Below, piece by piece: positions 1 through 43,458 of a stretch of DNA of 43,458 bases (within the stretch, counting starts at the first letter, position 1; each line of letters begins with the position of its first letter). The DNA is from a virus. The position numbers and the translations under genes are program-made. The stretch is from the IMG/VR virus record IMGVR_UViG_3300042503_001006, positions 1 to 43,458 of that record. The stretch is one strand, 5' to 3'. Under the pieces are notes generated by a model, which was given only the letters and a program-made list of their open reading frames with translations, made no database searches and was not told where the DNA came from.

Positions 1-1868
1 AAGAACTGCATAACCGCCGTCTGAGGGTCTATGACATACGCTTGCTTGCCGCTTGGCACGATCATTCGGACATACGCCGTGTCCATGTAGAAGTAGGCGT
101 CTGTGCCGTTGTAGCCCGCGCTATAGGACGAGGGAGAGAAGCGCAGCGGGCCGCTCATCACGTCGCCAGATTTACTCACATAATTACCGGCGAGGCTCGC
201 GGAGACGACGCCGCTGGCGTCAATCGAAAGGCCGTTGCCGATCTTGACGCCGCCGAGAACAGTCGCAGATGCAGTCGGCAGAGTGTAGTTCGTGCCGGGA
301 GCCGGAGCAGACAGGACGCCGCTGGCGTCAATCGAAAGGTTCGCGCCGACTTTAACGCCACCGAGAACCGTGTCGCTCGCGGTCGGCAGCGCGTATGTGC
401 TGACTGCTCCGTAGGCCAGAGAGCCGTCGGCGAGGACGCCCGTGACGAACTGCCCGCCCGGATTTGCCGTCGCCTTCACGCCGCCGAGCACAGTCGCCGT
501 CGCGACCGGCAGGACGTAAGGCGTGCCGACTTTGGCGTCGACGTATTGCTTCGTCGCCGCCTGCAACGCCGTCGTCGGGTCGGCGGGCAATGCAACCGGC
601 TTGAAGGCCGTGATCGCGCTGACGCCGTAGCCGAGAAGGTTCGTCGTGCCGCTGCGGACAGTGAGCCCGGCGGCATCGCCAATGATGTTGAAGCCCGACG
701 CCGTCTGGAGCGCGTTAATGCCGTTGGGGACTTTGATCGTCCCCGTCATCGTGCCGCCCGCCAGAGGCAGATAGCCCGTCATGTCGGGCGAGCCGTAAAC
801 AAGCGCGCCGGCGACATCGACACCGATGACAAACTGACCGCCGGGGTTCGCCGTCGCCTTGACGCCGCCGAGCGTATCAGGGAGCGCGACAGGAAGAACA
901 TATTCGCCCGGCGCGGCGGGCATATCCGTGAACGTCAGCTTGCCCGTCTCGTCGATGCCCGTGACGTAGGTGTCGACGGGAGCCGATCCAGCAAACACGC
1001 CGCCCAGAGCTGCGACAGTCGCGGGGGGCAACTGATACTGAGGAGCCTGATCCGGCCCGTAAATGAGAGCGCCCGCATCGTCGACGCCGATGACGACTTC
1101 GCCCGGAGCCGCGAGACCGGCGAACACGCCGCCGAGAGCTGTCTCAGACGCAGGCGGGAGAATGTAGCCATCAGGGAAAACGACGGGGGCAAAAACCAGC
1201 GTGCCGTTCTCCGTCACGCCCGTGACGAAACTGCCGTCGATCCCCTGATCCGCAACGACGCCGCCGAGCGCGGCATTGGTGGCCGGCGGCAGGACGTAGT
1301 TCACCTTCTCGGACAGGGCGTCGGCGTAAGCCTTCGTCGCCGCCTCCTGCGGCTCGACAGGATCAGCCGCCAGCACAATCGGCCCCGTCATCTGGCCGCC
1401 GCTCAACGGCAGATACCCGGACAAATCCACCGCCGGGATTTCGACGAGACCGAACACAAACTGGCCGTCTTCCTGCACGCCCTTCACAAACTCGTTGGGA
1501 GCCGTCGCCGTGTTGGCGTAGACGCCGCCCAGAGCTGCATCCGTTGCAGGTGGCAATACATACTCAGAAGGGAAGACAACATTGCCGAAAACAAGCTGCC
1601 CACTCTCATCAACACCCCTAACAAACTCGTTATCAGGGTTGATCACCGGCAGATTCGCGTAAATACCGCCCAGCGCAGCACTCGTTGCAGGAGGCAATAC
1701 ATAATCAGTCGCGGCACCGTCAGGCCCCGCAATCAAAACTACATTGCCCGCCTCGTCGCCGGTCCACAGGTTCTTGTCGGCGGTGTTCACCGCCAGTTCG
1801 CCGGGGAGAAGGGAAGCGGGGACTGCGCCTGCGGTCTCCGAATAATAAATCTGGACTTTGGTCGTCAT
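1..1868 (-). CDS. Tail fibre protein with LPPAT-LGGV repeats (3' end outside window)
   Basis: The gene starts with ATG at 1868 and is open to the window edge, giving at least 622 residues. The N-terminus contains LLPGELAVNTADKNLW, the pattern common at the start of phage tail-fibre and adhesin proteins. Then come nine copies of a module built on Y-x-LP-x-A-x4-LGGV followed by a G-V-D/E-x-x-G-x-L-x-F/Y segment, typical of repetitive trimeric fibre shafts. Two copies of an LSGYLPL/MTGYLPL..GG.MTG element separate repeat groups. The ATG overlaps the stop of the upstream fibre gene (ATGA), so the two are translationally coupled. Role inferred: distal host-recognition fibre. The C-terminal receptor-binding part is not in the window. 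Confidence 0.85.
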   Translation of the reverse strand, partial: MTTKVQIYYSETAGAVPASLLPGELAVNTADKNLWTGDEAGNVVLIAGPDGAATDYVLPPATSAALGGIYANLPVINPDNEFVRGVDESGQLVFGNVVFPSEYVLPPATDAALGGVYANTATAPNEFVKGVQEDGQFVFGLVEIPAVDLSGYLPLSGGQMTGPIVLAADPVEPQEAATKAYADALSEKVNYVLPPATNAALGGVVADQGIDGSFVTGVTENGTLVFAPVVFPDGYILPPASETALGGVFAGLAAPGEVVIGVDDAGALIYGPDQAPQYQLPPATVAALGGVFAGSAPVDTYVTGIDETGKLTFTDMPAAPGEYVLPVALPDTLGGVKATANPGGQFVIGVDVAGALVYGSPDMTGYLPLAGGTMTGTIKVPNGINALQTASGFNIIGDAAGLTVRSGTTNLLGYGVSAITAFKPVALPADPTTALQAATKQYVDAKVGTPYVLPVATATVLGGVKATANPGGQFVTGVLADGSLAYGAVSTYALPTASDTVLGGVKVGANLSIDASGVLSAPAPGTNYTLPTASATVLGGVKIGNGLSIDASGVVSASLAGNYVSKSGDVMSGPLRFSPSSYSAGYNGTDAYFYMDTAYVRMIVPSGKQAYVIDPQTAVMQF

Positions 1869-3292
1869 CCGAAAATCCCGCAGTCGTGGTTGTGAATGAG
1901 CTTCTCGGCGTTCAAGACCACCGACCTCTCCAGAACGAACACGCTCTCCTCGGACGCCGGCGCCTTCACCGTCACCGTCGAGGGCCCTGTGATTTCGAAG
2001 TCCATCAGCTCAGTGAGACGGACGCCGTTCATGTAGAGATTGACGTTGCAGCCCGGCTCATCGAGCGGGTCAGGCGTGCGGCCCGTGATGTCCACGCCGC
2101 CGATCTCGACCTGTCCATCACCTGCGACATAGACATACTCGCCCATGTCCATCGGCGCAGGCGCAACCAGCGGGGCCCAGCTATCGCCGTCCCACACATA
2201 CATCTGCTGCTCGGTCGAGTTGAAATACATCGCGCCCGGCACAAGCGCGTTCCCGTTCGGGTCCGTCGTCGGCGGGCTGGCGTAAGCGCCGATGTAATAG
2301 CGGAAGATTTCGTCGAAACCTTCCTGCACGATTTCGCCGGCGCGGTGCGCCCACCAACGGCTTGACCAGTGATCGCCCGTGACCTTCATCGCCGCCAGCA
2401 CGTCGCTCGGGATCGTGTTGTTGCCGTCGATGAACTCAGCCCACTGCATCGAGCAGCGCGCATACAATTCGCTCTCGCCGCTGTCTCCGGCGACCCGCGT
2501 CTCCATGTTCCGAGAGAACACCAGCTCTCTGTCGCTCTGTGCTTGCTGAGCTGCGATAAGCGCGTTCTGCTCGGACTGCGCGATCCGATAGAGCACGCTG
2601 TTCTCGTTCTCGGCGAGAACTCGCGCGGCATCCCGCGCCTGCTTCGCCGCGTCCTGCGCTTCCTTCTTCGCCGCCAGCACTTCTGTTTTGAGGGTCTCGG
2701 CTGTCTCAGCAAGGAGAGACGCCTCTTGCCGCGCCGTCTTCGCAGCTTCCGCCGCCGTGTAAGCCCCGCGCTCGGCCTGCAGAATAAGGGCCTTCGCCTC
2801 GTCAGACAGTCCCACCAGCGTGTTGGCCTGCCGGTTCGCCGCCTCCGCCTTCGCCGCCGCGTCAAGCGCCACAGCCTCCGCGCTTTCAATCTTCGCAAGC
2901 GTCGGGCTCGTCTTCGCGTCCAGCATCGCGACAGCCTTGTCGGCCTTCGCTGCAGCTTGTTTGGCGGAGGTCGCGTCCTTGGCCGCCGCTTGGGCTAAGT
3001 CAATCGCCGAATTGAGGGCGCCGAGAGCCTTGTCAATCGTCGCCTGCACGGCGCGTTGGACGTGCTCGCCGAGAGAGTTCGAAAGGTTCTGGGTGATCTG
3101 GTCGATCGCCGCGTCGTCAAGCTTCAGCGATCCATCCGATCGCCGGACGTCGTCAACCTGCTTCGATAGTTCCTTGATCGCCCGCCGGACTTCCGCAAAT
3201 TCCGTGTCTAACGCATCTCCCGGTGTCGGGTCTTTCGGATGCGACGCCTGCCAGCTCGTAAAGCTGTAGGTCTTATCCACGCGGACAGTCAT
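1865..3292 (-). CDS. Tail fibre / tail appendage protein with long alanine-rich coiled coil
   Basis: 475 residues from ATG 3292, chosen over an in-frame TTG at 3307 because a GAGGAA Shine-Dalgarno sequence lies six bases before the ATG. The N-terminus (RVDKTYSFTSWQ) is followed by a long Ala/Lys/Glu-rich heptad region at about residues 50-250 that should form a trimeric coiled coil, then a globular C-terminal part with YYIGAYASPPTTDPNG and an MYFNSTEQQMYVWDG motif often found in phage fibre proteins. It precedes and overlaps the repeat-rich fibre gene. Probable role: proximal fibre or adaptor linking fibres to the short tail. The coiled-coil layout recalls T7 gp17-type fibres, but no specific homology is claimed. 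Confidence 0.75.
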   Translation of the reverse strand: MTVRVDKTYSFTSWQASHPKDPTPGDALDTEFAEVRRAIKELSKQVDDVRRSDGSLKLDDAAIDQITQNLSNSLGEHVQRAVQATIDKALGALNSAIDLAQAAAKDATSAKQAAAKADKAVAMLDAKTSPTLAKIESAEAVALDAAAKAEAANRQANTLVGLSDEAKALILQAERGAYTAAEAAKTARQEASLLAETAETLKTEVLAAKKEAQDAAKQARDAARVLAENENSVLYRIAQSEQNALIAAQQAQSDRELVFSRNMETRVAGDSGESELYARCSMQWAEFIDGNNTIPSDVLAAMKVTGDHWSSRWWAHRAGEIVQEGFDEIFRYYIGAYASPPTTDPNGNALVPGAMYFNSTEQQMYVWDGDSWAPLVAPAPMDMGEYVYVAGDGQVEIGGVDITGRTPDPLDEPGCNVNLYMNGVRLTELMDFEITGPSTVTVKAPASEESVFVLERSVVLNAEKLIHNHDCGIFG

Positions 3293-3381
3293 GGCGTTTC
3301 CTCGCAAGCGTTTCCCAGCGCGGGGTATGGGCTGGGAATACGATGCTCGGAACGTCGTTCAAGACACTTCGGAAAAGATTT

Positions 3382-3882
3382 TTACATGCGAGCGAACTCG
3401 CCATGCAGCTCAACAACCATCCTCTCGCGCACCGACTTCGCCTCCTCCAAAGTCGCAAACCAATCACGCCAAACAATGCGGCCACCAGAGCGAACGGCGG
3501 CGCAAAACTTGTCGCCCTTCTTCCACACGCCTTTCACGCCGACAGTGTTGTTGCGCTGGTTTTTTCGGTTCCGCTGATTTTCAGCCGCCGTCGCCTCACG
3601 CAAATTGCAGATGCGATTATCCAGCGGGTCGCCGTTGATGTGGTCGATGTGCTCTACAGGCCAGCGGCCATGGCAGTAAAACCACGCAAGGCGGTGGACG
3701 CGAACCTTTACGCCGAGAACTTTAATCCGGTAGCCGGTGATCTCCCCGTCGCGGTTGTTGCGGCGCATCGGGTCAAGGTAAGCGGCGCGGCCGTTCGGCC
3801 AAGTAAAAACACCCGTGTGAGGGTCGTAAAAAATCGCTTTGACCAAAGCGGCAGGTGAAATATCGGGATTGTTAGCCTTCAT
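3382..3882 (-). CDS. HNH homing-type endonuclease with AP2-like C-terminal region
   Basis: 166 residues from ATG 3882. The HNH core is visible at about residues 65-110: VHRLAWFY, then VEHIDHINGDPLDNR and NLREAT..ENQRN, giving the His-Asp/His-Asn pattern of HNH_3 family nucleases. The C-terminus (GVKGVWKKGDKFCAAV ... WFATLEEAK) matches the small beta-sheet DNA-binding AP2-like repeat commonly joined to HNH in phage homing enzymes. It is free-standing, sitting between the early region and the tail-fibre genes, as expected for a self-inserting endonuclease gene. A longer TTG-started form (3927) is possible. The ATG overlaps the stop of a 24-codon ORF. Its cleavage target cannot be deduced; the group I intron allele of the capsid gene is one candidate. 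Confidence 0.85.
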   Translation of the reverse strand: MKANNPDISPAALVKAIFYDPHTGVFTWPNGRAAYLDPMRRNNRDGEITGYRIKVLGVKVRVHRLAWFYCHGRWPVEHIDHINGDPLDNRICNLREATAAENQRNRKNQRNNTVGVKGVWKKGDKFCAAVRSGGRIVWRDWFATLEEAKSVRERMVVELHGEFARM

Positions 3883-3953
3883 CCGAGCACCATCGGTTCG
3901 AGGGTTAGAGGCCGGTAAGCGCGCCAACGCTCGCCGGTCTCGGCCTCATACAC
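3879..3953 (-). CDS. Short coupled ORF upstream of the HNH gene (24 aa)
   Basis: GTG at 3953 opens a 24-codon frame (YEAETGERWRAYRPLTLEP...) whose TGA overlaps the HNH start as ATGA. An AACGAGG sequence lies about nine bases before the GTG. It may be a leader peptide or remnant that lets ribosomes reach the HNH start, which lacks a good Shine-Dalgarno sequence of its own. Composition looks protein-like but the evidence is only start, coupling and ribosome-binding site. Confidence 0.35.
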   Translation of the reverse strand: MYEAETGERWRAYRPLTLEPMVLG

Positions 3954-4214
3954 ATGTGAGGGCCTCGTTCAATCCACCTGAATGTAAACCCGATCTAAAA
4001 AACGGCGGATTTTGTCGGGGTGGGGGGCACAGGCTAAAGCAGCGGCAAGGGGGGTGGCCCAGGGGGCCAACGGCCCAGCCCAAGGCTCGAATGGTTGAGC
4101 TCTAGCCCACAGCCAAGCCCCAGCCCCCGGCTGTGCTCACGCTTGTATGCTCAAGCTCTAGTGTCAATGGTTCTCTAGACCACTGAACACCCCAGGGGAT
4201 CAATGGCTTACGCG
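3954..4214. other. Gene-free gap before the HNH gene
   Basis: No convincing ORF on either strand. It contains C/G-rich runs, several GCTCTAG or TCTCTAG hexamers and heptamers, and two short sequences (4142-4157 and 3961-3979) that recur in the same order and spacing at 5282-5297 and 5091-5109. It is probably a leftward regulatory and leader region for the HNH and fibre genes. Confidence 0.5.
3961..4157 (-). repeat. Copy 1 of a duplicated promoter/leader module
   Basis: Two elements read leftward: a 16-mer at 4157-4142 (AGCTTGAGCATACAAG) and, 162 bp later, a 19-mer at 3979-3961 beginning AGGTGG and ending GAACGAGGCC. Both recur in the 5.1-5.3 kb copy with 14/16 and 18/19 identity. Each 19-mer ends shortly before a start codon, so its GAGG probably serves as ribosome-binding site. 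Confidence 0.55.
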
Positions 4215-4457
4215 CTACTGTGGCTGGTTTTGTGTCATGCGCTGGATCTCTGCGTCCAGCTCCGAGGCCGACATCTCGGTCAGGCTCTTGGTCGCGAGCG
4301 CGTCGGCCACGCTGTTGCGCCCGATCATGGCTGTGATTTCTGCAAGTGTTCGCGCAGCAGCCGCCTTTGCCGCTGCTGGCGCATCCGGATCACGGCAGAC
4401 GCCCTCAAGAGTGTCGATCGCCAACTGCTTGATTTCATTGATTTCTGACGCACTCAT
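4215..4457 (-). CDS. Small helical protein, unknown; possible terminase small-subunit-like
   Basis: 80 residues, ATG 4457. The sequence is strongly helical: EINEIKQLAIDTLEG, then PDAPAAAKAAAARTLAEIT, then LTEMSASELDAEIQRM. The alanine-rich RTLAE segment resembles helix-rich segments of small DNA-packaging or DNA-binding proteins. In a joined-end map it lies upstream of the late genes, where a small terminase subunit would be expected, but I cannot identify a helix-turn-helix and do not assign the function. Confidence 0.6.
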   Translation of the reverse strand: MSASEINEIKQLAIDTLEGVCRDPDAPAAAKAAAARTLAEITAMIGRNSVADALATKSLTEMSASELDAEIQRMTQNQPQ

Positions 4458-4498
4458 ATGGTCTCGCTCTAGTTTCTTATGGTCAAGCTTTCGCTTCT

Positions 4499-4867
4499 CT
4501 AGCGGCGCAGGTCACGGTTGAGGAGCTCGTGCAATTTTCTGCCGCGCGCCGACACCCGCTCCTCCCGCATCACATTTGCCACCGTCCTAGGATCGAGCTC
4601 CTCCAGATAGGCCCTCAGATCCACAGAATTGGCCAGTGATGCGTGATACTGAACATCAGGTCTACACCCAGCTCCGAGCGTCCCATTGCGCCTGTTGCGC
4701 GCCGCTGTGCCTCCATGCACGCGACACGTCCGCTCACCACTGACCGCGACGTTCTTGCACGTCATGCCGGTGCTCTTGGCGACACAGTCGCAGACCCTGT
4801 GCGCTCCCGACCCGAACTGCGTCTTCGCCCTGACCTTCTCGATCTCATGGAAGTTCCGCGGGGCCAT
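4499..4867 (-). CDS. Small Cys/His protein, unknown function
   Basis: 122 residues. The ATG at 4867 overlaps the preceding stop (TGATG). The N-terminal half has four Cys and a His arranged as CDC...C...C-x-x-HGG (about residues 26-52), a possible zinc-binding knuckle; the HGG motif is common in small phage proteins encoded near packaging genes. The C-terminal half (NSVDLRAYLEELDP...HELLNRDLRR) is charged and helical. An in-frame upstream extension to 5086 is extremely Arg/Pro-rich and is a shadow of the neighbouring gene. Function unknown; it travels with the 70-residue gene before it. Confidence 0.65.
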   Translation of the reverse strand: MAPRNFHEIEKVRAKTQFGSGAHRVCDCVAKSTGMTCKNVAVSGERTCRVHGGTAARNRRNGTLGAGCRPDVQYHASLANSVDLRAYLEELDPRTVANVMREERVSARGRKLHELLNRDLRR

Positions 4868-5079
4868 CAGTCCACCCCCTCCGGAATGGTCCCACCCGTG
4901 ACCTCCAGGTCGAGGCCCAGGTCGTTCAGTCGCCTGCGGGCGTATTCGATCACGTCTGCGAGGGGGAAGTCGCCGAGGCTGGTTTGGGCTCCGATCATCT
5001 CGGCGGCGTCGGCCACCTGATCTCGGAGGTCGTCCTGCCCCTTGGCTGAGATTCTGATTTCGATCATGGGGGCGAACAT
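4867..5079 (-). CDS. Small hypothetical protein (70 aa)
   Basis: Begins MFAPMIEIRISAKGQDDLRD; ATG 5079 is used here but ATG 5067 is also possible. The protein is acidic with a beta-strand start and helices (VADAAEMIG, VIEYARRRLNDLG). It is the first gene after the iteron/AT-rich region and its leader carries the 19-mer that also precedes the HNH gene. The stop overlaps the next start (TGATG). No family recognised. Confidence 0.6.
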   Translation of the reverse strand: MFAPMIEIRISAKGQDDLRDQVADAAEMIGAQTSLGDFPLADVIEYARRRLNDLGLDLEVTGGTIPEGVD

Positions 5080-5090
5080 GCACCATTTGC

Positions 5091-5297
5091 GGCCTCGTTC
5101 AAGCCACCTCGGGCGACGCCCCAAAACCCGTTTGTCGAGTTGTCGAGTGAACCCTAATAGGGGGGACCAAAAAACCCCCTCACGGGGGTGTAAAACAGGG
5201 GGGATGAGAAAATCACTCGACAACTCGACAGAGTATAAAAATATATATCTTATATAATATAATATACTTATATTACCTATACTTACATGCTCAAGCT
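5091..5297 (-). repeat. Copy 2 of the duplicated promoter/leader module
   Basis: Leftward elements at 5297-5282 (AGCTTGAGCATGTAAG) and 5109-5091 (AGGTGG...GAACGAGGCC), 172 bp apart, matching copy 1 in order, orientation and approximate spacing. The second element ends 12 bp before the start of the 70-residue gene. Confidence 0.55.
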
Positions 5298-5408
5298 CAA
5301 GCACCCATTCTGTCGAGTCGACAGCTACTCGACAACTCGACAAAATGACATTCAACCGCCCTCCCGACCCCCTCGCCTGTCGAGTGTCAGGTGGCTGTCG
5401 ACTCGACA
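5133..5408. other. Putative replication origin: nine 8-bp iterons flanking an AT-rich stretch
   Basis: The octamer TGTCGAGT occurs perfectly nine times. Forward copies are at 5133, 5141, 5311 and 5378. Reverse copies (ACTCGACA) are at 5215, 5223, 5327, 5335 and 5401. Several pairs abut head-to-tail, and two form near-palindromes, TGTCGAGTCGACA (5311) and TGTCGACTCGACA (5396). About 60 bp of nearly pure A/T (5231-5290) lie between two clusters and could be an unwinding element. The region lies immediately after the primase-helicase gene and two leftward terminators frame much of it. Iterons plus an AT-rich element beside a replication gene is the standard layout of a theta origin; initiator binding is inferred. 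Confidence 0.75.
5169..5188 (-). terminator. Rho-independent terminator inside the origin region (leftward)
   Basis: Reading leftward: CCCCC, loop GTGA, GGGGG, then six T (5188 to 5169). It would stop leftward transcription before the 70-residue gene, after the first terminator at 5408-5431. Confidence 0.7.
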
Positions 5409-5431
5409 AAAAAAGGGGGGCCGAAGCCCCC
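5408..5431 (-). terminator. Rho-independent terminator after the primase-helicase gene
   Basis: Leftward hairpin GGGGGC-TTCG-GCCCCC followed by C and seven T. The stem has a UUCG tetraloop. It begins 28 bp beyond the primase-helicase stop and its T tract abuts the last iteron (5401-5408). Confidence 0.85.
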
Positions 5432-5458
5432 TCAATTTTCCCCCAGATCACCCCTCCA

Positions 5459-7855
5459 TCACCCCACCGCTCGGTAGGCGATTTTCCGTTTTGTGTCCCT
5501 CTTTGGGTCTGTGACATCGACCTCCTCGATGCGTTCCTCTGACTTGAGGCGGTCGATGATCTCGTCGATTTGTTTCTTGCTCAGACCTGTCATCCCCCTC
5601 TGGATGTCGCGCATCTCCATGGCCTTCTTCTTGCGCTTCAGGTAGCCGTGGATGCGGTTCCTATTCCGCTCATAATCATTCTCGGCCATGTTCTCTGATA
5701 CTGCCGAGATCATGTTTTCGAACGACCGCAGCACCAGCGCGCGCGCCCACGCGAGGTCATCCAGCGTGATGGCTGGGCTTGTCCAGTTGTTGCCCACGGC
5801 CCGGATGGTTGCGATCCTGACGGCATACTCGGCCACGCGGCCATAGAGCTCGCCGTTGACCGGGTCTTCCTCGACCCTGTCGATCGCCCATCGGGTCATG
5901 GCGTTATACGCCTCCTCGACCTCTTGATTGGCCCACGGGACGCGGTCTGGGTCTGCCACCAGCTCGGTGTCTCCCCGCCCGTGGAATCGAGCTGACGACA
6001 TATCGTCCGGGCAGTAGTAGATCGCCTTGGCGTCCTCGACGAGCTGCTCTGGGGGCGAGTTCACGTCTGCCGGGCTCGGCGTGTGGTAGACCCTGCTGCG
6101 GGCCTGAAAGAGCACGAACCGATTCAAGAACCCGTTGATCACGTCCATGCTGTCGCACGACGCGAACAGCTCCTCGGGCGAGCTGGCGCACAGGAGGGAC
6201 AGAGCGGCCCCGTGGCAGGCGCGCGCACGCTCGGCCACCCTCTCCTCTGTGTAGCATGTGCTCGTGGGCGACTCGCTCCAGAACTGGCGCAGGTAGGCGT
6301 GGATCTGCTGCTCGTGGCTGGCCGCGTTCTTGCCCTTGCCCCTGCCAAACAGCGTCTTGCCCGCCTCGTCGACGAAAGCATATGAGAGCGGGCTGTCGAT
6401 CATGGCCGTGAACACCGAAGCCCCAGACGCGAAGTTGCCGATGCGCAGACGCTGGAGCAAGCCAGCCGACTTGAGCAGAGACTGCATGGCGTTGTTGGCG
6501 TGGCCCTTGCCGCTCGCAGACTTGCCGGCCATGATCGCGTAGAGCTGAAGCCCTGCGCCCGTGGGTCCGACAACACGCCGCCCGGCCAGCGTCGCCGTCA
6601 GCACCAAGGCGCCAGCCATCGCGAACTCTGGCTGCTGCACGCGAGCCGTCTGCACAATCCAATCGGCCACCCTGCCCACGAAGCCCGTGCATTGGGCCAG
6701 CTCGGCGTCCGGCAGGCTGACAACTGCGGGGGATGGCGTGTTCAGCCGCCACGGCGGGATCTCCACCACCACGGGGGCGGGCTCGGGATCTGCCGCCTTG
6801 TCGGGCGCCGGCTCATCCGCCTTGGCCGACTCGCGCTCCGCCTGCTTGCGCTTCATGTTGGCTTCGAAGTTCGGGCTGATGACCTTCGACCTGTCGATCA
6901 CCCAATCCGTCACCTCGGCCAGCCACTCGAACGCCTGGAAGCAGTCGCCCATGTTCTGGGCCGCCATCACGAGGTCGATCGGGCTGTAGGTCTTGTCGGC
7001 GCCGAAGTCTTTGATCCCCTCGCGGTGGATCTTCAGGTTCTTCTTGCGCTGTTCGAGCGGGCGCCCAGAGCACGACGAACGCCAATCGGCGACCGCCTCA
7101 TATCCCCCTGGGGTTCGTCCGAGCTTGTGCAGGTTCAGCTTCGGAACCCACAGCTCAAAATGATCCATCGCGTGCTGGTTGAGACCGCGGAACGACGCCT
7201 CCGAGCTGTCCACCCGATCGCGTTCGGCGCGCGGCTCTTGAGCTGCAGCCGTGTGGCGCAGCTTGTTGGGGTTATATCCATATCGCGCAAGCGCCTGCTC
7301 CAGCATCTCCAGCGCGTCGGCTGGCAGCTCGGGCAGGTCATTGATGTCCACCTCCCACAGCGGCGAGCCGATCCACTCATATGGCTGGCCCGTCTCTGGA
7401 TGGACTGTCGGGGGCAGAACTGTCTGGCGCCCTTCGGCCAGCACATCCACCAGCCGCTCGCGCGTGCCGTCCGCGTTCTCGCGATTGAAGGCTGTGGACT
7501 TCACATCACCCCGGAAGAAGAACGTGCATCCCTTCTTGCCGCGCTTGGCGACGGGCGTGGCGTCGAAGGACAGGCGCACGGCGTTGACCGCCTCGTCGAC
7601 GTCGACATCGATCGCGACCACGCCGCGCGACGCACGGCCCAGCACGAGACAGATGCCGGCGCCTTCGGCTCGGCTCCACGCCGCGACGTCCATCCGCTGC
7701 GGGAGGCTCGACGCGTATTTCGTCGTCCAGCCGGTCATCTTCATCCACTGGCCGCCATAGAAGACGCCCGGATATTTCGCCCCTGGATGACAGGGGATCG
7801 CGCAGTAGCCCTTGTTGATGAGGTCCGCGCCGTGGAGAGAATAGGGTGAGCTCAT
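5459..7855 (-). CDS. Replicative primase-helicase (Prim-Pol plus DUF3987-like ATPase)
   Basis: 798 residues. Residues about 1-190 look like a bifunctional primase/polymerase domain: GYCAIPCHPGAKYPG, the catalytic-type VVAIDVDVDEAV (acidic D-x-D), and VDVLAEGRQTVLPPTVHP. Residues about 370-640 resemble the DUF3987 ATPase/helicase module, with Walker A-like AGKSASGKGHA and Walker B-like YAFVDEAG. A charged linker (ADEPAPDKAADPEPAP) separates them and a short winged-helix-like tail follows (MRDIQRGMTGLSKKQIDEIIDRLKSE). Such fusions prime and unwind DNA at phage and plasmid origins. The ATG overlaps the upstream stop (ATGA); downstream are a terminator and the iteron region, which fits the initiating role. 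Domain names are from motif recognition. Confidence 0.85.
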   Translation of the reverse strand: MSSPYSLHGADLINKGYCAIPCHPGAKYPGVFYGGQWMKMTGWTTKYASSLPQRMDVAAWSRAEGAGICLVLGRASRGVVAIDVDVDEAVNAVRLSFDATPVAKRGKKGCTFFFRGDVKSTAFNRENADGTRERLVDVLAEGRQTVLPPTVHPETGQPYEWIGSPLWEVDINDLPELPADALEMLEQALARYGYNPNKLRHTAAAQEPRAERDRVDSSEASFRGLNQHAMDHFELWVPKLNLHKLGRTPGGYEAVADWRSSCSGRPLEQRKKNLKIHREGIKDFGADKTYSPIDLVMAAQNMGDCFQAFEWLAEVTDWVIDRSKVISPNFEANMKRKQAERESAKADEPAPDKAADPEPAPVVVEIPPWRLNTPSPAVVSLPDAELAQCTGFVGRVADWIVQTARVQQPEFAMAGALVLTATLAGRRVVGPTGAGLQLYAIMAGKSASGKGHANNAMQSLLKSAGLLQRLRIGNFASGASVFTAMIDSPLSYAFVDEAGKTLFGRGKGKNAASHEQQIHAYLRQFWSESPTSTCYTEERVAERARACHGAALSLLCASSPEELFASCDSMDVINGFLNRFVLFQARSRVYHTPSPADVNSPPEQLVEDAKAIYYCPDDMSSARFHGRGDTELVADPDRVPWANQEVEEAYNAMTRWAIDRVEEDPVNGELYGRVAEYAVRIATIRAVGNNWTSPAITLDDLAWARALVLRSFENMISAVSENMAENDYERNRNRIHGYLKRKKKAMEMRDIQRGMTGLSKKQIDEIIDRLKSEERIEEVDVTDPKRDTKRKIAYRAVG

Positions 7856-8277
7856 TGGTTGTTCTCCGGCAGTGGCGGTTCAAAATAGTCGCGCATGAAT
7901 TTTGCGTATTCGAGGAGGAAGTCTTCCAGCAGGAGCTGCAGCTTCTCCTCCTTATTCAATCGTTCGAGCACACTTCCGAACTTGTCTTTGTCCAGCTCGG
8001 TGAGGTTGCGGACGCCCTCATCCCACATGGCGCCCATGAAGGCGTCGAGGAATCCGCCGACAGTTTCTCCCTTGCCCTTTTCGATGGCTCGCCTTTCAGC
8101 GTTGGTGAGGTCTGATCTTTTCATTCTTGAAATCCTTGCGCCGAGCGAAACACAATGTCGGCAGAGCCAATAAGTTGAGCTGACATCTCGGCCCGGCATA
8201 AATCCCGTCGGGCCAGCTTCCCGACCACACGCAGAGCATGTGATCGGGACGCGTGATTGCTTGCCGATGAGCTTCAT
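7852..8277 (-). CDS. Zinc-ribbon-like phage protein resembling DUF6511
   Basis: 141 residues. The N-terminus has ITCSACGREAG and YWLCRHCVSL, two Cys pairs that could bind one zinc. The middle (ERRAIEKGKGETVGGFLDAF) and the helical C-terminus resemble the small DUF6511 proteins common in phages of Alphaproteobacteria; that match is from memory. Start and stop both overlap neighbours (ATGA), so it belongs to the replication operon. No function is known. Confidence 0.6.
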   Translation of the reverse strand: MKLIGKQSRVPITCSACGREAGPTGFMPGRDVSSTYWLCRHCVSLGARISRMKRSDLTNAERRAIEKGKGETVGGFLDAFMGAMWDEGVRNLTELDKDKFGSVLERLNKEEKLQLLLEDFLLEYAKFMRDYFEPPLPENNQ

Positions 8278-8831
8278 TGAAAGTCGTATGCGAGGACGGC
8301 CCTGTCATGTGACGCTTGAGCCCTCGACCTTCTGTTTCTCGTTTGCTCTGTGGCCGTAGCCCATTTGCAATTCTCGGGCGTGTAGTTGCCGTTCACGTCA
8401 ATGCGATCGATTGAGTATGCTTTACTCGGCCTCTCGCCCATGTCGTCGAGGAAGTTTTGGAATTCGCTCCACCTCTCGCAGACAGATATGCCGCGACCAC
8501 CATAGTCGACGTAGCTTGTGGCGTTGGGATTATTGCAGCGAGACAACATCGAAGCCCACGACACATAGGTAAGAGAACATCCGCCTTCTCGGCTCGTGTT
8601 TCCATGCTTGTGGTTTCGTGCAGCCGCCTTGCTAGAGGCGACTTCCGAATTCCAACACCCACATGATTTGCTGCGGCCATTCGTAACGTGATTGCCTTGG
8701 ACGACTTTCTCGGTTCCACATTCACAGCGGCAGAGGTATCTGCGCTGACCGGCGTTCCCGTTCTCAGCCCTTGACAGGATTGTCCACCTGAAGTGCTGCT
8801 GACCTGTGAGGTCATCATTCTTGAATACCAT
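8274..8831 (-). CDS. HNH/homing-endonuclease-like protein with Cys-rich N-terminus
   Basis: 185 residues from ATG 8831, preceded by GAGGAGAGG; the longer open frame to 9029 is an artefact of overlap with the methyltransferase gene. It shows the typical order of a widespread phage family: a zinc-type YLCRCECGTE...SCGCWN, then YVSWASMLSRCNNPN, YGGRGISVCERW, FLDDMG, and a C-terminal SIDRIDVNGNYTPENCKWATATEQTRNRR. These proteins are usually annotated as HNH endonucleases or homing-type DNA-binding proteins. It sits between the methyltransferase and the DUF6511-like gene, with only a base between stop and start on one side and an ATGA overlap on the other, suggesting neat insertion into an operon junction. 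Confidence 0.75.
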   Translation of the reverse strand: MVFKNDDLTGQQHFRWTILSRAENGNAGQRRYLCRCECGTEKVVQGNHVTNGRSKSCGCWNSEVASSKAAARNHKHGNTSREGGCSLTYVSWASMLSRCNNPNATSYVDYGGRGISVCERWSEFQNFLDDMGERPSKAYSIDRIDVNGNYTPENCKWATATEQTRNRRSRAQASHDRAVLAYDFQ

Positions 8832-8832
8832 G

Positions 8833-9363
8833 TCACCTCTCCTCAAAATGATAAGCAAGAGACGGAGACCCTCTATGTTGCCAGTCAAATAAATACCACG
8901 CGTGATTGAAAGACGGAGAGCCCTTGCTGTCCTCGATCCAGCGGATGCGCTTTGTGAGCACAAGCTTCTTCGCGAACGCCGCGTGATTGGAGAACAGGTG
9001 GCGGCGCGTCTTCGCGTGATCGAAGTCACAGCGCAGCAGCATCGCGACGAATCCGGACTGCGCCATTGTTAGCTCAAGCGCGTGCTCGATGAACTCTTGC
9101 GCGATCGAGTAAGGCGGGTTCGTGATGATGGCGTCTCCGCCATATCCCTGCGTCGAGAAGAAGTCTTCTCCGCTCTGGATGTCAGTGCCGCCGACAGAAT
9201 GTGTGCGCGACAACTCGGCGACCATCTTCCCAGACCCACACGCCGGCTCCCAGATGTTCCGCACACGCTCGGGAATGTGCGGGACAAGCGCGCGCGTCGC
9301 CCACGCCGGTGTCTCATATTGATCGAACGCGACGCGTTCATATCCACTCTCACGCTGGCTCAT
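8833..9363 (-). CDS. DNA methyltransferase, probable N6-adenine type
   Basis: 176 residues. SAM-binding motif region: NIWEPACGSGKMVAEL (motif I). Catalytic motif IV is NPPYS (AIITNPPYSIAQEFIEHAL), typical of adenine-N6 methyltransferases. YDQYETPAWATRAL-type sequence at the N-terminus (VAFDQYETPAWATRAL) occurs in phage Dam-like enzymes. No target-recognition domain is obvious in this short protein. The ATG overlaps the preceding stop as ATGA. Probable role: modify phage DNA against host restriction or mark replicating DNA. Specificity cannot be read from the sequence. Confidence 0.8.
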   Translation of the reverse strand: MSQRESGYERVAFDQYETPAWATRALVPHIPERVRNIWEPACGSGKMVAELSRTHSVGGTDIQSGEDFFSTQGYGGDAIITNPPYSIAQEFIEHALELTMAQSGFVAMLLRCDFDHAKTRRHLFSNHAAFAKKLVLTKRIRWIEDSKGSPSFNHAWYLFDWQHRGSPSLAYHFEER

Positions 9364-9545
9364 TGTAGCGAGACCTTCTCTCTGATTGCCGTGATGCGGC
9401 GTCCGACGGAATTGACTTTCATCCCGAGAGCTTCACCAATTTCCTTGCGCGACTTGCCCTCTTTGTAGAGGTCATAGACGCGCTGCTCTGTCGGCGTGAG
9501 CTGATCGACCGGCGGGCGGTCGTATGTGCGGTTGATGTTTTGCAT
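9360..9545 (-). CDS. Small LuxR/GerE-type helix-turn-helix protein
   Basis: 61 residues. LTPTEQRVYDLYKEGKSRKE followed by IGEALGMKVNSVGRRITAIREKV is a GerE-like HTH: an initial LTP-x-E, then the K-x-x-EIG turn and the recognition helix. There is no other domain. Start TAATG overlaps the previous stop; its own stop overlaps the methyltransferase start. Presumed DNA-binding regulator of the early operon; similar HTH segments occur in two other genes at 10.6-11.1 kb and 11.6-11.8 kb. Confidence 0.75.
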   Translation of the reverse strand: MQNINRTYDRPPVDQLTPTEQRVYDLYKEGKSRKEIGEALGMKVNSVGRRITAIREKVSLQ

Positions 9546-10018
9546 TACTTAGTCTCCCCCAGATAAGCGGCGCGGGCTTGACACCACAAAGGGTAATCCT
9601 CTGGATATTCTGCAAGGCAAATATTCAAGGGCCGAGGAAAAGCGGCGTCATACTCGTCTGCCATGTCAACGAAGGGCTTAAGCGCCGCCTTTAACTGAAC
9701 AATCTCATTAATCGCTTCATTTAGCATCTTCTCTGTAACAGGCGACAATTGAGCGCTGTTGTATAGCTCTGCGATGTCCTCAATGCGGGCCATCAATGCT
9801 TCAATGGCGTTTGCGGCTTCGATAAACTTTGGGCGAAATGAGACAACGCCGATTGCGTTATCGCGCAGCCAATCCACAAGTTCGCTGTAGCTCAGCGAAC
9901 TGTCAGGCTTTACTTGACGGTTGGCCTTCGCCTTCTGGGCCTGCTTCTCCATCACGTCGTATTCTTCTCGCGTGACCATAGACCCGTCGCGTATCCGTAT
10001 AGTAGGTTCGTCAGTCAT
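9545..10018 (-). CDS. Hypothetical protein, paralogue of the next upstream gene
   Basis: 157 residues from ATG 10018; that start overlaps the upstream stop within ATGACTGA, favouring it over the longer open frame. Mostly helical. The C-terminus KAALKPFVDMADEYD...DYPLWCQARAAYLGE repeats the end of the preceding protein, KAALKPFADKADKAE...DYSLWRAARAAYLGE, pointing to a tandem duplication with divergent N-termini. The N-terminus is acidic (TDEPTIRIRDGSMVTREEYD). Function unknown. Confidence 0.65.
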   Translation of the reverse strand: MTDEPTIRIRDGSMVTREEYDVMEKQAQKAKANRQVKPDSSLSYSELVDWLRDNAIGVVSFRPKFIEAANAIEALMARIEDIAELYNSAQLSPVTEKMLNEAINEIVQLKAALKPFVDMADEYDAAFPRPLNICLAEYPEDYPLWCQARAAYLGETK

Positions 10019-10343
10019 TCTTCTCTCCCAGATAAGCGGCGCGGGCGGCTCTCCATAACGAATAGTCCACAGGATACGGCGGCTCAAACGGGCCTTCGGC
10101 TTTATCCGCCTTGTCAGCAAACGGCTTCAGCGCCGCTTTAAGTTCCGCGATGCGGGCGCGGGCTGTCTTGTATTCGCTGTGCATCATGTCAGCTTCTTTA
10201 CGCAAGTCAGCGATACGCTTCTCTTGGCTACGGATTAAACTCATCGCCTGATGACATGCACCGGCTTCACCCGTGTAGCCCTTGGCGTTTAGCCAGTCTT
10301 CGACATTCGCGAGGTCGGGATAGGTGTTAAAGAAGTCAGTCAT
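10011..10343 (-). CDS. Hypothetical helical protein (tandem paralogue pair)
   Basis: 110 residues from ATG 10343, which has an AGGAGA site eight bases before it and overlaps the upstream stop (TGATG). A coiled-coil-like middle (SLIRSQEKRIADLRKEADMM) is followed by the shared KAALKPFADKAD...SLWRAARAAYLGE ending. It pairs with the gene immediately downstream. No known domain. Confidence 0.65.
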   Translation of the reverse strand: MTDFFNTYPDLANVEDWLNAKGYTGEAGACHQAMSLIRSQEKRIADLRKEADMMHSEYKTARARIAELKAALKPFADKADKAEGPFEPPYPVDYSLWRAARAAYLGEKND

Positions 10344-10639
10344 CACCAATGTCTCCTATGTCTGCGCATGTGCCGCCACCTGCGATGGCGCGGCTTTTGT
10401 GTCTCATCCGCGTTAGTTGATTCCGGTTTAGTTTCATTTTCAGCAGAATTTGAAACACAAGCCTCCTTCACGATTGTCACATGCTCGATCGGTGGTGGCG
10501 GCTTGAGGACGTATGCTGTCGCCACCTTCGTCATCACGCGCTCCACACCGCAGCCGGTTACGATCGGCGCCGGGCTGTAGACCACGGTCATGATGGCGCC
10601 GGCGGCAATGCCGCCAGCAAGCCAGATCAGACCACGCAT
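10343..10639 (-). CDS. Small membrane-anchored protein with basic tail
   Basis: 98 residues. The N-terminus LIWLAGGIAAGAIMTVVY is a single transmembrane or signal-anchor segment, the middle carries VLKPPPPIEHVTIV, and the C-terminus is very basic (RHRRWRHMRRHRRHW). The arrangement could be a membrane-anchored protein with a nucleic-acid or phospholipid-binding tail. It overlaps both neighbours and lies among DNA-metabolism genes. Function unknown. Confidence 0.6.
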   Translation of the reverse strand: MRGLIWLAGGIAAGAIMTVVYSPAPIVTGCGVERVMTKVATAYVLKPPPPIEHVTIVKEACVSNSAENETKPESTNADETQKPRHRRWRHMRRHRRHW

Positions 10640-11118
10640 AGGGTGAGGCCCTTCGCTTCAGCTCGCAGCGTCTTGCGCTTGATCGAGAACTTGTGATCGC
10701 TGACGCGACGCGAGCTGATGCCGGTCTCCGCCACCATCTCCTCATGAGAGAGGCCGCGTTCGAGAAGTCTGAAAATGATCGTCTCCTCGGGCGTCAGCTT
10801 GTGCGTGTAACGCTCGGACGTTTTGAGAGAGTAAGTGAACGGCTCCATCTTTTTCGGATTGTCAGACACAACGCGCAGCGCGTAGAGCACGGTCGTGTGA
10901 TCCTTGTTGATGCTCTTACCGATGCGGGTGAGAGACGCGTTGCGCACTTCATTGCGGCAGCGATAGACGTATTCGCGGCGCGCGTGGATGACGCGAACCT
11001 CGCGAGATCCGGAGACGAGCCACTGTGGATAGACTCGATGCTTGACGCAGACATCGCGCATGATGTTCTTCATGGCGGTCGGCATGATTGGGACGTCGTC
11101 GGAAAATATAACGCTCAT
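10627..11118 (-). CDS. DnaA domain IV-like protein fused to a second helix-turn-helix
   Basis: 163 residues with an AGGAGT site before ATG 11118. Residues about 20-90 match the DnaA C-terminal DNA-binding domain: VIHARREYVYRCRNEV, then LTRIGKSINKDHTTVLYAL, where DHTTVLYA corresponds to the DnaA signature that contacts the DnaA box. No AAA+ domain is present. Residues about 112-155 (LTPEETIIFRLLERGLSHEEM...SSRRVSDHKFSIKRKTL) form a LuxR/GerE-like HTH. It may bind DnaA boxes to direct or block host initiation, or act as a regulator; both are inference. Confidence 0.75.
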   Translation of the reverse strand: MSVIFSDDVPIMPTAMKNIMRDVCVKHRVYPQWLVSGSREVRVIHARREYVYRCRNEVRNASLTRIGKSINKDHTTVLYALRVVSDNPKKMEPFTYSLKTSERYTHKLTPEETIIFRLLERGLSHEEMVAETGISSRRVSDHKFSIKRKTLRAEAKGLTLCVV

Positions 11119-11127
11119 CGCAGACTC

Positions 11128-11235
11128 CTAATGAGCAAATAAAGAGTGGATCAAAAGCGCCACCCCAGAAATCAGGGTGACGCCGATGACGAGGCAAACA
11201 ATGAAAGCCTCGGCGAACTTGAGAAGGGCCGTCAC
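11128..11235 (-). CDS. Very small membrane protein (35 aa)
   Basis: GTG at 11235 overlaps the upstream stop (GTGA). The sequence TALLKFAEAFIVCLVIGVTL continues into ISGVALLIHSLFAH, essentially one transmembrane helix. Its stop lies just before the AGGAGT site of the DnaA-like gene. Coupling and composition support a real gene; role unknown. Confidence 0.55.
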   Translation of the reverse strand: MTALLKFAEAFIVCLVIGVTLISGVALLIHSLFAH

Positions 11236-11576
11236 TTAGTCTTCCGAATAATGGCCGGCGCCGTGACAGCGTGCGTGATCTCGTCGTCGACAAGATTGAG
11301 GGCGTCTGCGAGCTTCGCCTCAAGCTGATCGAAGACGGCGGACTTGCGCACCTGAACGGGGGCGACGAGTGTCCCCTCCGGAAGTGCCGCGTCATACTTC
11401 TGCAGGCTGTTGAGCACCTTCGCGATCATGTCGCGCTTGCGCTTATCGTCTGCAGTCTTCGGAAGGTGATCGGCGCCCATAGCCTTGCGCGCGGAGTCGA
11501 CCGCGTTGTCCGCGATGGCGCCGTTGATGTCTTCAAGTTCCTTGCCGTCAATTCCGTATTTCGTCTCAGTAAACAT
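11232..11576 (-). CDS. Hypothetical early protein (114 aa)
   Basis: Start ATG 11576 is preceded by AAAGGAG; a GTG two codons upstream is less likely. The protein is charged and helical (ELEDINGAIADNAVDSARKAM; DDKRKRDMIAKVLNSLQKYD; FDQLEAKLADALNLVDDEI) with no recognised domain. It overlaps the HTH gene before it by 11 bp. It belongs to the leftward DNA-metabolism operon. Confidence 0.65.
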   Translation of the reverse strand: MFTETKYGIDGKELEDINGAIADNAVDSARKAMGADHLPKTADDKRKRDMIAKVLNSLQKYDAALPEGTLVAPVQVRKSAVFDQLEAKLADALNLVDDEITHAVTAPAIIRKTK

Positions 11577-11778
11577 CTGCACTCTCCTTTTGGTTGATAC
11601 CTAACCTCTCTTTGATCCGGCGAAGTATTATCCGGATCGTTGAGATCTTTAGTGCGGGTTCCATGGCTTCAGCGATCTCCGCCGTCGTCATCCCGCGCTG
11701 ACTCATTTCCCAAATTTGCGCCTCTTGCCGTGTCAGCTTGGATGGGTCTTTCCACTGTCTGACGGCTGGGCGCTTCAT
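11566..11778 (-). CDS. Small LuxR/GerE-like helix-turn-helix protein
   Basis: 70 residues from ATG 11778, which overlaps the helicase stop (ATGA). LTRQEAQIWEMSQRGMTTAE-IAEAME followed by KISTIRIILRRIKERLG is a GerE-like HTH: LT-x-x-E, the TTAEIAEAM turn and a basic recognition helix. It resembles the 61-residue HTH gene at 9.4-9.5 kb. Likely a transcription regulator or DNA-binding accessory of the replication operon. Confidence 0.7.
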   Translation of the reverse strand: MKRPAVRQWKDPSKLTRQEAQIWEMSQRGMTTAEIAEAMEPALKISTIRIILRRIKERLGINQKESADVY

Positions 11779-13436
11779 TCTGCTGCCTCCGCGCGCGGGG
11801 CGATTTTGATGCGCAGGTTCTTGTCGATCTCGATGACCGTCCCATCGGGGCGGGTGACGCGCCACGCGATGATCTCCATGAACCTTCCGTTTTGATCCAC
11901 CCGGATCTCGGCGAGGCTCTTATTGCTGTTCATGAGCTGGATGATCTCGGACAGCGCGACCGTCCTCGTCCCCAGCGCGGCCTGCAGCCACGCGCGCGAC
12001 TTGTCTCCGGCATAGCCTGGATGCTGCGGGAGGATGTATTGGTTGTAGGGATTGAAGCCGCAGTAGTAGGTCGCGCAGACCATGTCCGGACTTCCGTCCT
12101 TGCGGTGGACGCGCGCGCTGATCGACGAGACGCGGTGCCACTTCTCGCTGCGCTTCTGCCGCGCGACGATCTCCACATCCTGATCCGATTGGGCGTTGTG
12201 TTTGGGGCCTTCCGGTTTCTCCCACAGGTGGCCGCAGTCCGGACACTCATAGACGCGCGTGGCGACCAGCGTTGCGCAGTTCGGACATTCCTTGGCGGGG
12301 ATCGCGCCGTCGCCCTTCCCGCCCTTGCGACCCGTGCTCGCGTTGACGTCGTTCACCGGCCCGTGGCGGCGCACGTTCTCGGCGAAGTCGAGGATGAGGC
12401 AGTTGTCCTTGTCCTTGGCGTTGCGCGTGCCGCGGCCAACCATCTGGACATAGAGGCTCGTCGACATGGTTGGGCGGAGCATCGCCAGCATGTCAACGTG
12501 CGGGACGTTGAAGCCGGTCGTCAGCACATTCACGTTGACCAGCGCCTTGATCTCGCCGTCGGCATAGGCGCGGATGATGGCGTCGCGTCGGTCGTTCGGC
12601 GTCTGGCCCGTGACCATCTCGGCGACCACGCCGCGCTCGCGCAGGGAGTCGCGCACGGCCTCCGCGTGATTGACGCCGCAGCAGAACACCAGCCACGCGC
12701 GGCGGTCTTCGCCCTTGGTGACGATCTCGTCGCAGGCGGCGTTCGTGACCGCCTCGACGTTCACCGCATCTTCAAGGGCGCCGGCGATGAACTCGCCGCC
12801 ACGCTTGCCGACGCCGGACACGTCGAGCCGCTGCGATGTGGCCTTGGAGATGAGCGGGGACAGGAAGCCGTCCTCGATGCCCTTGCCGATGTCGTAGGTG
12901 TAGACGGTCCTGTCGAACAGGGCGTCGTCGCCTACGTCGAGGCGCCCGCTGTCGAGACGGAATGGCGTGGCGGTGAGGCCGAGCACGCGCATCGATGGGG
13001 TCAGCTCGCGCAGATCCTCCATCAGCTTCCGATAGCGCCCGTTGCCGGACGTGGGGATGAGATGGGCCTCGTCGACGATGATCAGATCGCGGGCGCCGAG
13101 ACGCTTCGCGTTCGAGCCGACGCTCTGGATGCCGGCGAACAGAACCTGCTGCTGCGTGTCACGACGATTGAGCCCGGCGGAGTTGATGCCGATCGGGATC
13201 TCCGGACACAGGCGCCGGAACTCATCGGAGTTGCCCCGCACCAGCTCCTTGACGTGAACGAGCGAAAGGATTCGCAGCCCTGGATATTCTTTCAGCAGCC
13301 GCTTGATGATCGAGGCGATCACATAAGACTTGCCGGTGCCGGTCGCGAGATCGACCAGCGGGTTGCCGCCACCCTGCGCCCAATAATCAAAAACAGCGTC
13401 GACCGCTTCGGTCTGATAATAGCGTTCTTCAAACAT
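11775..13436 (-). CDS. Superfamily II DNA/RNA helicase (DEAH-type)
   Basis: 553 residues; ATG 13436 is used and overlaps the methyltransferase stop. Motifs in order: Q-like RYYQTEAVDAV; motif I DLATGTGKSYV; motif II VDEAH; motif III GLTATPFR; helicase C-terminal domain with TTGFNVPHVDML (motif V) and QMVGRGTRNA (motif VI). A four-Cys zinc ribbon follows (CPNCATLV...YECPDCGHLW, about residues 395-420). The layout is that of phage SF2 helicases related to the ResIII/UvsW group, which remodel forks and recombination intermediates. It fits beside RuvC-, RecA-like and exonuclease genes. Confidence 0.88.
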   Translation of the reverse strand: MFEERYYQTEAVDAVFDYWAQGGGNPLVDLATGTGKSYVIASIIKRLLKEYPGLRILSLVHVKELVRGNSDEFRRLCPEIPIGINSAGLNRRDTQQQVLFAGIQSVGSNAKRLGARDLIIVDEAHLIPTSGNGRYRKLMEDLRELTPSMRVLGLTATPFRLDSGRLDVGDDALFDRTVYTYDIGKGIEDGFLSPLISKATSQRLDVSGVGKRGGEFIAGALEDAVNVEAVTNAACDEIVTKGEDRRAWLVFCCGVNHAEAVRDSLRERGVVAEMVTGQTPNDRRDAIIRAYADGEIKALVNVNVLTTGFNVPHVDMLAMLRPTMSTSLYVQMVGRGTRNAKDKDNCLILDFAENVRRHGPVNDVNASTGRKGGKGDGAIPAKECPNCATLVATRVYECPDCGHLWEKPEGPKHNAQSDQDVEIVARQKRSEKWHRVSSISARVHRKDGSPDMVCATYYCGFNPYNQYILPQHPGYAGDKSRAWLQAALGTRTVALSEIIQLMNSNKSLAEIRVDQNGRFMEIIAWRVTRPDGTVIEIDKNLRIKIAPRAEAAE

Positions 13437-14301
13437 CAATACTCTCCATCACCGCTTGGAGGACAGCCGCCGCGAGCGGGGCAACGATTGCATTGCCGCC
13501 AATGCGGATGAGACCCACCCTGCCGGGAAGCCCATCAACCAGAAGACGAAGGCCGGGCTTAATGCGCCGGAACTTCCCGTCTGCTCCTTCGATCCACTCT
13601 GTTTCGTCCCATGGGCGAGACCATTCAGGAGCAGCTCGTTGCTGCGTTTCCCGCTCCGGTGTTTCCGTCCGCCCGTCACATCCGACACCACCGGCGTCGG
13701 CCACACGTCGTGGATCACCGCCTGCACATTCAGGGGCAGCGTGTTGCGATTGAATTGAGAGGGGCCGGCTGTGTTCTCGGCATCCTGCACCGTCGGCGTC
13801 GACCACCGCGCGCCAGTAGAGGCGGCTACGAACATGCGGGCTGTTGACGGCGCAAGCCGGAATATCGATCGCTTCTGCGGAGTAGCCATCACCTTCCAGA
13901 TCAGAGGCGACTCCGTCGAACCAATGATAGCCATTTTTTCCTGAAACTTGCTCACCCACGACGACGGCTGGACGGCAAGCGCGGATGAGTCGATGAAAGT
14001 CGGGCCATAGATGCCGGGGATCATCAGCACCTTTTTTATTCCCGGCGACCGAGATTGGTTGGCATGGGCAGGAGCCGGTCCAAAGCTCTCGTTCGTCAGC
14101 CCACCCAGCAGATCGAGCTGCAACTGACCAAAGCCCGCCGCCGGCAAAGAAGTGCGCCTGCGTGAAGCCGGCGAGGTCGCCGGGCTCGACTTCGGCGATT
14201 GATCGCCGATCGACAATCCCTGGGGCAATGACGCCATCGCTGATGAGACATTCGAGGACATGAGCAGCCGTAGGTTCAATTTCGTTGTAGTAGGCGGTCA
14301 C
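13429..14301 (-). CDS. DNA cytosine-5 methyltransferase
   Basis: 290 residues from GTG 14301, which overlaps the exonuclease stop (GTGA). C5-MTase motifs are visible: motif I AHFFAGGGLWSVAARSAGW; motif IV GSCPCQPISVAG with the catalytic Cys in PCQ; motif VI-like VVGEQVSG (usual ENV is replaced by EQV); motif VIII SPHVRSRLYW; motif X GNAIVAPLAAAV. The target-recognition region between VIII and IX is short. It probably methylates phage DNA at a specific site, protecting it from restriction. It is the second methyltransferase of the early operon. Confidence 0.88.
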   Translation of the reverse strand: MTAYYNEIEPTAAHVLECLISDGVIAPGIVDRRSIAEVEPGDLAGFTQAHFFAGGGLWSVAARSAGWADERELWTGSCPCQPISVAGNKKGADDPRHLWPDFHRLIRACRPAVVVGEQVSGKNGYHWFDGVASDLEGDGYSAEAIDIPACAVNSPHVRSRLYWRAVVDADGAGCREHSRPLSIQSQHAAPECAGGDPRRVADAGGVGCDGRTETPERETQQRAAPEWSRPWDETEWIEGADGKFRRIKPGLRLLVDGLPGRVGLIRIGGNAIVAPLAAAVLQAVMESIDV

Positions 14302-15257
14302 TCTGCGAGCTCCGGCACTTCCGGCTTCTCGTCCTTGCCGTCGACGTATGAGACCTCGTCGCCCGTGGTGACGCGCAGTGTGTAGGTGATCGTGCGCGCC
14401 TTCTCGTCGGCGTCGACTTGCTCGCCCGGCACCAGCGGCGGAATGAACAAATGCTGCGCACAGCCGGCGCGCTGCTCGATCATCGTCAGCGTCTCCGAGT
14501 GGAGGTTGCAGAACGGCTTGCCCTCGCGGAAGTCGAACTCGATGCAGGTGCGGCAGTTGGCGCGCGGCCAGTCGTCGTAGCGGCAGATCTTCTCGTGACG
14601 GCACCAGCGGCACGCGAAGCTCTCCTGCTTCGGCGGCGGCTCCGGAGACGCGATGATGCGTTCGGCCTTGGCGACGATCGCCTTGGCGACCTCCGGCTGA
14701 TACTTGATCCGCTCGACTTCGACTTCGTCGGTGTTCTTGTTGTGCGCGACGTAGAGCGCGCGTTCGAGCTTGAGCCCGTGCATGTAGATCTGCATCTGGG
14801 CGAAGTGCGTGGGCTTCGACTTCTCGACGCCTTCACGCTTCCAGCTCTGGAATGATTTGTCGTTGTGCGTCTTAAATTCGAGAAGGTGATGCTTCTTCTC
14901 GTAGCCCGGCACCTTGTCGCCCACGCCGTCGCACGAGCCGTTGAACAGGCCATCGCAAAAGCGGACGCTGAACTGCATCCCGGTGTTCGGGTCTTTGTCG
15001 TAGACGACCATGCCGATCGCGCGCAGGTCGGCGATCATGCGTTGTTCTTCGCGGTGTCCAGTCTGGAACAGCCGCTCGACACGACCTTCATGTCGCACGA
15101 GCGGCGTCGACCAGCGGAGATCATACCAGAGCGACCGCTCGCACTCCTCGCCGATCTTGGAGCACCGCAGCGTGGGGTGATCCACAGGCTTCTGCTGTTT
15201 GCTGTAGTGCTGTTCGATCGCGATTGCGGTCTTTGATTTAAGCTCTGGCATTTTCAT
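14298..15257 (-). CDS. PD-(D/E)XK exonuclease, Cas4/RecB-like
   Basis: 319 residues. The nuclease core shows SCDGVGDKV...HHLLEFKTHN (Asp followed by E-x-K) at about residues 108-130, then the QMQIYMHG motif typical of RecB-family and Cas4-like nucleases (Q-x3-Y). Cysteine residues at RCSKIGEECERS near the N-terminus and CRWCRHEKIC...CRTC downstream could bind an iron-sulfur cluster or zinc. It neighbours the DUF669 and RecA-like genes, as in phage recombination cassettes, where the nuclease prepares single-stranded ends for annealing. Confidence 0.8.
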   Translation of the reverse strand: MKMPELKSKTAIAIEQHYSKQQKPVDHPTLRCSKIGEECERSLWYDLRWSTPLVRHEGRVERLFQTGHREEQRMIADLRAIGMVVYDKDPNTGMQFSVRFCDGLFNGSCDGVGDKVPGYEKKHHLLEFKTHNDKSFQSWKREGVEKSKPTHFAQMQIYMHGLKLERALYVAHNKNTDEVEVERIKYQPEVAKAIVAKAERIIASPEPPPKQESFACRWCRHEKICRYDDWPRANCRTCIEFDFREGKPFCNLHSETLTMIEQRAGCAQHLFIPPLVPGEQVDADEKARTITYTLRVTTGDEVSYVDGKDEKPEVPELAE

Positions 15258-15268
15258 CGATCAGGCCC

Positions 15269-15742
15269 TTACTTTTCCCACGGACGCTTGCTGCCGGTGT
15301 TGGCGTTCGCCGCTTTCGGTGCGGCGGCCTTCGGCGTGTCTCCGTAGGGGGAGAAGGAGCGGATCGAATTGCGGTCGCTGTATTGGCCGTTCTTATCGAC
15401 CTCGACAGTCACTTCCGCCATGATGGGCTTGAAGTGCAGCTCCTCGGTGTCGTCGAAGCCGCCCGTGATGCCGCACGCATTGGAGAGCTGCGCCATCGTC
15501 TTGATGCCGATCGTCTCGGCCACCGGGTTCGGGTTCCGGAAATTGATGTTCGTCCAGATGCGGCGGTTCTCGAATTCGCCCTCGATGACGCGCGCTGTGA
15601 GGCGCAGCATCTGTCCGCCCTTCTGGGTTTCCTTGACCACGCTCTCGATGATCTCGACGGCGTATTTGCCTTTCGGGATCGGCGCGAACTCATCGGTCGT
15701 ATCGACTTTCGATGCGTCAAAAGAAAAATCCAACTTAGCCAT
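15269..15742 (-). CDS. DUF669 family protein, probable ssDNA-binding partner
   Basis: 157 residues. The sequence has the DUF669 pattern: LDFSFDASKVD, PIPKGKYAVEIIESVVKETQKGGQMLRLTARVIEGEFENRRIW, and later IGIKTMAQLSNACGI. The tail (KAAAPKAANANTGSKRPWEK) is flexible and ends with a few charged or aromatic residues, as in ssDNA-binding proteins. DUF669 genes usually lie beside a RecA-fold ATPase gene, as here. Probable role: bind single-stranded DNA in phage replication and recombination. Confidence 0.8.
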   Translation of the reverse strand: MAKLDFSFDASKVDTTDEFAPIPKGKYAVEIIESVVKETQKGGQMLRLTARVIEGEFENRRIWTNINFRNPNPVAETIGIKTMAQLSNACGITGGFDDTEELHFKPIMAEVTVEVDKNGQYSDRNSIRSFSPYGDTPKAAAPKAANANTGSKRPWEK

Positions 15743-15745
15743 GAT

Positions 15746-16528
15746 TTACTCCTGCTCTTTCTTCGGAAAAAATTCTTCGACGGTGGTGTAGAACTTGCCT
15801 TTTTCGAAGCGGATTTTGCTCGGCATCCCGAAGCGGTTCTTCGCGACGTATGCCGGGCGCGACTCGGTGTGCGTCCACAACATTCCGCCGCCATCGGCGA
15901 TCGCGCGGGACTTGTTGAAGCCGGCGTCTTCGGTCTTGATGACCGCTGACTTCTTGATGAGGAGGATCGCGTCCATGTCGCGCGACAGGATCGGCGCCAG
16001 CTTGGCGTGCATGTCGAGCTCGTAGCGGTCGTAAGACTGCGTCTCCGGGTCATCGAACTTGGTGATGCGCGCGTGGGCGATCAGGATGATCGTCATGTTG
16101 CGATGTTCGCGCAGCGCGTTAATCGCCTGCATGAACTCCGCCAGAACGCGCTGGGCGAAGACGTAGCCCTTGCCGTAGGGGAAATCCTCGATCGACGACT
16201 TCTTCACGCCCTTCTCGTCGCCGCGCTCGCATGTCTCTGCGAAGATCAACGGCTGCAGGGCGGAGACGGAATCGATCACCAGCGTCTGGAAGTCGTGCTC
16301 CTCGCCGTAGAGCGCGGAGATCGCGTCCATCACGTCGGAGAACTTCTCGATCTTGCCGAACGACGTCAGCTCCAGATCGCTGGGGGTTCCGACTTCGGTC
16401 TGGATGAAGACCGGGTTCGGAAAGCTCGCCGCTGCGGACGTCTTCCCGTCGCCCTCGGCGCCGTAGATCACGATGCGAGGAGCTGATGTCGCTCGCACCT
16501 TCTGTAGACTTGCCAGACTAATCGCCAT
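15746..16528 (-). CDS. RecA-fold ATPase (AAA_24/Sak4-like) for recombination
   Basis: 260 residues from ATG 16528. Walker A is IYGAEGDGKTSAAASF near residue 20; Walker B is TLVIDSVSAL; a later ILIAHARITKFDDPETQSYDRYELDM segment corresponds to the polar and sensor motifs of this family. The ATP-binding fold and its placement next to DUF669 and the exonuclease support an Sak4-type single-strand annealing or recombinase function. It overlaps the preceding small gene by 11 bp. Confidence 0.82.
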   Translation of the reverse strand: MAISLASLQKVRATSAPRIVIYGAEGDGKTSAAASFPNPVFIQTEVGTPSDLELTSFGKIEKFSDVMDAISALYGEEHDFQTLVIDSVSALQPLIFAETCERGDEKGVKKSSIEDFPYGKGYVFAQRVLAEFMQAINALREHRNMTIILIAHARITKFDDPETQSYDRYELDMHAKLAPILSRDMDAILLIKKSAVIKTEDAGFNKSRAIADGGGMLWTHTESRPAYVAKNRFGMPSKIRFEKGKFYTTVEEFFPKKEQE

Positions 16529-16712
16529 CAACTTGCCCTTTCACTTTCACTTCCAATTTTTTGATGCTCTCGTGGATGTCCTTCGGCGCCCGATCCCTGT
16601 GATGCGTCAGCAGCTCGACGAGGAAGATGAAGTTCGCGATGTAGAGATCGCCGCCACGGTTCTTGCTCGACTTCGTGCCGCCCCAGCGTGAGGGCTCAAC
16701 TCGCGGCGTCAT
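16518..16712 (-). CDS. Small hypothetical protein (64 aa)
   Basis: ATG 16712 lies inside the end of the RuvC-like gene (17-bp overlap) and its stop overlaps the ATPase start. Residues: basic N-terminus (TPRVEPSRWGGTKSSKNRGG), a hydrophobic LYIANFIFLVELLTHH helix, then IHESIKKLEVKVKG. No family recognised; retained because both overlaps keep the operon's spacing. Confidence 0.5.
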   Translation of the reverse strand: MTPRVEPSRWGGTKSSKNRGGDLYIANFIFLVELLTHHRDRAPKDIHESIKKLEVKVKGQVDGD

Positions 16713-17196
16713 CGGCGGCGATCTCCTGAACGAAGTGGATGCGCCCGTAGAGCGCGATCAGCGCGGATTCTGCGCGGCCGTGATCTTTCTTGCGGGAGAA
16801 GGCGTCCGCACATGCGGGCCACGTCTCAAGAGCGCGCGCGCGGCTCAATTCTTTGTCGGCGCCGAGACCGAAGTGTTTCTTCCACTTCGTGGGCGCGACA
16901 TAACGGACGGGAAGCTGCAGGGCGCCGACGACGCCGATCGCCACGCCGTGATTGACGGCGAAATTCCAAGTAGAAGAAACGCCATTGCCGCGCACGGCGT
17001 GGACGTTTTCGATGACGACGAGATCGGGCGCGAATTGGCGAAACAACGCGGCGAGCGTCGGCGCGCAGACGCGGCCATCGGCTACCGGCATGTCGAACGC
17101 CGTCACGATTTGCGGCGCCGCGGTGAACAGAAAAGACACCGCTCCCGTTGCGCCGGGATCAATACCCGCGACGCATGTATTCTTCGCAGAAGACAT
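16696..17196 (-). CDS. RuvC-like Holliday-junction resolvase
   Basis: 166 residues. An RNase H-like nuclease fold is indicated by GIDPGATGAV (first catalytic Asp), VVIENVHA (catalytic Glu) and KKDHGRAESALIALYG (C-terminal acidic pair), with PTKWKKHFGLGADKE before the last motif, as in phage RuvC-like proteins. Probable role: resolve branched DNA during replication and before packaging. It is the first gene of the DNA-metabolism series; a strong hairpin with a T tract lies only 14 bp upstream of the ATG. Confidence 0.82.
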   Translation of the reverse strand: MSSAKNTCVAGIDPGATGAVSFLFTAAPQIVTAFDMPVADGRVCAPTLAALFRQFAPDLVVIENVHAVRGNGVSSTWNFAVNHGVAIGVVGALQLPVRYVAPTKWKKHFGLGADKELSRARALETWPACADAFSRKKDHGRAESALIALYGRIHFVQEIAADDAAS

Positions 17197-17209
17197 GTTG
17201 AAACTTTCT

Positions 17210-17249
17210 AAAAAGGAACGGGGGGCAACTCTGGACCAATCGCCCCCCG
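17210..17249 (-). terminator. Hairpin with T tract just before the RuvC gene
   Basis: Reading leftward: CGGGGGGC, 15-nt loop, GCCCCCCG, then TTCCTTTTT. The perfect 8-bp GC stem followed by T residues looks like a rho-independent terminator or attenuator in the leader of the RuvC-like gene. Confidence 0.65.
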
Positions 17250-17347
17250 CAAGCGCAAAAGCTGTTACGCGACTTCTGCGTATTTCACGGGGTTTCCGGT
17301 CCCGTGTCCTTCACCGCGTCATTGCGGCGAAGCTCAAAAACTTTCCC

Positions 17348-17371
17348 AAAAGGCCGACCCCGAAGGGCCGG
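17348..17371 (-). terminator. Terminator after the Cro-like gene
   Basis: Reading leftward: CCGGCCC-TTCG-GGGTCGG (one G-T wobble, UUCG loop), followed by CCTTTT. It lies 61 bp after the Cro-like stop. Confidence 0.65.
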
Positions 17372-17431
17372 CAAGGTTGGGAGGAAAGTCCGGCGGAGAA
17401 GACTGCCGGCCTTTATCCATCCGCGGCATGA

Positions 17432-17701
17432 TCAGCGCGGAGGGATCTCTTTTTGCGTCTTGCGCGACGCGATGGCCGCGCGGACTGCAGAAGGGCTAAA
17501 AAAGAGGGAGTCGCTCCATTCCGGATAACGACGCACTGCGGCCCGTCGGATTCTCGCCAGCGCGTCAGCCGACGGCGTCGAGCCGCGCGACTCCCACCGG
17601 GAGATGGTCGACTGATTGATCTTGGTGGCCGCCGCGAATTGATCCTGCGTCATTCCGAGCAGCGTGCGGATGTCCCGCATAGGGGTTAAATGCGTGTTCA
17701 T
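17432..17701 (-). CDS. Cro-like XRE-family repressor
   Basis: 89 residues. The HTH is MRDIRTLLGMTQDQFAAATK-INQSTISRWESRGSTP (about residues 8-45), a classic XRE/Cro-CI fold with the Q-x-x-I/V-S-R-W recognition helix. It is transcribed divergently from the CI-like repressor. Its promoter (17709-17737) puts the expected transcript start within a base or two of ATG 17701, so the mRNA may be leaderless; Met8 at 17680 is the alternative start. Likely function: Cro-type switch to lytic growth. The C-terminus (SDSLFFSPSAVRAAIASRK) is basic. Confidence 0.85.
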   Translation of the reverse strand: MNTHLTPMRDIRTLLGMTQDQFAAATKINQSTISRWESRGSTPSADALARIRRAAVRRYPEWSDSLFFSPSAVRAAIASRKTQKEIPPR

Positions 17702-17708
17702 GCGGCGA

Positions 17709-17737
17709 TGTATATGCGTGAATATTCATACTGTCAA
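17709..17737 (-). promoter_or_regulatory. Leftward early promoter of the Cro-like gene
   Basis: TTGACA (17737-17732), 17-bp spacer, TATACA (17714-17709). The spacer holds TATGCGTGAATATTCATA (plus strand 17713-17730), an imperfect operator containing the palindrome TGAATATTCA. Confidence 0.8.
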
Positions 17738-17758
17738 GCGAGTAAGTAGTTCTACTGA

Positions 17759-17797
17759 TTGCCCTGTGAATAATTTCGGCGTATGGCTATGCGCATA
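17759..17797 (+). promoter_or_regulatory. Rightward promoter and operator of the CI-like repressor
   Basis: TTGCCC (17759), 17-bp spacer, TATGGC (17782). An operator-like TATGG-CTATGC-GCATA (17782-17797) overlaps the -10 and contains the palindrome TATGCGCATA. This would allow autoregulation. The -10 and -35 are weaker than those of the other promoters here. Confidence 0.55.
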
Positions 17798-17821
17798 AAT
17801 ATAAAAATCCGGAGAAAAAGC

Positions 17822-18445
17822 ATGATAACCATCGATAAAATAAAGGAGTTAATGAACGAGCGCGGGTGGTCTCAGATCGACCTGGCCGAGATATGCAACG
17901 TGTCTCAGCCGACCGTCTCAAGGTGGCTCAAGGGGACGACACCAGACCCCGTCCAGCAAGAACGGCTGTCGAGCCTGATTCGCGAAGGCGACGACAGAAT
18001 GTTCCTAGTCAAACCAGACCAATCATTGTTCCGCCCTGATAAGGGCGACCTAAAAATATATGACTCTCAAGAAAGGAGAGCTGGGGAAATGTTCATAGAT
18101 ATGCAGAAACCGCGGTTTGCCCCCGCGCCGTGGTTTATTGGCGATTCTGAAAACTGCTTTGTTGTTATGGTGTCTGGCGAGACCATGGCTCCGGCGTATC
18201 GTCCGGGGGAATACGCCATCTCCAATGCCAAGCTTCCGCAGATCAGGAACCGCGACCATATCTTCATCAGGCAAGACGCTGATGGGGAGACACGAGCCGT
18301 AATCAGGCTGTTGGTGGCTTGGGATGACGAGACATGGACTGTCGAGACATACAATCCGCCCAAGAACGGGCCGAAGACGACCGTCCTGCAGAGGGATGAG
18401 TGGGGCCAAGCGCATAGAATTGTTGGAAAATACGAAGCCGCATAA
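17822..18445 (+). CDS. CI/LexA-like phage repressor with S24-type C-terminal domain
   Basis: 207 residues from ATG 17822, with GGAG seven bases upstream. The N-terminal HTH is IKELMNERGWSQIDLAEICNVSQPTVSRWLKG (about residues 5-36). The C-terminal half resembles the LexA/CI S24 peptidase fold (NCFVVMVSGETMAPAYRPGEYAIS ... HIFIRQDADGETRAVIRLLVAWDDETW). The usual catalytic Ser motif (G-D-S-M) reads G-E-T-M, and the position of the catalytic Lys (usually V-K-R-L) reads VIRL. It may therefore lack SOS self-cleavage. It is the probable maintainer of lysogeny, binding the TATGC-N6-GCATA operators. Confidence 0.88.
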   Translation: MITIDKIKELMNERGWSQIDLAEICNVSQPTVSRWLKGTTPDPVQQERLSSLIREGDDRMFLVKPDQSLFRPDKGDLKIYDSQERRAGEMFIDMQKPRFAPAPWFIGDSENCFVVMVSGETMAPAYRPGEYAISNAKLPQIRNRDHIFIRQDADGETRAVIRLLVAWDDETWTVETYNPPKNGPKTTVLQRDEWGQAHRIVGKYEAA

Positions 18446-18455
18446 ATAAATATGC
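18440..18455. promoter_or_regulatory. Inverted half-site pair GCATA-N6-TATGC
   Basis: Perfect inverted repeat across the CI-like stop codon, with the same half-sites as the operators but in outward orientation; it lies 32 bp (centre to centre) from the operator at 18472-18487. Confidence 0.4.
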
Positions 18456-18462
18456 GCCCCAC

Positions 18463-18491
18463 TTGACTGAGTATGCGTCATCGCATATCTT
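18463..18491 (+). promoter_or_regulatory. Rightward promoter with embedded operator
   Basis: TTGACT (18463), 17-bp spacer, TATCTT (18486). The perfect palindrome TATGC-GTCATC-GCATA (18472-18487) fills the spacer and touches the -10, so a bound repressor would block polymerase. It drives the gene at 18518. Confidence 0.82.
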
Positions 18492-18517
18492 CTATGCATC
18501 AGCTAAGGAGATATGCG

Positions 18518-18823
18518 ATGACCAAAGAAGGCCACAACTACATCAACTCAGTCGCCGACGAATACGGCGAGATCGTCGCCAAGATTAAGCTTCTGGAGGA
18601 GCGCAAAGAGCTTCTCCGCGACGACCTGATCACCTTCATCAAGGATGTCCCCGCAGAAGGCTCGACGTGGACCGTGTCCAAGTCTGAGAGCTCGACCACG
18701 CGCATCGACAGCAAGAAGGTGCGCGAGCTCCTCGGCGATCGCGCCAAGGACGTCGAGACAATCTCCAAACAGATCCGCCTGAACGTGAAACCGACGCTGC
18801 GCTTCGGCGTTGGCTCCAACTGA
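18518..18823 (+). CDS. Hypothetical early phage protein (101 aa)
   Basis: ATG 18518 follows AAGGAG by seven bases. The protein is charged and helical: YGEIVAKIKLLEERKELLRDDL is a likely coiled coil, then STWTVSKSESSTTRIDSKKVREL and DVETISKQIRLNVKPTLRFG. No family is assigned. It is the first gene of the rightward operon whose promoter carries the palindromic operator, so it should be silent in a lysogen. Confidence 0.7.
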   Translation: MTKEGHNYINSVADEYGEIVAKIKLLEERKELLRDDLITFIKDVPAEGSTWTVSKSESSTTRIDSKKVRELLGDRAKDVETISKQIRLNVKPTLRFGVGSN

Positions 18824-18833
18824 GGCGACGACC

Positions 18834-18962
18834 ATGATTATCGATCTCGTCGCTTGGGCTCTCACGCTCGCAATCTGGTTCCTCGCGTTTATCGCGGGGA
18901 TCATCTGGGTGGTCGACACCCTCATCACTTGGAGAGAGGACGCGGGCCGTGGACATAGATAA
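18834..18962 (+). CDS. Small membrane protein (42 aa)
   Basis: ATG 18834, ten bases after the previous stop. The sequence MIIDLVAWALTLAIWFLAFI continues AGIIWVVDTLITWRED and ends with a basic tail; it is a single transmembrane segment. It overlaps the next gene by 14 bp. Confidence 0.55.
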   Translation: MIIDLVAWALTLAIWFLAFIAGIIWVVDTLITWREDAGRGHR

Positions 18963-19212
18963 CTACACGGCCCGTCGCACGCTTGCGGTTCTGCAAACAT
19001 GCGATGACGCCGTCACCTTTGACCGCGTGGCTGCGATTAATAAGGGCTTAGATAATTTGTCTATCCTTGGCGAACAAAAAGAAGGCGCTCAATTCGACGA
19101 ATTGTGGATGAAGGAGTTCGTCGCGTTTATTTGCATCGCCTTTATGCGCAATCTGGTGAAGGGCGAGCTTAAGATCGTCGATATGAGCCCGAAAACAAAA
19201 GGCGACGCATAG
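18949..19212 (+). CDS. Hypothetical protein (87 aa)
   Basis: GTG start at 18949 inside the end of the small membrane-protein gene. Residues DIDNYTARRTLAVLQTCDDA, then FDELWMKEFVAFICIAFMRNLVKGELKIVDM: a soluble, mainly helical protein with a hydrophobic helix. No known family. It lies two bases before the excisionase gene, suggesting a shared transcript. Confidence 0.6.
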   Translation: MDIDNYTARRTLAVLQTCDDAVTFDRVAAINKGLDNLSILGEQKEGAQFDELWMKEFVAFICIAFMRNLVKGELKIVDMSPKTKGDA

Positions 19213-19218
19213 CTATGC
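19207..19218. promoter_or_regulatory. Palindrome GCATAGCTATGC over the excisionase start
   Basis: Perfect 12-bp palindrome built from the operator half-sites GCATA and TATGC with a 2-bp gap; it includes the excisionase ATG at 19215. Possible repressor site or chance. Confidence 0.35.
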
Positions 19219-19553
19219 GCGCGCGTATTCGCACAGAATCCGCCGCCCTGATGCTTGGCGTGTCCCCGCGGACGGTTCAGGGTATGGCCGCCCGCGGAGA
19301 ACTCCCCGGTGCAGCGAAGATCGGCGCCACATGGACTTATGACGCCGACAAAATCGAAAACTACATCGCCCGGAGGGAAGCAGAGTGCCAGAGAACCTTA
19401 CCAAACGTGGAGAGACGTGGTGTCTGTCCGTCATCATCAAAGGCAAACGCTATAGAGAGTCGCTTCACACAAGCAATCTCAAAGATGCGTGCCGGCTCCG
19501 CGACAAGCGGATCAAAGAAATCACGGCAGCAGTCCGCCACGGGGAGCGCGTAA
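19215..19553 (+). CDS. Excisionase-like HTH protein overlapping the integrase
   Basis: 112 residues. ESAALMLGVSPRTVQGMAARGELPGAAKIGATWTYDADKIENYI is the MerR/AlpA-like winged HTH of phage excisionases: a recognition helix followed by the G-x-W-x-Y/F-D wing. The last 169 bp overlap the integrase in another frame, and the tail (KKSRQQSATGSA) is basic and probably flexible. It should bind attP and direct recombination toward excision. The overlap couples Xis and Int expression. Confidence 0.75.
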   Translation: MRARIRTESAALMLGVSPRTVQGMAARGELPGAAKIGATWTYDADKIENYIARREAECQRTLPNVERRGVCPSSSKANAIESRFTQAISKMRAGSATSGSKKSRQQSATGSA

Positions 19554-20407
19554 TCCCATGGAAGGAAGCCGTCGCAGAATGGGCCGAGCACATCAACGGC
19601 CAGCTTGGGGAAGCAACCCTGAAGCGTTACGCGATCTCGCTCGCGCTTGTGACGCCCTATTTCGAGCAGCTCGGAATCCACCAGATCTCTGGCGCCGCGA
19701 TCTCTGGGTTCATCGCGGAACGCCGAAAGTCCGGCGCCACCCCGGCCACCATCCGTCGTGACCTGACCGCCGTCTCCAATGTCCTCAAATACGCCGAGGC
19801 GATGGAGTGGTGCGAAGGGAACCCCACCCTGTCGAAGCGTCAGCTCCTCGTCGAGCGTCGCGAGCCGATCACCCTGCCCCGTCACGACGAGATCCGTCGC
19901 GTGGTGGAGGCCGCCGGCCACCGCTTCGGCGCCATGATCCTCGCGGCGTGGCATACGGGATGCAGGCAGGGCGAGCTGGTCGACGCGTTCTGGGACGACC
20001 TCGACCTCTCTGCGGGGCTCCTAACGGTCATCGGTAAGGGCCGCAAGCGTCGCGTGATCGAGCTGTCGCCGGAGGCGATCGCCGTGTTCCGGAATCATCC
20101 GCGCACGCTCAACTCGAAACACATCTTCTGCAACGCGCTCGGCCAGCCGTTCTCGCAGGCGTCCAGCGACTTCGCATACATCCGCAGCGGCGTCGACGGC
20201 GTGACGTTTCGCTTCCACGATCTGCGCCACCTGTTCGCGGTCGAGACGCTCCAGAGCGGACGCATGGGGATATACGACCTGCAGCAACATCTCGGTCACA
20301 CGAGCGTGAAGACGACGGAGATCTACTTGGCCTTCCTGTCGCCCGAGCAGGAGCGCACGGCCAAGCAGCCACAAAACCTGCCACACCGCAGGGCCAACTA
20401 CCTGTAA
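19385..20407 (+). CDS. int: Tyrosine recombinase integrase
   Basis: 340 residues from GTG 19385, preceded by AGGGAA. The N-terminal arm-binding part (ENLTKRGETWCLSVIIKGKRYRESL) and a core-binding SAM-like domain (WKEAVAEWAEH...YAEAMEW) precede the catalytic domain. Catalytic residues are visible: Arg in AAWHTGCRQGEL, Lys in GKGRKR, His-x-x-Arg in FHDLRHLF, His in HLGHTS and the nucleophile Tyr in TTEIYLAF. The attP core is 29 bp downstream. It integrates the phage into a tRNA-Ser gene and, with the upstream Xis-like protein, excises it. Confidence 0.93.
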   Translation: MPENLTKRGETWCLSVIIKGKRYRESLHTSNLKDACRLRDKRIKEITAAVRHGERVIPWKEAVAEWAEHINGQLGEATLKRYAISLALVTPYFEQLGIHQISGAAISGFIAERRKSGATPATIRRDLTAVSNVLKYAEAMEWCEGNPTLSKRQLLVERREPITLPRHDEIRRVVEAAGHRFGAMILAAWHTGCRQGELVDAFWDDLDLSAGLLTVIGKGRKRRVIELSPEAIAVFRNHPRTLNSKHIFCNALGQPFSQASSDFAYIRSGVDGVTFRFHDLRHLFAVETLQSGRMGIYDLQQHLGHTSVKTTEIYLAFLSPEQERTAKQPQNLPHRRANYL

Positions 20408-20435
20408 TTGAAGGATAAAGACGGAATGTGGAGTG

Positions 20436-20495
20436 TTCTTGAAAACCGCCCATGGGGAAACTTATGCGTGGGTTCGAATCCCACCCCTTCCGCCA
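20436..20495 (+). other. attP core: 3' part of a tRNA-Ser(UGA) gene
   Basis: From an anticodon loop CTTGAAA (20438-20444, anticodon TGA) the sequence follows a tRNA-Ser: a long variable arm (about 20449-20468), the T arm GTGGG-TTCGAAT-CCCAC, acceptor strand CCCTTCC, discriminator G and CCA ending at 20495. The 5' side of the anticodon stem does not pair, so the gene is incomplete. The crossover is expected in or near the anticodon loop, and integration would restore the host tRNA 3' end. Confidence 0.82.
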
Positions 20496-20517
20496 AATCA
20501 ATCATTTACGAAGAAGT

Positions 20518-20542
20518 CCCCTCGCGCACCTGCCGCGAGGGG
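20518..20542. terminator. Strong hairpin after attP core
   Basis: Perfect 9-bp stem CCCCTCGCG / CGCGAGGGG with a 7-nt loop and no T tract on either strand. It could be a transcription barrier or a structure within attP. Confidence 0.45.
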
Positions 20543-20637
20543 CGCGTCCGAAAGCAGCCACACCAGCCACAAAAGGAGCCACATTGGGGCTTCGTGTGGC
20601 TGCGGCGGAATGACGCAGTTGTGCGCTGGTAGCCCCC

Positions 20638-20681
20638 TTGACTGAATATTCATATGCGCATATTTTATGCTTCGAAGCATA
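20638..20681 (+). promoter_or_regulatory. Rightward promoter with two operator-like palindromes
   Basis: TTGACT (20638), 17-bp spacer, TATTTT (20661). The spacer ends in TATGCGCATA (20653-20662), which overlaps the -10, and a perfect TATGC-TTCGAA-GCATA (20666-20681) covers the start of transcription. The palindrome TGAATATTCA (20643-20652) also occurs in the Cro-side promoter. Confidence 0.82.
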
Positions 20682-20694
20682 CAGGAGTGCAGTT

Positions 20695-20985
20695 ATGGAT
20701 GAGCCTGTCACAGTCGGATTTTTGATCAATGTTGCCATGGGCATCGCCCTTTTTGTCGCCTTCCCGTGGCTCATCTGGGTCTGGGTCGGAGTTCAATTAC
20801 TCTGGTTCGCATACGTCACCATCGAATGGTCTCTGAAAGAGACAATGAAAGATGCCAAAAAAATCCGCATCGGCCTCGCTGCGGAGTGGGCCGGCGGAGA
20901 GCTTCGCCTTTTTGCCCTCGTGTGCGGCGCGACTTTGCTTCTCATCATCATCTTCTCCGAGCTCACGAAGTTCGGCCTGATTTAA
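20695..20985 (+). CDS. Membrane protein with three predicted helices
   Basis: 96 residues; AGGAG lies eight bases before ATG 20695. Hydrophobic segments: TVGFLINVAMGIALFVAFPW, LIWVWVGVQLLWFAYVTIEW and, after a charged loop (KETMKDAKKIRIG), LFALVCGATLLLIIIFSEL. The promoter is covered by repressor-type palindromes. An inner-membrane role such as exclusion or early takeover is possible; none is shown. Confidence 0.7.
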   Translation: MDEPVTVGFLINVAMGIALFVAFPWLIWVWVGVQLLWFAYVTIEWSLKETMKDAKKIRIGLAAEWAGGELRLFALVCGATLLLIIIFSELTKFGLI

Positions 20986-20995
20986 GGATCTAACA

Positions 20996-21307
20996 ATGAC
21001 TACCCCCAACTGGAAAACCGAATTTCCCGACTTCCCCGAGGCCGATATGCCGGCTCTGCCGGAGGGCTGGGAAGACATCTCTTGGCGCAATGACGCCTGC
21101 CCAAACTTCGTCAATTACAAGCTTGGCGTTGCCCTGTTTGTCGATTTTGCCGAGCCCGAAAAGCGCGAGATCCCCGAATACCCGCGCTTCCTCGCCTACC
21201 CCGTCTACGAGGACGGCACCCCGGCGAGCGACCAGCCGGCGATCGCGGAGTCGGAAGACTTCGACACCGTCATGAAGATCATCTCGAAATACGGAGAGAA
21301 AAAATGA
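20996..21307 (+). CDS. Hypothetical acidic protein (103 aa)
   Basis: ATG 20996, ten bases after the previous stop. TTPNWKTEFPDFPEADMPAL, then WEDISWRNDACPNFVNYKLGVALFVDFAEPE, then a RFLAYPVYEDG segment: beta-rich, acidic and soluble. Stop overlaps the next start (ATGA). No known family. Confidence 0.65.
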   Translation: MTTPNWKTEFPDFPEADMPALPEGWEDISWRNDACPNFVNYKLGVALFVDFAEPEKREIPEYPRFLAYPVYEDGTPASDQPAIAESEDFDTVMKIISKYGEKK

Positions 21308-21705
21308 TCGACTTCGAAGGGCTCAACACGAGCCGCCTCTCCGACGTCTACGGCGAGTGGCTCGCCGAGAACGGCTTCGAAGGCCACGAGCCTGCGGACG
21401 AGCTCCTGATGTTCAGCAAGGAGCTGACGAACCGCCAACGGGAATGGCTTGAAGACTTCTGCGCCGCGTTCAAAGCGCAAGAAAAACGCGAAGCTTGCGC
21501 CCTGATTTGTGATCGCTGGGCAAAGTGGCTCGGGCTTTCTTGGCACATCGATACACGAGCCGAAGAATATCTCGGCGACATGCCAGAGGCTTTCTACGTC
21601 GAATATGAAAACGACATGGACTACCTCCGCAACAATTCTTCGGACCCCTACGCAGACGCGATCGCTGCTTGGGAACGCGCCGGCATCATCAGCAAAGGAG
21701 AGTAA
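21304..21705 (+). CDS. Hypothetical acidic protein (133 aa)
   Basis: Start overlaps the preceding stop as ATGA. It contains WLAENGFEGHEPADELLMF, LTNRQREWLEDFCAAF and WAKWLGLSWHIDTRAEEYL and is rich in Asp/Glu. No recognised domain. Its acidic, Trp-rich character and the neighbouring HTH gene suggest a small regulatory or inhibitory protein, but nothing specific can be said. Confidence 0.65.
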   Translation: MIDFEGLNTSRLSDVYGEWLAENGFEGHEPADELLMFSKELTNRQREWLEDFCAAFKAQEKREACALICDRWAKWLGLSWHIDTRAEEYLGDMPEAFYVEYENDMDYLRNNSSDPYADAIAAWERAGIISKGE

Positions 21706-21706
21706 G

Positions 21707-22138
21707 ATGAAACACTACTACAGCGAGGCCGAGAAGAAGGCGTTTGCCGCCAAGATCAACGCCCTGCTCGACCAGAAAAACATGAGCCAGAGTGATCTGG
21801 CGCGCGCGATCTGGGGGACGGACAAAAACAAGACCGCAAAAACTGGCTACGTCGTCCAATATGGCCGCGATCGCATCAGCAACTATTGCCGTGGCGAAGC
21901 CATCCCGACGGCCCGCGCGCTGAAAGAGCTCTCCGTAGCCCTCAACGTCGCTCCGAACGACCTCCTCCACGGCGGTGGATATGGCCCCACCCGTCAGCCC
22001 ACCAAGGAAGCTCCCGTCAACGACATCAATCTGTCGGTCGTCGCCGGCGCCCCCGAGATGCTGCGCCTGCAGCTCGACGTCCTCCTCCCTGCCGCCATCG
22101 CCGCGCAGCTCGCGTCGGTCGTCACCGCCAACACATAA
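21707..22138 (+). CDS. XRE-family HTH regulator
   Basis: 143 residues from ATG 21707 with AAAGGAG upstream. The HTH is unusual in having an insertion: FAAKINALLDQKNMSQSDLARAIWG, then TDKNKTAKTGYVVQYGRD, then RISNYCRGEAIPTARALKELSVALNVAPNDLL. The C-terminus ends in a hydrophobic LQLDVLLPAAIAAQLASVV helix, a possible oligomerisation segment. It lies in the operon driven by the 20.64-kb promoter and may be a secondary regulator of the lysis/lysogeny choice. Confidence 0.75.
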   Translation: MKHYYSEAEKKAFAAKINALLDQKNMSQSDLARAIWGTDKNKTAKTGYVVQYGRDRISNYCRGEAIPTARALKELSVALNVAPNDLLHGGGYGPTRQPTKEAPVNDINLSVVAGAPEMLRLQLDVLLPAAIAAQLASVVTANT

Positions 22139-22149
22139 GGGTGCAGAAA

Positions 22150-22368
22150 ATGAAGAAGCTGATTATCATCGCCCTGATCGCCGCCTTCCCTGCGCAGGCC
22201 AAGCCCCTGTCGAAGATGACCTGCAAGGAGCTCCTCTTGGAGTCGTCCAGCATCGCCATGGAGTGCAAGGGCTACGACGCGAAAACGGCGCCGGCCATGT
22301 GCTCGGACTACTCACCGGAGCGGCTCGCGATCGACGCCGCCGTCAGCAAGAAGAAGTGCGAGTATTGA
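22150..22368 (+). CDS. Small secreted/periplasmic protein (72 aa)
   Basis: The first 18 residues, MKKLIIIALIAAFPAQA, form a classic signal peptide with an A-x-A cleavage site (PAQA). The mature part (about 54 residues) has four Cys (TCKELL, MECKGY, MCSDY, KKCEY), probably two disulfides. It resembles the layout of small HdeA-like periplasmic proteins, but I do not claim homology. A secreted protein in the lysogeny-side operon is a candidate for altering the host envelope. Confidence 0.7.
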   Translation: MKKLIIIALIAAFPAQAKPLSKMTCKELLLESSSIAMECKGYDAKTAPAMCSDYSPERLAIDAAVSKKKCEY

Positions 22369-22369
22369 G

Positions 22370-22537
22370 ATGACGCTTTGCGACGACGAAGACCTGCGGT
22401 TCAAGATCAAGGCGAAGATCACCGAGATCGCCCACAGCACGCCGGGCGGAGCCTCTCAAGAGATGATCGACCTGTTCCTCGAACTTGAAGATCTCATATC
22501 AGAGGCTTTCGAGCCGGAAGACGACGACGGGGGCTAA
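22370..22537 (+). CDS. Small acidic hypothetical protein (55 aa)
   Basis: ATG 22370 follows the preceding TGA by one base. LCDDEDLRFKIKAKITEIA, then SQEMIDLFLELEDLISEAFEPEDDDGG: highly acidic and helical. Its stop lies in the loop of the operon's terminator. No family. Confidence 0.6.
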   Translation: MTLCDDEDLRFKIKAKITEIAHSTPGGASQEMIDLFLELEDLISEAFEPEDDDGG

Positions 22538-22549
22538 AGGCCCCCGTTT
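22528..22549 (+). terminator. Terminator of the rightward operon
   Basis: Perfect stem CGGGGGC / GCCCCCG with loop TAAAG, followed by TTTCGCATTTT. It includes the last stop codon and separates the converging rightward and leftward transcription units; it may work in both directions. Confidence 0.7.
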
Positions 22550-22584
22550 CGCATTTTCTCCATGTATGCGCTCGCCTCGTCGAC

Positions 22585-22674
22585 TCATTGCTGGTCGACT
22601 TTTTGCGTCGGGATGCCGAGCTCGATGCTGCGGCCCAACTTGGCGCCTGAAAAGACGTCGGACAGAGAGGCCAT
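22585..22674 (-). CDS. Very small late protein (29 aa)
   Basis: ATG 22674 directly follows the preceding TAA. SLSDVFSGAKLGRSIELGIP shares the VFSGA motif with the C-terminus of the virion-like protein at 24249-24959 (LADVFSGAVSG). It is the last leftward gene before the convergent terminator. Coupling and shared motif support it. Confidence 0.45.
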   Translation of the reverse strand: MASLSDVFSGAKLGRSIELGIPTQKVDQQ

Positions 22675-22995
22675 TTAGATCCCCTGTGGGCGCCGCGGAG
22701 GCAGAGGAACCGGACCCGGCTGCGCAGGAGCGGGGGCCGGCGGCTTTGCGGCGGCCGGATCTGGAACCCAGCCCTCAAAGCCATCCCATTTGTAGCCGGG
22801 ACGCGCCGCTTCACCGCCGAAGGCGTTGCCAAAGAGCCCCTGTAGAAACTCCATCAGGCCGCCGCCGAGACCCTCTAGCCCTTCCATTGGGCCTTCAGAG
22901 TTCAACGCCGGGGCGACGGGCGCCGGCTGGGCTTGCGCGGCGAGCTGGTTGAGTTCGGCCTGTGGCGGCCTCGCTGGCGGGAGAGGAGGCGTCAT
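22675..22995 (-). CDS. Proline-rich small protein
   Basis: 106 residues from ATG 22995, which overlaps the previous stop (TGATG) and has AAGGA upstream; a start at 23025 is possible but less likely. Pro/Ala/Gln-rich ends (PPLPPARPPQAELNQ; PAPAPAQPGPVPLPP) flank a Gly-rich middle with a WDGFEGWVPDP motif. No domain; possibly virion-associated like its neighbours. Confidence 0.55.
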   Translation of the reverse strand: MTPPLPPARPPQAELNQLAAQAQPAPVAPALNSEGPMEGLEGLGGGLMEFLQGLFGNAFGGEAARPGYKWDGFEGWVPDPAAAKPPAPAPAQPGPVPLPPRRPQGI

Positions 22996-23198
22996 CACGG
23001 GTTCCTTGGTTGTTGGGCGAGCCATAGGAGAGACTTCACGTCGCTCTCCAGCTTGCCGAGATATTCGGCGGAGACGTTGTTCCCCGTCCCCTCATTCACG
23101 AACGTCGGCGCTTCTGCGACGAAGTTCATCATCCCGTCGATGACCTCCGGCGTCATGACGTAGTTGTTCTCGATCGGGGGGTCGATTTCCTCGTCCAT
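22995..23198 (-). CDS. Small hypothetical protein (67 aa)
   Basis: ATG 23198 follows the preceding stop by 9 bp. DEEIDPPIENNYVMTPEVID, then MMNFVAEAPTFVNEG, then LGKLESDVKSLLWLAQQP. An acidic beginning and a C-terminal helix; no family. The stop overlaps the next start as TGATG. Confidence 0.55.
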   Translation of the reverse strand: MDEEIDPPIENNYVMTPEVIDGMMNFVAEAPTFVNEGTGNNVSAEYLGKLESDVKSLLWLAQQPRNP

Positions 23199-23207
23199 CA
23201 CGCGTCC

Positions 23208-24236
23208 CTAGTTGAACAGGTTGAAGGACGGCGAGCGCATCTTGTTGGCCGCGCCGGAGACAGCATTGCCGAACATCGCCGCGAGGTTCGAGGGGCCGCC
23301 CCACGGCTCGCCGTTCTGGAAGTCGGAGACGTAGCCCTTCGACGTCTGCCCGGACGCCTTGCCCTCGGCGCCGATGTAGCCGCCAGCGGAGCCGCCGCCA
23401 GCCGCCTGAAACATCGGAGGGGGAGCGTCGCCACCGAAGCCCTTTGTCGTCTGCAAGCCGGCGTTCGTGTTCGGAGACCCCGTCGCCGCCGCCGTATTGG
23501 AGCTGGACGCCACAGTCGTGCCGTTGACGTTGGTCGTTCCGGGCTTCACCGGGTCTCCAGATAGGCCGGCATAAGCCGAGGAGGCCGAGCCCTGCACGCC
23601 GGGCGTCGGCGCCGGAGTGTTCAAATCCGTCACGCCCTGCGTCTTGTTAATCGTGTCCTGTACGTTGCCGATGCCACCAGCCGCCGCCGGGGTCGGCGTC
23701 GCTGCGGCTGCGGCCTGCTGCTGGAGCTTCTGCTGCGCGGCGGCCTGTTCGGCGGCCTGCTGCGCGGCGAGTTGCTGGGCCTGCTGCTGCGCCTGCTGGG
23801 CGGCTGCGGCCTTCGCCGCCTCGGCCTGCTGCGCGGCGATCTGCTGCTGCTTCTGCTGCTCGGCGATCTGCGCCTGTCTCTGCGCTTCGGCCTGCTGCGC
23901 GTTCCAAGCATCCTGCTGGGCCTTGAACGCCGCCTGCTGGCGGGCAAGCTCGGCCTGCTGCGCGGCGTAAGCGTCCTGCTGCGCCTTGATCTCAGCCTGT
24001 CTCTGCGCTTCGGCCTGCTGCGCAGCGAGCTGGGCTTGTCTCTGCTGCTCCGCCTGCTGCGCAGCGAGCTGCGCCTGACGTTGCTGTTCGGCTTGCTGCG
24101 CGGCGATCTGCGCCTGTCTCTGACGTTCGGCTTCAGCCGCTGCGGCTTCCTGCGCAGCGCGCTGTCTCGCGGCTTCTTCGGCGGCGCGCTGCTGCGCCTG
24201 CTGCTGTGCAATGATTGCGGCCCATACCCACCACAT
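23208..24236 (-). CDS. Gln/Ala-rich coiled-coil repeat protein, probable virion or internal protein
   Basis: 342 residues. After MWWVWAAIIAQQQAQQ, residues about 10-175 are built almost only of Ala, Gln, Glu and Arg, with repeating AAQQAEQQRQAQL units of about 13 residues; this would be a long helical coiled coil. The rest is Gly/Ala/Asn/Ser-rich (TPGVQGSASSAYAG; AGGGSAGGYIGAEG) and ends KMRSPSFNLFN. The gene lies among virion-structure and lysis genes. A long helical protein there could be an internal or ejected virion component. Low complexity prevents assignment. Confidence 0.65.
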   Translation of the reverse strand: MWWVWAAIIAQQQAQQRAAEEAARQRAAQEAAAAEAERQRQAQIAAQQAEQQRQAQLAAQQAEQQRQAQLAAQQAEAQRQAEIKAQQDAYAAQQAELARQQAAFKAQQDAWNAQQAEAQRQAQIAEQQKQQQIAAQQAEAAKAAAAQQAQQQAQQLAAQQAAEQAAAQQKLQQQAAAAATPTPAAAGGIGNVQDTINKTQGVTDLNTPAPTPGVQGSASSAYAGLSGDPVKPGTTNVNGTTVASSSNTAAATGSPNTNAGLQTTKGFGGDAPPPMFQAAGGGSAGGYIGAEGKASGQTSKGYVSDFQNGEPWGGPSNLAAMFGNAVSGAANKMRSPSFNLFN

Positions 24237-24248
24237 CGGCGTTTCTCC

Positions 24249-24959
24249 TTAGAAAATGCTTTTGCCGGAGCTGGCGTTATTGCTTGGCGAACTGCCACTG
24301 ACGGCGCCCGAGAAGACATCTGCTAGGCCAGTCTTGGCGTTCGGGTCGGCGTCTGTAACGAGACCCATGCCGGCGGCCGGCTTCAGGCTGTCGGCGCCAG
24401 CGCCTCCAGACACCATTCCGCCGCCGCCACCCCACGGCGTAACGGCGACGCCAGGCATGTTGCGGCCCAGAATGTCTTTCTTCTGGTTGGCGGCATTGAG
24501 CCAAGTGCCCGACTGATCGACGGTCTTTTTGAAGTTCGTGTAGTCGTCGAACGACTGCTTATCTAGCTTGCCGTAGAAGTCGTCGATCTTCGATATGTTG
24601 CCGTCGACCGTGTCTTGAGACGCGCCGGCTGGATTGGCGTCGTCGTAGGTGAAGTCGATTGAGCTGTCGACGGTGTAGGGGGTCCACGTCTTCTTCGTGT
24701 TCGCCGTGTAAGTCGGATCGACTTTCAAAATCTCGTCGATGTTGGTGTTGTATTGATCATACAAGCCGGACATCTTCTTGTTCTGCTCGTCGACAAGCGT
24801 CTGATAGCGCCCCGCATTGGTTTTTTCATAACCCTGCGTGCGCTTCAGATTGTCAGCCGCAATCTGCTGACGCTGCGCCTCGGCCTGCTGCTGCATTTGC
24901 TGCATCACAAGGGCCATCATCATGGCGGACGAACCGCCGTCTCCACCTCCGCCGCCCAT
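24249..24959 (-). CDS. Gly-rich internal virion-type protein
   Basis: 236 residues. It starts MGGGGGDGGSSAMMMALVMQ and continues with a Gln-rich helix (MQQMQQQAEAQRQQIAADN), resembling the start of the 217-residue protein at 32.3-32.9 kb (MGGGGGGG...FQIMQAREARAREEQRQ). The middle (YQTLVDEQNKKMSGLYDQYN, then FYGKLDKQSFDDY) is helical, and the end is Gly/Ser-rich. The similar N-terminal design suggests a family of small virion or DNA-ejection proteins in this phage. Confidence 0.6.
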   Translation of the reverse strand: MGGGGGDGGSSAMMMALVMQQMQQQAEAQRQQIAADNLKRTQGYEKTNAGRYQTLVDEQNKKMSGLYDQYNTNIDEILKVDPTYTANTKKTWTPYTVDSSIDFTYDDANPAGASQDTVDGNISKIDDFYGKLDKQSFDDYTNFKKTVDQSGTWLNAANQKKDILGRNMPGVAVTPWGGGGGMVSGGAGADSLKPAAGMGLVTDADPNAKTGLADVFSGAVSGSSPSNNASSGKSIF

Positions 24960-24971
24960 GTTCGTGTCTCC

Positions 24972-25145
24972 TTAATTAGCTGGAGCCGTCACGACCGGCG
25001 TCTCCACCGTCCGCTCGGTGCCGGAAGTGTCTCTGCGCGAAGCCGGGACGTTATAGAGCCGACGCGGCATGGAGTGCGGGCGTCCGATGATGATTGCCGG
25101 CTCCGGAGCGGGTTTCGGCGCGGCGACCGATTTCGTTTTTGCCAT
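24972..25145 (-). CDS. Small basic protein (57 aa)
   Basis: ATG 25145; AKTKSVAAPKPAPEPAIIIG, then PRRLYNVPASRRDTSG and a short acidic end. Basic and proline-rich, with no domain. Its stop overlaps the TAAGGAG that serves the next gene. It lies between the membrane protein and the Gly-rich protein in the late operon. Confidence 0.5.
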   Translation of the reverse strand: MAKTKSVAAPKPAPEPAIIIGRPHSMPRRLYNVPASRRDTSGTERTVETPVVTAPAN

Positions 25146-25157
25146 GATGTTTCTCCT

Positions 25158-25616
25158 TTATTTCGTGGGTCGCGCCGGAGACGCGGGAACTACTGCGTGC
25201 GGCTCCGGCTGCGGAGGGGGGCTCGGCGGCGGGGGCGGCGCGTATTGCGGATAATACGGCTGCGGTTGCTGCGGCGCGTAACGCGGCGTCATGTTGTCAG
25301 GGACGATACATTTCGCCGCCATGTCCAGCGCTTTATTTTGCAGCTCTTTGAGGTCGTTGTCTCGCGACTTTACATATCCAGCCGTGCGCTCCTGCACGAC
25401 ATTCAGATACCAACCCGCGCCACAGAAGATGAGCAAGTTGAGAAGCAACAAGCCAGTGAGCATCGGGTTGACCTTGTAGGCGTCGACCACTTTGCTCGCC
25501 ACGTCGTTGTTCGACATGCCGATGAATTGAGGGGCCGCTTGCGGCGGCTCCCTGTATTGTGGTTGTCCGTATTGCTGCGGCTGCTGCGACGGACGCGGCG
25601 GGGGCATGTTAGACAT
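25158..25616 (-). CDS. Single-helix membrane protein, lysis-module candidate
   Basis: 152 residues from ATG 25616, which overlaps the endolysin stop within ATGTCTAA. A Pro/Gln-rich N-terminus (about 1-40) is followed by one transmembrane helix, MLTGLLLLNLLIFCGAGWYL (about residues 53-72), then a short helical part with one Cys (LDMAAKCIVP) and a long proline-rich tail. The placement next to the endolysin and the Pro-rich tail resemble spanin-like or holin-like lysis proteins, but neither class is proved. Confidence 0.55.
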   Translation of the reverse strand: MSNMPPPRPSQQPQQYGQPQYREPPQAAPQFIGMSNNDVASKVVDAYKVNPMLTGLLLLNLLIFCGAGWYLNVVQERTAGYVKSRDNDLKELQNKALDMAAKCIVPDNMTPRYAPQQPQPYYPQYAPPPPPSPPPQPEPHAVVPASPARPTK

Positions 25617-26406
25617 TGTAGCCCCCCGCGACGACTTTACGGACGGCGTGCTGCACATCTTCGTCTGTCTCCAGCGCGTAGATCAACCACGCGTTGAAGT
25701 TCTCGTCGGTGATCGTCACGACATCTTCGCTCGGTTCTTCCGGCGTCGGCAGCGGCGGATTTTCCGGCACAATCGGAGACGGATTTTCAATCGGCGGGAA
25801 CTCGACCTCGGGCTCCTCCGGCACAGGTTCGGTCGGCACATACGCCGCGCGAGCCTTGTTGAGAGCGTCAAGGAATTTGAAGCCCAACGCGGCGATCTCG
25901 ACTTTCTTGTCGGTGCCGTTGATGATGCGGCGCGCTTCTTCCATCTGCGACTGCGTCGGACGAACGCCCGCGCGGAAATAATCCGCCAGCTTCTTGCCGG
26001 TGAACTTGCCTTTAATCATGCCGTCGAAGGCGACGTGGAGCGCCCCCGGCCACGCAAGCGCGTCGTCGGGGCGCGCCGGGTCGAAGCCGTATTTGTTGTA
26101 ATTTTCGAGCCACGTTAGCTGGACGAGACCCCTGCCGTAGTAGGGGTAATAGGGCTTGCTCTGGAGATACGACGCGGAGCCATATTCCTTGATCGGCTGC
26201 ATCGTGTGCGCGGTTTCCCACTTAGCAGTTGCGAGCAGATAGCAAAGCTCTTCATCCGGCATCGCCGGCCACACTTGGTCGCGATAGCCGAGAATGTTCT
26301 CCATGCCCTCGACCTGATCGCCAGTGAGCGTTCCGCCGAAAAGATTGCGACGCACCTCAGTGAAAAATGTGCCGACGTCGACCTGATTAATTTCCCACTG
26401 GCTCAT
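25609..26406 (-). CDS. Endolysin, GH19 chitinase/lysozyme-like
   Basis: 265 residues. The catalytic part (about 20-190) shows LLATAKWETAHTMQPIKE, with the GH19-type catalytic Glu in KWET, then YGRGLVQLTWLENYNKYG, a well-conserved GH19 lysozyme stretch. A Pro/Glu-rich linker (PTEPVPEEPEVEFPPIENP) leads to a C-terminal helical part. No signal peptide is visible, so it would need a holin. The ATG overlaps the preceding stop; the following membrane protein fits a lysis pair. Confidence 0.82.
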   Translation of the reverse strand: MSQWEINQVDVGTFFTEVRRNLFGGTLTGDQVEGMENILGYRDQVWPAMPDEELCYLLATAKWETAHTMQPIKEYGSASYLQSKPYYPYYGRGLVQLTWLENYNKYGFDPARPDDALAWPGALHVAFDGMIKGKFTGKKLADYFRAGVRPTQSQMEEARRIINGTDKKVEIAALGFKFLDALNKARAAYVPTEPVPEEPEVEFPPIENPSPIVPENPPLPTPEEPSEDVVTITDENFNAWLIYALETDEDVQHAVRKVVAGGYNV

Positions 26407-27476
26407 CCGAACAATCCCCCGAGATCAAACCCGCCAAAATCCATTCCACCAAAGCCGCCGCCCATGTCGCCGGTCATCATCTCTGGTGGCATAACTGCAT
26501 TGGAGAACAAGCCACCAAGGCCGCCATCCATGCCCGGCATCTGTGCGCTCATCGGGCTCATCATCGGGCCGCCCGCCATGCTCGACGTCGGGTCGATCGA
26601 CATGCCTTCCATCGGCGACATCTGCGCTTGCTGCACGCCCGGCTCGTGGAGCACGGGAGCGTCGGCGTGCTGCATCGGCGGCGCGACAGGGTTCTCCATC
26701 ATCGCCATGCGGTTCGGGGCGCCGACGGACGCCGAGTGACGCGCCATGTCGCGGAACTCGTTGTCGCCACCGCGCGGCGCGACTTGGTTCAACGCCGAGT
26801 AACGCTGGTTGCTCAACGCCTGCGGCGGGGATGGCTCGGCGAGCTGCATCGGCGGAGCGGACGGCTTCAGCGCCGCCGGATGGACGGCCTGCGCCATCAT
26901 CGTCGCCATCGGCGACTGCGCCGTCTGCGTATTGCCCGGCATACCTGCGAGCATCTGCGCGTCGCCCATCCGCATCTGCCCCTGATCGGGCGTCACAGGC
27001 TGCGCAGGGTTCTGCTGAAACCGCTGATGGCCGATCTCGGCTGTCTTGTAGTTCTCGTTCCACCACTTCGGCGCCTTGTGTCCCGGCATACCTTGCGGCG
27101 CGTAGTATTGGTTCGCGCCTCCGGTCGGGTCCGGCTCCATGCGACCGAGCACGCGATCGGCGAGCTCGTAGTTGTGCTTCATTGTCTCGCCGTCGGCAGG
27201 CATCGCCATCGTGCGCTTGCCGCTCTCGTTTTCGGAGCCGTGCGGGTTGAACGCGGAGAATTGATTCTCCGCGCGCACCTGCGCCTCGATGCCGCGTCCA
27301 AATCCGTTGTAGTTGCTGTCGGCGCGATTGCGCACGACGTTCGCGACCGCGAGCTTTCCCGCATCGCCTTCACCGCCGGCCTCGGCCTCAATCAGGCGCG
27401 CGAGAGCGTCGCGGTCTCCCTGAAAATTCGGAGACCACCCGGGGCCGCGCGGCGCATGGTGCTTGTGTCTTTTCAT
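26403..27476 (-). CDS. Cell-wall hydrolase (SleB-like) with Met/Gly/Pro-rich tail
   Basis: 357 residues. Residues about 20-155 match the SleB/hydrolase_2 pattern: LARLIEAEAGGEGDAGKLAVANVVRNRA, then QVRAENQFSAFN and the aromatic-rich YYAPQGMPGHKAPKWWN. The rest is Met/Gln/Pro/Gly-rich low complexity (MLAGMPGNTQTAQSPMATMM; then a GGLGGLFSN-type end). The N-terminus is basic (KRHKHHAPRG). It may be a virion-attached peptidoglycan hydrolase used in entry, since the endolysin is separate. Coupled by ATGA on both sides. Confidence 0.75.
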   Translation of the reverse strand: MKRHKHHAPRGPGWSPNFQGDRDALARLIEAEAGGEGDAGKLAVANVVRNRADSNYNGFGRGIEAQVRAENQFSAFNPHGSENESGKRTMAMPADGETMKHNYELADRVLGRMEPDPTGGANQYYAPQGMPGHKAPKWWNENYKTAEIGHQRFQQNPAQPVTPDQGQMRMGDAQMLAGMPGNTQTAQSPMATMMAQAVHPAALKPSAPPMQLAEPSPPQALSNQRYSALNQVAPRGGDNEFRDMARHSASVGAPNRMAMMENPVAPPMQHADAPVLHEPGVQQAQMSPMEGMSIDPTSSMAGGPMMSPMSAQMPGMDGGLGGLFSNAVMPPEMMTGDMGGGFGGMDFGGFDLGGLFG

Positions 27477-28288
27477 CCGACGTTCGTCTTTCTCATCGAC
27501 GGCATGTCTTTCGCGGTTCCGATGCTTTTGAAGTCGGCGCCTTGGAAGACGTTCGCGAGGTTAAATTCCGCAGGGTCCGGGCGCGCGCCCATCGCCTTCT
27601 GCTGCTGGATCGTGGCCCACTTGGCGGAGGCCGGATCTTCGACCGGCGGCGCTTCCATCTCTGCTGGCATCGGCGGCACAGACAGCTCATCGAGCTGCGG
27701 CGCGAGAGAGCCCGCCGCCGGCGCCGACATGCCGCCGTCGTAGCCGTCGCTTTCTTGATTGATGTAGACGTCGGCTGGCGGAGGCGGGGGAGCTTCCGGC
27801 ATGATGATCGTGTCGCCGCCACCCTGCCCGGGTTGAGCGGCTGCGACGGCCACGGGGGCGCCATTGCCTGTCACCCCCATGCGTGCGGCGAACTGCGCGC
27901 CCATGCGAGAGATTGCCGCCTCACCGCCGGCGTTCGGGATCGCGTACCAAGTCGTCGATCGCTGCTGTGGCGAGAGACGTGACATCAAGTCGATCGCGAA
28001 TTGATTCTGCTCGCGCCAATTATTCGCGCTCGGGCGCGCGCCGTATTGACGCGTGAACTGTGCGGCCTGCCCGCCGCCAGCGACGGCGCCCGGCGTCGGC
28101 GAGCCAGAGTAGAGCTGCCAAGGGCCGTAGCTGTAGCCCTTTGCGTCTGGGTTGCCGAACGTCGGAGAGTTGATGACGCGCGGGATCAGGCCCTCGCGCG
28201 ACGCAATACCTAGCGCGAGATTGGGGTCAACGCCGCGAGCTTTCGCGCGCTGGATGATGTCCTGTGCAATCTCTTGGATCGTCGGCAT
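27473..28288 (-). CDS. Lytic-transglycosylase-like virion protein
   Basis: 271 residues. The start IQEIAQDIIQRAKARGVDPNLALGIASREG, then GYSYGPWQLYSGSPT, has the lysozyme-like fold signature: catalytic-type Glu in SREG and the G-x-x-Q-x-Y step. Residues about 160-271 are a Pro/Gly-rich linker and end (GGDTIIMPEAPPPPPADVYI). It probably belongs to the ejected proteins that open peptidoglycan. It begins with TGATG overlap after the 527-residue protein, as part of one transcript. Confidence 0.7.
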   Translation of the reverse strand: MPTIQEIAQDIIQRAKARGVDPNLALGIASREGLIPRVINSPTFGNPDAKGYSYGPWQLYSGSPTPGAVAGGGQAAQFTRQYGARPSANNWREQNQFAIDLMSRLSPQQRSTTWYAIPNAGGEAAISRMGAQFAARMGVTGNGAPVAVAAAQPGQGGGDTIIMPEAPPPPPADVYINQESDGYDGGMSAPAAGSLAPQLDELSVPPMPAEMEAPPVEDPASAKWATIQQQKAMGARPDPAEFNLANVFQGADFKSIGTAKDMPSMRKTNVG

Positions 28289-29871
28289 CAGCGGCGCTCC
28301 ACCGGCACGGGGTAAGCGGACGCCGCGCCAGCGGCTCCGGCGATCCCGCCATGATTGCGTTCAATCGCCTGTCTGATGATCGACGGCGGGGCAACGGGCG
28401 TCGTGCCGCCGTTCAGGATTGTCTCAAGCGTCTTCTCTCCGCGACGGATCGACGAGCGATCGGCCATGGACTTGGCGCCCTGCGCCAGCAACGAGAGGCC
28501 CATGTTTTTCGGGTTCGCCATCCACGAGAAGACGTTGAGCGCGGACATGAGGCCATTGCCGCCGGGGGCGAGCTTGCCGACCTTGCGGAGGCCTTCTTCC
28601 AGGCGTGTCGGCGCGCTGGCCGCCGAGAACGCGGCGAGCTCGTCGGGCGTCCAATCGCCACGCTTTGCGAGAGCCTTGTCGAGAGCCTGCCGCGTCTTGT
28701 TGTTGATGTTTCCACCCGACCCGGTTGATCGTGTACCGGCGCCGGCCTTGTTGAGCAGGTTCTGCACCAGCTCGGCTTTCTGCAGGATCTGATTGACCTT
28801 ATTCGCGTGCTGGAGCTTGGCGCCCATGTCGACGCCGTTCGCGCTCAAGGCGACGCCCGGCGGCGGGTTCAGGAGCGTATTGTCGAAGGCGTTGCGTACA
28901 GCGAAGCCCGTCCGACCCTCGCCGCCACGGATGGCGTCATTAGCCAAAACGCGCAAATTCTGGAGAGCCGCCGGGTCGACCGTCGGATTGAGGGCCGGCG
29001 CCGCGATCGGCACGGGAGAGCCCGGCGGTGGCGCGCTGGACGCTGGAGACACTCCGCCGCGCTGCATGTCGTCGAGCTCCTGCATGACCGTGCGCGTCTT
29101 CGGATGCATCCGGCGCGAATAGGCCATGCCCGGCTTGGCGAGCTCCTGCTGGATATTCGCGCGCAGGGCGTCATAGATGTCCGGCGTGTAGGTGCCGCCG
29201 TTTTCGAATTCACTGTACGCGGCGGCCTTCTCTGCCGCGCGATCGGCGATCGTCGGGACGTTCGGCTTCTTGAAGAATTGAGCCGCGGCGCCGACGCCCT
29301 TGCCGATGAGATTGCCAGCGACGCCACCGGCGCCACCAAGCCCGGCGCCGACAAGCGGGTTCTCTCCATCACCGGCTGCAGTCGCGCCGCCCGTGACGAC
29401 ACCCGCCATGCCATCCTGCAGCAGCGAGGCGCCGACGCCAGCCTTGCCAAGCGCGTTGGCGACAGCTCCGCCGGTGACGATGCTCGTGCCGAGATTGCCA
29501 GCGACATCGGCGGCGCCCGAGAGGACAGGGTGGTCGGCGCCGGCACGTCGACGGATCTCCTCCTCCAACGCCTGCCCGCGCTTCAGGCTCTCGTCCCAAT
29601 TCTTGCCGCCGCTTTTCAGATAATCTCCGGCGCCATGGATATACGGCGCGGCCTTATCCCACGCACCGAACGTGGCGCCGTGCAGATACCTGTCGCCGGT
29701 CTCGATGATCCCAGCACGCATGGGGCTCATGCCGTTCATCTTGTCGACCGCGGAGCCCTTGTATGGGTCTCCGCCGGCGTCGCCGAAGACAGCCGAGACC
29801 GCCGCGTCCTCATCGGGAGCGTCGACTTCGTAGTTGCCTCCGTCGGGGCCGGTGAGCTGGAACTTCGGCAT
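28288..29871 (-). CDS. Internal virion / DNA-ejection-type protein
   Basis: 527 residues. The N-terminus (PKFQLTGPDGGNYEVDAPDEDAAVSAVFGD) has the short repeat common at the start of podovirus internal proteins. Residues about 115-200 are hydrophobic and Gly/Ala-rich (NLGTSIVTGGAVANALGKAG; LVGAGLGGAGGVAGNLIGKG), able to enter membranes. A helical region follows (RAAEKAAAYSEFENGG; DALRANIQQELAKPG). It is the fourth of a run of internal virion-type genes. Probably an ejected protein helping DNA cross the envelope. Confidence 0.65.
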   Translation of the reverse strand: MPKFQLTGPDGGNYEVDAPDEDAAVSAVFGDAGGDPYKGSAVDKMNGMSPMRAGIIETGDRYLHGATFGAWDKAAPYIHGAGDYLKSGGKNWDESLKRGQALEEEIRRRAGADHPVLSGAADVAGNLGTSIVTGGAVANALGKAGVGASLLQDGMAGVVTGGATAAGDGENPLVGAGLGGAGGVAGNLIGKGVGAAAQFFKKPNVPTIADRAAEKAAAYSEFENGGTYTPDIYDALRANIQQELAKPGMAYSRRMHPKTRTVMQELDDMQRGGVSPASSAPPPGSPVPIAAPALNPTVDPAALQNLRVLANDAIRGGEGRTGFAVRNAFDNTLLNPPPGVALSANGVDMGAKLQHANKVNQILQKAELVQNLLNKAGAGTRSTGSGGNINNKTRQALDKALAKRGDWTPDELAAFSAASAPTRLEEGLRKVGKLAPGGNGLMSALNVFSWMANPKNMGLSLLAQGAKSMADRSSIRRGEKTLETILNGGTTPVAPPSIIRQAIERNHGGIAGAAGAASAYPVPVERR

Positions 29872-31544
29872 CAGAGCCTCTTAACCCGCACGGCGCCGCG
29901 CGGATGCTGGATGACCTTTTCCTCACCGGGCTGGATCTGCGGAGCTCCACCACCAGACGCGTCGGGGTGATAGAACTGCGCCTCCGGCGGAATCCCGCTC
30001 GCCGTCATCCGCTGCTGCATGTCGTTATATTCTGGCGATCCCTTGCCGTAGGCTTCGTTCAACATGCCGTAGATGGCCGCCGCGCGCTGCGACTTCTTCA
30101 GCGCGAGCGACTGCGGCGAGTCCACAGCGGCGGGGAGCATCTCCTGCGCGTATCGCCAGTATTCTTGCTTGCCGATCGCCGCGCCGGATTCGTCGCGCGC
30201 GATGGCCGTGATCATCTGGCTCGCGGCGTTGAAAAACTCCGCGTAGCGGGGGTCCGACGCATAGGCCAAGACGAGGTTCATGCGCTCGCTGTCGCTCGGC
30301 GCCCGGATGATGTTCTCGATCAGGCTGGGGGCATCCTGCGGCGTCTTGATCTGCGAGAGCACCTGCTCGGCGTTCATCGCGCGCGTGGCGAACTTCGCAG
30401 CCGTCCCCTGATCGCGCGTCGGCGGGTTCACGACGCCACGCCCGAGCGTGACTGTCCCTGGCGGCAGGAGCGGCGGAGGCGGCGCGTCCGGGTTCTGCCC
30501 TGCAGGTTGAGACGGCGCGCTCGGCGGAGGAGCTGCGGGCTCGGAAGCCTGCGGCGGCGCACCACCGACGACCGCCGGCGGCGCCGACTGCTGGATGATC
30601 GGAGAGACAGACGGCGGCGTCAGCATACCCGTCGGCGCGGCCGGCGGCGTCACTGGCACGGGTCCGTTGTCGAATTGATAGGGCGCGCGCGAGATCGGCA
30701 CCTGATGCTGGATGCGGTTCTCGTCCGTGAACTCTCTGAACGTCGTCGGGTATTGTTTCTCGTTCAGGAGCTTGAAGCGGATGTCTTCTTCCGGCTTCGT
30801 CGGGGCCCCAGTGTTGCGACGCTGGATGTAGTCGACCAAGAATTGATCGTCCGACACCGGCGCGCCTGCAATGTGCTGCTGCGTCCAATCACCCGTCGCC
30901 GGATTGCGGACGTTCATGTCGGCGCCGTTGTTGAAGAAGTGCGGCTTCGCGGCGTCAATCTTCGGCGCGTCGACGACCACCGGGTCTCCGGGGCCGTAGT
31001 AATCATTCATCCCTGGATTGTGTCCGAGGAGCGCGGAGCCGCGGCGCATGTCGGCGGCGTCGCCATAGCGCACGAGGTCGCCGCCGGTCATCGTGTTCGC
31101 AGCGTCGGCGCGCTGCGCCGGCGTGCCGTCTCCGACGCCGTATGAATAGGCAGCGCGCGCGCGGGCGGCGGCGATGTCCGCGTCCCATTGCGACTTGCGC
31201 TGGTTATAGTCCTGCCAGACCATCGCCGGCGCCGGGCCGATGCGCGTGACCACCGCATTGCCTTCAGCCTGCGCGGCGTCATTCGCGCGCTTGCGCATGA
31301 GCTGGGTATTTTCGTTCGCCAGCCGGTCGCCCTCCGCCTTCTGGCGGATCTGCTCCGTCTGCGCGTCATAGACGGCGTTGTGGTGCTGGAGGCTCTGAAT
31401 GTAGGCAGCGTCACGCGCGGCGCGCGACTGCGCGGCGGGGTTGCCCACGCCGTTCGCCAGCAGGGCGCCGAGAGACTCGCCAGCCGCCGTCGCAGCCGTC
31501 GTCACATTCGGCACCTGCGACGCCATGACGTTCATAGTGACCAT
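29871..31544 (-). CDS. Large virion-associated protein, helical with proline-rich hinge
   Basis: 557 residues from ATG 31544, overlapping the previous stop (TAATG) with GGAGGA upstream. Ala-rich helices at the start (AATAAGESLGALLANGVGNP; RAARDAAYIQSLQHHNAVYD), a middle with YGPGDPVVVDAPKID and FREFTDENRIQHQVPI, then a Pro-rich hinge (about 310-375) and a C-terminal helical part ending PRGAVRVKRL. No recognised domain; its position next to other internal proteins suggests a virion component. Confidence 0.6.
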   Translation of the reverse strand: MVTMNVMASQVPNVTTAATAAGESLGALLANGVGNPAAQSRAARDAAYIQSLQHHNAVYDAQTEQIRQKAEGDRLANENTQLMRKRANDAAQAEGNAVVTRIGPAPAMVWQDYNQRKSQWDADIAAARARAAYSYGVGDGTPAQRADAANTMTGGDLVRYGDAADMRRGSALLGHNPGMNDYYGPGDPVVVDAPKIDAAKPHFFNNGADMNVRNPATGDWTQQHIAGAPVSDDQFLVDYIQRRNTGAPTKPEEDIRFKLLNEKQYPTTFREFTDENRIQHQVPISRAPYQFDNGPVPVTPPAAPTGMLTPPSVSPIIQQSAPPAVVGGAPPQASEPAAPPPSAPSQPAGQNPDAPPPPLLPPGTVTLGRGVVNPPTRDQGTAAKFATRAMNAEQVLSQIKTPQDAPSLIENIIRAPSDSERMNLVLAYASDPRYAEFFNAASQMITAIARDESGAAIGKQEYWRYAQEMLPAAVDSPQSLALKKSQRAAAIYGMLNEAYGKGSPEYNDMQQRMTASGIPPEAQFYHPDASGGGAPQIQPGEEKVIQHPRGAVRVKRL

Positions 31545-32248
31545 TAGAATATTCCTCCGCCGCCGCCCTTACCCAGACCGCTCAAGAAGCCACCGCCGGC
31601 CTGCATCGCCATGGCGCCCGGAGAGCCGCGATATTGAACCTGCTGCGGCTCGATCGCCTTCTCGACTTGGAAAGCCTGCAGCGAGCCCTTGCGAAAATTA
31701 TTGAAGCGATTGATGTCCCAGCCAGCACGCTGGAAGGCGAGCGGGTTCTCGGTTCCGAGACCCATGAAGCTGTCGCCGTAGCTATTCATCGTGCCGAGCG
31801 CCTTGATTCGGTCGCGCACGCGTGACGCGCTGTTATTCAGGCGCCGCGCGAGATCGGAGCGGAACTCTGTGTCGCCGCCACTCTGGCCCGCCAGCGCGCC
31901 GCGCTGCGTGCCTGCGCGGATCGACGCGTCAGACGCCGATGGCGCATCTGCAGCCGCGCTCGTTCCCTTCGCATAGGCGCCAGCAAGCCGATCGGCCTCG
32001 ACCGCCTGCTTCGCTTTCTGTGCGACGCTGGAGACGTCATTGTTCAGGACATTCTCGCGCGACGCGTTCGCCTGCGCGCGGAACGAATCCTGCCGCATGT
32101 ATTCCTGATTGCGGATCAGCGCCTGATACAAATACCAGTTGTTGAGATTTTCCTGCTGCTGCTTCTGGGCTTTCTGCCGTTGGTTCATCTCCATGATGGA
32201 GCCACCAACTTGCATCCCGGTTCCAGCTAGTCCAAGCATCCCGCCCAT
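31544..32248 (-). CDS. Helical internal virion-type protein
   Basis: 234 residues. The N-terminus GGMLGLAGTGMQVGGSIMEM, then NQRQKAQKQQQENLNNWYLY, recalls internal virion proteins of short-tailed phages (Gly-rich membrane-like segment plus Gln-rich helix). Later SRVRDRIKALGTMNSYGDSF, and the C-terminus GGGFLSGLGKGGGGGIF. Overlaps the next gene by TAATG. Function inferred from position and composition. Confidence 0.6.
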   Translation of the reverse strand: MGGMLGLAGTGMQVGGSIMEMNQRQKAQKQQQENLNNWYLYQALIRNQEYMRQDSFRAQANASRENVLNNDVSSVAQKAKQAVEADRLAGAYAKGTSAAADAPSASDASIRAGTQRGALAGQSGGDTEFRSDLARRLNNSASRVRDRIKALGTMNSYGDSFMGLGTENPLAFQRAGWDINRFNNFRKGSLQAFQVEKAIEPQQVQYRGSPGAMAMQAGGGFLSGLGKGGGGGIF

Positions 32249-32251
32249 GAT

Positions 32252-32905
32252 TTAGCCCCTAATCCACGAGCTGGCGTTGGTGTCCAAACCCTGCGCCGTT
32301 GGGCTTCCCGGCTGTGCGCCGCCGCCACCCTGCGTCTGCCACGCCTTCATGGCGTTCGCGGCGCCGACGGTCGCGACGTTGAAGATGTTCGCCAGCGGAG
32401 AGAGATCCGGCTGCGCGAGGTTGATGCTTTTCACGCCGTTCAACGCAGTTGTGAGAGCCATATCCGGATCTTCCGTCGCGTAGAGCTGGTTGATCGCGGT
32501 GTTCTTCTCGGACGCGACACGATTGCGAAGGTCGCCCTTCGCGCTGTCGATCTTCGAGTTCATGTTCGCGATGTTGAGATCGTTCTGCTGAGACAGGTCC
32601 GCCGTCGCTTCAGACGCGCCGGATGAGCGAAGCGTTCCCGCATCAGCGAGACGATACGTCAGCTCCTTATTCGCGTCGGCGTATTGCTTTGCAATTTGCG
32701 GCTGATAGTAGTCTTCGATCGACTGTCCATATCGCGCATAGAACGTGTCGTTCGGATCTGATAGTTGACCGAACGCCTGGTCGATGTTCTTCGTCCCGGC
32801 GTTAATCCGCATCTGACGCTGTTCCTCACGCGCACGCGCTTCCCGCGCCTGCATGATCTGGAACATCATCCCCATATTGTCGCCGCCGCCACCGCCGCCG
32901 CCCAT
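32252..32905 (-). CDS. Gly-N-terminal helical virion-type protein
   Basis: 217 residues. Begins MGGGGGGGDNMGMMFQIMQA followed by charged helices (REARAREEQRQMRINAG), then an alpha-helical middle with FYARYGQSIEDYYQPQIAKQ and LTYRLADAGTLRSSGASEAT. The first 35 residues resemble the protein at 24.2-25.0 kb. It follows the GNAT gene by one base. Probable small internal virion protein. Confidence 0.6.
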   Translation of the reverse strand: MGGGGGGGDNMGMMFQIMQAREARAREEQRQMRINAGTKNIDQAFGQLSDPNDTFYARYGQSIEDYYQPQIAKQYADANKELTYRLADAGTLRSSGASEATADLSQQNDLNIANMNSKIDSAKGDLRNRVASEKNTAINQLYATEDPDMALTTALNGVKSINLAQPDLSPLANIFNVATVGAANAMKAWQTQGGGGAQPGSPTAQGLDTNASSWIRG

Positions 32906-32906
32906 A

Positions 32907-33425
32907 TCAAAAGCCTTTCGACATGATGTAGCCCGTCATGTGGAAACCGCCCTTTGCGAGTAGGTTCCCGAGGCTGTGAACATGCTCGCCGCCGTTGTTG
33001 ACGGGAGCGAAGAAAGCGCAAGCCTGCTCGTCTTTCGCGATGTCTGCAGCCATCATCACCAACATCCGGCCGATCAGTGTGCGGCGATATTTTTTGGTGA
33101 CGAAAAGGTTTTGCATGACGGCGATCGGCCGCTTGCTGAAGGAGTGATCGTAGGAGAACGAGATGCCCCCGACGATCTTCCCGTCGATCGTCGCAACGAG
33201 ATGTGGAATGAGCACATTTGTGAGAGCGAACGTCAGGAATTTTTCTGTCTGCGCTTCGGAAAACTCGACACCGAAATCCTTGTAGCGCGACGTCTCGAAC
33301 TGTTCGCGGCCGAGCGTGACGAGCTGCGGCACGTCGTTTTCGTCGGCCATACGAAACTCAAGGCCATCTGGAACGAGCCGGGGGCTTCTAACGCGCTCGG
33401 GTTTATGGATGTCGGTATGGGTCAA
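32907..33425 (-). CDS. GNAT-family N-acetyltransferase in the virion gene cluster
   Basis: 172 residues, TTG start at 33425 with a purine-rich GGGGTGGA before it. GNAT motifs: N-terminal LEFRMADENDVPQLVTLGRE, IVGGISFSYDHSF, and the acetyl-CoA loop LFVTKKYRRTLIGRMLVMMA (usual R/Q-x-x-G-x-G/A is R-R-T-L-I-G-R). The C-terminal half carries ADIAKDEQACAFFAPVNNGG. It sits between the tail-hub gene and the internal virion genes and is transcribed with them. It may acetylate a virion or host protein; the target is unknown. Confidence 0.8.
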   Translation of the reverse strand: MTHTDIHKPERVRSPRLVPDGLEFRMADENDVPQLVTLGREQFETSRYKDFGVEFSEAQTEKFLTFALTNVLIPHLVATIDGKIVGGISFSYDHSFSKRPIAVMQNLFVTKKYRRTLIGRMLVMMAADIAKDEQACAFFAPVNNGGEHVHSLGNLLAKGGFHMTGYIMSKGF

Positions 33426-33476
33426 AATCCACCCCGCTTCGAAATTCGAAAAACCATACAGACCTCGCCCTCTAGT

Positions 33477-34937
33477 TCAATCCGCATCGGTCGCCATCGT
33501 GTAATGAATTGCAGCGTTTGAGAGCGTCGCCGGCCCGGTCACGTTGCAATAAAAGCGCAGGCTCATGTGAGACGCGTAGCCCTGCAGCTCGTAGCGGCCC
33601 TTGTTCCAAGTCGGGGCCGTGACCGTCCCCACCATCTCCTCGGCCTCCTGCTGGTCGAAGTTGTAGCCAATCTTGACGTCCCATTCTCCGGTGGCCGTGA
33701 CGTCGAGGGCTTGGAACATCTTCGCGTGGCCGGGCTTGCCGCCGTCGAGATACGGCAGGCGCACCTCCACCGGACAGTCGTCCCACACCTCCTGCGAGAC
33801 GCCGCCGAACAGGTAGAGGTCGTCGCCGGAGCGGATGAAGACGCGGTCGCCGCAGGAGACGATGTTGTCGATGTTGAAGGGCGTCGTGTAGACGCTCCAC
33901 GCCGTGATGCCGGGTCCGGGGAAATAAGACAGGACGAGGATCTCGCGCGGGAACGCCATCCAGAAGCGACCGATGACGGGCTCCAAGATCGAGCGCGCGT
34001 TGTAGAGGAAGTTATTCGAGCCGTAGCGCTTGGGCAGATAGCGGACGTAGTCGTCGACGGGCGAGCCAATGTCGGAGACAGCGGCGGAATTGGAGATGTC
34101 TCGGGCCTTCAGAGACCTGATCCCCGACGACGAAAGAAAGAGGATGTCTCCCGAGCCATACTGCTGGATCGACCAAGGGGCGCGGGTTCCCGTCGCCCGC
34201 AAGACCTGACCCAGCGCGTTCTGCTTGGGGTCGGAGACAACGGCCCACATCTGGGTCGTGTATTCGGACATGATGGCGAGGCGGTCGTAGTAAATCTCGA
34301 CGCCCTGGAGCTTCGCGGACTGACCTTCCTGCAGCGAGATGTTGATGAAGCCGCAGCCCGTGCGCGTCGTGTCGTTCGGGTCAGTCGCCGGTTCCCAGAG
34401 CTTCGGATTTTCGATCACTGAGAAGCGCAGATACTTGTCGCCGACCGCATACATCTTCGACTTGTAGGAGCGGACGTAGAGCCCCATGCCGGAGCCCTCG
34501 GTCTCGACATAGACCGGCGCCGCGCCGGTGGCCGCGTCGTCGTAGTAGTGCGGGTTCTTGGCCTTCACCGTCGCCCCGGCGGCGTCGTAGCCGGCGAAAT
34601 ACAGCTTGCCATCGAACACATCGAAGTCGGTCTGCACCAGCGTCGGCGAGGCGTTCGGGATTTTGTCGACGCGCAGCGTCACGTCCGTCAGGCCGGCGAT
34701 CGTCGGCGGCGCCACGTCTACGTTGCGCGAGAACATCACCAGCGTGCTGCCGATCGATGCGAGCCCAAAGGTGCCGGCGACATTCGCGACCTTCACGAAG
34801 GCGCGACGCTTCTGGATTTCGCCGCCGGGGGTGATGGCGGCGTTGACCAGCTTCGTCAGCGTCCCGGCGGGAGCTGTCAGCACGCTCTTTCGAACGTCGA
34901 GGCCGGCCTTAAAATTTTCGACGAGGAAGTAGGGCAC
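33477..34937 (-). CDS. Tail-hub / tail tubular or DNA-stabilisation protein
   Basis: 486 residues from GTG 34937, with AAGGA upstream. The N-terminus FLVENFKAGLDVRKSVLTAP, then LTKLVNAAITPGGEIQKRRAF, is typical of podovirus tail-hub proteins (P22 gp10 and T7 gp12-like group). The rest is beta-rich: IGSTLVMFSRNV, SYKSKMYAVGDKYLRF, WSIQQYGSGDILFLSSSG. It follows the connector gene by nine bases. The protein probably forms the tail nozzle attached below the connector. Assignment is by position and pattern. Confidence 0.75.
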   Translation of the reverse strand: MPYFLVENFKAGLDVRKSVLTAPAGTLTKLVNAAITPGGEIQKRRAFVKVANVAGTFGLASIGSTLVMFSRNVDVAPPTIAGLTDVTLRVDKIPNASPTLVQTDFDVFDGKLYFAGYDAAGATVKAKNPHYYDDAATGAAPVYVETEGSGMGLYVRSYKSKMYAVGDKYLRFSVIENPKLWEPATDPNDTTRTGCGFINISLQEGQSAKLQGVEIYYDRLAIMSEYTTQMWAVVSDPKQNALGQVLRATGTRAPWSIQQYGSGDILFLSSSGIRSLKARDISNSAAVSDIGSPVDDYVRYLPKRYGSNNFLYNARSILEPVIGRFWMAFPREILVLSYFPGPGITAWSVYTTPFNIDNIVSCGDRVFIRSGDDLYLFGGVSQEVWDDCPVEVRLPYLDGGKPGHAKMFQALDVTATGEWDVKIGYNFDQQEAEEMVGTVTAPTWNKGRYELQGYASHMSLRFYCNVTGPATLSNAAIHYTMATDAD

Positions 34938-34946
34938 GGTCGATCC

Positions 34947-35639
34947 TTACGGGATGTAGTCGATACCGGGGCGCGGGCCTGCGCGGTCGTGCGCGCCGCG
35001 CGAGGAACCAAAGGTCGAGACCTTGTGCTTCGCGGAGACGCGCATCCCGAGGAGCTTCTGCAGGTGTCGCTGCGCCTTCTGGAGCTTTCCAGCAGCGTCT
35101 TCCGCCTTTGCGCGCGTCAGCAGCTCGGCGGAGACGAACAGCGTGATCAGGATCGGATCGAGCGTGCAGAAGTCGGTGTCTGCGATCATGTTGTTCAGGC
35201 CGCGCATCCCGACGACGCGGATGTTGCCTTTGCGATCTGGCGTCGGCCACACGCGGAACTTGTTGTCCTCCTGCCCGTCTTCCCAGAGCTGGGGGACGCC
35301 GGTGCGGCTGTTCTTGCCATCCGGCTTGATGCAGGGCTCGGGGATTCCGTATTCGAGCGGATGCCAATTCGAGCTGTTATCGTCGACAGACCAGACCTCG
35401 CGGATCTGGTCGAAGCCGAGCTCTAGCGGATATTCGTAGAGATACTGTCCGGGCGCCGTGATCACCTGAGAGCGGATCTTCAGGTGCGGCCACTGGAATG
35501 AAACCCAGAGCTCATATTCGGTGCGGCGAATGAGATGCTTCAGCGTCTCCACCGCGTTGAGGCCCTGAGACACAGTCAGCGCGTGTCCGGATTCCGACCG
35601 AACAGCCGTCACAAGTGCTGCGAGAGTTTGCGTCGCCAT
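34947..35639 (-). CDS. Head-to-tail connector / tail tubular A-like protein
   Basis: 230 residues. Features TLAALVTAVRSESGHALT, then ETLKHLIRRTEYELWVSFQWP, VITAPGQYLYEYPLELGFDQIREVW, and the C-terminal helix AEDAAGKLQKAQRHLQKLLG: the helix-strand-helix outline of podovirus adaptor proteins (T7 gp11/P22 gp4-like). The gene order capsid, small protein, adaptor, hub is typical of short-tailed phages. Role: ring under the portal sealing DNA. Confidence 0.75.
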   Translation of the reverse strand: MATQTLAALVTAVRSESGHALTVSQGLNAVETLKHLIRRTEYELWVSFQWPHLKIRSQVITAPGQYLYEYPLELGFDQIREVWSVDDNSSNWHPLEYGIPEPCIKPDGKNSRTGVPQLWEDGQEDNKFRVWPTPDRKGNIRVVGMRGLNNMIADTDFCTLDPILITLFVSAELLTRAKAEDAAGKLQKAQRHLQKLLGMRVSAKHKVSTFGSSRGAHDRAGPRPGIDYIP

Positions 35640-35656
35640 GTCTCAGGGGCTCCTAA

Positions 35657-36031
35657 TTAAGCCGCAGCCGTCTGCGGTTTCTTGATCTCGGCGGGCTCGT
35701 CAGCCTTCACCGGATCTTTGTCGATCGGGTTCCGCCACGAGATCTTCTCGGTCGGAAGCTTGGCGCCGGGCGCATCCATTTCCATCTGCGGATTGCGGCC
35801 GGGGAACACGCCCTCGGCGACAGCGTTGCCGTAGATCTGGCGGAGACGTTCTTTCTCGTCTTTCGACGACTGCTCGACGCGGATGAACGGCTTCACGTCC
35901 GAGATTGACTCGTCGCCATGAAGCGCGCGCAGAATTTCGAGTTCCGGCCACGAGACCGGATTGTGGGTGTCTCGCACGATGACCGTTCGGACGTCGCCGG
36001 AGACGCGAATTGTAGCCTTACAAAAGTGCAT
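35657..36031 (-). CDS. Conserved phage structural-cluster protein (124 aa)
   Basis: ATG 36031 is preceded by GGAGAG five bases away; the open frame extends to 36046 with a weaker start. MHFCKATIRVSGDVRTVIVR then NPVSWPELEILRALHGDESI is a conserved-looking pattern in podovirus head clusters just after the capsid gene. The rest is charged and ends KADEPAEIKKPQTAAA. It may be a head-completion or decoration factor; no domain is assigned. Confidence 0.65.
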   Translation of the reverse strand: MHFCKATIRVSGDVRTVIVRDTHNPVSWPELEILRALHGDESISDVKPFIRVEQSSKDEKERLRQIYGNAVAEGVFPGRNPQMEMDAPGAKLPTEKISWRNPIDKDPVKADEPAEIKKPQTAAA

Positions 36032-36063
36032 TGATCTCTCCATCACTCTCGCACTCGATGAAC

Positions 36064-36125
36064 GAGGGCGGCGGAGACCGCCACCCTCTATCTCCGCGCC
36101 GAATGGAGTGCGACATTCGGCGCGG
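36064..36125. terminator. Two strong hairpins after the major capsid gene
   Basis: Hairpin 36094-36125: perfect 12-bp stem (CATTCGGCGCGG on the plus strand pairs with 36094-36105) and 8-nt loop. Hairpin 36064-36088: 11-bp stem with one G-U position and loop of three. No T tract follows either. Such structures may stabilise the abundant capsid mRNA or attenuate transcription into the next genes. Confidence 0.55.
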
Positions 36126-36133
36126 GGAATTGC

Positions 36134-37469
36134 TTACGCGATGTCGATAACGAGCGAGCTGTTGAGCTGCTTGGCGACCATCTGGCCGGTCGACGTGATC
36201 GAGCGATACAGGATGAACTTGTCGGCGGGACGCGCCGGCGTGTGATCCTTGCGCCACTCGTTGTCCATGGCCTCAAGGAAGATCGCGTTCGTGTCGAGCC
36301 AGTAGCAACGCTTCTGATGACCAAGGTCATCGAGAGTCGGATCATACTGGAAGGTCACGTTCATGAACTTCAGAGCGCCGATGGAGACATCCGTCGAACC
36401 ATCGAACCCGGCGACCGTGTAGATGCCGTTCGCGCGCAGCTCTTTCTCCATCGCATCGAGGAAGGACGAACCGCAGACCGCGAAGTTCGGCTGGCCGCCG
36501 TAACGCACGAGCTGGCGATACTCATACTGCAGGGTCTGCAGCAGAGCGCCACCATCAGCGACGTTCGACGTCACCGCGCCGCCGCCGAGCGACGGATCGG
36601 TGTTTGCCGCGCAACGAGCCCTATTTCTCCACCATTTATGGGTTGCACGGTCGAGACCGCCGGTCGTTCCGACAGCCGGGTTCTCCAGAATGATCGAAGC
36701 CAGACCAGACAGAGCCTTCGGGTCGGCGGTGCCGTCACCGTAGGCGAGGTTGTTCATGCTTCGCGCATACTGCTCACCAAGGGCGAACAGCTTGTCCTCG
36801 AACAGGTTGACCAGCATGGTCATCTCGCGCTGCGAGTGATTGCTGGTGCGCTCGCCATTCGTGTCTACGACACTAATGCCATCAATCTTCACCGATGTTC
36901 ACGCCAGATCGCTAATTCCGGCGCCGCCTTTCGGCTGCTGCATGTTTCCATGCAGAGCAGACTATATCTTGACCCCAGAGGGGCCGCCCCCATTTCGGTG
37001 CGCTTGCACCTACGAGCTCTCGCTCTAGTCGTTGAACCTTCCCTTGCGGGCTTGGCTGCTGATTTTCTTCGGCACGACCCGGTCAGAGTTCCCAGCAATT
37101 AAAGGGCTTGTCATCGCACTATTGCTAGTGCGCGGAGCTGAAAACCAACTCGGTATGCGTGAGCGTCAGACCAATGTGATGTTCGCGCCAAGGATAGTTC
37201 ACACGCTTGATGTTCGACGGGGTGAAGAACCCGACGGAATCGCTGTGCGTAAAGCCCTTGACGACATCGTTGCCCGAGCCGTCGCCGAAGTCGCCTTCGA
37301 CCGCGATCGAGATGTCACCCTTGCCACCAGGGAACGTCTTCTTACCGCGCTCCAGCTTGTCCCAGAGAGGACGCTTCTGGAGAGACTGCTTAAAGGCGTC
37401 TCCTTGGTTGAAGTAGAAGTCCAACGCCGCATTGGCGATGTTGGCAATTGCCGTAGTTGTAAAAGCCAT
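36134..37469 (-). CDS. Major capsid protein, interrupted by a group I intron
   Basis: Two exons: 37469-37148 and 36891-36134, joined in frame to give 359 residues. Exon 1 encodes 107 residues from AFTTTAIANIANAALDFYFN to REHHIGLTLTHTE. The joined junction reads THTE-L-KIDG, with the Leu codon split 1/2 by the intron. Exon 2 continues SVVDTNGERTSNHSQREMTML and ends SLVIDIA. The downstream helix region (LVNLFEDKLFALGEQYARSM) and later strands suit the HK97-like coat fold, by size and place between scaffold and connector rather than by matching. Unspliced, exon 1 would end in a 114-residue stub; the exon 2 GTG could start only a partial product. Confidence 0.88.
36892..37147 (-). ncRNA. Group I self-splicing intron in the major capsid gene (256 nt, no ORF)
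   Basis: Conserved core elements in order: P AATTGCTGGGAA (37100-37089), Q AATCAGCAGCCAAG (37064-37051), R GTTCAACGACTAGA (37037-37024) and S AAGATATAGTC (36970-36960). P4 (TGCTG/CAGCA) and P7 (GACTA/TAGTC) pair. P1 is GAGTTGG with TCAGCTC, loop TTT, putting the U-G wobble exactly at the 5' splice site after exon base 37148. The 3' end is G 36892, and P10 forms between the exon 2 start TGAAG and intron TTTCA. P2 (CGCACT/AGTGCG), P6 (CCC-GCAA-GGG) and P9 (CTGCATG-GAAA-CATGCAG, 36955-36938) are clear. P3 and P8 were not fully traced. No endonuclease ORF fits in it. Confidence 0.92.
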
Positions 37470-37487
37470 TTTGTTGAGCTTTCATGA

Positions 37488-38567
37488 CTACCCCGCGCGA
37501 GAGCGTGCGAGCCCTTGGATCGCCGCCTCCATCATGTTTTTCGGTGCGGCGCGCGTCGAGGTCGTTTGATGACTTGACATGCCCGGTGTCGGAGCCGTCG
37601 CTCGCGCGCTTGGCTGGAGACGACGGAATTGATCATTCACTTCCTTGTAAGCGCGCTGTGTGATTTGCAGGGCTTCGTCGGCAGAGGTGATCTGGTTTCC
37701 GCGTTCCGCAAGCATCGCCTGCGCAGTCCGTCTGACCATGTCGGCTTTCGCCTTGTAGTCGGGGTCGCTCGCCATAAGACGCTGCTCAAATGCCGCCACT
37801 GATCGGTGAACGTCACCCCGGACGCGGCCCACAGCTTCCACCTGCTGGCGTTCGCTCATGGACTTGACTTGGGCTTCGTAGTTCACACGCTCAAACCGGG
37901 ACTGTGCAAACTGTCGCGCTGCCTCCGGCGTCATCTGCTGCTGATCAACCATGTTCTGGATGTCAGGCGGCAGGACGATGCCTTTGATCTCTTGCGCATG
38001 TCTTACGATCGGCGAGATCGCGTCGTAGAAACCTGATAGATCGCCCCTCGCCACCATGGATGCGAGATCGAGGGCAAATACCACGTCCTGCGACGACAGA
38101 TTATTCGCTTGCGCGTAAGTCTGCAGTTGCTGTCCAATTTCCGCTGTCGGCGCAAGGTTCGCGACTTGGTCGCGGAGTTCCGTGCGCTCACGGAGCAGTC
38201 TTTTGATCCGCTTCCGTGTCTGAGCCGGTGCGTCGTCTGGCACAGTCTCATCAACAGGAGCTTGATCATCAGCGTCGGATGCTTCGTCTTCGGCCTTTAC
38301 CTCACTGTTCGGCTTATCTGAGGCTGGGGAAGCCTCTTTCCCATTGGGTCCATCAAGAACGTCAGGCTCGGGCGTCGCGGGAGCGACCTTGAGCACAGCG
38401 TCGAGAAGGGACTCTTTGGACTCGGCCCCACTCTCGCCTGCAGGCGCAGGCTGAGAATTAGATGACGTCTCCGCAGCGGGAGACGATGAAGACGTGTCTG
38501 CGGGCGGCGGAGAGCTGTCCGCCGGCGTTGAGCTCACGTCAGAAATTGTTGCGTCGTCGCCTTGCAC
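37488..38567 (-). CDS. Scaffolding protein
   Basis: 359 residues from GTG 38567, with AGGAG seven bases upstream. The N-terminal third is acidic and Ser/Pro/Ala-rich (SSTPADSSPPPADTSSSSPA), then ends in DETVPDDAPAQTRKRIKRLL. The rest is helical (RLLRERTELRDQVANLAPTA; QSRFERVNYEAQVKSMSERQ), with a basic C-terminus (AAIQGLARSRAG), as in podovirus scaffolds that bind coat by a basic helix. The place between portal and capsid genes supports the role. It is not expected in mature heads. Confidence 0.8.
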   Translation of the reverse strand: MQGDDATISDVSSTPADSSPPPADTSSSSPAAETSSNSQPAPAGESGAESKESLLDAVLKVAPATPEPDVLDGPNGKEASPASDKPNSEVKAEDEASDADDQAPVDETVPDDAPAQTRKRIKRLLRERTELRDQVANLAPTAEIGQQLQTYAQANNLSSQDVVFALDLASMVARGDLSGFYDAISPIVRHAQEIKGIVLPPDIQNMVDQQQMTPEAARQFAQSRFERVNYEAQVKSMSERQQVEAVGRVRGDVHRSVAAFEQRLMASDPDYKAKADMVRRTAQAMLAERGNQITSADEALQITQRAYKEVNDQFRRLQPSARATAPTPGMSSHQTTSTRAAPKNMMEAAIQGLARSRAG

Positions 38568-38623
38568 TCTAGGCTCCTCTCACAGTGGTTGTTCGGGTGT
38601 TAGAGCAGATTTTCTGCATAGTT

Positions 38624-40990
38624 CTAGACACCTGGGACATTCATTGGGTTCGGCGGCTTCGGCGCCGGCGCACTTGGATGTGGAGAGGGCGGCGCGGGAG
38701 CGTTGCTCGCGCCAGCCGGACCCTGCGCGTTCGGGTCTTGCGCTCCGGGGCCGGGCGCCGATCCCGGCATCGCCGGCTTCATGGCGTTCATCGACGTGAT
38801 CGACGGCGCGCCGTCGGCGATCATCTCGTCGACGTTGATGCGGTCGTCGAGACGCTTGATCGCTTCCTTCGCCATCATCACCGGATTGATGCCGGGGATC
38901 TGCATGAGGATCGGCGCCAGACGTTCGAAGTTCTGCAGCTCCTGCTGCTGGTTTGGACGCCCGGACGATCCGGCCTCAATGTCGAGGATAATCTCCTTCG
39001 CGACTTCACCCTTCGTCAGCGTCGGCCACACGGCGCCGGGGCCGATGATCTCCTTCACCGTTTCTTCGGAAACATTGAGAAGAAGAATTTGACCAGCAGC
39101 CCGCGCCATCGCCGTAAGCGTCTCGTCAATGTCGTCGATAGCAGACCCCATAGCGGAGGCCCGCGACGCCTGCGCGATGTTAGTTTCAGTCGCCGTCGCC
39201 TCTGCCGTGCCGCCAAGGTTCGCCTCCTGATCGCCGACAGAGCGCATCATGTCTTGGAAGATCGGGTTCACTTCGTAGAGGTTCGGGTCGAGCGGAGCTC
39301 CCTGGATGGGCTGCAGAACTTGCTTGATGTCCTGCCCCGGCTGGAGACCCGAGATCGAGATGAGCGCGTTGACCGGATGGTTTTTGAGCGAGTCGAGATC
39401 TTCTTCGCTGAGAAGGCCCTCCGCGTAACCCATCTTCGGACGGTTCGCGAAGCGGTGCTCGCGCAAGCCCTGACGTGCGCGGTTCAGCTCCTTCTGCATC
39501 GGACGCATCAGCGCGACGTCGGAGAGCGGATAGACGTAGCCATCCGTCTCGTTCAGCAGCACGCTAAACCACGGCCAGAAGCGATCGGTGTAGACGTCCG
39601 GCTGGGCCGGGTCGCGCAGGAAGTCCGGGTAGCCGTCGCAGATCACATAAACGAGGCCGTCCTTCTTGTTGTAGATCTCCCAGACGATCGCGCACTTGGA
39701 ATCGCCCTCGGAGATGCTGGCGTCGTCCGTCGCGCCGCCACGCTGCCACACGGCGCGCGCGCGCTCATAATCCGTCCCGACGTCGACGCGATCATAGGCG
39801 GTGTATTGAGACCCGACGTCGACACCGTAGGTCTCCTTCACCTCGTTCGTGGAGAGGAGATACTCCTCCGCCACCCAATCGCAGCCGAGGAAGTCGCGGA
39901 GCTGGACGCAACGCGGATCTGGGATGACCGCCGTCGAGCGCGGGTAGGAGAGCTGCAGGCCCTCGCGGACGACGAGATCGGCGTCTTTCTGCATGTCTTC
40001 CATGAGCAGGCGGAGCTGTTCCGCCTCGGCCATGTCCTCTCGAATTTCGCCGTCAGCAAGGTCCGCGGAGATGCGCTCCAGCGTCGAGAGCCGCTGCTGC
40101 ACGTCGGCGATGCGCGTGTCGAAGTCAGGATCTTTGCCCATGATCCGCTGGAAGCCGAGCTTGATCCAGCCCACGCCGGACGTGGCCGCGCGGCGGATCG
40201 TCATCTTCATCATCGACTTGAACGGCTGTTGCTGTTCGTTCAGCTCGTATTCGTAGAGAAGTTCGAGCGTGCGCGCGATCTTCTCCTGCTGCTGCGACAT
40301 CAGCTTGACCTGCTGCGAATCCTGAATGACGGCCTGCGCGTTCTGCATCTCCATCGGATCTGGCATGGGCGGGGGCGGCGCCGGGAGCGGCTGGGGCATC
40401 ATCGGCTCGCCGGGCTTCGGCGGCGCCATCGGCGCCTGTCCCGGCATGGGGGCGCCGGTCATCGCCGACATCTGCATCATCTGCATCGCCTGCTGCGCTT
40501 GCTGCGCGGCCTGAAGCGTCGCGTGCGCCTGCTGGAGAGACTGCTGCGTGCCGTCCCACACCGTCGAGAGGAGGCGCGGACGCCGTCTAGCGACGGCCTT
40601 CGGGTTCTTCGAATAGAGCGCGGCGACTTTCTGCTGGACGTGGCGCAGAGTGATGTTCGCCGTGTAGCGGTCGTCCATGTCGTCGTTGAAGGCGAGGCCC
40701 TTCGTCTCCTCGTTCCACTGATGGCCGGCGCAGAACTTCTGGTCTCTCTCCATTTGCTTGAAGATTTTGTCCCAATGCGTCTTGCCGCTCTTGACCATTT
40801 TCTGGAGGCTGTCGACGAGCGCGCGACGCGCCTGTGACGGGTCTGGCGCCTCGCGGTCCATCACCTTCTGACCGGGGAGCGTCGGCCCCTCCTCGGGCTC
40901 CATGCCCTCGTTGGGATCGATCATTCCCTCCATCGGGCCTTCAGTCATGAAGTCAGGGTCGCCGCCCATCGGCGGAAGCATCGGGGGCAT
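38624..40990 (-). CDS. Portal protein
   Basis: 788 residues from ATG 40990, which overlaps the TerL stop (TGATG) and has GGAGG upstream; an earlier ATG at 40996 lacks that spacing. Portal-like order: GKTHWDKIFKQMERDQKFCAG, RYTANITLRHVQQKVAALYSKNPK, a Gln/Met/Pro-rich insert (about residues 155-225), then MTIRRAATSGVGWIKLGF, YPRSTAVIPDPRC, WPWFSVLLNETDGYVYPLSDV and ELNRARQGLREHR. The end is a long Pro/Gly/Ala-rich tail. It fits the P22-type large portals. Low-complexity ends and the internal insert are unusual. Confidence 0.88.
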   Translation of the reverse strand: MPPMLPPMGGDPDFMTEGPMEGMIDPNEGMEPEEGPTLPGQKVMDREAPDPSQARRALVDSLQKMVKSGKTHWDKIFKQMERDQKFCAGHQWNEETKGLAFNDDMDDRYTANITLRHVQQKVAALYSKNPKAVARRRPRLLSTVWDGTQQSLQQAHATLQAAQQAQQAMQMMQMSAMTGAPMPGQAPMAPPKPGEPMMPQPLPAPPPPMPDPMEMQNAQAVIQDSQQVKLMSQQQEKIARTLELLYEYELNEQQQPFKSMMKMTIRRAATSGVGWIKLGFQRIMGKDPDFDTRIADVQQRLSTLERISADLADGEIREDMAEAEQLRLLMEDMQKDADLVVREGLQLSYPRSTAVIPDPRCVQLRDFLGCDWVAEEYLLSTNEVKETYGVDVGSQYTAYDRVDVGTDYERARAVWQRGGATDDASISEGDSKCAIVWEIYNKKDGLVYVICDGYPDFLRDPAQPDVYTDRFWPWFSVLLNETDGYVYPLSDVALMRPMQKELNRARQGLREHRFANRPKMGYAEGLLSEEDLDSLKNHPVNALISISGLQPGQDIKQVLQPIQGAPLDPNLYEVNPIFQDMMRSVGDQEANLGGTAEATATETNIAQASRASAMGSAIDDIDETLTAMARAAGQILLLNVSEETVKEIIGPGAVWPTLTKGEVAKEIILDIEAGSSGRPNQQQELQNFERLAPILMQIPGINPVMMAKEAIKRLDDRINVDEMIADGAPSITSMNAMKPAMPGSAPGPGAQDPNAQGPAGASNAPAPPSPHPSAPAPKPPNPMNVPGV

Positions 40991-42552
40991 CACCATCCTC
41001 CAGATTTTGAGGCTCGCTCTTTTTCAGCGGCGCGGGTTTCTTTCTTGATCCATCCCAGCGTGTATGGCGCCGGGCCTTTATCGATCGCCTTCGTCGGCCG
41101 GGCGCGCACCTGCAGCGCCATGCCGAGACCGAGATACGCGATGGCGTCGACGAGATCGTCGTGGACGCCGTGCGGAAATTTCAGGAGCTGGTCGCGCGCT
41201 TCCTGAAACCACGGCGCATAGCTAGGGAAGTAAACCTTTCCCATAGACATTCGCGCACGGATAGACTGCGCGCGCGATTGCTTGTCGAGAACGGGGACAA
41301 TCTCGTCCATCGAGCAGTAGATCCCGCGTTCGAGCTGTCGCTTGCGCAGGAATGGGCCGATCGACTTCGAGATGTGTCCTCGTTCAGCCCACCACATGAG
41401 CGGGCGATATTTTTCCATTAGGTCGATCATCTTTTCGACGACGACGTCGGCGTCCCAGCGTCCCCACTGGACGTCATCCATCACCCAGAGGTTGTCGTCC
41501 TGATCGACGCCGATCGGGATGATGCACGTCTTATCGCGATCCTGCTTGGTCGATACTGCATGATCCGACGCGACGTAAAAACGTAGCTGATCGCGAGGAG
41601 GGCGATCAGTAGGGCGAGTGTAGGTTCTAAGCTTGTCTGCATCGAAGAAGTTTCCCTTCTCTGGTGTCGGCGACCCTTGGTAGAGCGCCTGGAAGCCGCG
41701 CGGGTCAGCGTCGCGCAGCTCGTGCAGGTAAGAGACCGGGAAACGCTCCGGCCACAGCGCCTCGCCCTCCTTGCGGCCGAGGACGTCTTTGTCCTTGGCG
41801 ATCGCCGGGAGGTCGATGATCTTCCACTTCCTCGCCTCGGGAGCGGAGTAGCTGGGGTTCATCGGGTCTAAGCTGCGGCCCGTGAGGTCGTCTTCGTGCC
41901 AACGAGTCTGAATTAAAACGATGGCGCCCGTCGACGTCATGAGTCGCGTCTTCAAGACTTCGTTATACCACTTCCACAACTTCTCTCGCTTTGTCGGCGA
42001 GTCTGCGTCGTCGCGGTTTTTGATCGGGTCGTCGAGGATGATGAGCGCGGCGCCGCGGCCTGTGAGGGCTCCGCCGACGCCGGCGAGAAACACTTTGCCG
42101 CCCTCCTCTGTTTCAAGTCGATCGACCGATGCGGAGCCGGACTTCAGGCGCGTCTCGAATATCTGCTGGTAGAGGGGATCTTGGATCATCCCGCGGATGT
42201 CGCGACCGAAGTCTGCGGCGAAGCCCTCGTTATAGGTGGCGACGATCACGGACTTGTCCGGATTGCGCCCGAGATACCAGGCCGGGAACAGACGCGACGA
42301 GAGCTGGCTCTTGCCGTGTCGCGGTGGGCAGTTGATGATCAGTCTTTTGATCTTGCCGCTTTCAACTTGTTCGAGAGCAGCAGCAATGACGCGGTGATGA
42401 CGAGCAACCTGATACTCAGAGACATCCGGGTTTTCATAGTCGTCCTGATCCGGCATCATGAAACGCGCGAAGTCGACGAGGTCGTCGCGGGCGTTTAGGG
42501 CCGCGCGACGCCTCTTTAGTGCAAGCAAGTAGCGTTCTTCGTCAGGTGTCAT
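40990..42552 (-). CDS. terL: Terminase large subunit
   Basis: 520 residues. Packaging ATPase: RLIINCPPRHGKSQLSSR (Walker A), ALIILDDPI (Walker B; DD pair) and IVLIQTRWHEDDLTGR (motif III region). The C-terminal nuclease half includes RFYVASDHAVSTKQDRDKTC (first acidic residue), LWVMDDVQWGRWDADV and, near the end, HGVHDDLVDAIAYLG (final acidic pair). It is large subunit TerL that cuts and pumps DNA into heads. The start overlaps the stop of a 22-residue ORF (ATGA). A separate small subunit is not clearly identified. Confidence 0.93.
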   Translation of the reverse strand: MTPDEERYLLALKRRRAALNARDDLVDFARFMMPDQDDYENPDVSEYQVARHHRVIAAALEQVESGKIKRLIINCPPRHGKSQLSSRLFPAWYLGRNPDKSVIVATYNEGFAADFGRDIRGMIQDPLYQQIFETRLKSGSASVDRLETEEGGKVFLAGVGGALTGRGAALIILDDPIKNRDDADSPTKREKLWKWYNEVLKTRLMTSTGAIVLIQTRWHEDDLTGRSLDPMNPSYSAPEARKWKIIDLPAIAKDKDVLGRKEGEALWPERFPVSYLHELRDADPRGFQALYQGSPTPEKGNFFDADKLRTYTRPTDRPPRDQLRFYVASDHAVSTKQDRDKTCIIPIGVDQDDNLWVMDDVQWGRWDADVVVEKMIDLMEKYRPLMWWAERGHISKSIGPFLRKRQLERGIYCSMDEIVPVLDKQSRAQSIRARMSMGKVYFPSYAPWFQEARDQLLKFPHGVHDDLVDAIAYLGLGMALQVRARPTKAIDKGPAPYTLGWIKKETRAAEKERASKSGGW

Positions 42553-42617
42553 TCAACGTCCGAGAACATCATGCCCGTCGCGATCTGATTTGCCAGCGAC
42601 ACTTCGATCTTTTTCAT
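42549..42617 (-). CDS. 22-residue ORF coupled to the terminase
   Basis: ATG 42617 follows GAGGAGAGTGCAA, a strong ribosome-binding site; the frame reads KKIEVSLANQIATGMMFSDVE and its TGA overlaps the TerL ATG (ATGA). The terminase start itself has no Shine-Dalgarno sequence, so this ORF may deliver ribosomes. Too short to characterise. Confidence 0.5.
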   Translation of the reverse strand: MKKIEVSLANQIATGMMFSDVE

Positions 42618-42667
42618 TTGCACTCTCCTCTTGGTTAGTTCTTCGTCTTGCTCGCCGACGACCGCGC

Positions 42668-43458
42668 CTACGGATCGAACAGGATCGTCCCCGACGAAGT
42701 GAATGTGTAAAGGCGGAAGCTGCCGCTCGTGCTGATCGAGCAGCCGCCCGTTACAGCGGCGACACGATCACTGTCTGGGGTGCGGATAACGACAATGCCG
42801 GAGCCGCCAGAGCCGTCTCCGCCCCAGTAATCCTGCGCCCAACCCGCGCCGCCGCCGCCGCCGGTGTTCGGTGCACCGGGCCCCGACGGCCTATCTGGGC
42901 CGTAGCCGTTACCGCCGCCGCCGTTACCGCCGGCGCTACTTTCGTTCGGCCCGCCGCCGCCGCCGCCGCCGCCGTAATATTGTCCGGTTATGTTCGATAT
43001 AATTCCGCTGCCGCCAACACCGCCATATCCGTAATCCGGCGGAACGCCGCCCGCTTGGGATGCGCCGCCACCACCACCGCCAGCTTCAAAATCGGGAATG
43101 TTTGGGTTTCCCCCAGAAAAACCGTTACCGCTTGCGCCGCCAACACCCCAGCCCGCCGTAACAGGCGGGTTATTCGTGACGGTGCCGTCGCTGCCGGGGT
43201 TCGGGGAAATGCCCGCAAAGGAGGACATCTGACCCGGTCCACCAACGGTAACGGTGTAGGTCACGCCAGAGACTACGTCGGCTTTACCCTCTACAACGCC
43301 GCCACCGCCGCCGCCGCCACCGCCCCAAGTTGACTCGCTGCCGTCCCAGCCCCCGATTGAACCACGACCGCCACCGGAAACAACAAGAGCAAGTTTTTCG
43401 CTAGTCATTGCAGGCCAATACCTCTTCCATACGCCGCCCTCTTTCACGAAGGCTTCCT
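42668..43458 (-). CDS. Glycine-rich fibre-tip protein (5' end outside window)
   Basis: Open from the right edge: E-A-F precede the GTG at 43447, so the window holds at least 262 codons and the true start is outside. EAFVKEGGVWKRYWPAM then TSEKLALVVSGGGRG leads into Gly-rich segments with stretches up to nine Gly (WGGGGGGGGGVVEGKAD) and conserved-looking VVSGVTYTVTVGGPGQ. The end is TGGCSISTSGSFRLYTFTSSGTILFD. Glycine-rich polyglycine-II sandwich domains tip many phage fibres, followed by a small beta domain. It is probably part of the fibre whose other part is at 1-1868. Strong GGN-codon bias gives a conspicuous C/G run on the plus strand. Confidence 0.75.
   Translation of the reverse strand, partial: EAFVKEGGVWKRYWPAMTSEKLALVVSGGGRGSIGGWDGSESTWGGGGGGGGGVVEGKADVVSGVTYTVTVGGPGQMSSFAGISPNPGSDGTVTNNPPVTAGWGVGGASGNGFSGGNPNIPDFEAGGGGGGASQAGGVPPDYGYGGVGGSGIISNITGQYYGGGGGGGGPNESSAGGNGGGGNGYGPDRPSGPGAPNTGGGGGAGWAQDYWGGDGSGGSGIVVIRTPDSDRVAAVTGGCSISTSGSFRLYTFTSSGTILFDP

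Follow-up and report, generated by a model that had tools for sequence, protein, structure and literature searches.

What interrupts the major head (capsid) protein gene of a phage, and how could an insert that carries no endonuclease gene have come to lie there? Both questions are raised by a locus on the minus strand of IMG/VR virus record IMGVR_UViG_3300042503_001006, of which the whole analysed stretch of 43,458 nt is called the window here. A sequence-only reading had proposed a compact group I intron at this position, and we followed that proposal through covariance-model searches, comparison with related viral contigs, covariation analysis and a survey of intron host genes.

The interrupted head protein gene and its insert

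With the insert retained, the capsid frame entered at 37469 terminates 7 codons beyond 37148, and the frame picks up at 36891. Joining the two exons (322 + 758 nt) affords 359 sense codons and a stop, as the sequence-only reading had claimed for removal of the 256 nt, and the joined translation equals the protein encoded by empty-site alleles in four other viral contigs (L002-L005). The features of the locus are as follows, with L095 denoting a related phage that carries a second intron.

36134..36891, minus strand: head protein gene, exon 2, 758 nt, remainder of codon 108 through codon 359 and the stop; identical 359 aa in L002-L005
36892..37147, minus strand: group I intron, 256 nt; RF00028 match, exact absence in L002-L005, covariation
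37148..37469, minus strand: major head (capsid) protein gene, exon 1, 322 nt, comprising codons 1-107 and the first base of codon 108; ORF list, joined translation
37135..37151, minus strand: P1 region, 7 bp between exon GAGU^UGG and guide UCAGCUC, the splice site marked by U.G; covaries with GGGU/GCCC of L095
36887..36891, minus strand: exon-2 half of P10, UGAAG, partnered by the intron guide UUUCA; covaries with UGACG/UGUCA of L095
36892, minus strand: terminal G of the intron (omega-G), from the sequence

Identity of the interrupted gene was assessed through its relatives. The L095 orthologue is assigned to a PHROG major head protein, and the orthologue in the closest isolate relative, Microcystis phage Mae-Yong1326-1 (head protein identity 60%), carries the annotation major capsid protein and is intronless (OP028995.1 36722-37798). 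A PDB sequence profile search returned no match. A structure model of the intact, intronless allele matched phage capsids of the HK97 fold in Foldseek with an E value of 5e-11, its mean pLDDT of 65 (moderate confidence) being safe for fold class only. The stretch that holds the intron site is among the best conserved in the capsid family, a position usual for introns. Elsewhere in the window, a CI-like repressor with a peptidase S24 domain (17783-18445) and a tyrosine integrase (19385-20407) are encoded, and the phage is for this reason probably temperate.

The covariance-model search suggested by the earlier reading was run with cmscan across the window, and the single Rfam match was RF00028 at 36938-37157 on the minus strand, scoring 72.3 bits (E 1.4e-16) against a gathering cut-off of 50 bits and thus bearing out the proposed intron class. 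The alignment covers model positions 1-253 of 253, corresponding to the whole core. The 7-bp P1 with its U-G pair, the terminal G and the 5-bp P10 described earlier are all visible in the sequence, with wobbles lengthening P10 (UGAAG/UUUCA) to 7 bp. Exon 1 ends in T37148, which contributes the U to the U.G pair of P1, and this pair is preserved in 10 of the 11 introns having letters at that position. The description of the insert as ORF-less likewise stands: its internal ORF (36889-37098) is of chance size at just 69 aa, and no endonuclease gene is recognised, 256 nt being too short to hold one. Judged by possession of its own endonuclease, the insert does not count as a mobile (homing) intron. 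We also considered an in-frame protein extension, but reading on from exon 1 meets stop codons in the insert and no frame runs through into exon 2, so this was rejected.

The fold was examined in an alignment of 12 related introns, for which RNAalifold gave a consensus of 54 pairs, 35 of them compensated by changes on both sides. Paired cells amounted to 96.4%, versus 34-43% when the partner strand was slid by 1-3 columns, and none of 500 shuffles reached the observed values. P7 (GACUA/UAGUC), P4 and most of P6 are invariant and hence uninformative by covariation. The region separating P7 from P3 holds two hairpins (helices 8 and 9) that do covary across the 12 introns; such P7.1/P7.2-like hairpins would suggest subgroup IA (IA2-like). 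Overall, the 12-intron alignment supports a group I fold, and the 256-nt insert is very likely a spliced group I intron. In the late mRNA, the intron guide would pair with the end of exon 1 to form P1, an external guanosine would attack after U37148, and the freed exon 1 would then attack after G36892 with exon 2 aligned by P10, so that the ligated message would encode the 359-residue head protein.

Empty alleles and a sister intron

Comparison of the spliced protein with IMG/VR revealed 80 relatives with uninterrupted genes. The four contigs L002-L005 encode the same 359 residues and are about 99.6-99.9% identical to the window in flanking DNA on both sides, the sole break in the DNA alignment being the exact 256 nt. 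Because these contigs are near-identical yet without the intron, the insertion is a presence/absence polymorphism among sibling phages, and their lack of exactly these nucleotides provides independent proof of the intron boundaries, in agreement with the coordinates first proposed (36892-37147). By DNA alignment alone the edges are ambiguous by 2 nt, since each end has a TG; the placement is settled by the U.G and terminal-G rules, and the spliced product is unchanged under either.

All 11 nearest relatives lack a group I match, which was obtained in 1 of 32 relative records, namely L095 (IMGVR_UViG_3300032221_000094). This syntenic phage relative has a head protein with 66-72% identity and carries, in the orthologous gene, an ORF-less intron of 262 nt (10186-10447) that is 79% identical to the window intron over 238 nt. 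A maximum-likelihood tree of 38 cores grouped the two as sisters with UFBoot 99. The L095 insertion lies 21 nt (7 codons) upstream of the window site (ATT GGG T^TG ACG vs GAG T^TG AAG), and the two 9-nt sites are alike (GGGU^UGACG and GAGU^UGAAG, respectively). The L095 frame runs open from the intron into exon 2, and its spliced product of 367 residues aligns gap-free across the junction. Furthermore, the guides track their sites. At P1, the L095 exon GGGU is matched by GCCC and the window exon GAGU by GCUC; at P10, UGACG is matched by UGUCA and UGAAG by UUUCA. Distant homologues of the same head protein (L155, L103, L156 and L185) are interrupted by related introns elsewhere, near residues 57 and 252. 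We found no published description of the L095 intron. The sister introns at neighbouring sites may have arisen by transposition, reverse splicing or independent homing, and introns appear to have entered this family of head protein genes at four separate positions.

Routes of arrival

The DNA flanking the insertion holds a trace of how the intron may have been acquired. Relative to L002, the window differs by 16 SNPs in 5.9 kb, of which 8 lie within 87 nt of the insertion and are all silent.

36806..37148, minus strand: probable exon co-conversion tract, intron inside the span; 8 silent SNPs versus empty-site alleles (37148, 36884, 36875-36873, 36866, 36857, 36806)

These eight SNPs span the last base of exon 1 to position +86 of exon 2, with seven in exon 2, and the next ones occur about 2.3 kb downstream and about 4 kb upstream (versus L004). 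Base 37148 is T in the window and C in the empty alleles, a change that provides the U required for the U.G pair. One serine codon in the tract is AGT versus TCT, a switch hard to reach by single substitutions. Random SNP placement gives a value of about 1e-8 for the clump, which the assumption of uniform placement makes an overstatement of the case. Other dense SNP clumps versus near-identical siblings occur at 34419-34482 and, relative to L005, at 41221-41461, a pattern suggesting that short segments have recombined at other places in the structural region too. Since such clumps are not unique to the intron site, what carries the co-conversion argument is that the tract directly abuts the intron.

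Copying of flanking exon along with the intron is the expected trace of homing repair (PMC2988022, PMC3984707). As judged from these alleles, the SNP tract is probably exon co-conversion beside the intron, the support for this being good, not absolute, and its skew towards exon 2 would be in keeping with an enzyme that cuts or nicks there. During co-infection, a trans-acting endonuclease would very probably have cut or nicked an empty capsid gene, and repair would very probably have copied the intron and the adjoining 90 nt or so of exon 2 from a putative donor, a diverged phage bearing the intron. L095 has 4 of the 8 window alleles at tract positions and is not that donor. No donor with an intron at the exact window site emerged from IMG/VR with three intron-core or P9 patterns, and two more patterns gave zero matches. 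Neither capsid relatives nor the intron core pattern were found in bacterial genomes. We regard it as likely, from the alleles compared, that the intron was gained by a DNA homing route.

Arrival by reverse splicing into the capsid mRNA at a GRGU^UGAMG-like site, with subsequent reverse transcription and recombination, was weighed as a different origin. This route would be in keeping with L095, whose orthologous gene has the sister intron 21 nt away in a 9-nt sequence resembling the window site, and the presence of related introns at two places in one gene has been cited as circumstantial support for reverse splicing (PMC3984707). Reverse splicing by itself would leave exon bases unchanged, yet the window shows C->U at the last exon-1 base and another seven silent SNPs within the first 86 nt of exon 2. 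Because the tract resembles exon co-conversion, recent DNA-level acquisition is the likelier explanation and reverse splicing appears improbable for the window insertion, although it could explain an older shift between the L095 and window sites. A broader reading of homing joins both observations: the endonuclease-less intron homes in trans between phages, as the exon-2 conversion tract and the splice-site C->U would indicate, and has also moved between sites 21 nt apart, its guide re-adapting at P1 and P10. We advance this combination tentatively; if true, the capsid gene would offer a naturally occurring example in which transposition of a group I intron and retargeting of its guide can be caught.

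Could the gene instead be truly split, encoding proteins of 114 aa and 252 aa (the latter from GTG at 36892), with the 256 nt a decayed insertion? Start and stop codons are present in both ORFs, but the intron core is intact and its helices covary, P1 and P10 match the site, the remainder of the gene shows no frame damage, and excision restores exactly the protein that is identical in four relatives, which together make a split gene very unlikely. Least credible of all is an assembly chimera, for although the contig is a metagenome assembly and no second contig with an intron at the same site was found, its flanks are near-identical to sibling phages for kilobases on either side, its junction has well-formed group I features and an independent sister intron resides in the same gene on another contig (L095).

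Homing in trans calls attention to the free-standing endonuclease genes of the window.

3385..3927, minus strand: free-standing HNH endonuclease gene; PF13392 HNH_3, phrog_99
8277..9029, minus strand: second free-standing HNH endonuclease ORF; phrog_374

The true start of the second ORF is probably internal, because its 5' part overlaps a methyltransferase ORF. Both genes lie about 28 kb or more from the intron, and the window genome has no HNH gene near the capsid gene. Among the 32 relative records, many of them fragments, homologues of the first were detected in 1 and of the second in 8, all without the intron; in these records HNH homologues do not track the intron, and the contigs L002-L005 end before the HNH loci. 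An HNH gene does occur 1.2-1.7 kb downstream of the capsid gene in Mae-Yong1326-1, L024, L027 and L042, the Mae-Yong1326-1 gene (OP028995.1 35039-35569) being 1.2 kb downstream of the head protein gene. Free-standing endonucleases can move introns that have no working one of their own (PMC2988022, PMC3984707), and a capsid-adjacent HNH gene in a donor would be a plausible trans helper, which we note as a lead.

Capsid genes as intron hosts and comparison with known systems

To regard introns in capsid genes as rare would be an overstatement, given published cases (PMC3706429) and our surveys. Among the 73 non-redundant introns listed for the window core type (L082-L202), major head protein genes were the commonest host, with PHROG head families 267, 1328, 9953, 14242 and others represented. 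In a control survey of a different core type (L203-L322), capsid genes were again commonest among the 100 non-redundant introns listed, with PHROG 1328 in 11 and psbA in 10. Both sets of host-gene counts cover the matches listed only and derive from mechanically chosen exon fragments, and the counts of different families may overlap. A specialisation of this intron lineage for capsid genes is rejected, as among the matches listed the other core type likewise occurs most often in capsid genes. In both surveys the head protein genes fell into several unrelated PHROG families, and the matches listed also included genes for tail sheath, RNR, terminase, psbA and DNA polymerase as hosts. One SU10-like capsid gene (L111) has two closely spaced introns of the window core type (3592-3631 and 4242-4279), and an elongation factor Tu-like gene on a viral contig of 194 kb seems to be interrupted by a related intron (L144, 9880-9919). 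Capsid genes of uncultivated phages are often intron-split, so capsid surveys requiring an intact frame miss phages.

Several characterized systems resemble the window intron in part. T4 homing, including trans or collaborative homing, shows the co-conversion of flanking exon that is probable here (PMC2988022, PMC3984707); for the window intron the endonuclease is putative. Group I introns of the Staphylococcus Twort/812 type, some in tail genes, are the best-scoring annotated phage relatives of the L095 intron (72-73% over about 180 nt), but they reside in other genes and hosts and the match is limited to the core. The closest parallels come from Cluster J mycobacteriophages, in which splicing of a LittleE capsid intron and a BAKA/Optimus tail-gene intron was shown by RT-PCR (PMC3706429). 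Like the window intron, these interrupt phage structural genes, have intronless sister phages, and are preceded by U and end in G (PMC3706429). The LittleE insertion differs in its 819 bp and its endonuclease-like ORF as well as in phage and sequence; the BAKA intron is similarly ORF-less at 265 bp, and its insertion also replaces a C, but it lies in a tail gene and is of another phage and sequence (PMC3706429). Overall, the window intron is a known type of element with unusually good allelic evidence. Because the intron allele occurs alongside near-identical empty counterparts and a sister intron close by in the same gene, one can test directly how an intron spreads without its own endonuclease and how its guide follows the target.
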